From assembly GCF_000023225.1 (NCBI RefSeq), contig NC_013173.1, forward strand, positions 2,358,501-2,422,500: a stretch of 64,000 nucleotides of DNA, given 5' to 3'. Origin of the DNA: Desulfomicrobium baculatum DSM 4028. Its GTDB lineage: Bacteria; Desulfobacterota; Desulfovibrionia; Desulfovibrionales; Desulfomicrobiaceae. The notes under the pieces were generated by a model. It saw nothing but the letters and a program-made list of their open reading frames with translations, was not told where the DNA came from and did not search any database. Of the stretch, positions 1 to 64,000 are shown in pieces (position 1 is the first letter of the stretch; every line of letters starts with the position of its first letter). The translations under genes and the position numbers were made by a program.

Positions 1-519
1 CGCGACCTGGGTCTGGTCGATGACAGCCGCTGGCAGCGATTCACCCGCAAACAGACCGCCGTGAATGAGATCATGGCCGGAATGGAAGCGCTGCGCGTGC
101 GCCCCGATGCCGCGACCAGAAACCTGGTCGAGGCCATGGGCGGCACCATCCCGCAAAAGGCCGTCAGCCTCAAAGAGCTGCTGCGGCAGCCGGAGCTGAC
201 CATCGACATGCTCACGCCGCTGTGGCCGGAGCTTGAAAATTTTGACGGGGAAGCATTGGAAGAGGCAGAAATCAAGACCAAATACGAAGGCTATCTGCGG
301 CGCCAGCAGGAATTGGTGGATCGTTTCGAGAAGATGGAGCAGACCACGCTGCCCGAAGACATGAACTATACGGGCATCCCCGGCCTCTCCCGCGAAGTCG
401 TGGAAAAACTGACCCGCGTCCAGCCCCGCACCCTGGGCCAGGCCGGACGCATTTCCGGGATCACGCCCGCGGCTTTGTCCTGCCTGGAAATTCAGCTCAA
501 AAAAATCGGCCGGCTCTGA
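1..519 (+). CDS. mnmG: MnmG (GidA), C-terminal part, 5' end outside window
   Basis: The frame is open from base 1 (reads RDLGLVDDSRWQRF) and encodes the last 172 residues of the FAD-binding tRNA U34 modification protein MnmG. MnmG works with MnmE to add (carboxymethyl)aminomethyl groups at the wobble uridine. The recognisable C-terminal helical domain includes IKTKYEGYLRRQ, PGLSREVVEKLTRVQP and GRISGITPAA, which are characteristic family stretches; this domain contacts MnmE and tRNA. The FAD-binding half lies upstream of the window. The gene converges on the VOC gene with only a 14-base gap. Confidence 0.92.
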   Translation, partial: RDLGLVDDSRWQRFTRKQTAVNEIMAGMEALRVRPDAATRNLVEAMGGTIPQKAVSLKELLRQPELTIDMLTPLWPELENFDGEALEEAEIKTKYEGYLRRQQELVDRFEKMEQTTLPEDMNYTGIPGLSREVVEKLTRVQPRTLGQAGRISGITPAALSCLEIQLKKIGRL

Positions 520-533
520 TCAGGGCCGGTCTT

Positions 534-956
534 TCAGCCCTGCGCGGTGGTATCGGGCGGCCCAACCCAGAAAAAGGGGTTGCAGGCCACTTCCCACAAA
601 AATCCGTCAGGATCGCGAAAATATCCGGAATACCCACCCCAGAAAACCTTCTGCCCCGGCTTGACCAGTTCGGCGCCCGCAGCCACGGCCTGGGCCAGCA
701 CGGCATCGACCTCGGCTTCGCTGGCAACATTGTGGGCCAGGGCAAATCCGGGAAAACCTCCACCCTCAGGCGATACGGTGGCATCCTCAGCCAGCGCTTC
801 CCGCCCGTAAAGCCCCAGCCACGTGCCGTTCAAGGTGAAAAACGCAACTTGCGGGTCTTCGCCCATCAGCGGGAAACCCAGTCCGTCCCGATAAAACGCC
901 TTGGACCGTTCGAGGTCCGCCACTCCAAGTGTGATCATGCTGACGCGCGGCTGCAT
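534..956 (-). CDS. VOC (glyoxalase/bleomycin-resistance fold) protein
   Basis: A 140-residue single-domain VOC superfamily protein. It opens with VSMITLGVADLERSKAFYRD, the classic first beta-alpha unit, and ends with a GGYSGYFRDPDGFLWEVACN strand typical of these metal-binding folds. Substrate cannot be assigned; such proteins include glyoxalases, dioxygenases and resistance proteins. The start chosen is the ATG preceded by AAGGAG at 6 nt (MQPRVS); an in-frame ATG five codons upstream has no such site. The upstream gene on the same strand ends 11 nt before it, so the two are probably co-transcribed. Confidence 0.85.
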   Translation of the reverse strand: MQPRVSMITLGVADLERSKAFYRDGLGFPLMGEDPQVAFFTLNGTWLGLYGREALAEDATVSPEGGGFPGFALAHNVASEAEVDAVLAQAVAAGAELVKPGQKVFWGGYSGYFRDPDGFLWEVACNPFFWVGPPDTTAQG

Positions 957-967
957 GGATTTCTCCT

Positions 968-1291
968 TCATGAAGTTTCGTCGCCCAATTCCGAAGCGCA
1001 GTGAGCGAAAGACGGCACATAAAACCCGTCCACCAGCTCCTGCGCCAGGGCTTCGAGCCGCTCCACGAAATCGTCGTCCAGGACCGACTCCAGGGTTTCA
1101 TCCGAGGGCATGACGTCTTCCGCCGGCCCCCGCACCTTCAAGAGGATGACCCGGCCGTTGCTCATGACCTCGTAGCCCACGACTTTGGCCAGGCCGCGAC
1201 CATGCAGTTCACTGACACGATTCTGAATAATCTCGAAAAGTTCCAGTCCCGTATCGGGTCTGGTCACGATGGAAAAAACACGTTCCGCCAC
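968..1291 (-). CDS. Conserved-looking hypothetical protein, 107 aa
   Basis: No family is recognised. The protein is small and acidic, rich in Glu, Asp and Val, with no signal peptide or membrane segment, so it is probably cytoplasmic. Two GTG codons compete as start. The downstream one (1291) sits about 6 nt after AGGAGG, whereas the upstream one (1297) overlaps that ribosome-binding site, so 1291 was chosen. It is followed 11 nt later by the VOC gene and probably forms a two-gene unit with it. It is divergent from the ferredoxin/AOR pair. Confidence 0.6.
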   Translation of the reverse strand: MAERVFSIVTRPDTGLELFEIIQNRVSELHGRGLAKVVGYEVMSNGRVILLKVRGPAEDVMPSDETLESVLDDDFVERLEALAQELVDGFYVPSFAHCASELGDETS

Positions 1292-1420
1292 GTTCACCTC
1301 CTGTGCAGCCTCCCGCTTTCATGTTTATCCAGGCTTGTAAACCATTTGCCCAGCCCTTCACAATCGCGCAAAAGACACATACCCTTATTTTTTTCGAACC
1401 ACATTCATGGGAAAGCACTT

Positions 1421-1825
1421 ATGAAACAACTCGTCGCGACCCGCATGGACCGATGCATCGGCTGCCATTCATGCTCCCTGGCCTGCGCCCGCGCGGTCCA
1501 CAAATGCCTGTCCTGGGAAAATGCCGGCATCCGCATCCTGTCCTCCGGCGGCCTGTCCACCGGCTTTCTGGCCAAGGTCTGTCTGGCTTGCAACCCTGCC
1601 CCCTGCGCGGCGGCCTGCCCCACGGGCAGCCTCAAGCAGCGAAAAGGAGGCGGGGTCATCCAGCAGAAGAAGCTCTGCATCCAGTGCGGCAAATGCGTGG
1701 CCGCCTGCCCGGTGGACGCCATCGCCCAGGACCGCCAAGGCAATCCATATGTCTGCATCCATTGCGGCAACTGCGTGGGCTTCTGTCCTCACGACTGTCT
1801 GGAAATGCAGGAGGTGGAAGCATGA
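1421..1825 (+). CDS. Four-cluster (16-Cys) ferredoxin, AOR partner
   Basis: A 134-residue iron-sulfur protein with four cysteine motifs: CIGCHSCSLAC, CLACNPAPCAAACP, CIQCGKCVAACP and CIHCGNCVGFCP. This is the 16-Cys arrangement of HycB/DmsB-type electron-transfer subunits, which bind four [4Fe-4S] clusters. No signal peptide is seen, so it is likely cytoplasmic. Its stop codon overlaps the ATG of the aldehyde ferredoxin oxidoreductase gene (ATGA), implying translational coupling. The inferred role is to accept electrons from AOR and pass them to another redox partner. The ATG at 1421 is used because the first Cys motif follows at once; upstream codons lack cysteine motifs. Confidence 0.9.
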   Translation: MKQLVATRMDRCIGCHSCSLACARAVHKCLSWENAGIRILSSGGLSTGFLAKVCLACNPAPCAAACPTGSLKQRKGGGVIQQKKLCIQCGKCVAACPVDAIAQDRQGNPYVCIHCGNCVGFCPHDCLEMQEVEA

Positions 1826-3567
1826 TCTCAAGCACCTTCAAAATACTGGAAGTGAACCTGTCCTCGGGCCGCTCCACCATCCGCAGCCTGCCCGGCGTCG
1901 CCACGTATCTCGGCGGATCGGGTCTGGCCGCGAAGCTTCATCTCGATTACGCCAAGCCCGAGCTGGCCTGGGATGATCCACTGCAACCCCTGATTTTTTG
2001 CATCGGCCCCCTGACTGGATTTTTTCCGCTCATGAGCAAGACCGTCTGCGCCTTCACATCGCCCCTGCACGGCCAGTACGCCGAGTCCCACGCCGGAGGC
2101 CGCAGCGCCCTGGCGCTGCGCTTTGCGGGCCTCGATGCACTGGTCATCATCGGCCGCTCCGAGCGTCCCATGGTCCTGCATCTGGGCGCCAATGTCATCG
2201 AGTTCATGGACGCGGGCTACTTGTGGGGCAAGGACGCCCTGACCACTGGCAAGCTGCTGCGACGTATCCTCAAGGGCTCCGGCCACCGGACCATCATGCG
2301 CATCGGCGTGGCTGGCGAGAACAAATCGGCCATGGCCTGCATCAACGTCGACACCTACCGCCATTTCGGCCGCCTCGGCGGCGGCGCGGTCATGGGCGCC
2401 AAGAACGTCAAGGCCATCGCCATCGAAGGCAACGGCTCCCAGGGCCTGCCCGAGGGCAAGGACTACGGCGCGCTGTACGACGACATCTACCGCAAACTCA
2501 CCGACACGGACATGATGCGCAAGTACCACAACCTGGGCACGGCCTCGAATCTGGAGGCGCTCAATGAACTCAAAGCCCTGCCCTGGCGCAACCTGCAGGC
2601 CACCTCGGACCCGGGCATCGAGGGCATCACGGGCGAACGCTTCGCCGACGACACCTTGTTGCGCAATGCGGCCTGTTCGGGATGTCCGGTGGGATGCATC
2701 CATATCGGATTCGTGCGCGAGAAGTTCGACAAGGACAACCAGTACCTCTACAGGCAGGTCGGTTACGACTACGAGCCCATCTTCGCCACCGGCTCCATGC
2801 TCGGCCTGACCCATGCCCCGGAAGTGCTCACGGTCATGGACGAAGTGGAGAAGGCCGGACTCGACGTCATGAGCGGCGGCGTGGCGCTGGCCTGGGCCAC
2901 GGAGGCGCTGGAAAAAGGAGTGGTCACGGCGGAACAGACCGGGATCGAACTGCGCTTCGGCGATGTCCAGGGGTATCTGAAAGCCGTGCACCTGCTAGCC
3001 GGGGCGGCCAGCGAGTTCTGGAAACTCCTCGCGGCCGGGACCATGGTCGCGGCCAAACATTACGGAGGCGAGGATTTCGCCTGTGTCCTGGGCCAGGAAA
3101 TGGCCGGGTACGCCACGGGCGAGGTCTTCTACGTGTCCCAGTCCCTGGGCCTTCGGCACTCGCACCTGGACACCGGGGCCTACAGCTACGACCAGTCGAA
3201 CGCGCCCAAGGACGTGGACAAGGCCCTGGCCTTTCTGCTGGAGGACGAGCGCGAGCGGGTGGTCCTGACCTCCATGGTGGCCTGCCTCTTCGCCCGCAAG
3301 GTCTATGAGCCGGACACGCTGCGCCAGTGCCTGACGGTGCTCGGCGGACGCGAACTGGCCGACAACCTTGACGACGCGGCGGCCTCCATCCAGAAACTGC
3401 GTTGGCAGGCCCGGATGGCGGGCGGCTTCGACCCCATGGCCGTGAAAATTCCCAAACGCTTTCTGGAGGTCACCACCTGGAAGGGTCAGGCTGACCCAGA
3501 ATACCTTGAAAGCTTGCGCCTGGCCTATGCCACGGCCATCATCGAGATGAGCAAGCTCCCGCAATAG
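1822..3567 (+). CDS. Aldehyde:ferredoxin oxidoreductase family protein
   Basis: A 581-residue member of the AOR family, tungsten (or molybdenum) bis-pterin enzymes that oxidise aldehydes to carboxylic acids with ferredoxin as acceptor. Family marks are the N-terminal VNLSSGRSTI and YLGGSGLAAKL, the GRLGGGAVMGAKNVKAIAI pterin-contacting loop, and CSGCPVGC, which supplies Cys ligands for the single [4Fe-4S] cluster. Length is close to the usual ~600. It overlaps the upstream ferredoxin gene by four bases. A strong hairpin lies just downstream (3583-3622). The aldehyde substrate cannot be read from sequence. Confidence 0.9.
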   Translation: MISSTFKILEVNLSSGRSTIRSLPGVATYLGGSGLAAKLHLDYAKPELAWDDPLQPLIFCIGPLTGFFPLMSKTVCAFTSPLHGQYAESHAGGRSALALRFAGLDALVIIGRSERPMVLHLGANVIEFMDAGYLWGKDALTTGKLLRRILKGSGHRTIMRIGVAGENKSAMACINVDTYRHFGRLGGGAVMGAKNVKAIAIEGNGSQGLPEGKDYGALYDDIYRKLTDTDMMRKYHNLGTASNLEALNELKALPWRNLQATSDPGIEGITGERFADDTLLRNAACSGCPVGCIHIGFVREKFDKDNQYLYRQVGYDYEPIFATGSMLGLTHAPEVLTVMDEVEKAGLDVMSGGVALAWATEALEKGVVTAEQTGIELRFGDVQGYLKAVHLLAGAASEFWKLLAAGTMVAAKHYGGEDFACVLGQEMAGYATGEVFYVSQSLGLRHSHLDTGAYSYDQSNAPKDVDKALAFLLEDERERVVLTSMVACLFARKVYEPDTLRQCLTVLGGRELADNLDDAAASIQKLRWQARMAGGFDPMAVKIPKRFLEVTTWKGQADPEYLESLRLAYATAIIEMSKLPQ

Positions 3568-3582
3568 ACCGCATTCAACGAC

Positions 3583-3622
3583 AAGGCGCAGGCCGGGGAA
3601 AATGTCCCCCGACCTGCGCCTT
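3583..3622. terminator. Bidirectional hairpin between AOR and thpR
   Basis: Arms AAGGCGCAGG and CCTGCGCCTT pair perfectly around an inner CGGGG/CCCCG stem with a short A/T-rich loop. It sits exactly between two convergent genes and probably ends transcription from both sides. The T-run is weak in both directions. Confidence 0.6.
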
Positions 3623-3626
3623 GCGC

Positions 3627-4181
3627 TCATTTCTCCAGTCCCACTTCCGCCACTCTTCGATACTCCGGCCCGGAGGACTTCAGGATGCTCTGCCAGAGCA
3701 CGACATGACTCACCGTGAACGCAGGCCAATCCCTCTTCAAATCTACGAGCAGACCGGACCAATCGTCGCTTCGCATGGCGGCCTTGACCCGGGCCACGGT
3801 CAGGTGCGCGGCAAAGGGTTTCGACTCGGCCACAAACCCGGCCTGAGCCAATCCTCCATCAAGTTCCTCAAAATACGCCGCGCACTCCTCGCGCCCCTGG
3901 CGCAAACCGACCCAGATCACACGCGGCGCGCCTTTGGGAGGAAAAAAACCGCCCGCGCCCCCCTGCATCTCAAAACTTCCCCGAGCCGCCTCCCGCATCG
4001 CCTGGACAATGGCCACAACCCTATCCTCATCCACTTCGCCCAGAAACTTGAGCGTCACATGAGCCAGATCCGGCCGCACCCACGACATCTTCGAAGTCAG
4101 ACGCTTTTTCCACGCCTCTTGAATCCTGCCAATGATTTGCGCGTACTCGCCGGGAAGGGGGATGCCTATGAAGAGACGCAT
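3627..4181 (-). CDS. thpR: RNA 2',3'-cyclic phosphodiesterase (ThpR/LigT)
   Basis: A 184-residue 2H phosphoesterase. Two HxT motifs, HVTLKF (about residue 47) and HLTVAR (about residue 130), form the paired catalytic histidines of the family. The N-terminus MRLFIGIPLP matches the usual start. The family hydrolyses 2',3'-cyclic phosphate ends of RNA. A ribosome-binding site (GGAGCGG) precedes the ATG. It is convergent with the AOR gene. A repeat-rich 440-bp spacer separates it from pepA upstream on the same strand. Confidence 0.85.
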   Translation of the reverse strand: MRLFIGIPLPGEYAQIIGRIQEAWKKRLTSKMSWVRPDLAHVTLKFLGEVDEDRVVAIVQAMREAARGSFEMQGGAGGFFPPKGAPRVIWVGLRQGREECAAYFEELDGGLAQAGFVAESKPFAAHLTVARVKAAMRSDDWSGLLVDLKRDWPAFTVSHVVLWQSILKSSGPEYRRVAEVGLEK

Positions 4182-4227
4182 GGATACCGCTCCGATAGAT
4201 TTTCTTCACGCCGCCGAAAAGACATGG

Positions 4228-4247
4228 ATCCCCGCCTGCGCGGGGAT
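4228..4247. repeat. REP-like short palindrome
   Basis: ATCCCCGC and GCGGGGAT form a perfect 8-bp stem with a CTGC loop. The consensus 'GGATCCCCGCCTGCGCGGGGATGACG' type is a common dispersed intergenic repeat in proteobacteria. Only one copy is seen here. Confidence 0.5.
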
Positions 4248-4340
4248 GACGCGGAGACGGAACGACTGGGATTCATTAGGAACGGACAAATGACAGGTGT
4301 GACTGCGCTCTTTCCATTTCCCCTTCCGCGCTGTCGCCAA

Positions 4341-4520
4341 GCGTGGGCGGGGTTGGGCGGAGACGGTGCGTCGACTGTCTGACCGAGCCAGGCATCGTTT
4401 GTTTCCCCGCTGCTGGTCCGCCCAAAGCGCATGCCGATGTTCTCTGCACGCAGCGGGGAAACATTACGAGGCCAGCGAGGGAGTTTCGACGCTCCGTCTC
4501 CGTCCAACCCTGGCCACGCG
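4341..4520. repeat. Large imperfect inverted repeat (~73-bp arms)
   Basis: The left arm (4341-4413) and the reverse complement of the right arm (4448-4520) align along almost their full length. Identity is strongest at the outer segment (GGTTGGGCGGAGACGG against GGTTGGACGGAGACGG) and the inner segment (GTTTCCCCGCTGC, 13 bp perfect). The 34-nt loop lies at 4414-4447. It could be a non-autonomous mobile element or a long structured RNA. No transposase or clear target-site duplication is seen. Confidence 0.65.
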
Positions 4521-4621
4521 TCCACCGACCAATCGCCAACTCCAAAACTGACTCCAACTCCGGTTCCGGCCAGCCCCGACCACGCGCCCGGCCAAGCGCC
4601 AACTCAATTCACACTCGCGCC

Positions 4622-6097
4622 TTAAAACGCCGTCTCCCCCTCCTGCCCGGCATACGCGTCAACCAGCTCCCACAGGGTCCGCACGCCGAACCCGGTCCCG
4701 CCGGGTCTGAAGATGGACGCATTCTCATCGGTCCAGGCCGGCCCCGCTATGTCCAGATGGGCCCAGTCCACTCCTTCGGGCACGAAATTCTTCAAAAACA
4801 TGGCCGCATAGATCGCCCCGCCCTCGCGCGTGGCGATGTTCTTCAGATCCGCCACTTCACCCTTCAGCGGCACGCCGTACTCCTTCCACAGCGGCATGGG
4901 CCAGAACCTTTCGCCCACCCGGCTGCCGCTTTCGCGGATGCGCTGGTCCAGCTCCGCCGTGGTGGAGAAAACCGCGGCGACCTTGGTGCCCAGGGCCACG
5001 AGGCACGCCCCGGTCAGGGTGGCCAGATCGACCAGGATCTCGGGCTCAAAGCGCTCGCTGTAGGCCAGGGCGTCGGCCAGGATGAGGCGGCCCTCGGCGT
5101 CGGTGTTCAGGATCTCGATGGTTTTGCCGTTCATGGCCGTGACCACGTCGCCGGGTTTGGTGGCCCTGCTGCCCGGCACGTTCTCCGTGCATGGCAAGAG
5201 CCCGACGACGCGCCGCCCTCCTCCCCCGGCCTGGCCCAGGGTCTTGAACAGCCCCAGGATGGCGGCGGCCCCGGCCATGTCCCCTTTCATTTCATGCATC
5301 TTGGCGGAAGGCTTGAGCGAGATGCCGCCCGTGTCGAAGGTCACGCCCTTGCCCACAAAGACCAGTGGCTTCGCATCGCTGCCCGGCATCGAATCGAGCA
5401 CGATGAACCGGGCGGGGGTGTCGCTGCCGCGAAAAACCGAGGCAAAGGAGCCCATGCCCATGCCCACGATCTCCTCGGGGCCATAGACCTGCACGCCAAA
5501 CCCGAATTTTTCAGCCAGATCACGGGCAACCCCTGCCAGATATTCGGGTGTGGCCACGTTGGCCGGGGTGTTGACCAGATCTCGGGCCAGGGCGGCTCCA
5601 TCCGCCACAGCCAGGGCCCGGGCCACTTTTGCCTCCATGTCCGCCTCGCCGCTCCAGACCGCCAGGCTCGCAGGACAGTCCTCTTCGCCGGGGTCGGATT
5701 TGAAGGCGACGAAACGATAACTGGCCAGCCGCGCGGCCACAACGCATTCCAGCGTCAGGTCGTCGGCCAGCTCCAGCCGATCCAGATGGTCGGAAGCCAC
5801 CGCCAGGGAGGCAATCTCCTGGCTGGCCGCGGCCCGCACAGCCGTGCCCACGGCAGCGCGAAATCCTTCCAGATCAAGATCGTCCGCCTTGCCAAGGCCC
5901 ACCAGCAGGCAGGTTCCGCCCGCTGCGGAGCACAGTCTGGTCCGCCCGGCCTTGCCCGAAAAAGAAATCTCCGGATCAAGCCCGACACGTCGTGCGCGAT
6001 CCTGATCCGCTTTGTCCCACCCCTTTCCTTCGAAACGAAACATGAGCAGCACGGCATCTTTCAACTCGCCACCATCCCGAAATACATGTATATTCAC
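4622..6097 (-). CDS. pepA: Leucyl aminopeptidase (M17)
   Basis: A 491-residue M17 family metalloaminopeptidase that removes N-terminal residues from peptides in the cytoplasm using two metal ions. The catalytic C-terminal half carries FVGKGVTFDTGGISLKP (metal/catalytic Lys region) and the signature NTDAEGRLILADAL near residue 331. The N-terminal macrodomain-like half is more divergent. The GTG at 6097 is preferred because GAGG lies 6 nt upstream; an ATG 15 codons earlier is possible but lacks a clear site. It is divergent from the SDR gene. Confidence 0.9.
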   Translation of the reverse strand: MNIHVFRDGGELKDAVLLMFRFEGKGWDKADQDRARRVGLDPEISFSGKAGRTRLCSAAGGTCLLVGLGKADDLDLEGFRAAVGTAVRAAASQEIASLAVASDHLDRLELADDLTLECVVAARLASYRFVAFKSDPGEEDCPASLAVWSGEADMEAKVARALAVADGAALARDLVNTPANVATPEYLAGVARDLAEKFGFGVQVYGPEEIVGMGMGSFASVFRGSDTPARFIVLDSMPGSDAKPLVFVGKGVTFDTGGISLKPSAKMHEMKGDMAGAAAILGLFKTLGQAGGGGRRVVGLLPCTENVPGSRATKPGDVVTAMNGKTIEILNTDAEGRLILADALAYSERFEPEILVDLATLTGACLVALGTKVAAVFSTTAELDQRIRESGSRVGERFWPMPLWKEYGVPLKGEVADLKNIATREGGAIYAAMFLKNFVPEGVDWAHLDIAGPAWTDENASIFRPGGTGFGVRTLWELVDAYAGQEGETAF

Positions 6098-6229
6098 GGC
6101 AACCTCGTCAGTATGAAATATTTGAATGCTTTCCCGAAGCAATAGGTCTCTTGAGAACGAGAGTAAAGACGGTTGCCAGACGCCGCAAAGGAACTATCTG
6201 TAACTTCAAATATTATCAGGAGTTGAAGC

Positions 6230-7750
6230 ATGGAACAGAACCGGACTGTCGCCGTCCTCGGGGCCACGGGTTACATCGGAGGCCGTCTGGTTGCAGCGCT
6301 GCTGGAGCGCGGCTGGAATGTACGCGCTGTGGGCCGCAATCCGGAAAAGCTGCGCTGCAGGCCTTTCGCCGCCCATCCGAACGTGGAGCTGGTCCAGGCC
6401 GACGCCCTGGATCAGCCGGCGCTGACCGACGCCCTGCGCGGATGTCACGCGGCATACTATCTGGTCCATTCCATGTATCCCGGCGTGAAGAATTTTGAGG
6501 ATCGCGACAAGCGAGCCGCCATGATCATGCGTGATGCGGCCCGGGAAGCCGGTCTTGAGCGAATCCTGTATCTGGGAGGGCTTGGCGACACGGACAAGGA
6601 TTTGAGCGAACATCTCAAATCGCGCATGGAAGTCGGCGAGATTCTCGGCAGCGGGCCGGTCCCCCTGACCTGGCTGCGGGCGGCCATGATCATCGGTTCG
6701 GGCAGCGCGTCCTTTGAAATCCTGCGCTACCTGGTGGACCGCCTGCCGCTCATGATCACCCCGGCCTGGGTCAAGTCCCTGTGCCAGCCCATCGCCGTGA
6801 CCAATGTGCTCGAATACCTGGTCGGCTGCCTGGAACATCCCGAGACCTCCGGCCGCACCATGGACATCGGCGGCCCGGACATCCTCAGCTACCGCGATCT
6901 TTTCGACATCTATGCCCGCGTGGCCGGACTACGGCCGCGCATCATCATCCCGGTGCCGGTACTGACGCCGAGGCTCTCCTCCTACTGGATCCAGATGGTC
7001 ACCCCGGTCCCATCCAGCCTGTCGCGCCCCCTGGCCGAAGGACTGCGTAACAAGGTCGTATGCCGGGAAAACAGCATCCGGGAGCTTGTTCCGACCCGCC
7101 TACTCGGCTGCGAAGAGGCCATCACGAGGGCCCTGGACCGCACGGTTCGGCACGAGGTGGAAACCTGCTGGTCCGACGCGGGCCTGCAGCGCGTACCGGA
7201 ATGGATAGACTGCGGCGACGCACCCTACGCCGGAGGCACGGTGCTGGAATCGGCGCACACCCTGACCCTGGCCGCCACCCCGGCCCAGGTCTGGAATGTG
7301 ATCGTCCGCCTCGGCGGGGACGAGGGCTGGCTGCATGGGAACTGGATGTGGAAAATCCGCGGAGTGGCCGACAAACTCATCGGCGGCCCAGGCCTGCGTC
7401 GCGGGCGGCGTGATCCCGAAGAACTGCGCGTCGGTGACGCCCTGGACTTCTGGCGGGTGCTGGTCGTCGAGGAAAATCGCCGCCTGCGCCTGCTGGCCGA
7501 AATGAAACTGCCGGGCGAAGCGCTGCTCCAGTTCGATATTGATGAAGAGGACCCAGGCCGCACCAGATTGACCCTGCGCGCCCGTTTCCTGCCCCGGGGA
7601 TTGTGGGGCATGATCTACTGGTATCCGCTCATACCTGTGCACGGCCCGCTCTTCCGGGGCATGCTCACGGCTCTGGCCCGCAAGATTGGAGGAAAAATTC
7701 TTTTCGGACCCGTCACCCCACCCAAGGAGGGCTCGCAATGCCGACTCTGA
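6230..7750 (+). CDS. NAD(P)-binding SDR fused to DUF2867
   Basis: A 506-residue two-domain protein. Residues about 5-330 form an extended short-chain dehydrogenase/NmrA-like Rossmann domain with VLGATGYIGGRLVAALLERG as the dinucleotide-binding loop. The C-terminal ~160 residues match the DUF2867 type, a START-like domain often fused to such dehydrogenases (WNVIVRLGGDEGWLHGNWMW). Function is unknown; binding of a hydrophobic ligand with redox chemistry is plausible. CAGGAG precedes the ATG. The 3' end overlaps the next gene by 13 bases, so the two are likely co-translated. Confidence 0.8.
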   Translation: MEQNRTVAVLGATGYIGGRLVAALLERGWNVRAVGRNPEKLRCRPFAAHPNVELVQADALDQPALTDALRGCHAAYYLVHSMYPGVKNFEDRDKRAAMIMRDAAREAGLERILYLGGLGDTDKDLSEHLKSRMEVGEILGSGPVPLTWLRAAMIIGSGSASFEILRYLVDRLPLMITPAWVKSLCQPIAVTNVLEYLVGCLEHPETSGRTMDIGGPDILSYRDLFDIYARVAGLRPRIIIPVPVLTPRLSSYWIQMVTPVPSSLSRPLAEGLRNKVVCRENSIRELVPTRLLGCEEAITRALDRTVRHEVETCWSDAGLQRVPEWIDCGDAPYAGGTVLESAHTLTLAATPAQVWNVIVRLGGDEGWLHGNWMWKIRGVADKLIGGPGLRRGRRDPEELRVGDALDFWRVLVVEENRRLRLLAEMKLPGEALLQFDIDEEDPGRTRLTLRARFLPRGLWGMIYWYPLIPVHGPLFRGMLTALARKIGGKILFGPVTPPKEGSQCRL

Positions 7751-8226
7751 TGACACAACCAAACTTTGTAGAAACCACCATAGCCGAACCCGAGATCCGC
7801 GAAACCCTGGAGAACATCCTGGGAGAACAACGCTCCGGAGTCCTGGCCACCTCCTTCATGGACATACCGCTGTGCAGCCAGATGGCTTTCGTGACTTCGC
7901 ATGACTTGCGGACCATTATCATCGTCACGCCACGGAAGACCGCGAAATACGACAACATGAGCTCCAATCCCAACGTGTCCTTCCTGGTCAGCACGGCCCG
8001 CAACGATCCGTCCGATCCGGCCAGCGCCCAGGCCCTGACGGTGACTGCGTTCGCCACCGAGCTCGACGGAGAACGCAGACACAAGGCGGTGACTCTTTTT
8101 TCAAGGAAGCATCCGAATTTGAGCGCCTTTGCGGCCGCATCCGACAGCGCGGTCATGGAGCTTAAAGTGGACAGCTACTGCCTGGTCAACAACTTCCAGC
8201 AGCTGACCCGCATCGGACTTGGATGA
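7738..8226 (+). CDS. Pyridoxamine 5'-phosphate oxidase-like flavin protein
   Basis: A 162-residue split-barrel protein of the PNPOx-like FMN-binding superfamily. It shows ILGEQRSGVLATSFMDIPLC, then VTPRKTAKYDNMSSNPNVSF, the usual layout in which Lys/Arg contacts the flavin phosphate and the NP.V strand follows. Members act as flavin reductases, heme-utilisation or F420/FMN proteins; the exact role is unknown. AAGGAGG lies 7 nt before the ATG, inside the end of the SDR gene. A 10-bp hairpin follows the stop. Confidence 0.75.
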   Translation: MPTLMTQPNFVETTIAEPEIRETLENILGEQRSGVLATSFMDIPLCSQMAFVTSHDLRTIIIVTPRKTAKYDNMSSNPNVSFLVSTARNDPSDPASAQALTVTAFATELDGERRHKAVTLFSRKHPNLSAFAAASDSAVMELKVDSYCLVNNFQQLTRIGLG

Positions 8227-8240
8227 CGACGCTGGTAAAC

Positions 8241-8279
8241 ATTCCCTGATCCTGGACACCAAGGCCATAATCAGGGAAT
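8241..8279. terminator. Stem-loop after PNPOx-like gene
   Basis: ATTCCCTGAT and ATCAGGGAAT pair perfectly (10 bp) around a 19-nt loop, followed by ATTTC. The T-run is weak, so it may be a terminator or an mRNA-stabilising element between two units. Confidence 0.5.
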
Positions 8280-8346
8280 ATTTCAAGAAACAAACCAGAA
8301 CCGACGCATGCAGCCAAGGGTTTGCTGCCTAGGCAAGGAGAATATC

Positions 8347-9297
8347 ATGAACCGACCCATCCGGCTGGGTGTCAGCCGTTGCCTGCTCGGGGACAAGGTC
8401 CGTTACGACGGGGGGCACAAGCACGACCCCTTTCTGACCAAGACCCTGGGCGAATATGTGGAATACGTCCCGGTCTGTCCGGAGGTGGAATGCGGTTTGC
8501 CCATTCCGCGAGAAGCCCTGCGTCTGGTGGGTGATCCGGATTCCCCGCGCCTTCTGACCCAAAAAACCCGCGTCGACCACACCAAGCGCATGCAGGACTG
8601 GGCCGCGGGTCGTCTGGCCGAGCTGGAAAACGAAAACCTGTGCGGCTTCATCTTCAAGAGTAAATCCCCGTCCAGCGGCATGGAACGGGTCAAAGTCTAT
8701 TCGGAATCGGGCAACCTTGCCGGCCAGTCCGTGGGCATCTTCGCGCGCATGTTCATGGAGCGCTTTCCCCTTCTGCCCGTGGAGGAGGAGGGCCGCCTGC
8801 ACGACGTGCACCTGCGCGAAAATTTCATCGACCGCATCTTCGTGCTCCGCCGCTACCGCGATACGCTCAAAGGCGGTCAGAACCTCGGCAACCTGATCAC
8901 CTTCCATACGCGGCACAAACTCCAGATCCTGGCCCACAGCCCCGAAATCTATCGGGCCATGGGCAGGCTGGTGGCGAGCGGCAAGTCCATGCCCAAGGAG
9001 CAGCTTTTCAAAAACTACCACGAACATCTCATGACCGCGATGCGCATGAAGGCCACTCCGCCTAAACACCGCAACGTGCTGCAGCACATCATGGGCTACT
9101 TCAAGAACGATCTGCTCCCGGATGAAAAGCAGGAACTGCTCGACCTGATCAACCAGTACGCGCGCGGCGTGCTGCCACTCATTGTTCCCGTGACCCTGCT
9201 CAACCACTATGTGCTCAAATACGAGGAATTCTACCTGCAGAACCAGACGTATCTCAGGCCTCACCCCCTTGAACTCAAGTTGTGCAACCACGCCTAG
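8347..9297 (+). CDS. DUF523-DUF1722 (YbgA-like) protein
   Basis: A 316-residue cytoplasmic protein. The N-terminal ~150 residues are DUF523, with the signature LGVSRCLLGDKVRYDGGHK and the CPEVECGLPIPRE Cys-containing loop. The C-terminal half is DUF1722/YbgA (YRDTLKGGQNLGNLITFHTRHKL). The biochemical role is not firmly known; in several bacteria the domains occur beside photolyase or stress genes. AAGGAG lies 6 nt before the ATG. It starts a run of six co-directional genes. Confidence 0.8.
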   Translation: MNRPIRLGVSRCLLGDKVRYDGGHKHDPFLTKTLGEYVEYVPVCPEVECGLPIPREALRLVGDPDSPRLLTQKTRVDHTKRMQDWAAGRLAELENENLCGFIFKSKSPSSGMERVKVYSESGNLAGQSVGIFARMFMERFPLLPVEEEGRLHDVHLRENFIDRIFVLRRYRDTLKGGQNLGNLITFHTRHKLQILAHSPEIYRAMGRLVASGKSMPKEQLFKNYHEHLMTAMRMKATPPKHRNVLQHIMGYFKNDLLPDEKQELLDLINQYARGVLPLIVPVTLLNHYVLKYEEFYLQNQTYLRPHPLELKLCNHA

Positions 9298-9318
9298 GGC
9301 ACGCCGCAGGAGACGCGC

Positions 9319-10293
9319 ATGACGAACGCTTATGAGGTCATCAGCCGCTTCGACCCGGACTTCCCGCGCAAGCGGGCCGGACAGCTGCTCACCGACACCT
9401 CGGAATTCATGAACATCAGTTACGGCGATGTGATCGATCTGAATGGGAAATATTTCCTGGTGCTGCGGGACGAAAAAGAGCGCAGCTTCGGCGTGGAAGA
9501 TCCCAAATATTGGGTCAAGCGATGCCGGGAGCTGTCCACGGGAGAACGAAAGATCCTGAAGCTGGTTTTTTACGAGCGCTTCCCCGTCTCCATGGGCAGC
9601 ATGGAGATCGAGTGCTTTCGCAGCCCGCGCAAGGAGGCGCGCATCCTGGACCTGGTCAAGGGAGACATGCGCTTTATGCAGGGCTACTCCCACGATGATG
9701 CGGCCGGGAACAACGTGCGCGTCCTCGACGTGGTCAAGGGCAATCTGCTCTCCCTGCACATCGACCGCCTGGAGGCCGATCATAAAACCTATTTTTTTGA
9801 AATGCTGCCCGATATTCTGGATAAATTCGCCGCAGCCTGCCGGGCCATCGAATTCCTGCACAAAAATGGCGAGAACCATGGCGATATCCGCCGCGATCAC
9901 CTCTGGCTGGAACAGGGCACGGACAACTATGTCTGGATTGATTTCGACTACACCTACGAGTTCCAGGAAAACCCCTTCGGCCTGGACATCTTTGGCCTCG
10001 GCAACCTGCTTTTGTTCCTGGTCGGCAAGAAATTCTGCACCACCTTCAACATCCCTCGCCCGGATTTTGACGGCAAGGCGGATGTTTCCTTTGAAGCGGC
10101 GGATTTTTCCCTGCTTTTCAGGAACCGCCTGGCCAACCTGCGCAAGGTATACCCCTATGTGCCCCATGCGTTGAACAACGTGCTCATGCACTTTTCCTCC
10201 GCCTCTGAGGTGTTCTATTTCACTGTCGGAGAAATGCTTGAAGACCTTACGCCCTGCATCGACGAAATTCGTCGCGGGCGACTCAACACGTAA
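9319..10293 (+). CDS. Protein-kinase-fold protein
   Basis: A 324-residue protein with a kinase-like C-terminal lobe: HGDIRRDH (residues 187-194) corresponds to the catalytic loop HxDxxxxN, and IDFD (207-210) to the metal-binding DFG. Asp189 and Asp208 are thus kept. The N-terminal lobe is unusual and no glycine-rich loop is obvious. It could phosphorylate a protein or small molecule, or be an adapted pseudokinase. No membrane segment is present. It lies 21 nt after the DUF523 gene and 9 nt before a universal stress protein gene, suggesting one stress-related operon. Confidence 0.65.
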   Translation: MTNAYEVISRFDPDFPRKRAGQLLTDTSEFMNISYGDVIDLNGKYFLVLRDEKERSFGVEDPKYWVKRCRELSTGERKILKLVFYERFPVSMGSMEIECFRSPRKEARILDLVKGDMRFMQGYSHDDAAGNNVRVLDVVKGNLLSLHIDRLEADHKTYFFEMLPDILDKFAAACRAIEFLHKNGENHGDIRRDHLWLEQGTDNYVWIDFDYTYEFQENPFGLDIFGLGNLLLFLVGKKFCTTFNIPRPDFDGKADVSFEAADFSLLFRNRLANLRKVYPYVPHALNNVLMHFSSASEVFYFTVGEMLEDLTPCIDEIRRGRLNT

Positions 10294-10302
10294 GGAGAAA
10301 TC

Positions 10303-10794
10303 ATGGACCCGAAAAAAATTCTCATTGCCGTGGATGCTTCGGACAACGCAGCCCGCGCCGTGACCTATGTCGCCGAACTGCTGGGAGCCAGCACGGGCTT
10401 TCTGATAACGGTCCTGTATATCGAACGCCCGCCCAATCGCGACCTGTATCCCGACGAGGCCTCCTGGGTCGAGGCGGGTCAAACCCAGGAGCTGCGCATC
10501 CGCACCTTCCTGCAGCAGGCCAAGTCCAACCTGACCGGGCAGGGCATTCCGCCGGACGCGGTAACCATCTCCTACGTTCCGCATTGCCAATCCCCGGTGA
10601 ATCCGGCGGCGCAGCAGTGCAGCATCGGCACGTCCATTGCCCGCGACATCCTGCAGGTGCAGCAGCAGGGCGATTTCGGGACCCTGGTCATCGGTCGCCG
10701 GGGAGTGTCCCGCGCGGAAGAGTTTCTTTTCGGCAGCGTGACCACCAAGGTCACCCATCTGGCCAAAGACTGCACCGTCTGGGTGGTGCAATAA
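10303..10794 (+). CDS. Universal stress protein (UspA family)
   Basis: A 163-residue single-domain USP. It starts with KKILIAVDASDNAARAVTYV and ends with the nucleotide-binding type loop VIGRRGVSRAEEFLFGSVTTKV followed by CTVWVV. The spacing of the G-2x-G-9x-G(S/T) motif suggests an ATP-binding member. AAGGAG lies 6 nt before the ATG, 9 nt after the kinase-fold gene, so the genes are almost certainly co-transcribed. It probably acts in stress survival; the signal is unknown. Confidence 0.88.
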   Translation: MDPKKILIAVDASDNAARAVTYVAELLGASTGFLITVLYIERPPNRDLYPDEASWVEAGQTQELRIRTFLQQAKSNLTGQGIPPDAVTISYVPHCQSPVNPAAQQCSIGTSIARDILQVQQQGDFGTLVIGRRGVSRAEEFLFGSVTTKVTHLAKDCTVWVVQ

Positions 10795-10811
10795 TTCATA
10801 CGGAGGAAAAC

Positions 10812-11153
10812 ATGCCCTGCCTTGAACTTACGACCAACGTGCGCGTTCAGGACAAGAACACGCTCATGCGCTCTCTCTCCGCCTGCGTCTGCACGGAGCT
10901 TTGCAAGGCCGAAACCTATATGATGGTCATGGTCAAGGACGAGATGCCCATGCTGTTCGGAGGCAACGACGAACCCGTGGCCCACATGAGCCTGCGCGCC
11001 CTGGGCCTCAAAGATGACCTGATCCGGAAACTTGCCGGCGCGCTGACGGAGATGATGCACACGGAACTGGGCATTGAAAGCCAGCGCGTCTATATCGCCT
11101 TCACGGACGTGGACCCCGGCATGTGGGCCTGGGACGGCCGCACCTTCGCCTGA
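10812..11153 (+). CDS. MIF/tautomerase-superfamily protein
   Basis: A 113-residue protein of the macrophage migration inhibitory factor branch of the tautomerase superfamily. The Met-Pro start (MPCLELTTNV) provides the N-terminal proline that is the catalytic base once Met is removed. Further marks are MMVMVKDEMPMLFGG and the tail RVYIAFTDVDPGMWAWDGRTF, close to the MIF C-terminus. The physiological substrate in bacteria is unknown. GGAGG lies 6-7 nt upstream. It follows the universal stress gene by 17 nt. Confidence 0.85.
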   Translation: MPCLELTTNVRVQDKNTLMRSLSACVCTELCKAETYMMVMVKDEMPMLFGGNDEPVAHMSLRALGLKDDLIRKLAGALTEMMHTELGIESQRVYIAFTDVDPGMWAWDGRTFA

Positions 11154-11241
11154 CCCGGCGTCTTGCCTGCTGCGGGAGCCTCGTGTAAAGGAGCCGGGCG
11201 TCGGGACGACTTCGTCCCGGCACCATCCAAACGAGGTATCC

Positions 11242-11685
11242 ATGACAGAAAAGAACTACGCCCAGAGCATCGCCGGCGACCTGTTCCACATGATCGAGTC
11301 CGCCCGGGAACAAGGGGTGAACGTGGACGCGGGCTTTCGCAACCAGGCCATGTCCAGTCCGAGCATGACCCTGACCTACATGTTCCTGACCAAGAACGAC
11401 CTGCTGAAAGTCCCGGCTCTGCCCGCCCAGGTCAAGCAGCAGGTCCGCCGCTCCAACGCCATGGCCGTCATCGAGCTGGCGAACGCCAAAGGCGTGAAGC
11501 AGACTGCGGGCATCCACCTGATCTGGTCCAGCGCCACGGCCTGCTCCAAGATCGAGTCCGAGGCCCAGATGCTGGAAGGCATCCAGATTCAGGGACTGGC
11601 GGCCTTCACCGCCCAGATCAAGAGCACGCTCAGAAACGATATTCCACGCACCATGGACCAGCAGGTTCCGGCCGACGCAAAGTAG
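11242..11685 (+). CDS. Hypothetical protein, 147 aa
   Basis: The family is not recognised. The protein is soluble, Ala/Gln/Met-rich, and mainly helical by composition, with two cysteines at most and no signal peptide. GAGG lies 6 nt before the ATG. The 88-bp spacer before it contains GGGACGACTTCGTCCC, a small palindrome that might be an attenuator or internal terminator. Its position between a MIF-like gene and DUF445 suggests it belongs to the same stress-type cluster. Confidence 0.6.
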   Translation: MTEKNYAQSIAGDLFHMIESAREQGVNVDAGFRNQAMSSPSMTLTYMFLTKNDLLKVPALPAQVKQQVRRSNAMAVIELANAKGVKQTAGIHLIWSSATACSKIESEAQMLEGIQIQGLAAFTAQIKSTLRNDIPRTMDQQVPADAK

Positions 11686-11733
11686 GGACGCGGCCCGTCC
11701 CGCTGGATTCGCATTCGCCTTCCGGAGATTTTC

Positions 11734-12330
11734 ATGCTTTTGAAACTGTGCTTTTCGACGCTGATCTGCGCCTTTATCGGCTGGATCACCAATTTCATCG
11801 CCATCAAGATGCTCTTCCATCCGCGCCGCCCGGTGCAGATCGGCAGCCTGACGGTGCAGGGCATTTTCCCCAAACGCCAGAAGGCGCTGGCCATGAACCT
11901 GGCGGCAGTAATCGAAGGCGAACTGCTGTCCCACGACGACATCCAAAGCGCCATGCGGCGGCCGGAATTCGCGGCCAAAATCAAGGACAAGATCGAGGAT
12001 GGATTCGCCGAGTTCCTGTCCAAACGCCTCGGGACCCTCAGCCCCATGATCGCCATGTTTCTGGACGGCCCCATGATGGACAAGATCAAGGGGCTGCTGG
12101 ACAAGGAACTGGACCGCATTGTGCCGGGCTTGCTTGAAACCGCCACCAATGAACTGGAAACGTCCCTGGATTTCAGGAAGCTCATCCAGGACAAGATCGA
12201 AAACCTCTCCATGGAACGGCTTGAGGTCTTGCTCATGTCCATCATGTCCAAGGAGTTCAGGTTCATCGAAGTGGTGGGAGCGGTGCTCGGCGCCATGATC
12301 GGGCTGATCCAGGGGCTGATTTTTTTCTAA
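11734..12330 (+). CDS. DUF445 membrane protein
   Basis: A 198-residue protein with the DUF445 (YheB/YjiN-type) hallmark GWITNFIAIKMLFHPRRPV directly after an N-terminal membrane segment, then GIFPKRQKALAMNLAAVIEG. A second hydrophobic segment ends the protein (VVGAVLGAMIGLIQGLIFF), so both ends are membrane-anchored with a helical soluble middle. Function is unknown. GGAG precedes the ATG. It is the last gene of the 8.3-12.4 kb run and is followed by a 9-bp hairpin. Confidence 0.82.
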   Translation: MLLKLCFSTLICAFIGWITNFIAIKMLFHPRRPVQIGSLTVQGIFPKRQKALAMNLAAVIEGELLSHDDIQSAMRRPEFAAKIKDKIEDGFAEFLSKRLGTLSPMIAMFLDGPMMDKIKGLLDKELDRIVPGLLETATNELETSLDFRKLIQDKIENLSMERLEVLLMSIMSKEFRFIEVVGAVLGAMIGLIQGLIFF

Positions 12331-12353
12331 TCCCGCTCCCTTGCCCGCCCTGC

Positions 12354-12376
12354 AATGGCCGCCTCGCGCGGCCATT
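12354..12376. terminator. GC hairpin after DUF445 gene
   Basis: AATGGCCGC and GCGGCCATT pair perfectly around CTCGC. There is no proper T-run, only CGCATTTC after it. It probably marks the end of the cluster transcript. Confidence 0.45.
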
Positions 12377-12560
12377 CGCATTTCAAAGCCCCTCCGCCTG
12401 GTTTCCCCCGACATGAATTTCAATCCCGCTTGCCTTGAACCGAGAAAACGCGATACGGACAACGGCAGATATCCCGTGAACTCGTGCCCGGCAGCGCTGC
12501 CCACGGCATCCGAAATTCACTTGCTTTGTCCGAAAACGTCATCACATCCGAGGTACAACC

Positions 12561-13271
12561 ATGAACAACTCCCTTCCGGAACCATCGCGGGGCTTGAGCC
12601 GCCGAAAATTTCTGGCCGCCACGTCCAGCGCCGCCCTCCTCTTCACCCTGGGCGGCCTGCGCGGCCTCGCCTGGTCCGCGCCCATCGAAATCGCCGCCCT
12701 GCCCTACGCGGAAAATGCCCTTGAGCCCGTCATTTCAGCCAAGACCATCGGCTTTCATTACGGCAAGCACCACATGGGCTACCTAGGCAACCTGAACAAG
12801 CTCATCGCCGGCAGCGAATACGCCGACATGCCGCTGGAAAAGATCATCACCGAAACCAGCGGCAAAGCGGACAAGATCGCCATCTTCAACAACGCCGCCC
12901 AGACCTGGAACCACTCCTTCTACTGGCAGAGCCTCTCCCCCAAGGGCGGAGGAACGCCGCCCGCCGATCTGCAAAACAGGATCAAGGACTCCTTCGGTGA
13001 CCTGGACACCTGTCTGAAGGATCTGAGCGCCGCCGCAGTCGGGCGTTTCGCCAGCGGATGGGCCTGGCTGGTGGCCGATGGCGACGAGCTCAAGGTCATG
13101 AACACCATGAACGCGGACACGCCCATCACCAGCGGCCTGAAACCCCTCTTGACCATCGACGTCTGGGAACACGCCTATTACCTGGACTACCAGAACCGCC
13201 GCGCCGACTACGTCAAAGCCGTGCTGGAGAAGCTGATCAACTGGGAGTTCGCGGCCAAGAACCTGGGCTGA
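12561..13271 (+). CDS. sodB: Tat-exported Fe-type superoxide dismutase
   Basis: A 236-residue SOD that converts superoxide to oxygen and peroxide. The N-terminus has a twin-arginine signal (SRRKFL, residues 13-18, then a hydrophobic stretch to about 40), so the enzyme should fold in the cytoplasm and act in the periplasm. Metal ligands are visible as [18 protein letters not shown] and [11 protein letters not shown]; the [13 protein letters not shown] pattern fits the iron type. Periplasmic FeSOD is known in Desulfovibrio. It is monocistronic by spacing. A perfect 15-bp inverted repeat lies just downstream. Confidence 0.92.
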
Positions 13272-13289
13272 TTTTCATCCGCCGCAAAC

Positions 13290-13332
13290 CACATAACGCC
13301 TTCCGCATCACCAATGTGGAAGGCGTTATGTG
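13290..13332. terminator. Perfect 15-bp inverted repeat after sodB
   Basis: CACATAACGCCTTCC (13290-13304) pairs fully with GGAAGGCGTTATGTG (13318-13332) around a 13-nt loop. It lies between the convergent sodB and yjbQ genes, where a bidirectional terminator is expected. The run after it (CTGCGT) is not T-rich. Confidence 0.55.
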
Positions 13333-13353
13333 CTGCGTAAGGGCAATGCGGCC

Positions 13354-13770
13354 TCATTCCCCGATAATCTTGACCAGCACCCGCTTTTTCCTGCGCCCGT
13401 CGAACTCTCCGTAGAATATCCGCTCCCAGGTTCCGAAATCGAGCCGCCCCCCGGTCACGGCCACGACCACCTCGCGGCCCATGATCTGGCGTTTCATGTG
13501 CGCGTCGGCGTTGTCCTCGCCCACGTTGTGGCGATACCCGGCGACGGGTTCGTGGGGTGCCAGCTTCTCCAGCCACTTTTCGTAGTCATGATGCAGGCCG
13601 GACTCGTCATCGTTGATAAAGACCGAGGCGGTGATGTGCATGGCGTTGACAAGCACAAGACCTTCCCTGATTCCGCTCTCGTCCAGACATTTTTCGACCT
13701 CGCCGGTGATATTGATAAAGGCCCGACGGGTCGGCACCTGAAACCAGAGCTCCTGGCGATAACTCTTCAT
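13354..13770 (-). CDS. yjbQ: YjbQ/UPF0047 family protein
   Basis: A 138-residue member of the YjbQ (UPF0047) family, sometimes annotated as secondary thiamine-phosphate synthase. Family marks are [37 protein letters not shown] and [15 protein letters not shown]. The conserved His/Asp cluster suggests a metal site. The physiological role is unproven. GGAGG lies 5-6 nt before the ATG. It is convergent with sodB and divergent from glcB. Confidence 0.88.
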
Positions 13771-13961
13771 GCATTCCTCCGTTCTATTTGGTTGTGCGTG
13801 ATCGTTCTCTAGTCGTCGCTCACTCCCGGTTCAAGGACAGCCTGAGCACACGTCCTCCTCATGTCGGTCCGGGCGCAGCGTAGCGGCGTTACGACCCAAC
13901 TGCCCGGGAATATGAGCTTCGCTTTCAAGGGGAGACGACCAAAGATTGTACGTACTGGGCG

Positions 13962-13990
13962 TTGACCCAAAGCCTGCGCCCTGATATTGG
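13962..13990 (+). promoter_or_regulatory. Candidate sigma70 promoter of glcB
   Basis: TTGACC, a 17-bp spacer and TATTGG end 37 bases before the glcB start. The -35 is good and the -10 poor (3 of 6). The rest of the 255-bp yjbQ-glcB gap shows no convincing gene. Confidence 0.35.
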
Positions 13991-14026
13991 TAGGACCAAT
14001 TTCCATTCCAACCATAGGAGCAGCCC

Positions 14027-16180
14027 ATGACTTATATCCCTGTCGGCGGATTGAACGTCGCAAAGCCCCTTCATGATCTGATACGCGATAAAGCCACGCC
14101 CGGAACCGGCGTGACGGACACGGATTTTTGGGCCGCCTTTGAAAAAATTCTGCACGACCTGTCCCCGCGCAACCGCGAACTGCTGGCCAAGCGCCAGTAT
14201 CTGCAGGAAACCATCGATTCGTGGCACAAGCGGCACAAAGACGGACCACATGACGCCGTCGCCTACGAGCAGCTCCTGCGCGAGATCGGCTACATCGTGC
14301 CGGAGGGCCTGCCCTTCTCCATCGGGACCAGCGGCGTGGACCCGGAAATATCATCCATCGCCGGGCCACAACTCGTCGTCCCGGCCACCAACGCCCGCTA
14401 CGCCTTGAACGCGGCCAATGCCCGCTGGGGCAGCCTGTACGACGCCCTGTACGGAACGGACGTGCTCTCCGAAGAAGGCGGCGCGACACGGGAGGGAGCG
14501 TACAACCCTGTGCGCGGGACCAAGGTCATGGAATTCGCGGCCCGTTTCCTGGACAAAGCCCTGCCCCTGGCCCGAGGCAGCCACGGTGATGTCCAGGAGT
14601 ACCGGTTGGTGCCCACAGGCAAAGGCGCCACGATGGAGATTCATTTGCAGGACGGCCTGACCGCGCTGCAAAACCCGGAGGCTTTCGCCGGATTCGCGCC
14701 CGATGTCCTGCTTTTCAAAAACAACGGACTGCACATCGAACTGCATTTCGACCGCAATCATCCCGTGGGCAAGGCCCATCCCGCAGGCGTCAAGGACGTG
14801 GTGCTGGAAGCGGCCATGACCACTATCGTCGACTTCGAGGACTCCATCGCCGCCGTTGACGGCGAGGACAAGGCCCAGACGTATGCCAACTGGCTGGGCC
14901 TGCTGCGCGGCGACTTGTTGGCGTCCTTTCCCAAGGGCGGCAAAACCGTCAGTCGCAGCCTCAGTCCCGACCGCGCCTACACCGCTCCCGACGGCTCGCC
15001 CCTGACCCTGCCCGGACGCAGCCTGCTGTTGGTGCGCAACGTTGGCCATCTCATGACCACGAACGCGGTCCTGCTCGGCTCCGACGAAGTCCAGGAAGGC
15101 ATCCTTGACGCCATGGTCACCGGCCTTATCGCCCTGCACGACCTCAAGGAGCTCGGATCCCTGCGCAACAGCCGCTCCGGCAGCGTGTATATCGTCAAAC
15201 CCAAGATGCATGGCCCCGAAGAAGTCGCCTTCGCCTGCGACCTGTTTGACCGCGTGGAAGACGCGCTGGGCATGCCCCGCCACACCATGAAAATCGGAAT
15301 CATGGACGAGGAGCGCAGGACATCGGTCAATCTGGCGGAATGCATCCGCGCGGCCAAGGACCGGGTCATCTTCATCAACACGGGTTTTCTGGATCGCACC
15401 GGCGATGAAATCCACACCAGCATGGAAGCCGGTCCCATGGTGCCCAAGGCGGCCATGAAGAACGCCCGCTGGATTCTGTCCTACGAGGATTGGAACGTTG
15501 ACACGGGCCTGGCCTGCGGGTTTTCCGGCAAGGCCCAGATCGGCAAGGGCATGTGGGCCATGCCGGACCGTATGAAACAGATGGTCGAAACCAAGCAGGC
15601 GCATCCCCTGGCCGGAGCCAACTGCGCCTGGGTTCCGTCCCCCACGGCCGCGACCCTGCACGCCATGCACTACCATGAAGTGGATGTCTTTGCCCGTCAG
15701 GCGGAACTGCAGCGCACCAAGAGGGCCAGCCTGAACGAGCTTCTGACCCTGCCCCTGCTTGACCATCCCTTGTCCACGGAGGAGATCCAGCGTGAACTGG
15801 ACAACAACTGCCAGGGCATCCTGGGCTACGTGGTACGCTGGATCGACCAGGGCATCGGCTGCTCCAAGGTGCCGGACATAACCGACGTGGGGCTCATGGA
15901 AGACCGCGCCACCCTGCGCATCTCCAGCCAATACATCGCCAACTGGCTGCACCATGGCCTGTGCAGCCTGGAACAGGTCCGCGCCACCCTGGAACGCATG
16001 GCCGCCGTGGTCGACAGGCAGAACCAAGGCGACCCGGCCTACCGCCCCATGGCCCCCGACTTCGATGCCAGCATAGCCTTTGAGGCCGCCAGCGACCTGA
16101 TCTTCAAAGGCCGCGAGCAGCCGAGCGGGTATACGGAACCCATCCTGCACGCCAGAAGAAGGGAACGCAAAGCCAAATAA
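14027..16180 (+). CDS. glcB: Malate synthase G
   Basis: A 717-residue malate synthase G, which condenses glyoxylate and acetyl-CoA to malate in the cytoplasm. Length matches the G isoform (~720). Visible family stretches are [57 protein letters not shown], and [11 protein letters not shown]. The N-terminus [25 protein letters not shown] is typical too. TAGGAG lies 7 nt upstream. No isocitrate lyase, glycolate oxidase or regulator gene is adjacent, so the glyoxylate source is not shown here. A 17-bp perfect hairpin follows. Confidence 0.95.
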
Positions 16181-16182
16181 CC

Positions 16183-16223
16183 AAACGGGCGGCATGGCGA
16201 ATCACCGCCATGCCGCCCGTTTT
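16183..16223. terminator. Strong bidirectional terminator, glcB/LysE-type
   Basis: AAACGGGCGGCATGGCG pairs perfectly (17 bp) with CGCCATGCCGCCCGTTT across a 6-nt loop, followed by T on the plus strand and preceded by A-rich sequence. It sits between convergent genes. Confidence 0.75.
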
Positions 16224-16253
16224 CAAGCCTTTCGGACAGTCTTGGCCCGGCGT

Positions 16254-16895
16254 TTACAGCACCCGCCGCGCCTCCTGCACCAGAATCGAACACCCTACCC
16301 CGCCAAAGATCACGCCTACGCCGCCGTCGATCCAGCGCGCCACGCCCGCGTACATGCCGCGCATGCGGCCCGTGGACAAAAAGAGCGCCAGAAGCACGAA
16401 CCAGACCGTGACGATGACGATGACCTCGGCCCCATAGACCCAGCGCAGAAAGCTCGGCGTGGCGGGGGTCATGAACTGGGAGAAGATGCTCAGGAAAAAG
16501 AGGGCTGCTTTGGGATTCAAGAGGTTGCACCAGAATCCCTCCCGCCAGCCGCGCAGGGGAGAGTCCGTGCCGGCTGCCATCCCCACCTGGACGCAGGCGT
16601 CGGGCATGGCCGTTTTGCGGCCGAACAGACAACGCGCGGCGATAGAGATCAGGTACAGGGCTCCGCAGATGCGAATCAATCCGAACACGGCCGGGCTGGA
16701 GGCGATGACCAACGCCAGCCCGAGCACGGAATAGAGCACATGCACGACCAGGGCCGACCCGATGCCCAGAGCGGTCATGACCCCGGCCAGACGGCCGCGG
16801 GACAGGCTGTTACGCAAAACCATGAAAAAATCCGGCCCCGGCGCCACCGCCACAGCCACCCCCACCGCAAAAACCTGCAAAAAACCACTGTCCAC
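16254..16895 (-). CDS. LysE/RhtB-family amino acid exporter
   Basis: A 213-residue inner-membrane protein with about six hydrophobic segments. It opens with VFAVGVAVAVAPGPDFFMVL, the LysE/RhtB signature (GxxxxxxPGPxxxxV), and has GWREGFWCNLLNPKAALFFL, the second conserved loop. Family members export amino acids such as lysine, homoserine or threonine. The GTG at 16895 has GGAGG 6-7 nt upstream. The frame stays open 74 codons further, but those codons run through dispersed repeats and are not counted. It is convergent with glcB. Confidence 0.85.
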   Translation of the reverse strand: MDSGFLQVFAVGVAVAVAPGPDFFMVLRNSLSRGRLAGVMTALGIGSALVVHVLYSVLGLALVIASSPAVFGLIRICGALYLISIAARCLFGRKTAMPDACVQVGMAAGTDSPLRGWREGFWCNLLNPKAALFFLSIFSQFMTPATPSFLRWVYGAEVIVIVTVWFVLLALFLSTGRMRGMYAGVARWIDGGVGVIFGGVGCSILVQEARRVL

Positions 16896-17377
16896 GATTA
16901 TCCTCCGTGGTTGGGGTGGGGGGCGAAACATTTTTCGCCCCCACGGTGTTGCGCCCTGGTATTCGTCATCACATGGCCGCCATAATTTAATATATGCACA
17001 CCGTGGCCGCAACGATTCGATATATGCATACCGTAGGGGCGGCCCTGCGTGGCCGCCCTTCTTCTTCCCTGGGGCCCTGCGTGGTTGTCCCGCCTTGCAC
17101 CGAGGTTGGGCAGACACGTAGGTCTGCCCCTACGGTGTTGCGATGTCGGTGTGGGCGGACGACCGGGGGGGGGCGAAAAATTTTTCGCCCCTACGGTGTT
17201 GCGCCCTGTATGGTTGTCTCGCCTTGCACCGAGATTGGGCAGACACGCAGGTCTGCCCCTACGGTGTTGCGATGTCGGTGTGGGCGGGCGGTGTTGGATC
17301 CATGTTGGCGCCGTGTTGGGACGGTGTAGGGGCGAAAAATTTTTCGCCCACCCCACGATTGCACCGGCCACCCTGTT
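16896..17377. repeat. 480-bp intergenic block of dispersed palindromic repeats
   Basis: No gene is seen. The block mixes two palindromic units. One is GGGGCGAAAAATTTTTCGCCCC, at about 16918-16943 (one mismatch), 17170-17191 and 17329-17350. The other is GGGCAGACN6GTCTGCCC, at about 17107-17130 and 17237-17259. A related GGGCGGCC/GGCCGCCC palindrome lies near 17037-17060. CTACGGTGTTGCG links units. An ~83-bp segment (17075-17157) is repeated nearly identically at 17204-17286. This looks like a REP/RAYT-type repeat cluster; no RAYT transposase gene is in the window. Confidence 0.8.
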
Positions 17378-18655
17378 TCACACGGACCGCACAGGCCGCA
17401 CGTGAAAACGGCAACTTCGATCCTGGGCCAGCACCGCGCCTCCTCCCACATCGACGAACCACGCCGATGTATAGCTGCGCCGGTCCCCTGTCCAGACCCA
17501 TAAGTACCTGCCCTCAAAGGGCCTGTGGCAGAACTCCACCAATCCCTGTCCGGGCCGCAGCAAGGAGACGACCTCCTCCACCGTGGGCATTCGCCAGTCA
17601 TCGGCCACGGAGGCCACGCCCTCGTCCCAGGTCATGGGCCAGGAGGAGACGGGGCCCCAGACCAGCCCCGTGCAGCGGTCCAGCCAGCCGTCTGCGACCT
17701 CTTCCAGCTCGGCCTCGTGAAACTTCAGCGGGCGGTACAGCTCGTCCAGAAAATCAAAAGGACGCGGCCCCACGCCGGTGCGTAGCGGCACCGAACGCAG
17801 CGTGCCCATGACCGTGCACTCGGGCTCGGCCAGCACGCAATCGTTGTCCGAGCGGCTTTGCAGGTCCTCATCCAGAGAGTCCAGGGCCGCGCGCATGACG
17901 CCTGCATCCTGAAAACGCGCAGCGGGATCAGTAGCCAGGGCGCGGATGAAAAATTCCCGCCACGTCTGGGAAAAAAGAGGCAAATCCGCCAACCCGTCCA
18001 CGGGCAGCAGCCCGCTGACCAGACGATGCAGAACCACCCCGACGGCATACAGGTCGGCCCTTTCGCCCGCATTCTCCGGATTCTCCTCCTGTTCCGGCGC
18101 GGCATAATAGGGAGAACCGATTTTGAGGCCCCGAGGCTTGACCCAGGCCTCGCCGCGCAGCCGCGACAGCCCGAGGTCGATGAGTTTGATGGTGCCGTCG
18201 CCGGCGAGCATCAGGTTGCCGGGTTTGACGTCGAGATGGACGATGCCGAGGCCGTGCAGATACTCCAGCCCGTCAAGGGTCTGGCGCACAAAATCAAGGG
18301 CCGTGCGCGGCGGGACAATCCGTGTCGCGTTCTCCACCACCCGGCCTTCACCGATGAGATCCCCGACATTCATGCACAGATACTCAAGAACCATGAACGG
18401 CCGCCCCCGGTCCTCGTCCAGATCCCAGACCGAGGCAATATTGCGATGATCGCACGAGCCCAGGAGCCGCGCCTCACGCAAAAATGCGGACCGCACTTTG
18501 TCCTCACCCATAAGCTCATTCAACAGCTCATGAGGCTGCAGGAGCTTCAAGGCCATGACCCGTCCCAGGGCCTGATGTCCGACCTTGTAGACGCCGCCCA
18601 TTCCGCCCCGGCCAAGGGTTCCCAGGACATTGTAGCGACCTATCCTCATGGTCAC
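17378..18655 (-). CDS. Ser/Thr protein kinase with C-terminal DUF1566 domain
   Basis: A 425-residue Hanks-type kinase. Glycine loop [12 protein letters not shown], Lys in MALKLL, catalytic loop [12 protein letters not shown] (HLD replaces HRD) and DLG for DFG are all present near residues 14-170. The C-terminal ~110 residues are a DUF1566 (Lcl) domain: [32 protein letters not shown] and FHVRPVR. No transmembrane segment is seen, so the kinase is probably soluble. The GTG at 18655 has GAGG 5 nt upstream; an ATG two codons later is also possible. It overlaps the stop of the upstream phosphoesterase gene. Confidence 0.85.
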
Positions 18656-19371
18656 CAAAGCCTCGTCGCGTAATAGTCGGGAAACCCCCGTTCGCGGATT
18701 TTGGCGACGGTGCGTTCAATATCGTAGGGAACGAAGCGGACCTCGATACGACCCGTTTGCGTATTCCAAAGCAGATATTTGGCGTTGTTGTTCCCGTCCC
18801 GGGGTTGTCCCACGCTGCCCGCGTTGACTATGCAGGGGCGCCCGTCCAGCATGAAATTTTCCCGGCCAAGATCCCTGCGCTCCACTTCGGTTCCGGTCCA
18901 GCAGGCCAGGCCCAGTTCATGAGTGTGCCCGACAAAAGTCAGCGCCTCACCCCGGGCAAACCAGCTTTCAAGGGCCTCGTCATCGACACTGAACAGATAG
19001 GTAGTCACGCTGTCAGGCGGAAACCCGTGCACGAACCTGGCCCCGGCCAGACACACGAAACGCGGCAAGGCATTGATGTACGCCAGGCTCGCGGAAGACA
19101 GCAGGCTCGCGGTCAGTCCCAGCCCCTTCTGCGCCGTGGAGTTGAACCAGGCTCGTTCCGTCGCATTGACGATGCCCAGTTCATGGTTGCCCATGCAGCA
19201 CAGCACGTCATGCTCGCGCACCGAAAAAACGGCCTCCTCCGGATTCGGCCCATAGCCGACCACATCCCCCAGGCTGACGATGCGGTCGACAGGCAACGGC
19301 GCCATGTCCTGCCAGACAGCTTCCAGGGCCTCGATGTTGCCGTGAATATCCGAAAGAATCGCGACCAGCAT
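18652..19371 (-). CDS. Metallophosphoesterase (calcineurin-like)
   Basis: A 239-residue calcineurin-type phosphoesterase with the dinuclear metal motifs SDIHGN (residues 8-13), [10 protein letters not shown] and GNHE, and later GHTHELG. Members hydrolyse phosphoesters, including phosphoproteins and nucleotides. The ATG at 19371 is used because GGAG lies 6 nt upstream; codons further upstream lack such a site. Its end overlaps the kinase gene, so kinase and phosphatase-like protein are co-translated. This suggests opposing activities, though that is inference. No signal peptide is present. Confidence 0.85.
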
Positions 19372-19508
19372 GCATTCTCCAAAAGGGACGGAGGGCTTTA
19401 CCCCCCTTTTCATTTAGTGAAACCGATGTTAAGCGATCGCTCAACGCTGCCGAATTATTTATAGTACAATCTCAATATTTCAAAATGATAGCAATAAAGG
19501 GTTCACTC

Positions 19509-20072
19509 ATGATCCGCAAATACATCTTCACGTGCCTGATTATTCTGAGCATCGCATCCCCTGCCTCGGGCGGCCAAATCGGCGACGTCACCCTGCCCGA
19601 CCAGATCACCGTGGCTGACTCCACCCTGACCTTGAACGGCCTGGGCATGCGCACCTTCACCTTTTTCGACGTCTACGCAGCCGGCCTCTATCTGCCCACA
19701 CCGTCCACGGACGCCGGAAAGATCCTGGCGACGGACGCCCCGCGAGGCATGACCATGCATTTCCTGCGCAAGGTCGAAGCCGAAAAGATCGCGGATGCCT
19801 GGCTGGAAGGGCTGGCGGCCAACACGCCCGCCGCCGACGCGTCCCTCCAGGAGCGCTTCGTGGCGCTCGGAAGCATGATGGAAACCATGGACAAGGGCGA
19901 AACGCTGAGCTGCCTGTATAATCCGGCGGACGGAACCACGATCATGGTGCGCGGCCAACTCAAGGGCGTCATTCCGGGCAAGGATTTCAACGATGCCCTG
20001 CTGGGCTGCTGGATCGGCCCCAAGCCAGGGCCTGGCGAAAAATTCAAGGCCGGGATTCTGGGCCAGCGCTAA
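19509..20072 (+). CDS. Secreted chalcone-isomerase-like protein
   Basis: A 187-residue protein with an N-terminal signal peptide (MIRKYIFTCLIILSIASPAS, cleavage near GG) and the chalcone-isomerase-like domain: LNGLGMRTFTFFDVYAAGLY, then MTMHFLRKVEAEKIADAW and GVIPGKDFNDALLGCWIGPKP. Bacterial members are periplasmic and probably bind hydrophobic ligands rather than acting as chalcone isomerases. AAAGGG precedes the ATG. It is monocistronic by spacing and followed by a strong terminator. Confidence 0.82.
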   Translation: MIRKYIFTCLIILSIASPASGGQIGDVTLPDQITVADSTLTLNGLGMRTFTFFDVYAAGLYLPTPSTDAGKILATDAPRGMTMHFLRKVEAEKIADAWLEGLAANTPAADASLQERFVALGSMMETMDKGETLSCLYNPADGTTIMVRGQLKGVIPGKDFNDALLGCWIGPKPGPGEKFKAGILGQR

Positions 20073-20087
20073 GCAAAGCCGAAAGCC

Positions 20088-20117
20088 AAAGGCGCCTGAG
20101 GGCGCCTTTATTTTTTC
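20088..20117 (+). terminator. Rho-independent terminator
   Basis: AAAGGCGCC, loop TGAG, GGCGCCTTT, then ATTTTTT. It is a perfect 9-bp stem with a T-run just after the chalcone-isomerase-like gene. It may also serve the convergent small membrane protein gene, whose last codons overlap it. Confidence 0.9.
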
Positions 20118-20341
20118 CTGCGCCATGGAAAATGGCAGCTCAAGGCCTCCCACGCGTACCTGATTCCCCGCACAACAAACAAGCCCAGCACTGTGAGCAG
20201 CGCCGCATTGACCTTGGCCGCCTGGACCGAGGATTCCTTGAAATAGGACTTGGCGTGCTCATATTCCTGCTCCACCGGCGTGACGGAAAGCTCTTCCTTC
20301 TTTTCCACCGGCACCAGAGCACCCTTTTTTTCTTCCATCAA
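20108..20341 (-). CDS. Small single-span membrane protein, 77 aa
   Basis: No family is recognised. It has a charged Glu/Lys-rich N-terminal half (EEKKGALVPVEKKEELSV), one hydrophobic segment at about residues 44-62 (VNAALLTVLGLFVVRGI), and a basic tail WRRKK. Its start overlaps the stop of the transglutaminase gene by four bases, so it is the last gene of the long minus-strand run. Its 3' end overlaps the terminator of the convergent gene. It may assist the neighbouring membrane transglutaminase. Confidence 0.6.
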   Translation of the reverse strand: MMEEKKGALVPVEKKEELSVTPVEQEYEHAKSYFKESSVQAAKVNAALLTVLGLFVVRGIRYAWEALSCHFPWRRKK

Positions 20342-22275
20342 ATCTTTCTCCCCATGAATTCGTCGATCAGTCGTTTGAATGCCGCCAAATCCCCCCGGCC
20401 ACTGTAGCGCAAAGCGACATACGCGTCGACAATAGACCGGGCAGCCAGGGCCAGTTCGGGGCGCTGCCTACCTATGCGCCGAGCATAATCGCGCGGCCCC
20501 TCGGCCAGTCCCCTGGCCAATCCGAGCCTGGCCAATTTGCGGCAAAAACGGCCGTACAAAAACGTAGCCTGATCCCGCTCGCCATGCCGCGAGCGCAGTA
20601 TGACGCCGAACACCCCGCCCAGAATGATGCACAGCCCCACGGCCAGGACGCCCGCCAGCTTTCCGGCCCCGGCCCTGGTGGTCGAATCGATGCCCAGGCG
20701 CTCCCACAAGCTTCGCTGCCTGTCGTGGCTGAAGCCCAGCACCCATTGATTCCAGGAGTTGTTGGCCGCGTCCCAGCCCAGCTGAAAAAAACGTCCCACT
20801 TTGCGCAGGGCCTGAGCCCCTTCGGGCAACACTCCGCCCTGCCCCTGGGGCACGAAGGACTCCACCCCCGTCACCAGACGCTGCGGAGCGACCACGGAGG
20901 TGGGGTCGACGCGCAGCCAGCGGCCGTCCGTCCAGACTTCGACCCAGGCGTGGGCGTCGGACTGACGGACAATGAGATATCCGCCCATGGGATTCTCTTC
21001 CCCGCCCTGATAGCCGACCACGACCCGGACCGGAACCCCGGCGGCGCGAAGCAGAAAGGCCATGGCCGAGGAGTAATGTTCGCAATATCCCAGGCGGGTT
21101 GCAAACAAAAACTGATCAACGATGTCTTTGTCCGCGGCTCCGGGCCGCAGGCTGTAGACAAACCCGCCCTCCCGGAAAAGTTTGAGCGCGGCCGCGACCA
21201 TCTCGTCCGGCGAGAGGCCCGCGTCCTTCCATTCAGCGGCCAGGGCGCGCGCCTTGGGATTGCCGACCTCGGGCAGTGCGGTCCACGCAGGGCCAGGAAC
21301 AGGCGAGAGACCGGGAGCCTGGACCGCCGCGAGTTCGTAACGCACCCGCGAGCGGACCATGCGCAGGCTGGCCAGCGTCTGATCGGACCGCAGCACCGTG
21401 CCCCGAGGCGCGAGCACGGGCAGATCAAGGGCAAAAACCCACTCCCTGTTGTGCGGTTCCATGGTCAGCGTGTAGGACACGCTTTGCGCGGGGAGGGCAT
21501 CAATACGCGGAGGAACGAGGTCGAAAGGCACATCCCGAAACCATGTCATGCCATCGAAACTGTCCAGCACCAGCCCGCGCCAATACAGACTGTCACGGTC
21601 AGGGATGGTGCCGGGAAAATCGACCCTGAAGGCCACCTCCCGGGACAGGGACAGACTGGCCACCGAACCCGGCTCCAGCGTCTCGCTGAAGCCGCTGACA
21701 CCTTCGTCCCGTTCATCGTGCACGCCCCACAGGGCGCCCTGCAGACGCGGAAAAAAGACGAAAAGAATCAAGGCCAACGGCAGGGCCTGGACGAGAAGCA
21801 GCCCCCCGCGCCGCAGATCGGGGAGCAGGCGGGGTTCCCCGGAATGCAGATGAACCAGGGCCGCGGTCACGGCCATGACCGAAAAAAACATGTACGCGCT
21901 CATGACCAGGGTCTGGGAATAAAGCACGTTGGTCACGACCACGAAATATGCCAGGAACAAGAGGGCCAGCATGTCGCGCACGGATTTGCTCTCCACGGCC
22001 TTGAGCCCCAGCATGAGTGACAGCAGGGCCACTCCGGCGTCACGTCCAAAGGATCGGCCGTACGTGGAGAGCACCAGGGCAAGACAGGCCAGGGCCAGGA
22101 TGGCGCGCAGCCAACGGGGAGGGACGGGCCAGCCCCGGTACTGCATCCCCAGGGCGTAGCCCCAGGCCAGAAAGACAAAAAAGCCGACAAAGACCGGCAC
22201 GCGCGGCAGATGCGGCGCGAAGGCCAGAGCCAGGGCCAGCAGCGTCACGCTGAAGCGGCGCTTGTCGTGAATCAT
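20338..22275 (-). CDS. Membrane-bound transglutaminase (TgpA/DUF3488 type)
   Basis: A 645-residue protein. About six N-terminal membrane segments (residues 8-190, DUF3488) are followed by a periplasmic transglutaminase core with Cys in TRLGYCEHYSSAMAFLLRAAG, His in SDAHAWVEVW and Asp in WLRVDPTSV, giving a complete Cys-His-Asp triad. A late membrane segment and a DUF4129-like tail follow. GGAGG precedes ATG 22275. It overlaps the DUF58 gene by four bases; the MoxR-DUF58-TgpA trio is a common conserved set linked to envelope or protein maturation. Confidence 0.88.
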   Translation of the reverse strand: MIHDKRRFSVTLLALALAFAPHLPRVPVFVGFFVFLAWGYALGMQYRGWPVPPRWLRAILALACLALVLSTYGRSFGRDAGVALLSLMLGLKAVESKSVRDMLALLFLAYFVVVTNVLYSQTLVMSAYMFFSVMAVTAALVHLHSGEPRLLPDLRRGGLLLVQALPLALILFVFFPRLQGALWGVHDERDEGVSGFSETLEPGSVASLSLSREVAFRVDFPGTIPDRDSLYWRGLVLDSFDGMTWFRDVPFDLVPPRIDALPAQSVSYTLTMEPHNREWVFALDLPVLAPRGTVLRSDQTLASLRMVRSRVRYELAAVQAPGLSPVPGPAWTALPEVGNPKARALAAEWKDAGLSPDEMVAAALKLFREGGFVYSLRPGAADKDIVDQFLFATRLGYCEHYSSAMAFLLRAAGVPVRVVVGYQGGEENPMGGYLIVRQSDAHAWVEVWTDGRWLRVDPTSVVAPQRLVTGVESFVPQGQGGVLPEGAQALRKVGRFFQLGWDAANNSWNQWVLGFSHDRQRSLWERLGIDSTTRAGAGKLAGVLAVGLCIILGGVFGVILRSRHGERDQATFLYGRFCRKLARLGLARGLAEGPRDYARRIGRQRPELALAARSIVDAYVALRYSGRGDLAAFKRLIDEFMGRKI

Positions 22276-23219
22276 GCGGCCTCCGGCAAAAGGGCCAGCG
22301 CTTCCAGGCAGCGATGCGCCTGGCCCGCGCCGCTGCCTGGCGCTATCGTAAGGCCCGGCAAGCGCAGGCCGTAGCACAGCCCCTCCCGCTCCGCCTCCCG
22401 CACCAGCCCGGCCAGCAGGCTGATGCGTTCTTCGTAGCCGGTTGCACGGACTTCATCCCAATCAAAGACAAGAGTCCGGGCCACGCCGGAACGGAATTCC
22501 TTGGAAAAAAGGCCCGCGCCCCTGGCCGAAGCTTTCCAGGAAACCCGGGAAAGGCCGTCTTCCGGCCGATAGGGGCGCACGCCGCCAAACTCTCCGGACT
22601 GGCTGACGACCCCAATCCCTCCTTCATCTCCATCTCCCTGCAGATGGTGCCAGTCCATCCTGTCGAGAGCCAGAGGTTTGGGATAGACCAGCCCGGTCAC
22701 GGGCAGGACAAGGGGAGACCAGGCTCGAAAAAGCCCCAGGGGATAGCGGGTGCTGATCACGACCTGCCCCAGAGGCAGCAGGCCGCGCCTGGACGTCGTG
22801 ACGTTCAGGTCCATCTCCCGGCCGGATCCGACAGAAAGAGAAAACTCGTCCTCGGCAGTGCCGATGCGCACATTGAGTCGCCTGCGCTCCCGTCCTCCGG
22901 CCCGGAAAAAAAGCTGCAGCCTCGCGTCGTCTCCGCAGTACGCCGGAAACAAGCGGCCGGCCTCGACCTCAAGCCCGGCCAGGTTTGCATAGGCATGAAT
23001 GGCGGAAAGAATGGAGATGCTGCCCAGCAGAAAGGTCAGCAGGAATGCCAGATTATTGGTGTAATTGATGGCCGCGACCAGCATGGCCAGGAGAAAAAAG
23101 GCAAAGACCGTCCCGGCCCTGGTGGGCAGAATGTAAATCCGTCGCCGGTTCAAACGCAGGGGCAGATCCGCGCGTTGCCGCGCCAGGATCACATTGCGGA
23201 TGAACCGTGGCAAAACCAT
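22272..23219 (-). CDS. DUF58 domain protein (MoxR partner)
   Basis: A 315-residue protein with two N-terminal membrane segments (FAFFLLAMLVAAINYTNNLA and the next hydrophobic stretch). The DUF58 core is FGGVRPYRPEDGLSRVSWKA followed by LVFDWDEV, where the family keeps the Y.PGD.xRxIxWK-like motif and an acidic MIDAS-like strand. It overlaps the transglutaminase gene by four bases and starts 21 nt after moxR ends. With MoxR it probably forms an ATPase-driven chaperone-like system, by analogy with MoxR/VWA pairs. Confidence 0.85.
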   Translation of the reverse strand: MVLPRFIRNVILARQRADLPLRLNRRRIYILPTRAGTVFAFFLLAMLVAAINYTNNLAFLLTFLLGSISILSAIHAYANLAGLEVEAGRLFPAYCGDDARLQLFFRAGGRERRRLNVRIGTAEDEFSLSVGSGREMDLNVTTSRRGLLPLGQVVISTRYPLGLFRAWSPLVLPVTGLVYPKPLALDRMDWHHLQGDGDEGGIGVVSQSGEFGGVRPYRPEDGLSRVSWKASARGAGLFSKEFRSGVARTLVFDWDEVRATGYEERISLLAGLVREAEREGLCYGLRLPGLTIAPGSGAGQAHRCLEALALLPEAA

Positions 23220-23239
23220 GTTTTCCTCCCCACGCAGGT

Positions 23240-24142
23240 TCAGGGGATGGGCACCGCGGCCAGAATCGCGGCCAGATCGACGCCCGCGCCGTCGGCCGAA
23301 CGCAATCTGTGACCGGCGAGGCTCGGAAAGACGGCCTGCACGTCCTCGGGCAGCACAAAGTCGCGGCCATCGAGAAAGGCCCAGGCGCGGGATGCACGGA
23401 CCAGGGCCTGGCCCGCGCGGGGCGAAAGACCATTGACAAACCGCCCTCCAGTCCTGGTCCAGTCCAGGAGATCACGCACATAGCGCAGCAGCGCTGCGCT
23501 GGTCCGGACATGATCGACCCGCTCCTGCAAATCCAGAACTTCCTCGGCGTTGCTGACCGCCTCGGGCAGAACCGGCCGCCCGGCGGTCTGGCTGCGCCCC
23601 AGAAGCTCCAGTTCGGAATCAAGGTCCGGATAGCCGAGGCTAATGCGGAACAGGAAACGGTCCAGCTGTGACTCCGGCAGTGGGTAGGTTCCGGCCTGAT
23701 CGAGGGCGTTCTGGGTGGCCAGGACGAAAAAAGGCCGGGGCAACAGGCGGGTGCTGTTGTCCAGGCTGACCTGCTGCTCCTCCATGACCTCAAGCAATGC
23801 GCTCTGGGTGCGCGGCGTACCCCGGTTGATCTCGTCGGCCAGGAGCACGTTGGTGAAGACCGGGCCGGGATGGAAGACAAAGGAGGACTCGGCCGCGTCA
23901 AAGACCGAGACCCCCAGCACGTCCGCCGGGAGCAGGTCGTTGGTGAACTGCACCCGCTTGAACTCCAGGCCCAGGACCACGGCCAGGGCCTTGGCCAGGG
24001 TCGTCTTGCCGATGCCGGGAATGTCCTCGATGAGGAGGTGTCCTCGGGCCAGGAGACAGGCCAGGGAAAGACGCAGCTGCCTGTCCTTGCCCAGGACCAC
24101 GCCACCGAGCAGATCGAGAGCCTGCCGCAAAGTGCCGACCAT
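23240..24142 (-). CDS. MoxR-family AAA+ ATPase
   Basis: A 300-residue AAA+ protein. Walker A is GIGKTTLAKAL, Walker B VLLADEINR, sensor 1 FVLATQN, plus the MoxR-type QFTNDLLPADVLGVSVFD and QVSLDNSTRLLPRPFFVLAT stretches. It is cytoplasmic. MoxR ATPases act as chaperone-like partners of DUF58 or von Willebrand proteins, which agrees with the next gene. It starts one base after the dapB stop, so it is co-transcribed with dapB, ligA, the channel gene and uvrB upstream. Confidence 0.92.
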   Translation of the reverse strand: MVGTLRQALDLLGGVVLGKDRQLRLSLACLLARGHLLIEDIPGIGKTTLAKALAVVLGLEFKRVQFTNDLLPADVLGVSVFDAAESSFVFHPGPVFTNVLLADEINRGTPRTQSALLEVMEEQQVSLDNSTRLLPRPFFVLATQNALDQAGTYPLPESQLDRFLFRISLGYPDLDSELELLGRSQTAGRPVLPEAVSNAEEVLDLQERVDHVRTSAALLRYVRDLLDWTRTGGRFVNGLSPRAGQALVRASRAWAFLDGRDFVLPEDVQAVFPSLAGHRLRSADGAGVDLAAILAAVPIP

Positions 24143-24928
24143 CTATTCTCCCAGGAGCTGGCCCATGGAATAGAGCCGGCCGGGTTTTTGACTCGCAAGC
24201 CAGGTCGCCGCGCGCAGGGCGCCGCGTGCGAAGTTTTCACGGGAATGGGCGCGGTGCGTGACCTCGATGCGCTCGCCCGGGCCGAAGAAATAGACCGTAT
24301 GATCGCCGACCACGTCGCCGCCGCGCAGGGCATGCACGCCCAGCTCCTTTTCCGGCCGCGCGCCGATTATCCCCTGACGGCCGTAGTTGCCGACCTCGTC
24401 CATTTTCCAGCCGCGCGACTCGGCCAGCACCTGGGCCAGCTTGACCGCCGTGCCGCTGGGCGCGTCCTTCTTGTGGTGATGATGAATCTCGGTGATCTCC
24501 ATGTCGTAGGCCTCGCCCAGGATGCGCTCCAGCATGGGCAGGACGCGGACCAGGGCGTTGACGCCGATGGACATGTTCGGAGACCAGAAGATCGGGATGT
24601 CCTTGGCCAAAGTCTCCAGCTCCGCCAGCTGTTCGGCGGAGAGCCCGGTGGTGCCGATGACGACGGGGTTGCCCGTCTTGGCGGCCTTGCGGGCCGAACT
24701 TAGGCTCACTTCCGGAGCGGTAAAGTCGATGACCGTCGCCCCGGGACAGGATGGCAGCAGCTCTTGCAGATCGTGCGCCACGGGACAACCCAGCACTTCC
24801 AGCCCCTTGCTGTATTCAGCCCGTTCCACGACTCCGCTTAAGGAAAACTGGTCGGACTCCATAGCCAAATGGGTCAGGGTAGAACCCATCCGCCCCTTGG
24901 CGCCCATGATGATGACTGGAATACTCAT
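24143..24928 (-). CDS. dapB: 4-hydroxy-tetrahydrodipicolinate reductase
   Basis: A 261-residue DapB, which reduces 4-hydroxy-tetrahydrodipicolinate with NAD(P)H in the lysine/diaminopimelate pathway. The Rossmann start [15 protein letters not shown] and the catalytic/substrate stretch [19 protein letters not shown] are intact. Length is normal. Starts 20 nt after ligA and abuts moxR. Presence in this run is not functionally obvious and may simply reflect operon packing. Confidence 0.95.
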
Positions 24929-24948
24929 AGTAGACTCCTCGTGTTGAA

Positions 24949-26796
24949 TTACCCTACCGCGCCGATGAGGCGCAGATATTCATCTTCCTGCAGGATGGCC
25001 GTCCCGAATTGCCGGGCCTTGGCGAGCTTGCTCGCGCCAACGTTTTCGCCGCAGATCAGAAAATCGGTTTTGGAATTGACCGCGCTCTGCACCAATGCTC
25101 CCTGGGCGCGGGCCTCTTCCTGCATGTCCTCGCGCGAGCCGCGCATCTTGCCGGTGAAGACCACGTGCTTTCCGGCCAGGGGACTGTCCGTGACCTTTTC
25201 GCGGGCCGCGCCGGTGGGCATGATGCGAAAACCCAGGTCCAGCAGGTGGCGCAGGGTCGGACCCACTCGCTCAAGCCCCCTGGCGATGGAGGCCGCAGTG
25301 ATGGCGCCGAAGCCATGAACGGCCTCGATCCGCTCCCGGCTGACGGTCAAGAGATCCTGGAGACGAAACTGCTCCAGGAGCTTGCGGCTGTCGCCCTTGC
25401 CCAGATCCTCAATGCCAAGGGCGGCCAGAAAACGCCAGTCCTCGACCTCGCGGGTGCGGCTCAGGTACACGGCCTCGGCCAGATTGCCGGACAGCACGGG
25501 GCCGAAACCCATGGCCCGAAAATCATCCTCGCCCAGCTCGTACACCTTTTCAAGGCTGTCATAACCTGAACGGACCATCTTTTCCACGGTTTTGCGTCCG
25601 AACCAATCGGCGTTGCCGAGGGTCTTGAACCAGTGCTCGATGGTCTGCACGACCTGATCCGGGCAGTGTTCGTTGCGGCAGAGCAGAAAATCGTTCTCGC
25701 GTTCAAGAGCCGCCCCGCAGGACGGACAGGCCGTGGGCAGCGTGGTCGCGGCCGGGACCAGCACCGCCTCGACCTTGGGAATGACCTCGCCGCTGCGGAT
25801 GATCTCGATCTCCGCGCCCGGACCCAGCCCCTTCTTCTCCAGCAGACCGGCATTGTGCGCCGTAACCCGGCGAATGGTCGCTCCCGACACGTTCACGGGT
25901 TCGACCATGAGCACCGGGGTGACCTTGCCGGTGCGGCCGACCTGCCAGACCACGCCTGTCACCACGGTCAGGGCCGTCTCGCCCTTGCGCTTGACCGCGA
26001 TCTGCCAGCGGTAGTGATGGCTGGTGGCGCCCATGGTCCGGCGCACGTCCTCGTCCACCACCTCCACCACCATCCCGTCCAGGGGATAGTCCACTTGCGC
26101 CGAAAGCTCCTCCGTCAGCGCATCCATGCGCTGCAGCAGCTCCGCCCCGCTCCCTTCCCAACTCGGCAGCTCGGCGTAGGGCACAAAACGCACGGCTTCG
26201 TCGGCCAGGGCTTTTTTGGCCAGTTCGTTGACCGTGTCCGAGGACACGATGCCCACCACCAGATTGCGCGGATGCTCGAAGGCGTCGGAGAGGTGCTCCT
26301 GAAAATAGCTCTGCAGGATGACCATCTCGCCCACGCCCCGGCCCCGGCCGCCGAGCGGGATCATGCCCTTGGCAAAGGCCGAGCTGACCTCGTAGCCGCT
26401 CTCGCCGTTGCCGCGCGTGACAAAAAAAGTCCCGTCGTCGCGCCCGGCCAGTCCGTCGAGCTTGGGCGTGACCCGGTAGCGCACCTCGCTGACGCCGATC
26501 TCCCCGGCCTCTTTTTCCACGCGGGCCACAAAGCGCTCCAGTTCTTCGGACGTATAGGCCTTGTCGGTGGAGAGCATGGGCACGGGATGGCGGATTTCGC
26601 GCTTGCCGGAAAAGGTCTCGGGCTCGACCCGGTGCAGAAACGGGTGATCCGGGTCGAGCTCGCGCAGCCGCGCGAGCAGCAGGTCGTACTGGGCGTCGCC
26701 GACCAGGGGCGCGCCCCGGCGGTAGGCATCGTTGTATTCGGCCAGGCGCTCGACCAGCCGGTGGGCCTCGGAAGGAAGGTCCAGCGGCAGGGTCAT
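24949..26796 (-). CDS. Divergent NAD-dependent DNA ligase (LigA family)
   Basis: A 615-residue LigA-type protein, shorter than the usual ~670. Order: domain Ia-like helices, adenylation domain with PKLDG (Lys112), OB fold ([17 protein letters not shown]), Cys4 zinc finger (CPSCG...CRNEHC), helix-hairpin-helix repeats, and BRCT ([14 protein letters not shown]). Several canonical residues differ: Thr replaces the Glu two before the catalytic Lys, TRGNG replaces TRGDG, GIVSSDT replaces the GSLRQLD-type loop, and Glu245 sits where LDGVVIK normally has Lys. The domain Ia Tyr-His pair also looks lost. Probably a paralogue; activity is uncertain. Confidence 0.8.
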
Positions 26797-27904
26797 GCTT
26801 CATCCCCGTTGGCGAAACGACACACGGCCTGCAGTCCGGGAAAGTTCTCCGGAGGACCGACGGCGATAAGCGTATCCCCCGCCTCGATGGTCACTTCCGG
26901 ATGCGGGTTGAAGGTCATCCTGCCCCCGGCTTTCTCGATGGCGATGATCATGAGGTTGAAGCGCGGGCGGATGCCGGAGGTGATCAGGTTCTTGCCGACC
27001 AGCTCCGATCCCGGCCGCACCGGGATCTCCTCCATCTGCAGATTGTGCCCCTGGGTGGCCAGATCCATGAAATCGGTGACCGTGGGTCGCAGCATGACCT
27101 GGGCGATGCGCTTGCCGCCGATCTGATGCGGGGTCAGCACGCGGTTGGCCCCGGCCCGTTCCAGCTTGGTCACGGATTCGGGCCGGTCGGCGCGGGCGAT
27201 GATGGTCAGGTTGGCGTTGAACTGACGCGAGGACAGGGTGATGTACACGTTCTCGGCGTCCTGGCTGACGCAGGCGAAAAGCCCCTTGGCCCGCTCCACC
27301 CCGGCGGAGAGAAGAAATTCATCCGCGGTGGCGTCCCCGGCCAGAAAAAGGAATCTGTCCCGCTCCAGGTCAAAGAGAAGTTCCGGATCCTTCTCGATGA
27401 CCACCACGGTCAGATTTTCCCGCCGGAGTTCCTCCGCCACCACCGCGCCAATGCGGCCATAGCCGCAGATGATGTAATGATCCGCCAGGGAATCAATGAT
27501 TTTCTGCACTTTACGTTTCCCCCATAAATCCTGCAGCCGCCCTTCGACCACGACCTGAGTAAATGCGCCCACCAGGTAGGCAAAGCTGCCCACGCCCATG
27601 AGGATGAGAAAAGAGACCATCAGCCGCGCCCGGTCCGAAAGCGGGTGCAATTCCATGAACCCGACGGTGGAGAGGGTCATGACCACCTGATAGAAACTGT
27701 CCAGCAGGCTCCAACCCTCGACCACCAGAAAAATGAACAGGCCGTAGGCAAAAACCGTGAGCAGAAACCCGGCGCCGAGGACCAGCGGAAAAAAGGACCC
27801 GAAGCGGAACTTGACGGTCTGGTAGAGGCCGGTGAACCCGCGAATCCCGGCGGAACAGCCCGGCAGAAAGCGACGCAGAAAAGATGTGCGCAGTGAGCAT
27901 GTCT

Positions 27905-27908
<4 letters not shown>
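26793..27908 (-). CDS. K+ channel-like protein with RCK (TrkA-N/TrkA-C) domains
   Basis: A 371-residue two-transmembrane channel. First membrane segment about residues 40-62, pore loop and filter at [10 protein letters not shown] (residues 78-87), second segment around 95-115. It is followed by a TrkA-N/RCK domain ([17 protein letters not shown], then VIEKD) and a TrkA-C domain at the C-terminus ([13 protein letters not shown]). Such channels gate potassium in response to bound nucleotide or ions. The filter reads TVGFME, not TVGYGD, with Met in place of the third filter glycine. Overlaps uvrB and ligA by four bases at each end. Confidence 0.85.
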
Positions 27909-29917
<2,009 letters not shown>

Positions 29918-29958
29918 GGATACCTGCACGCCGGACCGCTGCCCGGCGTCATGAAGGG

Positions 29959-30789
29959 CTATTTGGGCCGGATGCCCAGCACGTTGGGCGCGGGCCAGAA
30001 ATTCTTGTTACTGCCTTGGAAAAAATCGGACCGGTACTCGCCCACGAAACGCCCCACAAAGCCATCCACATCGACATACATGGCTGCATCGGCTCCGCCT
30101 TCGACATACATGGCCCCAATCAGATCCAGAGGAAGGTCGATGAGGGCCTGGGCGAATTCGTGCAGGGACAGCCGCGCGCGGCAATGGATGAAGAGCAGCC
30201 GTCCTTCCCTGTCCATGGCGATGGCCGCCCCGGAATGCCGGCGATCGCTCGGCTCCCAGAGATTTTCCCGCTCCCGGCTGATGAGACGATAATTCTGAAT
30301 GATCCCGTCGTAGTCGGCAAGCACCGCCTGCCAGTCGGGGTCGCTCTTGCGGTCCACCCAGCGCAGGGCGGGCAGGGACGGATCCCGGGGCTGAAAGGCC
30401 AGGAACGCTCCATAGTTCGGATGAATGAAGGAATTGATCATCACGGCCGCGTCGCGCATGTAGCCCGTGCTGCGCATCCGGTCATCGGCCCGGAACATGC
30501 CCGCGTTGATGACCGCGACGAATCCCGAATGCCGGGCCCATTCCTGCATGCTGCGCATACGTCCGGTGCCCAGGGCGGAACCCAGGGCCACGTCGAACCT
30601 GTCGGAGTCGATGCGCAGCACCGCCATGCCGCTCTGCCGGCCCTCCAGATCCCCGACCTGATCGGGAATCAGAAACTCGCGCAACTCAAGCCCCGGCGCC
30701 AGCAGCCGCCACTCTTCCGCATGCAGCGAAGCGACCGGAGCGCAGAGGACCAGGCAGGTAAAAACAGCGCGAAGAAGAAAGGCGGACAT
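29959..30789 (-). CDS. Secreted phosphodiester glycosidase-like (NAGPA) protein
   Basis: A 276-residue exported protein with a signal peptide ([20 protein letters not shown], then SLHAEE). The NAGPA/DUF2233 domain is visible as [42 protein letters not shown] and [12 protein letters not shown]. The family includes the human uncovering enzyme and bacterial exopolysaccharide-linked proteins; the substrate here is unknown. GGAGC precedes the ATG. It stands 42 nt upstream of uvrB on the same strand and may be co-transcribed. Confidence 0.82.
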
Positions 30790-30954
30790 GCTCGATGCTC
30801 CCTGATGGTCTGAAGGCCCAACTCGCAATTACATTCCACAGAAGCGGAATCATTTCAAGCAGAACCGGGAACACGGCATTGAAGCCCGTCCCAAAGCGTG
30901 CTAGACGTCTCCCAAAACACTGACGCAAACAACACGTCCAGGGAGGAAGGTTTC

Positions 30955-31443
30955 ATGGAGATAGTTCGACAGGAAGCAAAATCCGCGCGCCTCTGTCCCC
31001 GCGGACATGTCGCCACCATCTGCATCCGGGTCTTCAAAGGCCGCCGGGATGTCCTGGTGCACCTCTTTCGACCCGACTGGACTTCAGAGGAAGCCGTTTA
31101 TTCCTGGCCCGAACTCGTGCAGGAAGATCCGCAAACCGGCCCGCCCACAAGCCGGGGCGACAGCCGGGCGGTCCTGCTCGAATCCTTCAATCGGGAGGAA
31201 ATGGACCGGATAGTCGAATACCTCACCGCGCGGTACGCCGACCGCCTGACCCGCATCAGCATCAATTCCCTGGAATTTCCCCTGCCCGCGGGCCTGCTCC
31301 CTTTGAGCGCCATGCCCGAAGGCAAGGACATCGGTCGCATCCGTTTTGAAATCGTGCCCCGTTATCCCCTGCCCTTTGTCGTGCACGGGCTCTACGATCT
31401 GAGCCAGCACAAGCCCCTGGACCCCGGACCGTCCCAGACCTAA
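30955..31443 (+). CDS. Hypothetical protein, 162 aa
   Basis: The family is not recognised. The protein is soluble, with balanced composition, a single N-terminal CPRGH sequence and a conserved-looking RYPLPFVVHGLYDLS tail. No signal peptide or membrane segment is present. GGAGG lies 8 nt before the ATG. The gene is divergent from the NAGPA-like gene and its stop overlaps the stop of yjgA on the other strand. Confidence 0.65.
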   Translation: MEIVRQEAKSARLCPRGHVATICIRVFKGRRDVLVHLFRPDWTSEEAVYSWPELVQEDPQTGPPTSRGDSRAVLLESFNREEMDRIVEYLTARYADRLTRISINSLEFPLPAGLLPLSAMPEGKDIGRIRFEIVPRYPLPFVVHGLYDLSQHKPLDPGPSQT

Positions 31444-31967
31444 TCCGGGGCCTGTTCGCGCTCGAAACTCTGGCGCAGTAGCCTGAACAGGGCGCGGCCG
31501 TTCTTGGAAGGCTTGCCTGCGGCCTTCTCCGCCGCGGCCAGCCGAGCCAGCTGGCGCAATTGCTGGGGATCAAGCCCAAAACGTCCCACCAGCTCCGTCA
31601 GCACATCCGCGTCCCCGTCAACGAGCGCGTCGCGCCAGATCTCGATCTGATGAAACGCCTCGGCCTGCTGAAAACGAAGCTGATCCAGCTCCTCCAGGGC
31701 CTCTCGCAGGGGCACGGGATCGATCTTGCGCATGACCGTGCCGATGAACTGCTGCTGGCGGCGCCTGGCTTCTTTGTCTTTGAGGGTGTGAAAAAAGCGG
31801 ATGGCCTCGACCAGATCCTCATGCAGATTAAGCCGGCCGAGCTGTTCCGGGGCCAACTCGATCAGGCTTTCCCCAAGCTCCTGCAAGGCGACCATGTCCC
31901 GCTTGCGTTGCGACTTGCTTGGCCGCCCTACCCAGTCTTCCTCGTTTCCACGTTCAAAATCAGTCAT
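31440..31967 (-). CDS. yjgA: Ribosome-associated protein YjgA (DUF615)
   Basis: A 175-residue YjgA/DUF615 protein. It starts with GRPSKSQRKRDMVALQELGESL, the usual SKSxxKR motif, followed by ALDELDQLRFQQ-like helices (here LEELDQLRFQQAEAFHQIEIW). YjgA associates with late 50S ribosomal assembly intermediates. It is the last gene of the clpS-clpA-aat unit, 18 nt after aat, so it is probably co-transcribed. Confidence 0.85.
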   Translation of the reverse strand: MTDFERGNEEDWVGRPSKSQRKRDMVALQELGESLIELAPEQLGRLNLHEDLVEAIRFFHTLKDKEARRRQQQFIGTVMRKIDPVPLREALEELDQLRFQQAEAFHQIEIWRDALVDGDADVLTELVGRFGLDPQQLRQLARLAAAEKAAGKPSKNGRALFRLLRQSFEREQAPD

Positions 31968-31985
31968 CGTTTGGCTCCGTTACAT

Positions 31986-32699
31986 TTATTCAGGGTCCCT
32001 GCCGATCAGGGCTCCGGCACGCAGGCTCCAGTGCCCGCAAGGAGTATGCAGCTTCAGGGCCCCTTCCAGGCGGGACAGAAATTCGCCGCGCGGCACCTCG
32101 AACCCGCCGAAGCGGAGCATGTGCGCGGTGGTCTGCTGGCAATCAAAAAGAACAAACCCGGCACTTTCGAGAGCCCGCATCAAGGTCACCAGACCGGCCT
32201 TGGAGGCGTCCGGCTCAAGGTAAAACATGGACTCCCCGAAAAAAGCACCGCCCAAGGCCACGCCATAGAGACCCCCGGCCAGATTCGCGCCCGACCAGAC
32301 CTCGATGCTGTGCGCGAACCCCAATTCGTGCAGGCGGCAATATGCGGCCAGCATTTCCGGGACGATCCAGGTCCCGTGCGCGCCATTGCGGGGCGTAGCG
32401 GCGCAGCGGGTGATGACCTGCTCGAAGACCGTATCCAGGGTGAAGCGAAAGCGCCCCTGTCGCAGAATGCGATCAAGCCTTTTGGGCACGTGGATACGCG
32501 CAGGCTCCAGAATAAGCCTGGGGTCGGGGCTCCACCAGAGAATGGGGGAATTCTCGTTGTACCAGGGAAAAATGCCCTGGCCGTAGGCCATGAGCAGTCT
32601 GTGCGACGACAGATCCCCGCCCACGGCCAGCAGTCCGTCCTCGTCGGCATGCGCCGGATCGGGAAAGACGGGCTGGGCGGGCAGGGCAAAGACGGTCAT
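31986..32699 (-). CDS. aat: Leucyl/phenylalanyl-tRNA-protein transferase
   Basis: A 237-residue Aat, which adds Leu or Phe from charged tRNA to N-terminal Arg/Lys of proteins and so marks them for ClpS/ClpA/ClpP degradation. The conserved segments LLAVGGDLSSHRLLMAYGQG, IFPWYNENSPILWWSPDPR, and GAFFGESMFY plus DCQQTTAHMLRFGG are all present. It starts 7 nt after clpA ends, so adaptor, unfoldase and tagging enzyme are expressed together. Confidence 0.95.
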   Translation of the reverse strand: MTVFALPAQPVFPDPAHADEDGLLAVGGDLSSHRLLMAYGQGIFPWYNENSPILWWSPDPRLILEPARIHVPKRLDRILRQGRFRFTLDTVFEQVITRCAATPRNGAHGTWIVPEMLAAYCRLHELGFAHSIEVWSGANLAGGLYGVALGGAFFGESMFYLEPDASKAGLVTLMRALESAGFVLFDCQQTTAHMLRFGGFEVPRGEFLSRLEGALKLHTPCGHWSLRAGALIGRDPE

Positions 32700-32706
32700 G
32701 GCAAAA

Positions 32707-34935
<2,229 letters not shown>

Positions 34936-35250
34936 TTACACCTCTTCCATGGAGCAGCGCAGGGGAAAAGACCGGGCTCTGGCCATCTGATGCACAAGCT
35001 GCACCTTGGTTTCCGCGACCTCGGCCGTGTAGATTCCGCACAGGCCAATCCCTTTCTCGTGAACACTCATCATAATGGCAAACGACTCGGATTCGGATTT
35101 GCCAAAGACATTCATAAGCACTTCCACGACAAAATCCATGGACGTATAATCGTCGTTATGCAGCAATACCTTAAACTGCCTGGGCTCCTGCAACTGGTCC
35201 TCGACCATGATGTCGGGATCTGAACCCGGAACCTCAAATGGTTCGGTCAT
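34936..35250 (-). CDS. clpS: ClpS adaptor
   Basis: A 104-residue N-degron adaptor that binds primary destabilising N-terminal residues and delivers proteins to ClpA. The core FKVLLHNDDYTSMDFVVEVL contains the DDY/M substrate pocket, and later VHEKGIGLCGIYTAEVAETK is the ClpA-binding face. The acidic, flexible N-terminus is normal. It immediately precedes clpA. Confidence 0.95.
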   Translation of the reverse strand: MTEPFEVPGSDPDIMVEDQLQEPRQFKVLLHNDDYTSMDFVVEVLMNVFGKSESESFAIMMSVHEKGIGLCGIYTAEVAETKVQLVHQMARARSFPLRCSMEEV

Positions 35251-35264
35251 GACACACTCCGGCC

Positions 35265-35567
35265 CTACTCATCTTCACCGTATTCGTCGATCCAGGCCTG
35301 CAGAATCTGCACAACCTGCTTGGCCTGCTTGACCGAGGAGATATTGAACTTGGAATGCGGCGAAAAACGGCCGTTGCGCTTCTGATAACGCCCGACCCTG
35401 AACTTGACCGGCCCAAACTCCTCTTCGCCGCGGCCCACTTCCTGATAGGCGAACATGAGCGTCGACCATGCTCCGCGGGTCAACACTTCCTTTTTCAGTT
35501 CCCGTACTTTCTGGACCCCTTCTTCATCGGTCCAGTCTATGGAAATATCATCGATGGTTTCAGCCAT
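35265..35567 (-). CDS. Conserved-looking 100-aa protein upstream of clpS
   Basis: The family is not recognised. It is a small soluble protein with an acidic N-terminus (AETIDDISIDWTDEEG) and a basic middle (FRVGRYQKRNGRFSPHSKF), probably mixed alpha/beta. GAGGAG lies 6 nt before the ATG (MAETID), favoured over an ATG eight codons upstream. It ends 14 nt before clpS and is likely the first gene of the clpSA-aat-yjgA operon. Possible roles include a substrate or modulator of the proteolytic system. Confidence 0.7.
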   Translation of the reverse strand: MAETIDDISIDWTDEEGVQKVRELKKEVLTRGAWSTLMFAYQEVGRGEEEFGPVKFRVGRYQKRNGRFSPHSKFNISSVKQAKQVVQILQAWIDEYGEDE

Positions 35568-35910
35568 TGTCTCTCCTCGTAATTGATTCATCCAGCATCG
35601 CAGGTCCGGGTTCCAGGCAACACTGCCCGAAAAGCGCCTTCTTTCGACCGGGGACCGCCCCCGCTGCCCGGGACCGACCCCGCTGCCGGGGAACTATTAA
35701 TGCCGCGTTCGCTAAAAGCAAGTCTCAATCCTGCTCGTGATCCATGACATGTCGCGCGGTCGCATGCCGGCCCGACATGTCGGCCCGACATGCCGGTCCC
35801 AATGCATTTTTCCACTACCGCTCCCGGACGAAATATATTACCCAAAGCATGTTTTTTCCAAAACAGCTCCTATTTTTTACTATCAACATATTTAATTTCA
35901 AGGAGTTTTC
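35568..35910. other. 343-bp divergent spacer with two tandem repeat sets
   Basis: No gene is seen. At 35651-35688 there are two 19-bp near-copies of GGGACCGMCCCCGCTGCCS. At 35745-35799 there are four units related to CGACATGYCGGYCC. The last ~90 bases before the CoADR gene are AT-rich and include its ribosome-binding site (AAGGAG, 35899 region). The repeats lie between the divergent clp operon and CoADR gene, where operators would be expected. Confidence 0.6.
35745..35799. repeat. Four tandem CGACATGYCGGYCC-type units
   Basis: Units: GACATGTCGCG at 35745, CGCATGCCGGCC at 35761, CGACATGTCGGCC at 35773 and CGACATGCCGGTCC at 35786. Each core is itself a small palindrome (CGACATGTCG). It could be a repressor or activator binding array. 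Confidence 0.6.
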
Positions 35911-37629
35911 ATGTCTCTCAAAGTCGTTGTCATCGGCGGCGTGGCCCTTGGCCCCAAGGCCGCATGTCGCATCAAACGCGTGGCGCCTGATGCCGAAGTT
36001 ACCCTGGTGGACGCCAGCAAACTCATCTCCTACGGCGGCTGCGGAATCCCCTACTATGTATCGGGAGACGTCAGCGATCACCAGCAATTGCAGGAAACGA
36101 GCTTTCACATGGTCCGTGACGAGCAGTTCTTCCAGGATTGCAAGGATTTCAAAGTCATGACCGAAACCAGGGCGCTGTCCATCGACCGCAAGGCCAAGAC
36201 CGTGCTGGTCCAGGCCAAGGACGGCACCCAGACCACGCTGCCCTACGACAAGCTGGTCCTGGGCATGGGCAGCACCCCCCGCAAACTGCCCATCCCCGGA
36301 CGCGAGTTGGACAACGTCTTCACCGTCAGCACCCTGGGCGAAGCCATCCGCATCAAGGAAAAGGTTGCGTCGGGCAGCGTCGGCTCGGCCGTCATCGTGG
36401 GAGGAGGCTTCATCGGCCTGGAGATGGCGGAATCCTTTGCCGACATGTGGGGTATCGAGACCACGGTCATCGAAGTGGCGGATCAGATCATGCCCGGCTT
36501 CATGAGCAAGGCCATGGCCACCATCGCCGAAAAGCACCTCGCGGAGAGCGACGTCACGGTCCGCACGTCGGAAATGGTGCAGGCCATCGAGGGAGAAGAC
36601 GGCAAAGTCACGCGCGTGGTCACCAACAAGGGCGCCATCGACGCCGATCTGGTCATTCTGGCTGTCGGCGTCATTCCCAATGATATCCTCGCACGGGAAG
36701 CCGGACTGTCCTGTTCCGAGCGCGGCGGCATCATCGTCTCCAAGACCATGCAGACCTCGGACCCGGACATCTACGCCGGCGGGGACTGCGTGGTCGTCGA
36801 GAACATCGTCACGGGCAAAATCGGCTACTTCCCCCTTGGTTCCCTGGCCAACAGCCAGGGGCGCATCATCGGCACCAACGTGGCCGGAGGCAGGGAAACC
36901 TTCGACGGCGTGGTCGGCACCTATATCATCAAGCTCTTCGACCTGGCCTTCTCGGGCACCGGCCTGTCCCTGCCCGTGGCCCTGCGCGAGGGTTTTGACG
37001 CCTTCAGCGCCCACGTCATCATGAGCGACCACTCCCATTTCTATCCCAAGCGCGACATGGTCAGCCTGGAAATCGTGGTCGAGCGCCGCTCCGGCCGGGT
37101 CCTTGGACTGCAGGGCGCCTGCCAGAACGGCGATTCCCTCAAGGGCCGCATCGACACCATGGCCGCCATCCTCAAGTTCCGCCCGACCCTGCGCGACGTG
37201 TCCAGCCTGGAAATGGCCTACGCACCGCCTTTCGGCTCAGCCATGGACGTCTTGAATGCCGCGGCCAACACCGCCGAAAACATGCTGGTGGGCAGAAACG
37301 TCTCCATCCAGCCGACGGAATTCGCCAAGCTCTGGGAGAACCGCGCCAGCGAGAACCTACTGTGCATCGACACCCGCGAATGGGGCAACGCCGAGCCGTT
37401 TGTAAACAAGCACCCGGATTTCTGGAAAAACATCCCCCAGGGACAAATCCGGGGCAGACTGGACGAGATCCCTAGAGACAAGAAAATCGTGCTGCTGTGT
37501 AATACGGGCGGCAGATCGTACGAATCCCAGGTCATCCTGCGGCATGCCGGGTTCTTGGAACCGGTCAACCTGCAAGGCGGCATGGGCTTCATCAAGCAGC
37601 TCGGATTCGACCCGAGCCAGGAAGAGTAA
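35911..37629 (+). CDS. CoA-disulfide reductase-like flavoprotein with rhodanese domain
   Basis: A 572-residue FAD/NAD(P) disulfide reductase. FAD motif VVVIGGVALGPKAA, active Cys44 in SYGGCGIPYY, second nucleotide motif VIVGGGFIGLEMAE, and FAD-binding DIYAGGDCV are present. The C-terminal ~110 residues form a rhodanese domain with catalytic Cys530 in LLCNTGGRS. Such fusions reduce CoA or sulfane-sulfur disulfides and polysulfide with NAD(P)H (Npsr/CoADR type). AAGGAG lies 7 nt upstream. The organism's presumed sulfur metabolism fits this role, though substrate is inferred. Confidence 0.9.
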   Translation: MSLKVVVIGGVALGPKAACRIKRVAPDAEVTLVDASKLISYGGCGIPYYVSGDVSDHQQLQETSFHMVRDEQFFQDCKDFKVMTETRALSIDRKAKTVLVQAKDGTQTTLPYDKLVLGMGSTPRKLPIPGRELDNVFTVSTLGEAIRIKEKVASGSVGSAVIVGGGFIGLEMAESFADMWGIETTVIEVADQIMPGFMSKAMATIAEKHLAESDVTVRTSEMVQAIEGEDGKVTRVVTNKGAIDADLVILAVGVIPNDILAREAGLSCSERGGIIVSKTMQTSDPDIYAGGDCVVVENIVTGKIGYFPLGSLANSQGRIIGTNVAGGRETFDGVVGTYIIKLFDLAFSGTGLSLPVALREGFDAFSAHVIMSDHSHFYPKRDMVSLEIVVERRSGRVLGLQGACQNGDSLKGRIDTMAAILKFRPTLRDVSSLEMAYAPPFGSAMDVLNAAANTAENMLVGRNVSIQPTEFAKLWENRASENLLCIDTREWGNAEPFVNKHPDFWKNIPQGQIRGRLDEIPRDKKIVLLCNTGGRSYESQVILRHAGFLEPVNLQGGMGFIKQLGFDPSQEE

Positions 37630-37635
37630 GACCAC

Positions 37636-37660
37636 GGCCAGCCTTCGGGCTGGCCTTTTT
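37636..37660 (+). terminator. Rho-independent terminator after CoADR
   Basis: GGCCAGCC, TTCG loop, GGCTGGCC, then TTTTT. It is a perfect 8-bp stem with an extra-stable tetraloop, only 7 nt after the stop codon. Confidence 0.92.
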
Positions 37661-37677
37661 GTTCCACAGGAGGACAC

Positions 37678-39207
37678 ATGAACAGAATTCTGACCGCGAT
37701 CATGCTTCTCTTTCCCTGCTGGGCCTGGGCCGCGCCGACTCAGGTGACCCTCTTTCCGGATTCCGCCCAGGTCGAAGAGGTCTCGGCCGTGACGCCGGAG
37801 GCGGGAGAGGCGGGTCTTTCGGCCTGCAGCCTGATCCTGCCCGGACAGGCCGACCCGGCCAGCCTTCGCTTCGGCCGCCTGGCAGGCAGCGGCACCATCG
37901 CGGACCTGAGCTGGAAGACGCGGCGCGAGCAGAACCAAAGCGCCATCGAGCCGCTCAACCAGAGTCTGAAGGCTTTGAAAGCCGAGCGCGGCGAAGTGCT
38001 GTCCGAACTCGAGGGCGTGCGCGGGCGCATGGCTTTCTGGAAGGCCCAGAGCCTGCCCGCTGAAAAGACCGTGGCCTCCCTGCGCGAACTGGCGGGGGAA
38101 ATGGGCAAGGCTCTGCGCGAAGATTCCGCCCGCGCCCAGAGTCTGGAAGCCAGCCTTGAAGAGCTGAACACCAAGATCGCCTGGGTGGAAAAAGAAATAG
38201 CGGACGCGGTGGGCCAGGGCCGCACGGTCTGGGAAGTGCGCGTCCTGGTCGCCGGGCCCGCGCCAAAAGAGCTGACCTACGCCTACACCCTGCGCGACTG
38301 CGGCTGGGCTCCGCTCTACCGCCTGGAAGCCTCGCCGGCCCGCGGCAACATCGACTTTTTCTGGCAGGCCAAGGTCTGGCAACGCTCGGGGCAGGACTGG
38401 AACGACATCAGGCTGCACCTGGCCACCATGCAGCCGGAAATGCAATCCGAGCCATCAACCCTGCCGCCTTGGGAAATTGGTCCCCTGCAGGTCTTCCGCA
38501 AATCCATGGCCGGCGCGCCTATGATGGCCATGCGTTCCGACGCGGCCAAAGAAGAAATGTTCGAGTCCGCGCCACCCGAGCCGGTGCAGGTCCGGCACAG
38601 CACCTACGCCGCCTGGGACATGGGACAGAAATCGGTTCCGGCTGGCGAGACCCGCATATTCGAGATCGAGCAGGGCGCCTGGCCGGCCGACTTCGTACAC
38701 CTGCTCCGACCCAGCCTCGACTCCAAGGCCTTTTTGCAGGCCACGGCCGAATTCACCGAGCCCAAGGAGCTGCCTCCCGGCATGGCCTTCTTCTTCATCG
38801 ACGGGGCCATGGTCGACCAGCGCCAGTTCTCCCTCTCCGGACGGGAGGCGACCATGTTTTTCGGCACGGACCCGCTCGTAACCTGCACCACGACCTTAAG
38901 CGACAAGAAGACGGGCGAGAAAGGCCTGTTCAAGCAAAAACAGACCTTCCTGCGACAGTGGACCATGACCGTGCGCAACGCCGCCGACCGCTCGGCGCAG
39001 GTGCGCATCGAGGAGCCGCGTCCCCTGCCGCGCGACGAGCGCATCACCATCGAACTCACGGCCAAGCCTGAGCCCCTGCAAGAGGACAATTCGGAAATCC
39101 TGGCCTGGAACAGCACCATCGCGCCCGGCAAGGAACTGGCCATCTCCCTGGACCTCAAAATCACCGCGCCCGAAGACCTGAGCATCGACCCGGGCTGGCG
39201 ATGGTAG
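37678..39207 (+). CDS. Secreted DUF4139/mucoidy-inhibitor-like (MuiA) protein
   Basis: A 509-residue exported protein with a signal peptide (MNRILTAIMLLFPCWAWA, then AP). It carries the DUF4140 N-terminal beta region (TQVTLFPDSAQVEE), a central coiled coil at about 85-175 (EQNQSAIEPLNQSLKALKAE), and the C-terminal DUF4139 domain (TYAYTLRDCGWAPLYRLEAS, RQWTMTVRNAADRSAQVRIE). The family is named after a mucoidy inhibitor; its molecular role is unknown. AGGAGG lies 6-7 nt upstream. A terminator precedes and another follows it, so it is monocistronic. Confidence 0.8.
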   Translation: MNRILTAIMLLFPCWAWAAPTQVTLFPDSAQVEEVSAVTPEAGEAGLSACSLILPGQADPASLRFGRLAGSGTIADLSWKTRREQNQSAIEPLNQSLKALKAERGEVLSELEGVRGRMAFWKAQSLPAEKTVASLRELAGEMGKALREDSARAQSLEASLEELNTKIAWVEKEIADAVGQGRTVWEVRVLVAGPAPKELTYAYTLRDCGWAPLYRLEASPARGNIDFFWQAKVWQRSGQDWNDIRLHLATMQPEMQSEPSTLPPWEIGPLQVFRKSMAGAPMMAMRSDAAKEEMFESAPPEPVQVRHSTYAAWDMGQKSVPAGETRIFEIEQGAWPADFVHLLRPSLDSKAFLQATAEFTEPKELPPGMAFFFIDGAMVDQRQFSLSGREATMFFGTDPLVTCTTTLSDKKTGEKGLFKQKQTFLRQWTMTVRNAADRSAQVRIEEPRPLPRDERITIELTAKPEPLQEDNSEILAWNSTIAPGKELAISLDLKITAPEDLSIDPGWRW

Positions 39208-39228
39208 CCTCCGCCTGAATCCAAATCA

Positions 39229-39279
39229 AAAACGCGGAAAACGCGCTCCGGGCACATGCCTGGGGCGCGTTTTTCGCGT
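39229..39279. terminator. Long AT/GC hairpin terminator after MuiA-like gene
   Basis: AAAACGCGC (39238-39246) pairs with GCGCGTTTT (39265-39273), extended outward by ACGCG/CGCGT with a bulge, and a T-run follows (GTTTTTCG). It probably ends transcription of the MuiA-like gene. Confidence 0.75.
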
Positions 39280-39343
39280 CGATGGATTCAACTCCTCTGC
39301 CGAATTTCAGATTTGAAATTTCAAATTTCAAATGCCCTGCACG

Positions 39344-39496
39344 CTACCCCTTGTCCTTGGCAGGAGGCAAAGGGGCTCCGCACTTCTCGCAGCGCTCCCT
39401 GCGCTTCTCCCCGGATCGCACCGGCTGCCTGTGCCCGCAACTGGGGCAGACCTGGACTTGAGAAATCAGTCTGCGCATCATCTCAACGAGGAACAT
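39344..39496 (-). CDS. Small zinc-ribbon protein, 50 aa
   Basis: A 50-residue ORF with two Cys pairs, CPSCGH (residues 17-22) and CEKCGA (36-41), separated by 15 residues and followed by a Pro/Lys tail PLPPAKDKG. This is a typical zinc-ribbon. The N-terminal helix (MFLVEMMRRLISQVQV) is amphipathic. It starts 15 nt after the antiporter gene ends on the same strand, suggesting co-transcription. The ribosome-binding site is weak (GGGGTGAAG). Function unknown; zinc sensing or nucleic acid binding are possible. Confidence 0.6.
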   Translation of the reverse strand: MFLVEMMRRLISQVQVCPSCGHRQPVRSGEKRRERCEKCGAPLPPAKDKG

Positions 39497-39511
39497 GTCT
39501 TCACCCCATCG

Positions 39512-41512
39512 TTATAATCCATTCCAGGACTCGCCTTCTTCTCCGATGAATAGCACGGCTTTGCGCGAAATCAAATCCTGCTCGCCAAAGACATGCACGC
39601 GGTCTCCTGCTTCAAAAATCCATTGCGGATCGGGATTCAGCCGAGTCCGGCCATCACGCTGCACGGCCACGACGGTCAGACCGTGTTCCTTGCGCAAACG
39701 CGACTCTATCAGACTTTTGCCCTCGACGAACGCACCCGGAACTACCCTCAGCACCGTCGCGCCGAAGGAAGAACAGACCCCGCCCAGATTGCAGGCATCG
39801 GCGGTATTGAGCATGGGCCGGCGCAGCATTCCGTAGCCCTCTGCCCGGATCTCGCGCACGAATCGCTCGATATCGCCTCGTGGTACCAGATATGTAGACA
39901 GGACGCGAATGAACATCTCCACGGAGGTCTCGTATTCCTCGGCCACCACCTCTTGCGCCCCCATTTGCAGCAGCGGCTCGATCTCGCTGACAAAACGCGT
40001 ACGCACCACGATGTGCAGAGCCGGGTTCTGGAACCTGGCCGTGGCCACGATGCGCCCGATGGCGGCCGGGTCGGAGATGACCACGGCCAGAATGCGGGCT
40101 TTGGAGACGTTGATGTGCTCCAGCACTGCCACCTGGGAAGCGTCACCGAAAAGAATGGGCTCGCCCTTGTCGCGTTCGCGCCGCACCGTGTCCGGGTTCA
40201 TTTCCAGAATGACATAACGGATTCCGGAAGCCCGGGCCGCCCTGGCCAGATGATGCCCGCCCAGGCCAAAGCCGGCGATGATGAGATGATCGGACAGGTC
40301 CGTGTCCGCATCCTTCTGCGCCTTGAGACTCATGCCCACGGGCAGAAGGCGGGCCAGTCGGCCGGAGATGGAAGGCACGCCTGCGATGAGAAAGGGCGTG
40401 AGCGCCATGGTCACGATGGCGACGGCCAAAAAGTATTGGTATTCCATGGCGCTGAGCAGATTGTGCCCCATGCCCACCCCGGCCAGGACAAAGGAGAATT
40501 CGCCGATCTGGCACAGGCACAATCCGCCCAGAATGGACACATGCAGGGGATAGCCCAGGATGCGACCTGCGGCCGCGGCCAGCAGCGTCTTGGCCAGCAG
40601 CGCGGCCAGGGTCAGGCCCATGACCTGCGGCAGGTGCGTGGCCACAAAGGCGGGGTCCAGCAGCATGCCGATGGACACGAAAAAGACGCTGGTGAAAACA
40701 TCGCGAAACGGCAGCACCCCTTCCAGAGCCGAATGGCTGTATTCGGACTCGCTCATGATCAGCCCGGCCAGGAAAGCCCCCAGAGAGAGGGACAACCCTG
40801 CCGTGGACGTCAGCAGGGCAATGGCGAAGCACAGCCCGAGCGTGGTCATGAGAAAAAGTTCCCGGCTGCGGGTGCGGATGACCGCGCCCAGGACCAGCGG
40901 CACGACCTTGCGAGCGCCGATGAAAATGACCCCGGCCACAAAAGCGCCTTTAAGTCCCATTTCACCCAGGGCGAGCCACGGATTACCCGAAGCTCCGGCC
41001 AGCACGGGCACCAGGAGCATCATCGGCACCACGGCCACATCCTGGAAAATGAGCGCCCCAAGCGCGATGCGCCCATGCGGCGCGGCCAGTTGCGCCTTCT
41101 CTCCCAGCACCTTGAGCACGATGGCCGTGCTGGACAGGGCGGCCAGGAATCCGATGAACAGGGACTTGCCGAGCCCCACGTCAAAGAACATCAGCGGCAG
41201 CCCCATGACCGCGATGGTCAGCAGGACCTGGGCCGCACCGCCGACAAAGACCGGACGCTTGAGCCGGATCAGTTCATCCAGGGATAGTTCGAGGCCGATG
41301 ACGAACAGGAGCAGGATGACCCCGACCTCCGCGAACATCTCGACCTCATGCGACGCCCCCACCAGGCCAAGGCAATGCGGCCCGGCCAGCACGCCGGTGA
41401 GCAGAAAACCGATGATGGTCGGAATGCGCAGCTTGTGACTGGCCACGATGACCGCGCAGGACAAACCAAAGATCATGACCGCATCGGCCAGAATAGGAAT
41501 TTCGACGCTCAT
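39512..41512 (-). CDS. CPA2-family cation:proton antiporter (KefB/Ybal-like)
   Basis: A 666-residue membrane antiporter. About twelve membrane segments in residues 1-380 carry the family motifs GLELSLDELIRL, LSSTAIVLKVLGEK and SLGAFLAGLIMSESEYSH. A TrkA-N domain follows (LIIAGFGLGGHHLARAA, then EMNPD and GDAS), and a TrkA-C domain ends the protein. Such proteins exchange K+ or Na+ for protons and may be gated by NAD(H) or thiols. It is followed by a small zinc-ribbon gene. Confidence 0.88.
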   Translation of the reverse strand: MSVEIPILADAVMIFGLSCAVIVASHKLRIPTIIGFLLTGVLAGPHCLGLVGASHEVEMFAEVGVILLLFVIGLELSLDELIRLKRPVFVGGAAQVLLTIAVMGLPLMFFDVGLGKSLFIGFLAALSSTAIVLKVLGEKAQLAAPHGRIALGALIFQDVAVVPMMLLVPVLAGASGNPWLALGEMGLKGAFVAGVIFIGARKVVPLVLGAVIRTRSRELFLMTTLGLCFAIALLTSTAGLSLSLGAFLAGLIMSESEYSHSALEGVLPFRDVFTSVFFVSIGMLLDPAFVATHLPQVMGLTLAALLAKTLLAAAAGRILGYPLHVSILGGLCLCQIGEFSFVLAGVGMGHNLLSAMEYQYFLAVAIVTMALTPFLIAGVPSISGRLARLLPVGMSLKAQKDADTDLSDHLIIAGFGLGGHHLARAARASGIRYVILEMNPDTVRRERDKGEPILFGDASQVAVLEHINVSKARILAVVISDPAAIGRIVATARFQNPALHIVVRTRFVSEIEPLLQMGAQEVVAEEYETSVEMFIRVLSTYLVPRGDIERFVREIRAEGYGMLRRPMLNTADACNLGGVCSSFGATVLRVVPGAFVEGKSLIESRLRKEHGLTVVAVQRDGRTRLNPDPQWIFEAGDRVHVFGEQDLISRKAVLFIGEEGESWNGL

Positions 41513-41604
41513 CGCACTCCTCGAAAATTGTTTTGCCGCATCTTCACGCTGCCGTGCCTCTCCTGATGATCCACCAAGCCAAAAATTTCGGCGGGACCAT
41601 TCCC

Positions 41605-41642
41605 GAAAAAACCGGTCAAACCCGCACAGTGCTTGACCGGTT
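41605..41642 (-). terminator. Rho-independent terminator of TauE/SafE gene
   Basis: On the minus strand, AACCGGTCAA and TTGACCGGTT form a perfect 10-bp stem followed by TTTTTTC. It lies 29 nt after the stop codon. Confidence 0.85.
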
Positions 41643-41670
41643 GAAAGTTAGAATATGGATATGGAGAAGT

Positions 41671-42588
41671 CTAGCCGAAGTACTCCGCCATGTACTTGAG
41701 CGCCGTGCCCAAGATGATGACGCACAGCATGGCCTTGATGAGGCGCGCCGGGACGTGCTTCTGCATTCTGGCCCCGCAATACATACCGCACATTCCGCCC
41801 AGGCCGAAAAGAATGCCAAGCCCCCAGTCGGGAGCGATGGACTGGCCGGCATGAAATGCGGCCAGAAACTGGTAGAAGGCCACCCCGGCCACGGACGTGA
41901 CCAGCGTGCCCATGAGCGCCGCCCCCGCGACCGTATAGACCGGCAATCCGCAGATGGAGACAAAGAACGGAGCGATGATGGAGCCGCCTCCGATGCCGTA
42001 CACACCGCCGACCACGCCGACGACGAGGCTCATCGTGAAGATGGTCATCGTGGAGCAGGTGTAGGTTTCGCCGAAGAACTCATAACTGATGCGCTTCATG
42101 GAGAATTCCTTGACCGTGACCTGGCCTGCGGCGGCGCCCCCCCTGGAATCCTTCACCGACTGCCGAAAAGTGCTCTCCGACTTTTTCTCCTTGTGTTTCA
42201 AAAGATCCCTGATCATGCGAAACCCGATGTATGCGAGCACCAACCCGGCAAAGACCTTGAAATTTTTTGGGTCAGGCAGATAGGAGACCCGGATCACGGC
42301 CCCCAGAAGGACTCCCGGCAAGGTCCCGACGACCACGACCCAGGTCAGGGGCCAGACCATGCGCTTTTCCTTGAGATAGCGGTACACGCCGCTGGGAATG
42401 GCCACGATGTTGAAGAGCTGGTTCGTGGCGCTGACCGAAGGGGCGGTGTACCCAAGAAAGGACATCTGGAAAGGCAGGAGCAGAAACGCTCCGGAAACCC
42501 CACCCATGGAGGTGAAAAAAGACACGACAAATGCGGCCAATGGGGGGAGCCACAAGGAAACTTCAATTCCGGCTGTTTCAAAATACAT
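41671..42588 (-). CDS. TauE/SafE-family anion exporter
   Basis: A 305-residue inner-membrane protein with about eight hydrophobic segments and the duplicated TauE/SafE motifs: GGVSGAFLLLPFQMSFLGY near the N-terminus and GGVYGIGGGSIIAPFFVSI in the second half. The family exports sulfoacetate, sulfite or other anions, and is common in sulfur-metabolising bacteria. The ~80-residue loop between the halves is longer than usual and hydrophilic. GAGGAGG lies upstream of the ATG. It is monocistronic by its own terminator. Confidence 0.85.
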   Translation of the reverse strand: MYFETAGIEVSLWLPPLAAFVVSFFTSMGGVSGAFLLLPFQMSFLGYTAPSVSATNQLFNIVAIPSGVYRYLKEKRMVWPLTWVVVVGTLPGVLLGAVIRVSYLPDPKNFKVFAGLVLAYIGFRMIRDLLKHKEKKSESTFRQSVKDSRGGAAAGQVTVKEFSMKRISYEFFGETYTCSTMTIFTMSLVVGVVGGVYGIGGGSIIAPFFVSICGLPVYTVAGAALMGTLVTSVAGVAFYQFLAAFHAGQSIAPDWGLGILFGLGGMCGMYCGARMQKHVPARLIKAMLCVIILGTALKYMAEYFG

Positions 42589-42843
42589 GCATTCCTCCTC
42601 GGGTGACGCCAGACGATTTCAAAGCATCATCATCCCTGCCCGGCATCCGGATCTTTCGGTAACAGAAACTAAAAGACATTTTTTTAATTTTTATCGTGTC
42701 ACTAAATAATCAGTTTCAAACTTTTCTGTCAAGACAATCCACTCGTCGCCGACATGAAAAAAAGAGTACCGACAGCGCTGCCCGTGCCTGCATATTGACG
42801 AAAAGCTCCTTTCCGGCTCATCTGCTGCCCGGGAGGGACAACC

Positions 42844-44448
42844 ATGCGCGGTTTCCGTGGTTCTTTGCAGTTCAAGTTCATGTCGGCCATCATTGGCATC
42901 GTGGTGCCGCTTCTGGGCATCATCTTTCTCTGGCAGGGCGTGGCCGAGGAGCGGCAGGCCTGGACCCAGGTCGTCAACCAGGCCCGCCTCCTGACCCGCC
43001 AGATCATCCTGACCCGGCAGTGGGTCTCGGACACCCAGGGCCTGTTCCTGCGCCAGGACACCCCCGGCGCTCAAGGCGGCGGCGCGTTCTATACCGATCT
43101 TCTGCCCACGGATCGCGGCGTCATGCAGCGCTTCACCCCGTCCATGGTCACCAAGCAGCTCTCCCTCTACTCCTACCGCCAGAACCTGTACCGCTTCAGG
43201 CTGGCGGGCATCGCGCCCATGAATCCCGAAAACAGGCCGGATGCATTCGAAACAGCGGCCATAAAGAGCTTCGCCCAGCCGGAAAACACGGAATATTATG
43301 CACTTGTCGACCATGACGGGGAGGCGGTGTTCCAGTATTCGGCCCCCCTCTATGTCGACGAGACCTGCCTGTCCTGCCACAAGAATTACACCAGCGGAAC
43401 CGTCAGCGGCTGCCTGAGCATTCACCTGCCCGTGCAGAACGTGCTCGACTCCCTGAGCCGAAGCAAGATGCAGCTCTTCGTGTCGGCCCTCGCGCTCATC
43501 GTGCTCACGGTCATGACCCTGTATTTCCTGGTCCGCTACCTGGTGCTTAGGCCCCTTGGCACCCTCGAATCCGTGGCCGACGGCATCAGCCGGGGGCACT
43601 TCCCCGGGCGGATCCGCATCGGCAGCAGCCATGAAATGGACCGCGTGGGCCAGACCTTGAGCAGCATGAGCGCCAAGCTGGAAGAGGGGCGCAACCGGCT
43701 GGAGGAAGAGGTGCAGAACGCGACCAGCGAACTGGCCCTGGCCAATGAGGAACTCAAGACCCTGGACCGCCTGAAGAGCGAATTTCTGGCCACCATGTCG
43801 CACGAACTGCGCTCCCCCCTGACCTCCATCCGAGGAGGACTCGATTATCTCAGGCGCACGGAGACCTCCGCCGACAGGCAGGACTATCTGCACATCATGG
43901 ACAAGAACGTGAGCCGCCTCACGCATCTGGTCACGGACATCTTCGACATCACCCGCATCGAGGCGGAAAAGATCGACTGGAACTTCGGACCGGCGGACAT
44001 GACCGAACTGGTGGGAGAGATCGTCGAAATCATGAGCCCGCTGGCGGAAGAGCGCGGACTGCGCCTCGGCCTCCTTTCAAGCGGTCCCATGATCGCCCTG
44101 GCGGATGTGGAGCGCATCGAGCAGGTTATCGTCAACCTGACCGACAACGCCATCAAATATTCCCCCGATGGCGGGGTCATCAGTTTTACCCTTCAGAACG
44201 AGGGCGGAGAGATCCGCATCCTGGTCCGGGACCAGGGCCCGGGCATTCCTCCTGGCGACAGGCAAGCCATTTTCAAGAAATTCCACACCGCGCCCTCGTC
44301 CGGCACAGGTGGAAAGCCTGGAGGAACCGGGCTGGGCCTCGCCATCTGCAGCCAGATCGTGCGCGCCCACGGGGGACGCATCTGGGTCGAGGACAACCCC
44401 GGCGGCGGCAGCGTCTTCACCTTCACCCTGCCCGCAACAAAAGAATGA
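42844..44448 (+). CDS. Sensor histidine kinase with heme-binding DUF3365 domain
   Basis: A 534-residue membrane kinase. A first membrane segment (about 13-32) and a second (209-231) enclose a periplasmic DUF3365/Tll0287-like domain with one c-heme motif, CLSCH (residues 175-179). HAMP (235-285), coiled coil, HisKA with His320 in FLATMSHELRSPL, and HATPase (NLTDNAIKYS, DQGPGIP, GGTGLGLAI) follow. It probably senses redox state or a gas or oxyanion through heme. GGGAGGG lies 6-7 nt before the ATG. No response regulator follows directly; one lies 0.8 kb away. Confidence 0.9.
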   Translation: MRGFRGSLQFKFMSAIIGIVVPLLGIIFLWQGVAEERQAWTQVVNQARLLTRQIILTRQWVSDTQGLFLRQDTPGAQGGGAFYTDLLPTDRGVMQRFTPSMVTKQLSLYSYRQNLYRFRLAGIAPMNPENRPDAFETAAIKSFAQPENTEYYALVDHDGEAVFQYSAPLYVDETCLSCHKNYTSGTVSGCLSIHLPVQNVLDSLSRSKMQLFVSALALIVLTVMTLYFLVRYLVLRPLGTLESVADGISRGHFPGRIRIGSSHEMDRVGQTLSSMSAKLEEGRNRLEEEVQNATSELALANEELKTLDRLKSEFLATMSHELRSPLTSIRGGLDYLRRTETSADRQDYLHIMDKNVSRLTHLVTDIFDITRIEAEKIDWNFGPADMTELVGEIVEIMSPLAEERGLRLGLLSSGPMIALADVERIEQVIVNLTDNAIKYSPDGGVISFTLQNEGGEIRILVRDQGPGIPPGDRQAIFKKFHTAPSSGTGGKPGGTGLGLAICSQIVRAHGGRIWVEDNPGGGSVFTFTLPATKE

Positions 44449-44810
44449 GCGCGCTCCGAAAAAAGCACGGATGCCCGGCGCGATCGCCCCTGAACGGAAA
44501 ACGGCGGGCCGTTTCGGACCCGAACGGCCCGTGTCCGAAAAATGGGCGCAAAATAATTTAAAAATAAATAGATGTTCTATTCAAGCCTGTTGAATTTATT
44601 TTTCGCCATGAAGCACTGGTTTCCGTCAAAAATAAAAATAATAAGCGTTGACATTAAAATCCAGCCCACCTAGTGACTGCTGACTTTGGCGGAAATGAAA
44701 ATCTGAATTCAAAATCGAATCCAATTTCATTATTCCGCAATCCTGCCGGTAACTGTTTCCAGCAGGAACAGAGTTTTTCTTTTTACTTTTTTTTCTTTGG
44801 AGTTACTGTC
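44449..44810 (+). other. AT-rich 362-bp leader region before RRM gene
   Basis: No gene is seen. Near 44505-44540, CGGGCCGTT/AACGGCCCG and TTTCGGAC/GTCCGAAA form alternative, overlapping stems after the kinase gene. From 44540 the sequence is AT-rich. TTGACA (44648-44653) could be a -35 box of the RRM gene promoter, leaving a leader of over 120 nt. Such long leaders occur with cold-shock genes. Confidence 0.5.
44648..44676 (+). promoter_or_regulatory. Candidate promoter of RRM gene
   Basis: TTGACA with a 17-bp spacer and TAGTGA. The -35 is perfect, the -10 poor, so the call is weak. Confidence 0.3.
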
Positions 44811-45086
44811 TTGTCTAAGAACATCTATGTTGGAAATTTGTCCTGGTCGACCACTGATGCTGATCTGCATGCCATGTTTTCCCAGTATGGTCAGGTCAGC
44901 TCTGCCCATGTCATCGAAGACCGCGAAACCGGTCGTTCACGCGGCTTCGGCTTCGTGGAAATGGACGATGAAGGCGCACGCAAGTCCATCCAGGCGCTGA
45001 ACGGAACCGACTGTCAGGGCCGCAACCTGAAGGTCAACGAAGCGCAGCCCCGTGAAAGCCGCTCCGATAGCCGTTCACGCTACTAA
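44811..45086 (+). CDS. RRM-domain RNA-binding protein
   Basis: A 91-residue single-RRM protein. RNP2 is IYVGNLSW (residues 4-11) and RNP1 is RGFGFVEM (about 45-52), with a short basic/Ser-rich tail (ESRSDSRSRY). Such bacterial proteins resemble cold-inducible cyanobacterial Rbp proteins and bind RNA. Start is TTG (Met-SKNIYVGN), chosen because GGAG lies 8 nt upstream and MSKNIYVGNL is the usual family start; the frame extends upstream but through non-family sequence. Followed by a strong terminator, so monocistronic. Confidence 0.9.
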   Translation: MSKNIYVGNLSWSTTDADLHAMFSQYGQVSSAHVIEDRETGRSRGFGFVEMDDEGARKSIQALNGTDCQGRNLKVNEAQPRESRSDSRSRY

Positions 45087-45108
45087 GCTGAACACTACGA
45101 TCGCGATG

Positions 45109-45136
45109 AAGCCCGTCACCTGACGGGCTTTTTTTT
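45109..45136 (+). terminator. Rho-independent terminator after RRM gene
   Basis: AAGCCCGTCA, loop CC, TGACGGGCTT then T6. It is a perfect 10-bp stem. Confidence 0.92.
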
Positions 45137-45259
45137 GCCCAAAATTCCTCAGCAAACCGGTAAACTCCTGCACCGGCCTCCTTGATCGACTGCCGCACCA
45201 GCGGCCTCGCGCCAACAACTCTCCCCCTGCTTCGCGGCGCAACTGCCGCAGGACGCCCG

Positions 45260-45949
45260 TTACGGATTGGGTTCGAATCTGTAGCCGACTCCGGCCACGG
45301 TCAGGATGATGCGCGGAGCCTGGGGATTCTCCTCGATCTTTTTACGCAGGCGCTGCACATGCACATCCACTGCCCGGCTGTGGGAATAGAGCTTGGAATC
45401 GCCCCAGTTCTGGCTCTGGATGAAATCGCGGGTCAGGGTCTCCCCGGGATGGGCGACGAAGAGTTCAAGCAGCGAGAACTCGGTCCGGGTCAGACGCACC
45501 TGGCGGCCCTGGATCGTGGCCTCATGGGAACGGTAATCCAGAATGATATTTCCGTTACGTTGCGCAGTAGCCGTTTCGCTGCGCCTGATCCTGCGCAGCA
45601 CGGTCCTGATGCGGGCCGAGAGTTCCAGGGCGTTGAAGGGTTTGACCAGATAATCGTCGGCCCCGCATTCCAGCCCCAGGAGCTTGTCCGCGACGGTGTC
45701 CCGGGCCGAGAGCATGATGACCGGCACCTCGCTGTCACGCCGTAAGGTCTGGCAGACCTTGATCCCGTCGATATCAGGCAGGCCCAGATCCAGAAGCACA
45801 AGGTCGGGCGCGTTCGCCTGCACGGCTGCAAGCCCGGAGGCCCCGTCCGTTGCGCTCAGCACCATGAAACCGTCGAGCTCCAGATTGGCTTTGACGGTCG
45901 TAACGATGTCCGAGTCGTCGTCGATGATCAGGATTCTCTGCTGCGTCAA
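45260..45949 (-). CDS. OmpR-family response regulator
   Basis: A 229-residue two-domain regulator. The receiver has the acidic pair IIDDDSD, phospho-acceptor Asp54 in VLLDLGLPD, Thr/Ser at MLSARD and Lys at YLVKPFNA. The winged-helix output domain (TRTEFSLLELFVAHPGE, then SRAVDVHVQRLRKKIEENP and GVGYRFEP) is typical of OmpR/PhoB. It is divergent from nrfHA with a 212-bp shared spacer, so it may control nrf. A partner kinase is not adjacent; the heme kinase upstream is a candidate. Confidence 0.92.
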   Translation of the reverse strand: MTQQRILIIDDDSDIVTTVKANLELDGFMVLSATDGASGLAAVQANAPDLVLLDLGLPDIDGIKVCQTLRRDSEVPVIMLSARDTVADKLLGLECGADDYLVKPFNALELSARIRTVLRRIRRSETATAQRNGNIILDYRSHEATIQGRQVRLTRTEFSLLELFVAHPGETLTRDFIQSQNWGDSKLYSHSRAVDVHVQRLRKKIEENPQAPRIILTVAGVGYRFEPNP

Positions 45950-46161
45950 ACCACCCTCCCTGTCGGCGCGATCCCTTCAAGGGTTGCGCATCTCCGGCTC
46001 ATGCCGATACACATGTTTCAATCCCGTTACAACTTTAACTGCACAAGGTTGAAATTTTCTGCTAGGTGGGACAACATGAATACGGAGTACGGCCTGATCG
46101 TTCTGGAGACGAACAGGCGCTGGAAACGGTCCGGTTCCAACATACCTGTACAGGAGGGAGT

Positions 46162-46638
46162 ATGACTCCAAAAAATGATGCATCCAGCGGTCGGGGCTGG
46201 CGGTTCGCCCTGCTTCCGGCCATAGCGGGCATCGTGTTCACGGTTGGAGTGGCCCTGGCCATGACCACCACGGATCAGGCCTCGTTCTGCGGCAGCTGCC
46301 ATTCCATGGCCGAGGCGGCACTGACGCACAAGCGCTCGGTCCACGCCGAACTGGCCTGCAACGAATGCCATGCCCCGCACAACTTGGTGGCCAAGATTCC
46401 GTTCAAGACCAAGGAAGGGACCAGGGACATCCTCGCCACTGTCACCAGCAGCATCCCCGACCTCATCCACCCGGGCGAGGAAACCAAGGAAGTGACCCAG
46501 GCAAACTGTCAGCGCTGCCACGGCTCCACCACATCCACCGTGGTCATGCAGAGCAAGAAATTCTGCACCGACTGCCACCGTCACGTGCCCCACACACCCA
46601 AAATCCCCGTAGCCAAAAGGAGCGCCGCCGATGCGTAA
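46162..46638 (+). CDS. nrfH: NrfH tetraheme menaquinol dehydrogenase
   Basis: A 158-residue membrane-anchored NapC/NirT-type cytochrome that oxidises menaquinol and passes electrons to NrfA. One N-terminal membrane segment (about 14-34), then four CxxCH motifs: CGSCH (43-47), CNECH (66-70), CQRCH (116-120) and CTDCH (135-139). This four-heme set is diagnostic. AGGAGGG precedes the ATG. It overlaps nrfA by 8 bases. Confidence 0.97.
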   Translation: MTPKNDASSGRGWRFALLPAIAGIVFTVGVALAMTTTDQASFCGSCHSMAEAALTHKRSVHAELACNECHAPHNLVAKIPFKTKEGTRDILATVTSSIPDLIHPGEETKEVTQANCQRCHGSTTSTVVMQSKKFCTDCHRHVPHTPKIPVAKRSAADA

Positions 46639-48193
46639 AAACTTTCCTCTTTTCGCCATGCTGGCCGTGGGAGTGGCCTTGGCCTTAAGCGCTTGTTCCG
46701 AAGCGACCGAGCCCGTGCCGCCGACCTTCAAGACCAACCTCAAGTCCGACGAGATAAATAACTCCGCCTTCAAGCCCGAATTTCCGCTGCACTACGAAAC
46801 GTTCCTGCGCAACAACGAGTCGGAAATCATGACCGAGTACGGCGGGTCCGTGGCGTACAATAAGCACGACAACGTAAATCCCCTGCCCGAAGGATACAAG
46901 CACGCCCAGCCATACCTGAAGAATCTCTGGCTCGGCTATCCATTCAGCTACGAATACAAGGCGGCGCGCGGCCACACCTACGCCATAAAGGACATCCTGC
47001 ATATCGACCGCCTGAACCGCTACGACGAAAAGGCCGGGCTGCCCGCCACCTGCTGGAACTGCAAGACAGCCAAGATGAACGAGTGGGTCGGCACCTACGG
47101 AGACGAGTTCTGGGCCAAGGATTTCAACGAATTTCGCGAACAAGTCGATCTGGACGAGAACACCATCGGCTGCGCCAACTGTCATGACCCGGCCACCATG
47201 GAACTGCGCCTCTACTCCGTGCCCCTGCAGGATCACTTGAAGGCTGAGGGCAAGGACTTCAAGACCCTGCCCCGCAACGATCAGCGAGCGCTTATGTGCG
47301 GCCAGTGCCACGTGGAGTACTACTTCACGGACAAGGGTCAGGGCACGGCCAAGAAGCCCGTCTTCCCGTGGGCTCAGGGCAAGGACCCCGAAGAGATGTA
47401 CACGTACTACAAGAGCCACGGCGATACCACCACGCCCGGCTTCGAAGGCAACTTCGTGGACTGGGTGCATCCCGTGTCCAAAACTCCCATGCTGAAAGCC
47501 CAGCACCCCGAGTACGAAACTTGGCATAACGGCGTGCACGGCGCGGCCGGCGTCAGCTGCGCCGACTGCCACATGAGCTACACCCGCCTCGACGGCAAGA
47601 AGAAGATGTCCAACCATCACTGGAACTCGCCCCTGAAAGACCCGGACATGAAGGCCTGTCGCCAGTGCCATACGGACAAGAGCCCCGAATACCTGAAGCA
47701 GCGGGTCATCTACACCCAGGACAAGGTCTGGGAACAGCTCATGACCGCCCAGGACATCTCGGTCAAGGCGCATGAAGCCATCCGCATGGCCAGCGAGTTC
47801 GAGGGCGAGAAGCCGGCCGACTACGACCAGCTCATGATCGACGCCCGCGAAATGTGCCGCAAGGGCCAGTTCTTCTGGGATCTGATCTCCGCCGAGAACA
47901 GCGTGGGCTTCCACAACCCGACCAAGGCCCTCGATACCCTGGCCAAGTCCCAGCAGTACAGCCAGAAGGCCGTGGATATCGCCATCCAGGCGGCGGCCTT
48001 CACCACTGCCCAGGCCCTGGCCGGAGACATCAAGACCCTGGTGCCGCCGATCATGGAACACAGCCGGGAACTGCAGATGGACCCCGAGCACATGGCCAGC
48101 CACCAGTGGTTCAAGTATCTCAAGCTCACCCCCAAAGCCGAGAAAATCTGGGAAGGCAACAAGCGCCTTGTACCGGCTCCGACCGCAAGCTAG
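46631..48193 (+). CDS. nrfA: NrfA ammonia-forming nitrite reductase
   Basis: A 520-residue pentaheme cytochrome c that reduces nitrite to ammonium in the periplasm. Lipoprotein-like signal (LALSAC, Cys22). The active-site heme has the Lys motif CWNCK (141-145); four CxxCH motifs follow: CANCH (181), CGQCH (223), CADCH (310), CRQCH (343). The canonical HVEYYFTD after the third heme supplies the active-site Tyr. In sulfate reducers NrfHA also detoxifies nitrite and may reduce sulfite or hydroxylamine. Translationally coupled to nrfH. A strong terminator follows. Confidence 0.97.
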   Translation: MRKNFPLFAMLAVGVALALSACSEATEPVPPTFKTNLKSDEINNSAFKPEFPLHYETFLRNNESEIMTEYGGSVAYNKHDNVNPLPEGYKHAQPYLKNLWLGYPFSYEYKAARGHTYAIKDILHIDRLNRYDEKAGLPATCWNCKTAKMNEWVGTYGDEFWAKDFNEFREQVDLDENTIGCANCHDPATMELRLYSVPLQDHLKAEGKDFKTLPRNDQRALMCGQCHVEYYFTDKGQGTAKKPVFPWAQGKDPEEMYTYYKSHGDTTTPGFEGNFVDWVHPVSKTPMLKAQHPEYETWHNGVHGAAGVSCADCHMSYTRLDGKKKMSNHHWNSPLKDPDMKACRQCHTDKSPEYLKQRVIYTQDKVWEQLMTAQDISVKAHEAIRMASEFEGEKPADYDQLMIDAREMCRKGQFFWDLISAENSVGFHNPTKALDTLAKSQQYSQKAVDIAIQAAAFTTAQALAGDIKTLVPPIMEHSRELQMDPEHMASHQWFKYLKLTPKAEKIWEGNKRLVPAPTAS

Positions 48194-48215
48194 ACATCGG
48201 GTTTCCCGAATCGCG

Positions 48216-48258
48216 ACGGGGACTTTGGCATGACGCCGAAGTCCCCGTTTTTATTTTT
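48216..48258 (+). terminator. Rho-independent terminator after nrfA
   Basis: ACGGGGACTTTGGC pairs with GCCGAAGTCCCCGT (one mismatch), loop ATGAC, then TTTTATTTTT. Confidence 0.9.
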
Positions 48259-48400
48259 CCCGTCGCCCCCGAGAATTCTCCTCTTTTATTGATGAAATAT
48301 CGCCACCCCCCTTGTTCTTTCGACTTCGATAAAATAAGCAGGAACTATCGATTTTGTAAAAGCGTATCGTTATCATCAATACAACCTTCGGAGGCCCACT

Positions 48401-49120
48401 ATGGGAGAAGAATTGGCGGCAGGCTGCACCAGGCCCACGGCCGAGGTCGAGCAGGCACCGGAAGAAACACCACAAACGGCGGCAACACCAGTCCAAGGAG
48501 CGCGTCCCATGATTCAGGTCGGAAAAAAAGCACCGGACTTCGCAGCTCCGGCATACTTCAATGGCGCTTTCACCAATATCAGACTGTCCGACTTCCTGGG
48601 GAAATGGGTGGTGCTGTGCTTCTACCCGGGTGACTTCACCTTTGTCTGAGCAACCGAAATCTCGGCGGTCGCCGAGAAGCACGCGGAATTCGCCAAGCTG
48701 GGAGTGCAGGTCCTGTCCATGAGCACGGACAGCATGTTCGTGCACAAGATGTGGGTCGACGACGAACTCTCGAAAATGATCACGGCCAAAACCGTGCCCT
48801 TCCCCATGCTGTCCGACGGCGGCGGCAATGTTGGCAAAATGTACGGAATTTACGACGAAGCCAGCGGCGTGGATGTGCGTGGCCGCTTTCTTATCGACCC
48901 GGACGGAAATGTGCAGGCCTATGAGGTTCTGACTCCCCCGGTGGGCCGCAACGTGAACGAAACCCTGCGCCAGATCCAGGCGTTCCAGCTTGTGCGCGAG
49001 AGCAAAGGCACCAAGGCTACCCCTTCCGGCTGGAGACCCGGCAAACCGGTCCTGAGCCCCGGCCCCGGCCTGGTCGGCAAGGTTTGGGAAGTATGGACCG
49101 TGGACAAGGCCTTCGACTAG
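48401..49120 (+). CDS. Selenocysteine-containing peroxiredoxin (AhpC/Prx family)
   Basis: A 239-residue peroxiredoxin read through an in-frame UGA at 48647-48649 (residue 83). The protein before it ends PGDFTFV and after it continues [14 protein letters not shown]; in the family this position is the peroxidatic Cys of TFVCPTE. Thr80 and Arg160 (VRGRF) of the active site are kept. It has an acidic Pro/Ala-rich extension (residues 1-36) before the domain start [11 protein letters not shown]. Only Cys9 and Cys73 remain; the usual resolving Cys near GWRPG is Thr or Ser. CGGAGG lies 7 nt before the ATG. Translation of UGA as Sec is inferred from this context. Confidence 0.9.
48647..48649 (+). other. 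In-frame UGA decoded as selenocysteine (Sec83)
   Basis: TGA interrupts an otherwise continuous peroxiredoxin frame exactly at the peroxidatic position. The downstream 156 codons keep family motifs, so a frameshift or sequencing error is unlikely. Confidence 0.88.
48661..48676 (+). promoter_or_regulatory. Candidate bacterial SECIS hairpin
   Basis: CTCGGC, loop GGTC, GCCGAG: a perfect 6-bp stem starting 11 nt after the UGA, with guanines in the apical loop as SelB-binding hairpins require. The spacing fits bacterial SECIS elements, which sit just downstream of the UGA within the coding sequence. Confidence 0.75.
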
Positions 49121-49143
49121 CCCAGCCCTCCCGGCACAAAACC

Positions 49144-49173
49144 GCGAAACGCCCGGAAATCCGGGCGTTTCGC
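49144..49173. terminator. Strong hairpin after Sec-peroxiredoxin gene
   Basis: GCGAAACGCCCGG, loop AAAT, CCGGGCGTTTCGC form a perfect 13-bp stem, then ATTTCAG. The T-run is short but the stem is very stable. Confidence 0.8.
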
Positions 49174-49298
49174 ATTTCAGGGCCGGTCCGTAAGGACACA
49201 GGCCGTCAACTGTGACCTAGGTGAAGTCAGAAACGGTCATTGGCTTAAGCATACGGCTCATAATACCCGATCAACCTACCGACAACCTAAGGAAAAAA

Positions 49299-50027
49299 TC
49301 ACCCTTTCAGCATGCGCACGATCTCATCCTCACCCATGGGCTCTGGATGCTTGACCTCAAGACTGCGGGACCATTCGCGCGCGAAATCCTTCTGCAACCG
49401 CATGTTCAGGCCAAGGGTGATCAGCATGGCGATGAGCGCCCCGATGCTGGCCAGGAGCATGTCCTTGTGCGCGTCCCAGACATCGCCCTGAGTGCCTAGG
49501 TAGGCAACGCCCAGATCCCCGCCAAAGAATTCCGCCGCTCCCCATTCGATCAGTTCATAGAGCATGGACGTCGACATGGCGAAATCAAGGGGCAGAAAAT
49601 AGCCCCAGAACCCATCCGCCTGGGCGACACGGAAATAGACCTCGCGGATGGGATAGGCCAGCAGCAGCCCATAGAGAAAGTGCACGATGCGGTCAAAATT
49701 GTTGCGCTCCCAACCGACCAGCTCGTTGAACGTCGTGCCAAAGGCGGACTGGAACCACGCGTCGTAGGGGACCTCGGAATAGGTGTAATGGGAGCCGATC
49801 TCGTGAATGGCCAGAAAGACGAAAATGAGCGTGTAGGAAATTCTGGAGAAGGGAAATTTTTTCGCGGAAAGAAACAAGACAAGCAGAAAAACCACGACAA
49901 GGACATTTTCCAGAATCCAATCTTTCCTGTGATAAGGATCAATGGCCAGAAAAATAAATTCTACGCCAAACAGACAGGTCAGAAAAAATAGATACGACCT
50001 GTGTGAAGCGACTTGCATCCATCTCAT
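49299..50027 (-). CDS. DUF2238 (YjdF-like) membrane protein
   Basis: A 242-residue inner-membrane protein with about six hydrophobic segments. DUF2238 marks are FLAIHEIGSHYTYSEVPYD, NNFDRIVHFLYGLLLAYPI, YELIEWGAAEFFGGD and LGTQGDVWDAHKDML, with conserved His/Glu/Asp residues inside membrane stretches. Function unknown. AGAGG lies 7-8 nt before ATG 50027, preferred over an ATG six codons upstream. Stands alone, downstream of the hybrid kinase gene on the same strand, separated by 150 bp. Confidence 0.8.
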   Translation of the reverse strand: MRWMQVASHRSYLFFLTCLFGVEFIFLAIDPYHRKDWILENVLVVVFLLVLFLSAKKFPFSRISYTLIFVFLAIHEIGSHYTYSEVPYDAWFQSAFGTTFNELVGWERNNFDRIVHFLYGLLLAYPIREVYFRVAQADGFWGYFLPLDFAMSTSMLYELIEWGAAEFFGGDLGVAYLGTQGDVWDAHKDMLLASIGALIAMLITLGLNMRLQKDFAREWSRSLEVKHPEPMGEDEIVRMLKG

Positions 50028-50181
50028 GAAAAAACCTCTTTGCATTCGAATTTAACAGCCCATTCATGGTAAAATCGCGTCCTTCGGAATGCTGGTTACT
50101 TACGGAGCAGTAAATAAGCAATAGACATAAAATCGTAGAGGATAGTTCATCCGGAAAAGCGCAACAATTCCGCCAGACACG

Positions 50182-52218
50182 TCAGGATGTAAGCTGTGCG
50201 ATGAGGCGAGACAGTGAATTCATGTCCACAGGTTTGGAAAGATACGCCGTCATGCCGCAGGCCATAAAATGCTCCCGGTCTCCCGGCATGGCGTGTCCGG
50301 TCAGGGCGATGACCGGAATTTCAGGAGACACGCGGCCGATGGAGCCGGAACGGATTCGGCTGGTGGCTTCAAGTCCGTCCATGATCGGCATCTGGATGTC
50401 CATGAGCACGCAATCGAAATCCTCCAGCGCCAGCAGGTCGAGGGCCTCCTGGCCATTGCGGGCCAGCGTCGAATAATGGCCAAGCTTTCTGAGCATCCGG
50501 GTCAGGGCCAACTGGTTGACCGGGTCATCCTCCACCACCAGGACGTGCTTGTCCCGGACCTCCGGCAGCGGAGGCTCTTCAAGATTCTCACACACCGACC
50601 GGCCGGGAAGCAGCGGAACCCTGACGGTCATGGTCGTGCCGTGGCCGGGCTCGCTCTGAACCGTTATCGTCCCATCCATCATGTCCACCAGGCGCCTGAC
50701 TATGGCCAGGCCCAGCCCAACGCCTCCGTGCTGGCGCACGGCCGAACCATCGACCTGGGTGAAGGCGTTGAATATGTCCTCCTGCCGCTCCCGGGGGATG
50801 CCGACACCTGTGTCCTGGACCGTGAATTCGACGTGCATCTGTCCACCCTGGTCCAGTCGCCGGGCCGTGACCTGAACGCTGCCCCGGGGCGTGAACTTCG
50901 TGGCGTTGCCGACCAGATTGAAAAGAATCTGCCGCAGACGGCCCTCGTCGCCCACCACATGCGAAGGGATGGCCTCGTCGATCTCAAACGAGAGCTCAAG
51001 CCCTTTGGCCTTGGCCGGGATGACAAAGAGGTCGCGCACGGAGTCGCGCAGGTCCACGAAATGAAATTCCTGAGCGACAACGTCCAGCTTGCCTGCCTCG
51101 ATGCGTGAAATTTCGAGGATGTCGGTCAGGAGCTGGGTCAGCCGTTTGGATGAGCGGATGGCCGTGAACACAAACTCCTTCTGCTCCGCATCCAGGTACG
51201 TGTGACTCAAGAGCTGCAGCATGCCGACGATGCCGTTCAATGGAGTGCGGACCTCATGGCTCATGTTGGCCAGAAACTCCGACTTTGCGCGGCTGGAGGC
51301 TTCGGCGGCGCGCCGCGCCGCGGCCAGATCCGAGACATCGGTCAGCACGTTTATGAACCCGGCCAGTTGACCCTGACTGGTATGAAACGGCGCGCAGGAA
51401 GACAGCATGCGGCGCATGCAGCCGTCCGCCGCGCGGCATTCAAACTCGTCCGGCCCCAGCCCCTCATTTTTGGCCGGCTCCAGAACAAAGGAGTCCCGAA
51501 GCCGGGATTCATGCTCGCCGACAAGCTCCTGCCCGGACTTTCCGACCAATGCGCTGAAAGCATCGTTGCATCGCAGAATCCGGCCGTGAATGTCCTGCAC
51601 GAACACGGGGTTGGGCAAACTTGAAAGCAGGGATGACAGGAAGGCGTGCTGCTCTTCCAGCCGGTCGCGAGTGGCCTGCAGCTCGGCGGTGCGCTCCCGC
51701 ACGGCCAGCTCCAGATCCCGGTACTGATCGGCCTGACGCATGATCAGGGCCAACAACGAGGACAGACGGTCAAGACTGTGAACAATGGTCTCAATGCCGC
51801 AGGTGTCCATGAGTCCAAGCAAAACCAGGGCGCCGATCACTTCACTGCCAACGCGCAGCGGCACGATCACGGAATCCGACAGGCCAAGTGAACGCAGCAA
51901 TTCGCCGGACACGGTCCGGTCCTCCGGGCTCACGGTCATGGCCAGATGCGAAGCATGACTGGCATGGATAAGCTGTTCGACCGCGTCCTTCTTGAACAAT
52001 GCCTCCTGCCGCAAGGGACGCACGGCCAAAAGGCGATGCGGACTTCCGTGCCCCTGACAGGCGACCACGGCCACGGCCTTTACCCCCAGAAGCTCCCGGA
52101 CCTGCGACGCCACATACTCGGCGCACTTCACCGGATCCGTCACATGCTCAAGAGTTCCCGAGGCCAGATCGGCAAAAAGCTGGTAAAAGGCCCGCGGCTC
52201 TCCGGCATCACTGTGCAT
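50182..52218 (-). CDS. Hybrid histidine kinase (GAF-PAS-HisKA-HATPase-REC)
   Basis: A 678-residue soluble hybrid kinase with no membrane segment. GAF-like N-terminus (about 15-165), a coiled coil ([20 protein letters not shown]), PAS (193-300), HisKA with His321 in [18 protein letters not shown], HATPase ([27 protein letters not shown]), and a C-terminal receiver with Asp607 in VLMDIQMP. There is no DNA-binding output, so it needs a partner. Its ATG lies inside the end of the DUF1638 gene (11-bp overlap), tying it to the corrinoid operon. GGAG precedes the start. Confidence 0.9.
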
Positions 52219-52786
52219 CGAGCATCTCCTGGGCGTTTGCGACATTGTGTTCCAACCGGCCAAGTCCCAGCGTCAAGACGGTCATGGGCATCTCCAGTTC
52301 CCGACTGATTTCATCCAGAAGCGCAGATGGCACAGGCATGACCCCGGTGTCCAGATAGATGAAGTGGCTGTGCACCTCGCGCAACATTTCCCCGGCCCCG
52401 CGCACGCCCGCAAAGCCCAACTCGCGTTCGAAAACGTCGCGCCAGCGCAGGGTCCATTCCGGCAGGAAAAAAAATGCTCCGGCCCTGCGCAAACGCCGGT
52501 AATCCTCACGGCCAAGCACTATCTCGCAGCAGTTGATGCCTGCCGTCTTGGCGTAACCCTGCTGGCGGGACAGCTCGACAATGCGCGGAGTACAGTCGCC
52601 ATAGATGAAAAGCGTCTTGCCGCGCGGATGCGCTGCGAGCACGTCGTCGATGCGGTTCTGCAGCAGATTCGGGCGCATGTGCAGCATGGAATCGGCGAAA
52701 ACGAAGTGCATACGGGGAAATCGCGGGGCCAACTGCTCCATTTCCGCCTGAAAAATACCGCAGGTTATGGCCAGAATGTCTTTCAT
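52208..52786 (-). CDS. DUF1638 protein
   Basis: A 192-residue DUF1638 protein, a soluble family of unknown function often found near corrinoid methyltransferase genes. Recognisable: an ILAITCGIFQAEME start, FIYGDCTPRIVELSRQQGY, INCCEIVLGREDYRRL, and the C-terminal DTGVMPVPSALLDEISREL. Three conserved Cys (Cys9, the Cys of GDC and the CC pair) could bind metal or a cofactor. It overlaps the UroD-like gene by four bases and the hybrid kinase by 11, so all are translated together. Confidence 0.82.
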   Translation of the reverse strand: MKDILAITCGIFQAEMEQLAPRFPRMHFVFADSMLHMRPNLLQNRIDDVLAAHPRGKTLFIYGDCTPRIVELSRQQGYAKTAGINCCEIVLGREDYRRLRRAGAFFFLPEWTLRWRDVFERELGFAGVRGAGEMLREVHSHFIYLDTGVMPVPSALLDEISRELEMPMTVLTLGLGRLEHNVANAQEMLDAQ

Positions 52787-53802
52787 GCGACCTCACCGGC
52801 ATCCATGACCGCCTTGCGCACTGCCAGCAGGGTGTCCGGACTTGTGTCATAGGGGATGTCCGCGTGCGAGGAGGCGAGCACGAAATTTCTGTCCGAAGCA
52901 CGGTCAGCCAGAAGCGTGGACACGAATGCATACGCTTTGTCCGGCTGCATGCGTGCCAGGCCCGGACCGTTCACGTTGCCGAGCATAAGCCGCTGCGGGC
53001 CCAGAATCTCCCGGGCCTGAGACAGGTCGTCGCGCGGATCGAGCAGGAACCCGGCCACATTTGGCAGGCCGGAGCAAAGCTGAAGATGATCCAGAATGCG
53101 GTTGCCGCCGTGATGGTAGACAAGCGGCCCCTGCGCCTGCGCAAAGGCCCGGGTCAGTTCGGGCAGGATGGTTTTTTCAAGCAGGGCCGGGGTGACGATG
53201 CGCAGGTTGGCGAACATGACCGGAATGGCCACAAAGGCGGCGCCGGCGGCAAAAAAGGCCCCGGTCAGGCGCAGGAAATGGTCCGTGGCCAGGTCCATGA
53301 GACGCGCGGCGCGCTCCTGGTCAAAAAGCAGGATCTCAAGCCAGGTCTCGATGCCCAGCAGCATGGCCGGCAGGTCCACGGGGGCGGTGGCCACCGCGCA
53401 GACAGGCTTTGCGGAGCCCCACTCCGCCGCCAGAAGACGCGTGGACTCGACGAGATAGGCTACCCCTTCATCCCGCAGCAAGCCCTCGCCCAGCGACTGG
53501 GCCTCTTCCTGCCCGCGAAACGGGGGTTTACGGACGTTGGGAGGAAAATTGTCCAGCCAGATCCCCTCCCCGCCGTAGGCCAGGGCTTCAAAGGGCAGGG
53601 CAAAGGGGGAGAACACGATATCAGGATCGATGAAGCGCACGACCTCGCGCTGCCCTTCCAGGTAGCGCCCGGGCGCGGAATAATACTCCCGGGCCTTGCA
53701 CCCGGAAAGTCTGGATCCGTAGAGACTCAGGGCCAGAGTGAAAGCCCGGCGGTCCGAAGGCTGCCCATGCAGGGCGCAAAGCACGCGCTCCATGCCGGTC
53801 AT
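52783..53802 (-). CDS. UroD/MtaA-like methyltransferase-fold protein, altered zinc motif
   Basis: A 339-residue uroporphyrinogen-decarboxylase-fold protein of the MtaA/MtbA/CmuA type. It starts TGMERVLCALHGQPSDRRAF. In the corrinoid:thiol methyltransferases zinc is bound by HxC and a later Cys in a GC motif. Here the equivalents read YHHGGN (residues 229-234) and SSHADIP (311-317), with His/Gly in place of both Cys. It may bind metal through His or have lost the transfer step. Overlaps both neighbours by four bases; the upstream gene encodes its likely corrinoid partner. Confidence 0.82.
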   Translation of the reverse strand: MTGMERVLCALHGQPSDRRAFTLALSLYGSRLSGCKAREYYSAPGRYLEGQREVVRFIDPDIVFSPFALPFEALAYGGEGIWLDNFPPNVRKPPFRGQEEAQSLGEGLLRDEGVAYLVESTRLLAAEWGSAKPVCAVATAPVDLPAMLLGIETWLEILLFDQERAARLMDLATDHFLRLTGAFFAAGAAFVAIPVMFANLRIVTPALLEKTILPELTRAFAQAQGPLVYHHGGNRILDHLQLCSGLPNVAGFLLDPRDDLSQAREILGPQRLMLGNVNGPGLARMQPDKAYAFVSTLLADRASDRNFVLASSHADIPYDTSPDTLLAVRKAVMDAGEVA

Positions 53803-54485
53803 ATCCCGTCCGTCTCAAGGCTTTTGGCCCAAAGCCGGTCAAACAGCTCCGGGGCCTGGATGGCACTGGAGGCCGTGCCGTCGCCGCCGACCTCAAGCGT
53901 CAGTTCCGGCCGCAGCTTGAAGACCGCCCCGCCCACGGCCAGTTGAACCTTGCCGCGAAGCCCCTGGGCATCGATCTCGGTCCGCAGGGCGCGGATGTTC
54001 TCGGCCGTGGTCAGCATCATGGCCGAGACCCCGACAACCCTCGCATCGTGCTCCAGGGCCGCCGCGATAAAATTCTGGGGTGTCACGTCGTTGCCCAGAT
54101 CAATGACCTTCCAGCCGGCGGCGCGCAAAAATACCGCGACCATCTTGCGCCCCAGCGAATGGTAGTCATCCTCCACATTGCCAAGCACCACCGGCCCTTT
54201 GACATCCAGCGGCAGATCCCCGCCGGATTCGGCAGCGGCGACCAGAAGGTCCTCGGCGATCTTCCCGGCCACATAGCCTTGGGCCAGGGACAGATTTTCC
54301 AGATGCCAGGCTTCCCCTATCCGCTCCAGCACAGGTTCGAGCAGAACGTTAACCGCCGCCTGAAAGCCGTGGGCCCCCGCGTGTTCGAGCAACAGTCCCA
54401 GAGCCTCTTCACGCTCAGCGTTAAGCATCAATGAATACAAGGCTTCCCTGCGCGATTCCAGATTGACGCCACTCTTTTCAGTCAT
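53799..54485 (-). CDS. Corrinoid (B12)-binding protein, MtaC/MtbC-like
   Basis: A 228-residue protein with an N-terminal four-helix cap (residues 1-85) and a cobalamin-binding Rossmann domain. The lower-ligand motif is D107-x-H109-x-x-G112 in EDDYHSLGRKMV, followed by VGVSAMMLTT and AVGGAVF for the nucleotide tail, so His-on B12 binding is expected. GGGAG lies 7 nt before ATG 54485. First gene of the overlapping corrinoid/UroD-like/DUF1638/kinase unit. No substrate:corrinoid methyltransferase gene (MtaB/MttB type) is present in the window. Confidence 0.88.
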   Translation of the reverse strand: MTEKSGVNLESRREALYSLMLNAEREEALGLLLEHAGAHGFQAAVNVLLEPVLERIGEAWHLENLSLAQGYVAGKIAEDLLVAAAESGGDLPLDVKGPVVLGNVEDDYHSLGRKMVAVFLRAAGWKVIDLGNDVTPQNFIAAALEHDARVVGVSAMMLTTAENIRALRTEIDAQGLRGKVQLAVGGAVFKLRPELTLEVGGDGTASSAIQAPELFDRLWAKSLETDGI

Positions 54486-54624
54486 GACCGCTCCCTTGCA
54501 AGCTTGGCAGTAAATCCGTCGCTGTTTGACCACACTCTCCAGATCTTGGCAACGTGTCCTACGCCATTACCTCGTATATCTTACATTCTTTTGTTTCCCG
54601 GCGAACGCTGGTTCATTCCTTTTG

Positions 54625-54652
54625 TTGACTTCGCAGCCCATGGTGGCACAAT
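54625..54652 (+). promoter_or_regulatory. Candidate sigma70 promoter of BMP importer operon
   Basis: TTGACT, 16-bp spacer, CACAAT, 117 nt before the start codon, in the spacer shared with the divergent corrinoid operon. Confidence 0.4.
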
Positions 54653-54768
54653 CGGGATTTACTTTTCCGACACATCCCCCTATTTCACCCGGCTTCCGCA
54701 AACACCGCGTTTCGCGGCTGCCACATCCAGGCGCGTGGTTTCCACGCCCGACACACCCGGAGGAAAAC

Positions 54769-55938
54769 ATGAAGCGTTTTCTGGTCTCCCTTGGTCTTAT
54801 GACCGTGCTGCTCTTCCCGTCCCTGGTTTCGGCCAAGGACCTCACCATCGGCCTCATTCTGGTCGGCCCGTACAACGACAAAGGCTACAGTCAGGCCCAG
54901 TACGAAGGCGGCAAATACGTCGAGGAAAAACTCCCCGGCACGAAGCTGATCTATCTGGACAAGGTCAACCCCGCCGACCGTCCCGGCCTGACCATTCCGC
55001 AGATCGTCGATGATCTGGTGGAAAAGGGCGCGGACCTGATCATCGCGGGCTCCGACGACATGAAGGACGGCATCCGCGAGGCCGCGAGCCTGCACCCGGA
55101 CAAGACGTTCGTGCATGTCTCCGGCGACGACGTCATCACCGGCAAGGCCCCGGCCAATCTGGGCAACCTGTTCGGCCGCATGGAATACGGCAAGATGATG
55201 GCCGGTTTCACCGCCGCCCTGACCTCCAAGACGGGCAAGGTCGCCTACCTGGGTCCGCTGATCAACGAGGAGACCCGCCGTCTGGCCGCTTCCGCCTTCC
55301 TGGGCGCCCGCTACGCCTGGACCGAAGTGCTGGGCAAGAAGGCCGAAGACCTCAAGTTCAAGGTCAGCTGGATCGGCTTCTGGTTCAACATCCCCGGCGT
55401 GACCACGGACCCGGCCCAGGTCGCGGGCTCTTTCTTCGACGGCGGATACGATGTCGTCATTTCCGGCATCGACACCCCCGAGGCAGTGGCTGTGGCGCGT
55501 CAGAAGCGCGACCAGGGCCGCGAAGCCTGGGCCGTCCCGTACGACTACGCCAAGGCCTGCGAAGGCCAGGGCCCGACCTGCATCGGCGTGCCCTACTTCA
55601 ATTGGGGCCCGTCCTTTTTGCGTCAGGCCAAGGCTGTTCAAGACGGCTCCTGGAAGCAGGACTTCCAGTGGGAAGCTCCGCACTGGGCCGACATCAACGA
55701 TCACGACGCATCCACTGTCGGCTTCATGGCCGGCGAAGGCCTGTCCGCCGAGAACAAGGCCCGGCTCGATGCCTTTGTGGCCGATCTGGGCGCGCACAAA
55801 ATCAATCTCTTCAGCGGACCGCTCAACTTCCAGGACGGCACGCCCTTCCTGAAGGCCGGCGACACGGCCACGGACGAGCAGGTCTGGTCGCTGCCGCAGC
55901 TGCTTGAAGGCATGGAAGGCCAGTCCAGCGCGCAGTGA
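54769..55938 (+). CDS. BMP-family substrate-binding protein
   Basis: A 389-residue periplasmic binding protein of the basic membrane protein (PnrA/Med) family, the solute receptor of nucleoside- or riboflavin-type ABC importers. Signal peptide MKRFLVSLGLMTVLLFPSLV (cleavage after VSA; no lipobox Cys). Typical BMP stretches: GPYNDKGYSQAQYEGGKYV and GSDDMKDGIREAASLHPDKTFVHVSG. AGGAGG lies 5 nt before the ATG. It leads a four-gene operon; the ATPase starts one base after its stop. It is divergent from the corrinoid operon. Confidence 0.9.
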   Translation: MKRFLVSLGLMTVLLFPSLVSAKDLTIGLILVGPYNDKGYSQAQYEGGKYVEEKLPGTKLIYLDKVNPADRPGLTIPQIVDDLVEKGADLIIAGSDDMKDGIREAASLHPDKTFVHVSGDDVITGKAPANLGNLFGRMEYGKMMAGFTAALTSKTGKVAYLGPLINEETRRLAASAFLGARYAWTEVLGKKAEDLKFKVSWIGFWFNIPGVTTDPAQVAGSFFDGGYDVVISGIDTPEAVAVARQKRDQGREAWAVPYDYAKACEGQGPTCIGVPYFNWGPSFLRQAKAVQDGSWKQDFQWEAPHWADINDHDASTVGFMAGEGLSAENKARLDAFVADLGAHKINLFSGPLNFQDGTPFLKAGDTATDEQVWSLPQLLEGMEGQSSAQ

Positions 55939-55939
55939 C

Positions 55940-57406
55940 ATGATCGTTTTACGCGACATCAGTAAGCACTACGGCCGGGTCCGGGCCAACGACTCCATCA
56001 GCCTGACCCTGGAACCCGGCCGCATCTACGCCCTGGTGGGAGAAAACGGGGCCGGCAAGAGCACGCTCATGCGTATTCTGGCCGGCCATACCGTGCCCGA
56101 CTCCGGAGTCATCACCCTGCGCGGCGAGGAACATCCGGGCCTGACCCCGGCCATGGCTGCGCGCCTGGGCGTGGGCATGCTCTACCAGGATCCGCTGGAC
56201 TTTCCGGCCCTGCCGGTCTGGGAAAATTTCCGCCTGAGCGGCCCGTCCCGGAACAGAACGCAGGTTGTGGACCGCCTGGGCGAGCTCTCCAACCACCTGG
56301 GCGTCTGTTTCCTGCCGGACGAGCCCGTGGCCTCCATGACCGTGGGCGAACGCCAGCTGCTCGAACTGCTGCGCCTCCTTGACCTGGGCGCGACGACCCT
56401 CATCCTCGACGAGCCGACCACGGGCATCACCCCGGAACAGAAACGCGACCTCTTCGGCCTGCTCTCCCGCCTGGCCCGCCAGGAAGGGCACACGGTCATC
56501 CTGGTCACGCACAAGCTCTCCGAAGCGCTGGAGATGGCCGACGCCATCTTTGTCATGCGCCAGGGTCGCCTGGAAGCCCGGCTGACCCCGCCTTACGACT
56601 CCGAAGAGCTGGTCCGGCGCATGTTCGGCGACACGGCCGCGCAATCCACGGACAGCGCCCTGCCCGAAATCGGACAAAGCAGGCGCGTGACCTTGGCCGA
56701 GACGGTCTTCGCCGGGCCCAAATACCATTTGGGTCCGCTGAATCTTTCGGCCGCGCCCGGCGAGATCATCGGCCTGGCCGGACTCGACGGCAGCGGCCAG
56801 GAACTTTTCCTGCGCGGCCTGTGCGGACTGGACCGCATGGCTGCGGGCAGCCTCACGCTCAACAACGCCGCGCACGCCCGGACACATTTCAAGACATTGC
56901 GCCGCGAAGGCGTGCATTTCGTGCCTGCCGACCGCATGAGCCAGGCCCTCTTCCCGGACCTGTCCATCCGCGACCACATCCTGCTCGCCTTTCCCAAACA
57001 CGCCGCGAGGCTGGAGGAATTCCACCAGTCGCAGTGCGTGGAGCGCTTCGATCTGCGCGCCCATCCGGACACCCCGGCCAAGGCCCTGTCCGGCGGCAAC
57101 CAGCAACGCCTGCTCCTGTCGCTCATCCCCGACGACGCCCCGCTCTTGCTCATGGAGCATCCCACCCGGGGCCTGGACGCCGGATCGTCCAGGCAGGTCT
57201 GGGAGCACTTGCGCAAACGCTGCGCCGCGGGCGCGACGCTCTTCTTCTTTTCACCCGATCTGGATGAGGTCATCGAACACAGCCACCGCGTGCTGATCTT
57301 TTTTGACCGCGCCCTCGTGGCCGACGTGCCGCGTCACAACGCAAGCGTTGAAATTCTGGGGGCCCTCATGGCCGGAAAAAAACCGGAGGGCGCCCATGCC
57401 GCGTAA
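55940..57406 (+). CDS. ABC importer ATPase, two fused nucleotide-binding domains
   Basis: A 488-residue double ATPase of the sugar/nucleoside class. The first domain has Walker A GENGAGKST, signature MTVGERQLLELLRLL (LSGGQ-like degenerate) and Walker B TLILDEPTTG. The second has a degenerate Walker A (GLDGSGQELFLRGL, no Lys), but signature LSGGNQQRLLL and a Walker B-like LLLMEHPTRG. Such asymmetry is normal in this class. The stop of the binding protein is one base before its ATG. Permeases follow. Confidence 0.92.
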   Translation: MIVLRDISKHYGRVRANDSISLTLEPGRIYALVGENGAGKSTLMRILAGHTVPDSGVITLRGEEHPGLTPAMAARLGVGMLYQDPLDFPALPVWENFRLSGPSRNRTQVVDRLGELSNHLGVCFLPDEPVASMTVGERQLLELLRLLDLGATTLILDEPTTGITPEQKRDLFGLLSRLARQEGHTVILVTHKLSEALEMADAIFVMRQGRLEARLTPPYDSEELVRRMFGDTAAQSTDSALPEIGQSRRVTLAETVFAGPKYHLGPLNLSAAPGEIIGLAGLDGSGQELFLRGLCGLDRMAAGSLTLNNAAHARTHFKTLRREGVHFVPADRMSQALFPDLSIRDHILLAFPKHAARLEEFHQSQCVERFDLRAHPDTPAKALSGGNQQRLLLSLIPDDAPLLLMEHPTRGLDAGSSRQVWEHLRKRCAAGATLFFFSPDLDEVIEHSHRVLIFFDRALVADVPRHNASVEILGALMAGKKPEGAHAA

Positions 57407-58436
57407 CTTCTGGCTGCAACAGGCGATCTGGATCGCCGCCGCTCTGGCGCTGACCCTGGCCCTGACCGTGCTCGTGGCCCTGCCTTCGGGCGCGCCCCCT
57501 TTTGCGACCCTGCGCATCCTGCTTCTGGGCGGGCTTGGCTCCATGTCCAAGTTCGGGCAGGTGCTGACGGTCTTCGTGCCGCTGCTGCTCTGCTCCATGG
57601 GCCTGCTCATCCCTTTCACGGCCCGGTTGTGGAACATCGGCATCGAGGGGCAGATCGTGCTCGGGGCGATTTTCTGCACCGGCGCGATGATGCCTTTCGA
57701 CCAGGGCGGACCCGCCCACATCGCATTGGCGCTTCTGGCGGGCATGCTCGGAGGGGCGCTCTGGGCGCTTCTGGCCGGTCTGCTCAAGACCCATGGGCGC
57801 GTGCACGAGATCTTTTCCGGGCTGGGGCTCAATTTCGTGGCCATGGGGCTGGCCATCTGGCTCATCTTCGGTCCCTGGAAACGTCCGGGCGTGGCCTCCA
57901 TGAGCGGCACCGAGACCCTGCACCCCTCCCTGTGGCTGGAGCGCATCGGGAGCCTGGCCGCCAGCTGGACCGCCCTTGGCCTGGCCTGCGCCGCGCTTGC
58001 GCTGGTGGCCATTCTGCTCGTGCGCACGCAATGGGGGCTGGGGCTCAAGGCCGTGGGACAGAACCCCAAGGCCGCCCGCCTTTTTGACCTTGCCCCCCGC
58101 CTGCGCATGCTGCAGGCCTTCGCCCTGTGCGGGGCGCTGGGTGGGCTCGCCGGGGCCGTGCAGGTCCTTGGCGTCTACCATCGCCTGCTGCCGAGCATCT
58201 CTTCGGGCTACGGGTACACGGCCCTGTTGATCGGCATGATGTCCGGATTCAGGATCCTGCCTGTACCCTTCATCTGCTTCTTTTTCGCCGTGCTGAACGT
58301 CGGCTCCATCCAATTGCCCCTGCAGCTGAATTTGGATTCGTCTTTGAGCGGCGTCATCCAGGGACTCCTGGTTCTGTCCGTCTTTGTCACGCAGGGCCTT
58401 CGCACCTCCATGAACCGTCGCCGGGAGGAACGCTGA
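57396..58436 (+). CDS. ABC importer permease 1
   Basis: A 346-residue permease of the branched-chain/nucleoside class with about nine membrane segments. It contains GLLIPFTARLWNIGIEGQIVLG and GLGLNFVAMGLAIWLIFGP, the BPD_transp_2-type segments, and the coupling loop region VGQNPKAARLFDLA. It overlaps the ATPase gene by 11 bases and abuts the second permease (TGATG), so all are co-translated. GGAGG lies before ATG 57396. Confidence 0.9.
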   Translation: MPRNFWLQQAIWIAAALALTLALTVLVALPSGAPPFATLRILLLGGLGSMSKFGQVLTVFVPLLLCSMGLLIPFTARLWNIGIEGQIVLGAIFCTGAMMPFDQGGPAHIALALLAGMLGGALWALLAGLLKTHGRVHEIFSGLGLNFVAMGLAIWLIFGPWKRPGVASMSGTETLHPSLWLERIGSLAASWTALGLACAALALVAILLVRTQWGLGLKAVGQNPKAARLFDLAPRLRMLQAFALCGALGGLAGAVQVLGVYHRLLPSISSGYGYTALLIGMMSGFRILPVPFICFFFAVLNVGSIQLPLQLNLDSSLSGVIQGLLVLSVFVTQGLRTSMNRRREER

Positions 58437-59419
58437 TGCAGGAATTCGCGCTCATCATGGCCGGCATCCTTCTGGCCGGCGCGCCCCTGGTCCTGGCAAC
58501 CCTGGGCGAGACCATCACCGAGAAGGCCGGGGTCATCAACCTGTCCCTGGACGGAACCATGCTCCTGGCCGCCATGGCCTCCTTCGCCCTGGCCTCGGCC
58601 ACGGGCAGCGCCTGGACCGGAGCGCTCGGCGGCATGGCCGTGGGTGCCGCCGTGGCCTCGGTGCTGGGGCTGACCAACATCTACCTGGGACAGTCGCAAC
58701 TGGCCGTGGGCTTCATCCTGACCCTCCTGACCCGCGACCTGGCCTATTTCCTGGGCCATTCCTACTCCCGCCAGCCCGGCCCGAGCCTTGGCTACTGGGG
58801 CATCCCCGGACTGTCCGAAACGCCGCTGCTGGACCTTCTGCTCGGACGGCAATCGCCAGTGGTCAGCATCAGCCTTGCGGCCATCGCGCTGTGCTGGTGG
58901 TGGATGTACAAAACCAATGCGGGCATGCGGCTGCGCGCCGTGGGGGAATCGCCCCGAGCGGCCTTCGGTCGCGGCATCCGGGTGCGGTTTTCACGGCTCA
59001 TGGCCTGTCTGGCCGGGGGAGCGTTGGTGGGTCTAGCCGGAGCGGCCTACTCCCTGGCCGTGAAGCCGGGCTGGGGACGGCCCCAGGGCTGCGAAGGCGC
59101 AGGCTGGATCGCCTTGGCCATCGTCATCTTCGGCGGCTGGCATCCGGTGCGGGCGGCCATCGGAGCGTATTTCTTCGCGGCCCTGCAGGTCTCGGGCATC
59201 TACCTGCAGGACATCTTCCCCTCCATCCCGGCCCAGGTCTTCCAGGTCGCACCCTTCCCGATGATGATCGTGACCCTTCTGGCCGTGAACCTCGGCCGGG
59301 TCGGCTTCGTGCAGGACCTGATGCGCCGCTACCCCTTCCTGAAACGTTTCTCAGGAAGCTGGCCCATCACCGCGCCTGCGGCGCTGGGACAGGATTTTGA
59401 CCCGAAGAAGGGGTTGTGA
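58436..59419 (+). CDS. ABC importer permease 2
   Basis: A 327-residue permease paired with the previous one. It opens with MQEFALIMAGILLAGAPLVL and carries GETITEKAGVINLSLDGTML, the conserved segment of nucleoside/simple-sugar permeases, and VGESPRAAFGRGI as the ATPase-coupling loop. About nine membrane segments. ATG overlaps the stop of permease 1 by one base (TGATG). A perfect 11-bp inverted repeat lies 60 bp downstream. Confidence 0.9.
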   Translation: MQEFALIMAGILLAGAPLVLATLGETITEKAGVINLSLDGTMLLAAMASFALASATGSAWTGALGGMAVGAAVASVLGLTNIYLGQSQLAVGFILTLLTRDLAYFLGHSYSRQPGPSLGYWGIPGLSETPLLDLLLGRQSPVVSISLAAIALCWWWMYKTNAGMRLRAVGESPRAAFGRGIRVRFSRLMACLAGGALVGLAGAAYSLAVKPGWGRPQGCEGAGWIALAIVIFGGWHPVRAAIGAYFFAALQVSGIYLQDIFPSIPAQVFQVAPFPMMIVTLLAVNLGRVGFVQDLMRRYPFLKRFSGSWPITAPAALGQDFDPKKGL

Positions 59420-59481
59420 CGGCCAAGTGAATACGCAATTCAGCAGAATGCAATGCTTGGGCCTTGCCGTCCTGGCGGTTA

Positions 59482-59518
59482 TGTCAGGATAATCGGATAA
59501 CAGCCGCTTATCCTGACA
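59482..59518. repeat. 11-bp inverted repeat in spacer after importer operon
   Basis: TGTCAGGATAA and TTATCCTGACA pair perfectly over a 15-nt loop that itself contains a second GGATAA. No T-run. It may be a terminator-like hairpin or an operator; the 230-bp spacer otherwise shows no gene. Confidence 0.55.
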
Positions 59519-59652
59519 AATACTGCGAAAATCATGCGACTGGTGCAGGTCTGCGTTCCTGCTTTATGCGCCTTGGCCCCGGGACTCCTTAGACAGACAG
59601 TTTGCCAGCAAGACCACCCATGGCCGGATCGACCGTGGTCACGCCCCTGCCG

Positions 59653-61923
59653 TCAGGAGCGACGTTGCAGATAATCAAGGAGGGCCGTCTCGTCCATCAC
59701 CGGCGCCAGGGCGTCGCCCTGGGCATAGGTGCAGCCGTGGTCCTGCAGTGATTGCAGGCGCGCCTTGTCCTCGACGCCGGGGGCGACGAGAATGAGCCCC
59801 GTGCTCCTGGCGATGGAGGAGAGGCTTGCAAGCACGCCCTGATCGTTCTGCAGTGCAGTGTCCAGCTTGAGCCCGCGCAGCGGAAAGCGATGCAGGTCCG
59901 CAAGCGAGATGTGGGTCGCGTCGAAATGGTCCACGACGATGCCCACACCGGCTTTGTTCACCTCCGCAAAAACATTTGAAAATCGCTCCGCGAAATATTT
60001 CAGCCACTCCTCGCGCACTTCCAGGACAATGGATGCGGGACTGAGCCCGTGCTCAAGAACAACCTCTATCAATTCTTCAAGGAAGCCGAGGCGCAGGGCA
60101 TTTTTGAGAGAAACATTGAGGCCCAGAAAAAACGTTTCCCCCATGACCTGCTGGAAACGCCTCAGGGCCGAGCAGGCCCTTCGCACCGCCCACGCCTCCA
60201 GCTCGAAAACAACATCGCTGTGCTCCGCGAAAGGCAGGAACCATTCAGCCCGCAGCAGCCCTTTTCGCTTGTGATTCCAGCGCATGAAAGCCTCGACGCC
60301 GCTGATGGTCCCGGCTCCGAGATGCACTATCGGCTGATAGTGCATGCACACTTCATTCTCCAGAAGCGCGCTGCGCAGCCCGCTCTCGATCCGCAAAAAC
60401 TGCACGGCCTGACTGTTCTGCCGGTCATCGAAGATCACGATCTGCCGTTCGCCCCGCTGCACGGCACGACTCAACGCGGTCTGCGCATCCTGCAGGATGT
60501 CCTTTTCGTCCGTATAATTCCTGGGGGCCAGGACCACGCCAAAGCTGCACGTCACGCGCAGTTCGCTCTGCCCAAGCCTGAACGGTCTGGCTGTTTCCTC
60601 TTGAATGCGCTGGGCCACGCGTACTGCGCCGATGACGTCCGTGACGTTGTCGAGCAGTATGGAGAATTGCTCGGAATCCAGACATGCCGGAATATCGAGC
60701 GTGCGCAGACAGTTGACGGTCCGCTTTGCGAGCAGTTCCAAAAATGCCTGCTGATCCTCGATCTGGAGAAGAACCTGCTCCGCGTTGTCGATCCCCATGA
60801 CCAGCACGGCGAAAGCGTAGTCCGGGTGCCTGATCGACCGCTTCAGGGCCAGCTCAAGGCTGTCGGAAAAAATATGACTGGATGTAGGCTGCGAACTTTT
60901 CGGGTCCGGAGAACTCGTTGCCGGATTGTAATGCGCGGAAAAGAAAAGCGGGCGCCCTTTTTCATCCTTGTGCAGGAACACGCTGACATTGCAGGGCACG
61001 TACGCCCCTTTGGACGTCTGCAACTCCGTGTGAAATTCTTGCATGCGGCCAGTTGCAAGGAGAGACGCGAAGACCTTTTCCTGCAAAGCCTGAAAATCGA
61101 GGCTTGCAAGATCGATTGTCCAGTTCCGTGTCACAAGGTCGTATCGTGAATATCCGCAAAGATTGAGAAAAGCCTCGTTTCCACCCAGAATGCGCCCGTC
61201 TGCGTATCCGGCCAATACCGGGGTTTCCAGCTGGCTCAGCACCTCTTCCATGAAAACATTTTTCTGGGCCAATCGGTGGTACTCGACAAACCCGTCAAGA
61301 ACCGAATCGGCAGGGGGAGTCGCCTCGGGAGGCCTCTTTGCTTCGGAAGATAAACCCGGCCGCAGGTAGACATCCGAGTCAATGATCACGGCGGGAGATG
61401 TCAGCAGAGCGCCTAATGCTTCGGGCCGCAGGGGCGAGCGGATGAGCGTGAAGAACACCATGCTCGGCGTGTGTTCGCTGGCCAGCACCGGCGCCGGACC
61501 TCCTGTGAACAATTGGGAAGAACGCAGGGCACGTACATGACAAATCGTGGACGCATCGCCCCCCGCTTCATCCAGAAAAAAATCCATTGCCGAGGGATTG
61601 ATTTTTCCCTCGGCAGTGAAAAGTGTATCCCCGTGCACATAGTTTCGCGCCTGAGCCCAGCACTTCCAGTCTGCTTCCCCTCCATCAAGCACAAGCCGAG
61701 TGCCTGCACGGCGCGTCTGTTCTTCCAATGCGGCAAGAAAATTCTGAACGCCCTGATCGGAAGTACAAATCACAACGCACGAGTCAACGGGCAAAAGATG
61801 GAGAAATTCATCCAGGTCGGGGGAAACTCGACGCAAAGGAAAATTTTCCAATTTTCCTGAAGCGTTCAAGGAAGGAAATGAGAAAAAAACCAGTTCTTCC
61901 GGAGACAGGAAATTATTACTCAT
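59653..61923 (-). CDS. PAS-GGDEF-EAL protein with degenerate catalytic motifs
   Basis: A 756-residue soluble protein. An N-terminal DICT-like/unknown region (residues 1-200), PAS (about 221-331), degenerate GGDEF (356-500, LDSEQF in place of GGDEF) and degenerate EAL (506-746). The EAL motif reads EAF, the metal DDFG-type motif reads DHFD, and the final QGY reads QGD, though LNVS, LEVREE and KLD remain. It may bind c-di-GMP rather than make or cleave it. ATG 61923 (MSNNFLS) is chosen; an ATG 14 codons upstream is less likely. Confidence 0.82.
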   Translation of the reverse strand: MSNNFLSPEELVFFSFPSLNASGKLENFPLRRVSPDLDEFLHLLPVDSCVVICTSDQGVQNFLAALEEQTRRAGTRLVLDGGEADWKCWAQARNYVHGDTLFTAEGKINPSAMDFFLDEAGGDASTICHVRALRSSQLFTGGPAPVLASEHTPSMVFFTLIRSPLRPEALGALLTSPAVIIDSDVYLRPGLSSEAKRPPEATPPADSVLDGFVEYHRLAQKNVFMEEVLSQLETPVLAGYADGRILGGNEAFLNLCGYSRYDLVTRNWTIDLASLDFQALQEKVFASLLATGRMQEFHTELQTSKGAYVPCNVSVFLHKDEKGRPLFFSAHYNPATSSPDPKSSQPTSSHIFSDSLELALKRSIRHPDYAFAVLVMGIDNAEQVLLQIEDQQAFLELLAKRTVNCLRTLDIPACLDSEQFSILLDNVTDVIGAVRVAQRIQEETARPFRLGQSELRVTCSFGVVLAPRNYTDEKDILQDAQTALSRAVQRGERQIVIFDDRQNSQAVQFLRIESGLRSALLENEVCMHYQPIVHLGAGTISGVEAFMRWNHKRKGLLRAEWFLPFAEHSDVVFELEAWAVRRACSALRRFQQVMGETFFLGLNVSLKNALRLGFLEELIEVVLEHGLSPASIVLEVREEWLKYFAERFSNVFAEVNKAGVGIVVDHFDATHISLADLHRFPLRGLKLDTALQNDQGVLASLSSIARSTGLILVAPGVEDKARLQSLQDHGCTYAQGDALAPVMDETALLDYLQRRS

Positions 61924-62184
61924 GGCGCATTTCCGACTGATTTCCTTGTTCTTATAAAAAAACAATCTTATACAAAACGGTTAAAATATACTTTATAAAT
62001 CTGGATATTGCTATCTCAAAATCAATGGAATTACCTTGTAGCGCAACACAAAGTATTATTAGAATATTCCAAGGAGGCAAAGGGATGCGACCATTGCAAG
62101 GGCGTCCCGGCCCTCACCGCGCTCTTCAGGAAGTGGAAGGGGGCAATGGACGCGACTGGTCTGAAAAGAGCCGGGCAGATCAGA

Positions 62185-63057
62185 TTAACAAGGGATGGTC
62201 CGAAACAGCACCACTCGATTCTTTGATCCCTTGGCTTCATACATCGCCATATCGGCATTTTTGAAAAGAATATCAACCGTTTTTCCATCTTCAGGATACA
62301 TGGCAATACCGATACTGCTTGTTATGGAAAGAACCGTTCCGTTAAACTCGCACGGTTCTGCAATCCGAGTCACCAACTGCTCTGCAATGCGAGTCACGTC
62401 GGATTCCTGCTTGACTTCAAGCAGCAGACACACAAATTCATCGCCTCCCCAGCGACTGACCATATCTGCGCCTCGCACAAATGACTTCAAACGGTTCGCC
62501 AGCGTCCGCAGCACATGGTCTCCCATGTCATGACCATAAGAGTCGTTGATATTCTTGAATTTGTCGATATCGATAAAGAGGACGGCGAGTCCCCAATCGT
62601 GCCGTTTTGCCTGGATCAACCCGTGGGCGAGACCCTGTTCAAACGACGCACGGTTCGGCAGGCCGGTGAGTACGTCCTGAAGCGCAAGCTGCTGTGCTAT
62701 TTCCACGTTCCCTTCCGCTTTTGACAAATCCTCACGCACTTCGGCCAAGTCGATCTTCATACCGGCGAGTTCGGATTCAATACCCATCCGCTCGGCCACT
62801 TCATTGGCGAGTTTGACATTAACCATTCTCAAATCGTCAGCGGCTTGCGCGACTTTTTGTTCGACATCCTTATTCTGAACGAGGGCCTGCTCCATAATCT
62901 GAACAGTGACATTTTCCTGCTTGAGGACTTTATTTACCGAGGTGAGGTCACCGGCAGCCTTCTTGACATTTTTTTTAATTTTTTCATTTTTTTTAAGCAC
63001 TTGTCCGAGCAAAGCTTTCTTGTCGAAAGCATTTTTTTTAGAATCTTTTGATTTCAT
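62185..63057 (-). CDS. Diguanylate cyclase with long coiled coil
   Basis: A 290-residue soluble protein. Residues 15-120 form a coiled coil rich in Lys/Glu/Gln repeats. The GGDEF domain (125-285) is intact: LTGLPNRASFEQ, FIDIDKFKNINDSYGHD, GGDEF at 204-208, and an inhibitory RxxD site (RGAD, 195-198) five residues before it. It should convert two GTP to c-di-GMP under product control. The ATG at 63057 (MKSKDS) is the likely start. The basic Lys-rich N-terminus is unusual. Confidence 0.88.
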   Translation of the reverse strand: MKSKDSKKNAFDKKALLGQVLKKNEKIKKNVKKAAGDLTSVNKVLKQENVTVQIMEQALVQNKDVEQKVAQAADDLRMVNVKLANEVAERMGIESELAGMKIDLAEVREDLSKAEGNVEIAQQLALQDVLTGLPNRASFEQGLAHGLIQAKRHDWGLAVLFIDIDKFKNINDSYGHDMGDHVLRTLANRLKSFVRGADMVSRWGGDEFVCLLLEVKQESDVTRIAEQLVTRIAEPCEFNGTVLSITSSIGIAMYPEDGKTVDILFKNADMAMYEAKGSKNRVVLFRTIPC

Positions 63058-63171
63058 AAGTATCACCCTGCGCCTAAAGCGGGCCAACGTTGATCATCCA
63101 AATATCTCTGCCATAAATGCATGACGCCCGGGACAACCCCATAACACCTTGAAATTTCTATCTCACAACCC

Positions 63172-64000
63172 CTAACAAAGCCTTGAAGGGGTGCCGGAAA
63201 ATTCGATGAGCCCCGCAAAGGCGGAAAAACCGACGCCAAACGCGAGGAGCATGCCCCTCTGGCCTGGCTTTGCAAGACCACTGTCGAGAAGTTTCCGCAG
63301 CACAAACAGAACCGTAGGCGACGACATGTTGCCGTAGTTTTGGAAGACATCGTAGGAAAAACGCAGATCCTCGCGGGTCAGTTCCAGTTCCTTGGAGACC
63401 TGGTCCAGCACGACCGTGCCGCCCGGATGCACCGCCCACCAGTCGATGTCACTCGGCGAAAGGCCGTGCCAGGCCAGCAGCCGGGATGCCACCTCCTTGC
63501 CGGTGCGCGCCCCGACGATCGGCACACGCATGCTCAGGTGATTGCGCAAAAGGCCTCCTTCAGTCCGGTAACACAGCTCCGCGCGGTGTTTGGGAAACAG
63601 GCCGGTGGCAAAGTCCACCATGCGCAGCAGCCCGCCCGGACTGTCATCAGGCAGGAAGTCGAGCACTGCAGCGGCGGCGCCGTCTCCGAATATGCAATTG
63701 CTCACCACCTGTTCCGGATCATGGCTGGGGAATATGGTGGCCGTACAGACCTCCACCGCGATGCTCAGGATCGGCCCCTCCACGCTGCGCATCAGCATGC
63801 CCGCAGCAGATTCAAGATTCGGGATGGCCGCGCCGCACCCCATGCCCATCAGGTCCTGAAAACGGATGGACGTCCGAAGCCCCAGATCCTGCGCGATATA
63901 TGAGGACAGGCCCGGGCAGAGGTAGCCGGTGCAGGTGTTAACGATCAGACCCGCGATCTCGGCGGGTTCGACGCCGGCCTCCGCCAGGGCCTCGCGCGCG
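63172..64000 (-). CDS. Type III polyketide synthase (chalcone/stilbene synthase-like), partial
   Basis: The C-terminal ~275 residues are present and the frame runs off the window edge (first residues AREALAEAGVEPAEI). Type III PKS enzymes condense malonyl-CoA onto a CoA starter using Cys-His-Asn. The triad is visible: Cys in LMGMGCGAAIPN, His in AVHPGGTVVLDQV, Asn in NYGNMSSPTVLFVL. The TCTGYLCPGLSSYI stretch is a bacterial-type segment. The starter unit is unknown. Neighbouring biosynthetic genes would lie beyond the window. Confidence 0.9.
   Translation of the reverse strand, partial: AREALAEAGVEPAEIAGLIVNTCTGYLCPGLSSYIAQDLGLRTSIRFQDLMGMGCGAAIPNLESAAGMLMRSVEGPILSIAVEVCTATIFPSHDPEQVVSNCIFGDGAAAAVLDFLPDDSPGGLLRMVDFATGLFPKHRAELCYRTEGGLLRNHLSMRVPIVGARTGKEVASRLLAWHGLSPSDIDWWAVHPGGTVVLDQVSKELELTREDLRFSYDVFQNYGNMSSPTVLFVLRKLLDSGLAKPGQRGMLLAFGVGFSAFAGLIEFSGTPSRLC

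Follow-up and report, generated by a model that had tools for sequence, protein, structure and literature searches.

Genes for a universal stress protein (USP) and for an unusual kinase-fold protein (KIN) are linked far beyond chance, and the pair looks like an undescribed stress-signaling device of sulfate reducers. Both genes lie in a row of six in the window analyzed here, a stretch of 64,000 nucleotides within the single-contig genome (3,942,657 bp) of Desulfomicrobium baculatum DSM 4028. Few stress proteins are as common as USPs, several of which are phosphorylated. KIN and USP, whose gains and losses coincide, offer a well-defined pair for experiments, and the finding points to a signaling family of sulfate reducers that has no name in Pfam or NCBIfam. 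If KIN indeed phosphorylates the USP beside it, the genes themselves would reveal the cognate kinase of a bacterial USP.

KIN was searched for in a sample of 150 genomes of the order and was present in 57 of them, distributed over 19 of 36 genera. In all 40 regions fetched from these 57 genomes, a USP gene is located directly downstream of KIN on the same strand. A wider scan for relatives, from which the best 80 of 352 were taken (those at 83–86% identity among them being mostly named Desulfomicrobium), was combined with a sample of the phylum, and here the USP directly follows KIN in 105 of 110 loci. Over all 151 KIN loci, the USP gene is downstream in 145, with gaps of 5–210 bp (median 29), and directly upstream in 2. 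Because loci from the different searches overlap in part, the linkage was also counted by distinct kinase sequence, and 123 of 127 distinct kinases have a USP beside them. Two of the four remaining kinases are cut by the end of the contig, one of which still shows the start of a USP; the third is followed by unreadable bases where the USP is expected; and the fourth has its USP ∼1.1 kb upstream. At five loci the USP is flanked by two kinases (KIN-USP-KIN2), and the K, E, and D residues are kept in both. No single open reading frame containing both domains was observed in the loci scanned. Among the resolved clusters from 106 clustered loci, no further neighbor of the pair recurs widely: clusters beyond KIN and USP comprise at most 9 loci each, the exceptions being two clusters with 24 and 12 loci, whose families, named by sight, are common ones, and a mixed cluster of 35 loci, in which the placed members are mostly open reading frames on the opposite strand.

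The two genes are also inherited together. Upon searching with a profile of the KIN-linked USPs, some USP was found in 149 of the 150 order genomes, and the scores split into two groups. With a cut at 130 bits, which was set once the scores were known to jump from 117 to 132 bits (paralogues score 117 bits or less), the linked type of USP is present in 57 of 57 genomes with KIN vs 1 of 93 without it (Fisher p 5e-41, a value that ignores the kinship of the genomes and depends on a post hoc cut). The single exception, genome G004, carries a linked-type USP alone behind a gene named by sight as a P-type ATPase. KIN and USP were lost together in G024, a genome of the same genus as the window: KIN is missing there, and all that is left of USP is its final 16 codons. 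Taken together, adjacency and co-inheritance indicate that KIN and USP almost certainly form one functional unit.

To judge from the phylum sample of 297 genomes, the pair is carried by many, mainly sulfate-respiring bacteria. KIN was found in 51 of these genomes, one of which (G172, E 3e-4) was dropped before dsrA was counted. A dsrA match over the cut-off was obtained for 48 of the 50 KIN genomes vs 95 of the 247 without KIN (p 2e-15, kinship ignored), and the two KIN genomes lacking such a match are 66%–67% complete. On its own, dsrA is not a predictor of KIN. Spread of KIN by plasmids finds no support, a search of 72,556 plasmid records having given no match. Models of anti-phage defense gave no match for KIN, USP, or the MIF-family protein encoded next to them.

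The first-pass annotation had described six co-directional genes at positions 8347–12330 of the window, the first four tightly packed. All six are real and placed as described (Table 1), and the gaps along the row are, in order, 21, 9, 17, 88, and 48 bp, the first three of which bear out the tight packing. By Pfam, an SDR-DUF2867 gene and a PPOX gene are located upstream of the row and an Fe/Mn-SOD gene downstream. The columns of the promoter-like site that precedes the first gene are conserved across nine aligned genomes of the genus. A promoter scan found 2 sites against 1.7 expected from shuffled sequence, which is no excess, so the argument for a promoter rests on this conservation, by which the row probably has a transcription start of its own.

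Table 1. Genes of the row and the site preceding it, in window coordinates
Feature	Position	Strand	Basis
Promoter-like site TGGACA-N18-AATATT	8253–8282	+	Upstream of the first gene of the row
TudS-DUF1722 (RudS-like) gene	8347–9297	+	Pfam PF04463 (TudS, 146 bits) and PF08349 (DUF1722, 151 bits)
KIN, 324 aa, predicted divergent Hanks-type kinase fold	9319–10293	+	AF2, VIA, invariant residues
USP, universal stress protein with nucleotide motif	10303–10794	+	Pfam Usp, 58.8 bits (cut-off 24)
MIF-family tautomerase (putative)	10812–11153	+	Pfam MIF, 60.6 bits (cut-off 22); PDB relatives 8ap3, 2xcz
147-aa protein, no family	11242–11685	+	No Pfam match at E up to 0.1, no NCBIfam match
DUF445 protein	11734–12330	+	Pfam DUF445, 96.6 bits

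The six genes had further been proposed to constitute one stress pathway joining phosphorylation to tautomerase chemistry. The short gaps, the single conserved promoter-like site, and a gene order that is conserved in the genus (10 regions, with MIF missing from one) would all suit such a pathway. However, the TudS-DUF1722, 147-aa, and DUF445 genes occur near KIN only in those 10 same-genus regions of the 40 with KIN, MIF in 9 of the 10, and none of the four is found near KIN in the 30 regions outside the genus. MIF itself is present in 30 of the 150 order genomes. Outside the genus there are 19 such genomes, 8 of which also have KIN; in all 8 MIF is unlinked, either on a different contig or separated from KIN by 316 kb or more. 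Moreover, the row of G024, from the SDR gene to the SOD gene, is otherwise intact, retaining the TudS-DUF1722, MIF, 147-aa, DUF445, and SOD genes without KIN and most of USP, so that the parts of the row are separable. The row as a general unit is thereby largely refuted, and a shared pathway of all six genes is very improbable. What survives of the proposal is the link between the kinase-fold protein and the USP, for which the first-pass criterion of conserved gene order holds; outside the genus the order is not conserved for the tautomerase and the three others, which are neighbors adjoining KIN-USP in one genus.

The identification of KIN as an unusual kinase, also made in the first pass, agrees with its predicted structure. 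Pfam gave no family for it at E values up to 0.1, and NCBIfam likewise none above its cut-off. With E values of 1 or less (the lowest being 2.6e-5), 15 of 34 KIN homologues match the Pkinase family (PF00069), the window protein not being among them. The AF2 model of KIN is of high confidence (pLDDT 90.4, pTM 0.87). Compared by VIA, it superimposes on Mycobacterium tuberculosis PknB with Z 17.1 and an rmsd of 4.2 over 229 aligned residues, and all 1000 chains compared are at Z of at least 8. A Foldseek search with the model gave 1587 matches at E 0.001, and the 50 matches listed are all kinases or a pseudokinase. Sixteen residues are invariant in 127 of 127 KIN homologues: K81, E106, H187, G188, D189, R191, D193, H194, W206, D208, F209, D210, D223, D262, R270, and N273. 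Among these, K81, E106, D189, and D208 correspond to the β3 lysine, the αC glutamate, the catalytic aspartate, and the metal-binding aspartate of Hanks-type kinases; D189, H194, and D208 were placed by profile alignment to RNase L, and K81 and E106 by their position among the predicted strands and helices rather than by coordinates. What speaks for a kinase identity of KIN is thus the high-confidence fold prediction together with an invariant active-site pattern, not membership of a database family.

Analogous to the Hanks-type Ser/Thr kinases PknB, PknI, and YabT, to which its predicted fold is similar at Z 16–17 over ∼230 residues, KIN keeps the lysine, the glutamate, the aspartate of the HxD motif, and the metal-binding aspartate, together with a DxFGLG element resembling the F-helix motif. 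In contrast, its identity to the chains listed by VIA is only ∼14%–19%, it carries no extra sensor domain, and Pfam does not recognize the window protein. The catalytic loop reads HGD[IV]RxDH instead of HRDxKxxN, with His194 where the catalytic asparagine is expected, and D210 replaces the glycine of the DFG motif (DFD). Both substitutions are found in 127 of 127 homologues, and the family is accordingly best described as kinase-like, with most but not all of the canonical residues, to judge from the alignment. The activity of KIN is therefore not assured. A profile search of the PDB matched KIN best to the kinase-homology region of the ATP-binding pseudokinase RNase L, which likewise has DFD. 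KIN could then be a pseudokinase that binds ATP without transferring phosphate and acts as a nucleotide-dependent scaffold with USP. However, invariance of Lys81, Glu106, Asp189, Asp208, and Asp223 exceeds what ATP binding alone would need, and activity is known for some kinases in which one canonical residue is missing. A pseudokinase role is, on balance, unlikely.

The partner protein is a universal stress protein, apparently of the ATP-binding class, and is a putative nucleotide binder. The G2XG9XG(S/T) motif is present in the window USP as G131-x2-G134-x9-G144-S145 and in 46 of 48 sampled KIN-linked USPs. An EEF[LMI] signature was observed in 43 of the 48 sampled linked USPs vs 1 of 26 other USP domains. 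The linked USPs cluster in a tree, yet seven changes are needed to explain the linkage, two of them forced by well-supported branches; a single clade of linked USPs is not what the tree shows. Candidate phosphosites are located in and beside the nucleotide loop, at Ser/Thr136 (121 of 123 linked USPs), Ser145 (119 of 123), and Ser/Thr147 (123 of 123); such Ser/Thr residues are common in USPs generally.

Gene adjacency, co-inheritance, joint loss, the predicted kinase fold, the active-site residues, and the USP motif form the basis for reading KIN and USP as a dedicated signaling pair, in which the USP would be a substrate or a regulator of the putative kinase. We consider the chances of this reading to be even; phosphotransfer, the role of USP as a substrate, physical contact between the two proteins, the signal, and the output are what we infer within it. 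In the form we favor, KIN would use ATP as a protein kinase of the Hanks type, from a divergent family, with USP as its dedicated nucleotide-binding partner. KIN would most likely phosphorylate its USP, with positions 136, 145, and 147 as candidate sites, or otherwise form a complex with it. The nucleotide state of USP and its phosphorylation could then jointly control whether sulfate-reducing bacteria that face energy or oxidative stress turn on a response that protects them or slows their growth. That the pair is, specifically, a dedicated two-gene system of mainly sulfate-respiring bacteria, in which a kinase from a family outside current libraries phosphorylates its own USP, is a tentative proposal to which we assign somewhat less than an even chance. 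Alternatively, the USP may be a regulator rather than a substrate, sensing adenine nucleotides and switching KIN, whose targets would be elsewhere in the cell. The frequency of the nucleotide motif among linked USPs would fit such a role, as would the KIN-USP-KIN2 loci, which suggest one USP serving two kinases. Precedents are found in the excerpted text of PMC10003552, in which SaUspA stimulates a phosphatase and the USP domain of KdpD binds c-di-AMP. Among the resolved clusters, however, no target gene recurs beside the pair, leaving any output invisible, and we regard regulation without phosphorylation of the USP as unlikely, though less so than the pseudokinase.

An association of USPs with kinases is, as such, already known from the literature, both as fusions and in the form of USPs that are kinase targets or phosphatase partners; the pair of separate KIN and USP genes appears to be new. 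Fusion proteins of a kinase with a USP were described in rhizobia, Nitrosomonas, and plants (PMC1262709, in its excerpted text), and further fusions appear in the excerpt of PMC2877116. As in these fusions, a putative kinase would be joined with a USP in one unit; the pair differs in being two genes with the kinase first, in its other kinase subfamily, and in its occurrence in sulfate reducers. In tomato, a USP works with a kinase (SlRd2/CIPK6; PMC10003552, excerpt), and a USP bound to PP2A is reported in the excerpt of PMC7472852. For Rv2623 of M. tuberculosis, an ATP-binding USP that is phosphorylated, the excerpted text of PMC5549992 describes the kinase that acts on it in vivo as unknown. 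The KIN-linked USP resembles Rv2623 insofar as it is a predicted nucleotide binder with candidate phosphosites; unlike the USP beside KIN, no dedicated kinase partner gene for Rv2623 is described in that excerpt. A catalogue of 651 USPs of Desulfovibrionaceae (PMC8401546) describes no kinase partner gene in the main-text passages on kinases and gene neighbors, and the titles and abstract openings listed by literature searches contained no description of the KIN-USP pair.

The remaining genes of the row are of mixed character. The MIF-like protein is a putative tautomerase, with the domain over cut-off and a proline after the start methionine (MPCLEL), both traits of the MIF superfamily. The 147-aa protein is 74%–96% identical to its counterparts in eight other members of the genus; its AF2 model has a pLDDT of 75.6, and no fold in the PDB was matched at E 0.001. 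Two weak partial matches to CARF among the anti-phage models (E 0.002 and 0.008) were taken as chance. The DUF445 match falls in two stretches of the family model, whose 368 positions exceed the length of the window protein. The gene that opens the row can probably be assigned to the TudS-DUF1722 tRNA desulfidases, which are already known: as in RudS, a tRNA 4-thiouridine desulfidase whose gene is often within light-responsive operons (PMC11417400, excerpted text), a TudS domain is fused to DUF1722, with both Pfam models over cut-off. It differs from RudS, as described in that excerpt, at the third cysteine of the [4Fe-4S] cluster, which is a serine (SPSSG for SPSCG) in all 11 genus copies compared. 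The lone TudS protein of the same genome has SPSCG.

The divergent kinase-fold protein (KIN) and the universal stress protein (USP) encoded directly downstream of it are also found in other arrangements. At L050, L070, L137, L189 and L190, USP is followed by a second kinase of the family, giving the order KIN-USP-KIN2, and the catalytic loop of KIN2 differs from HGD[IV]RRDH, reading, for example, HGDINLDH. The order is reversed at L148 and L173, where KIN is directly preceded by USP and USP by a ketopantoate-reductase-like gene, named by sight. In the same-genus genome G024, KIN is gone and USP is reduced to 16 codons, with the rest of the row intact.

About 7 kb from KIN, the window encodes a Hanks kinase of canonical type that also carries an Lcl_C domain; together with a calcineurin-like phosphoesterase, whose gene overlaps its own, it forms a possible kinase-phosphatase pair.

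Features of the row, the window and the compared loci
Feature	Location	Strand	Remark
Linked-type USP without KIN	L192 (G004), 4048-4533	-	Behind P-type metal ATPase gene
Hanks kinase-Lcl_C; calcineurin-like phosphoesterase	Window 17378-18658; 18652-19413	-; -	Overlapping genes
Natural loss of KIN and most of USP	L188 (G024), around 7191-7277		
RudS-like protein gene	Window 8347-9297		Third [4Fe-4S] Cys to Ser
GC-rich inverted repeat CGGGACGA-CT-TCGTCCCG	Window 11190-11225		Between MIF and unknown gene

All 11 RudS-like copies compared from the genus carry the resulting SPSSG motif, and SPSCG is retained in a lone TudS encoded elsewhere in the same genome; the [4Fe-4S] cluster of the RudS-like protein is perhaps changed or lost. 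The inverted repeat, at which no T run is present, is perhaps an element of mRNA processing or attenuation.
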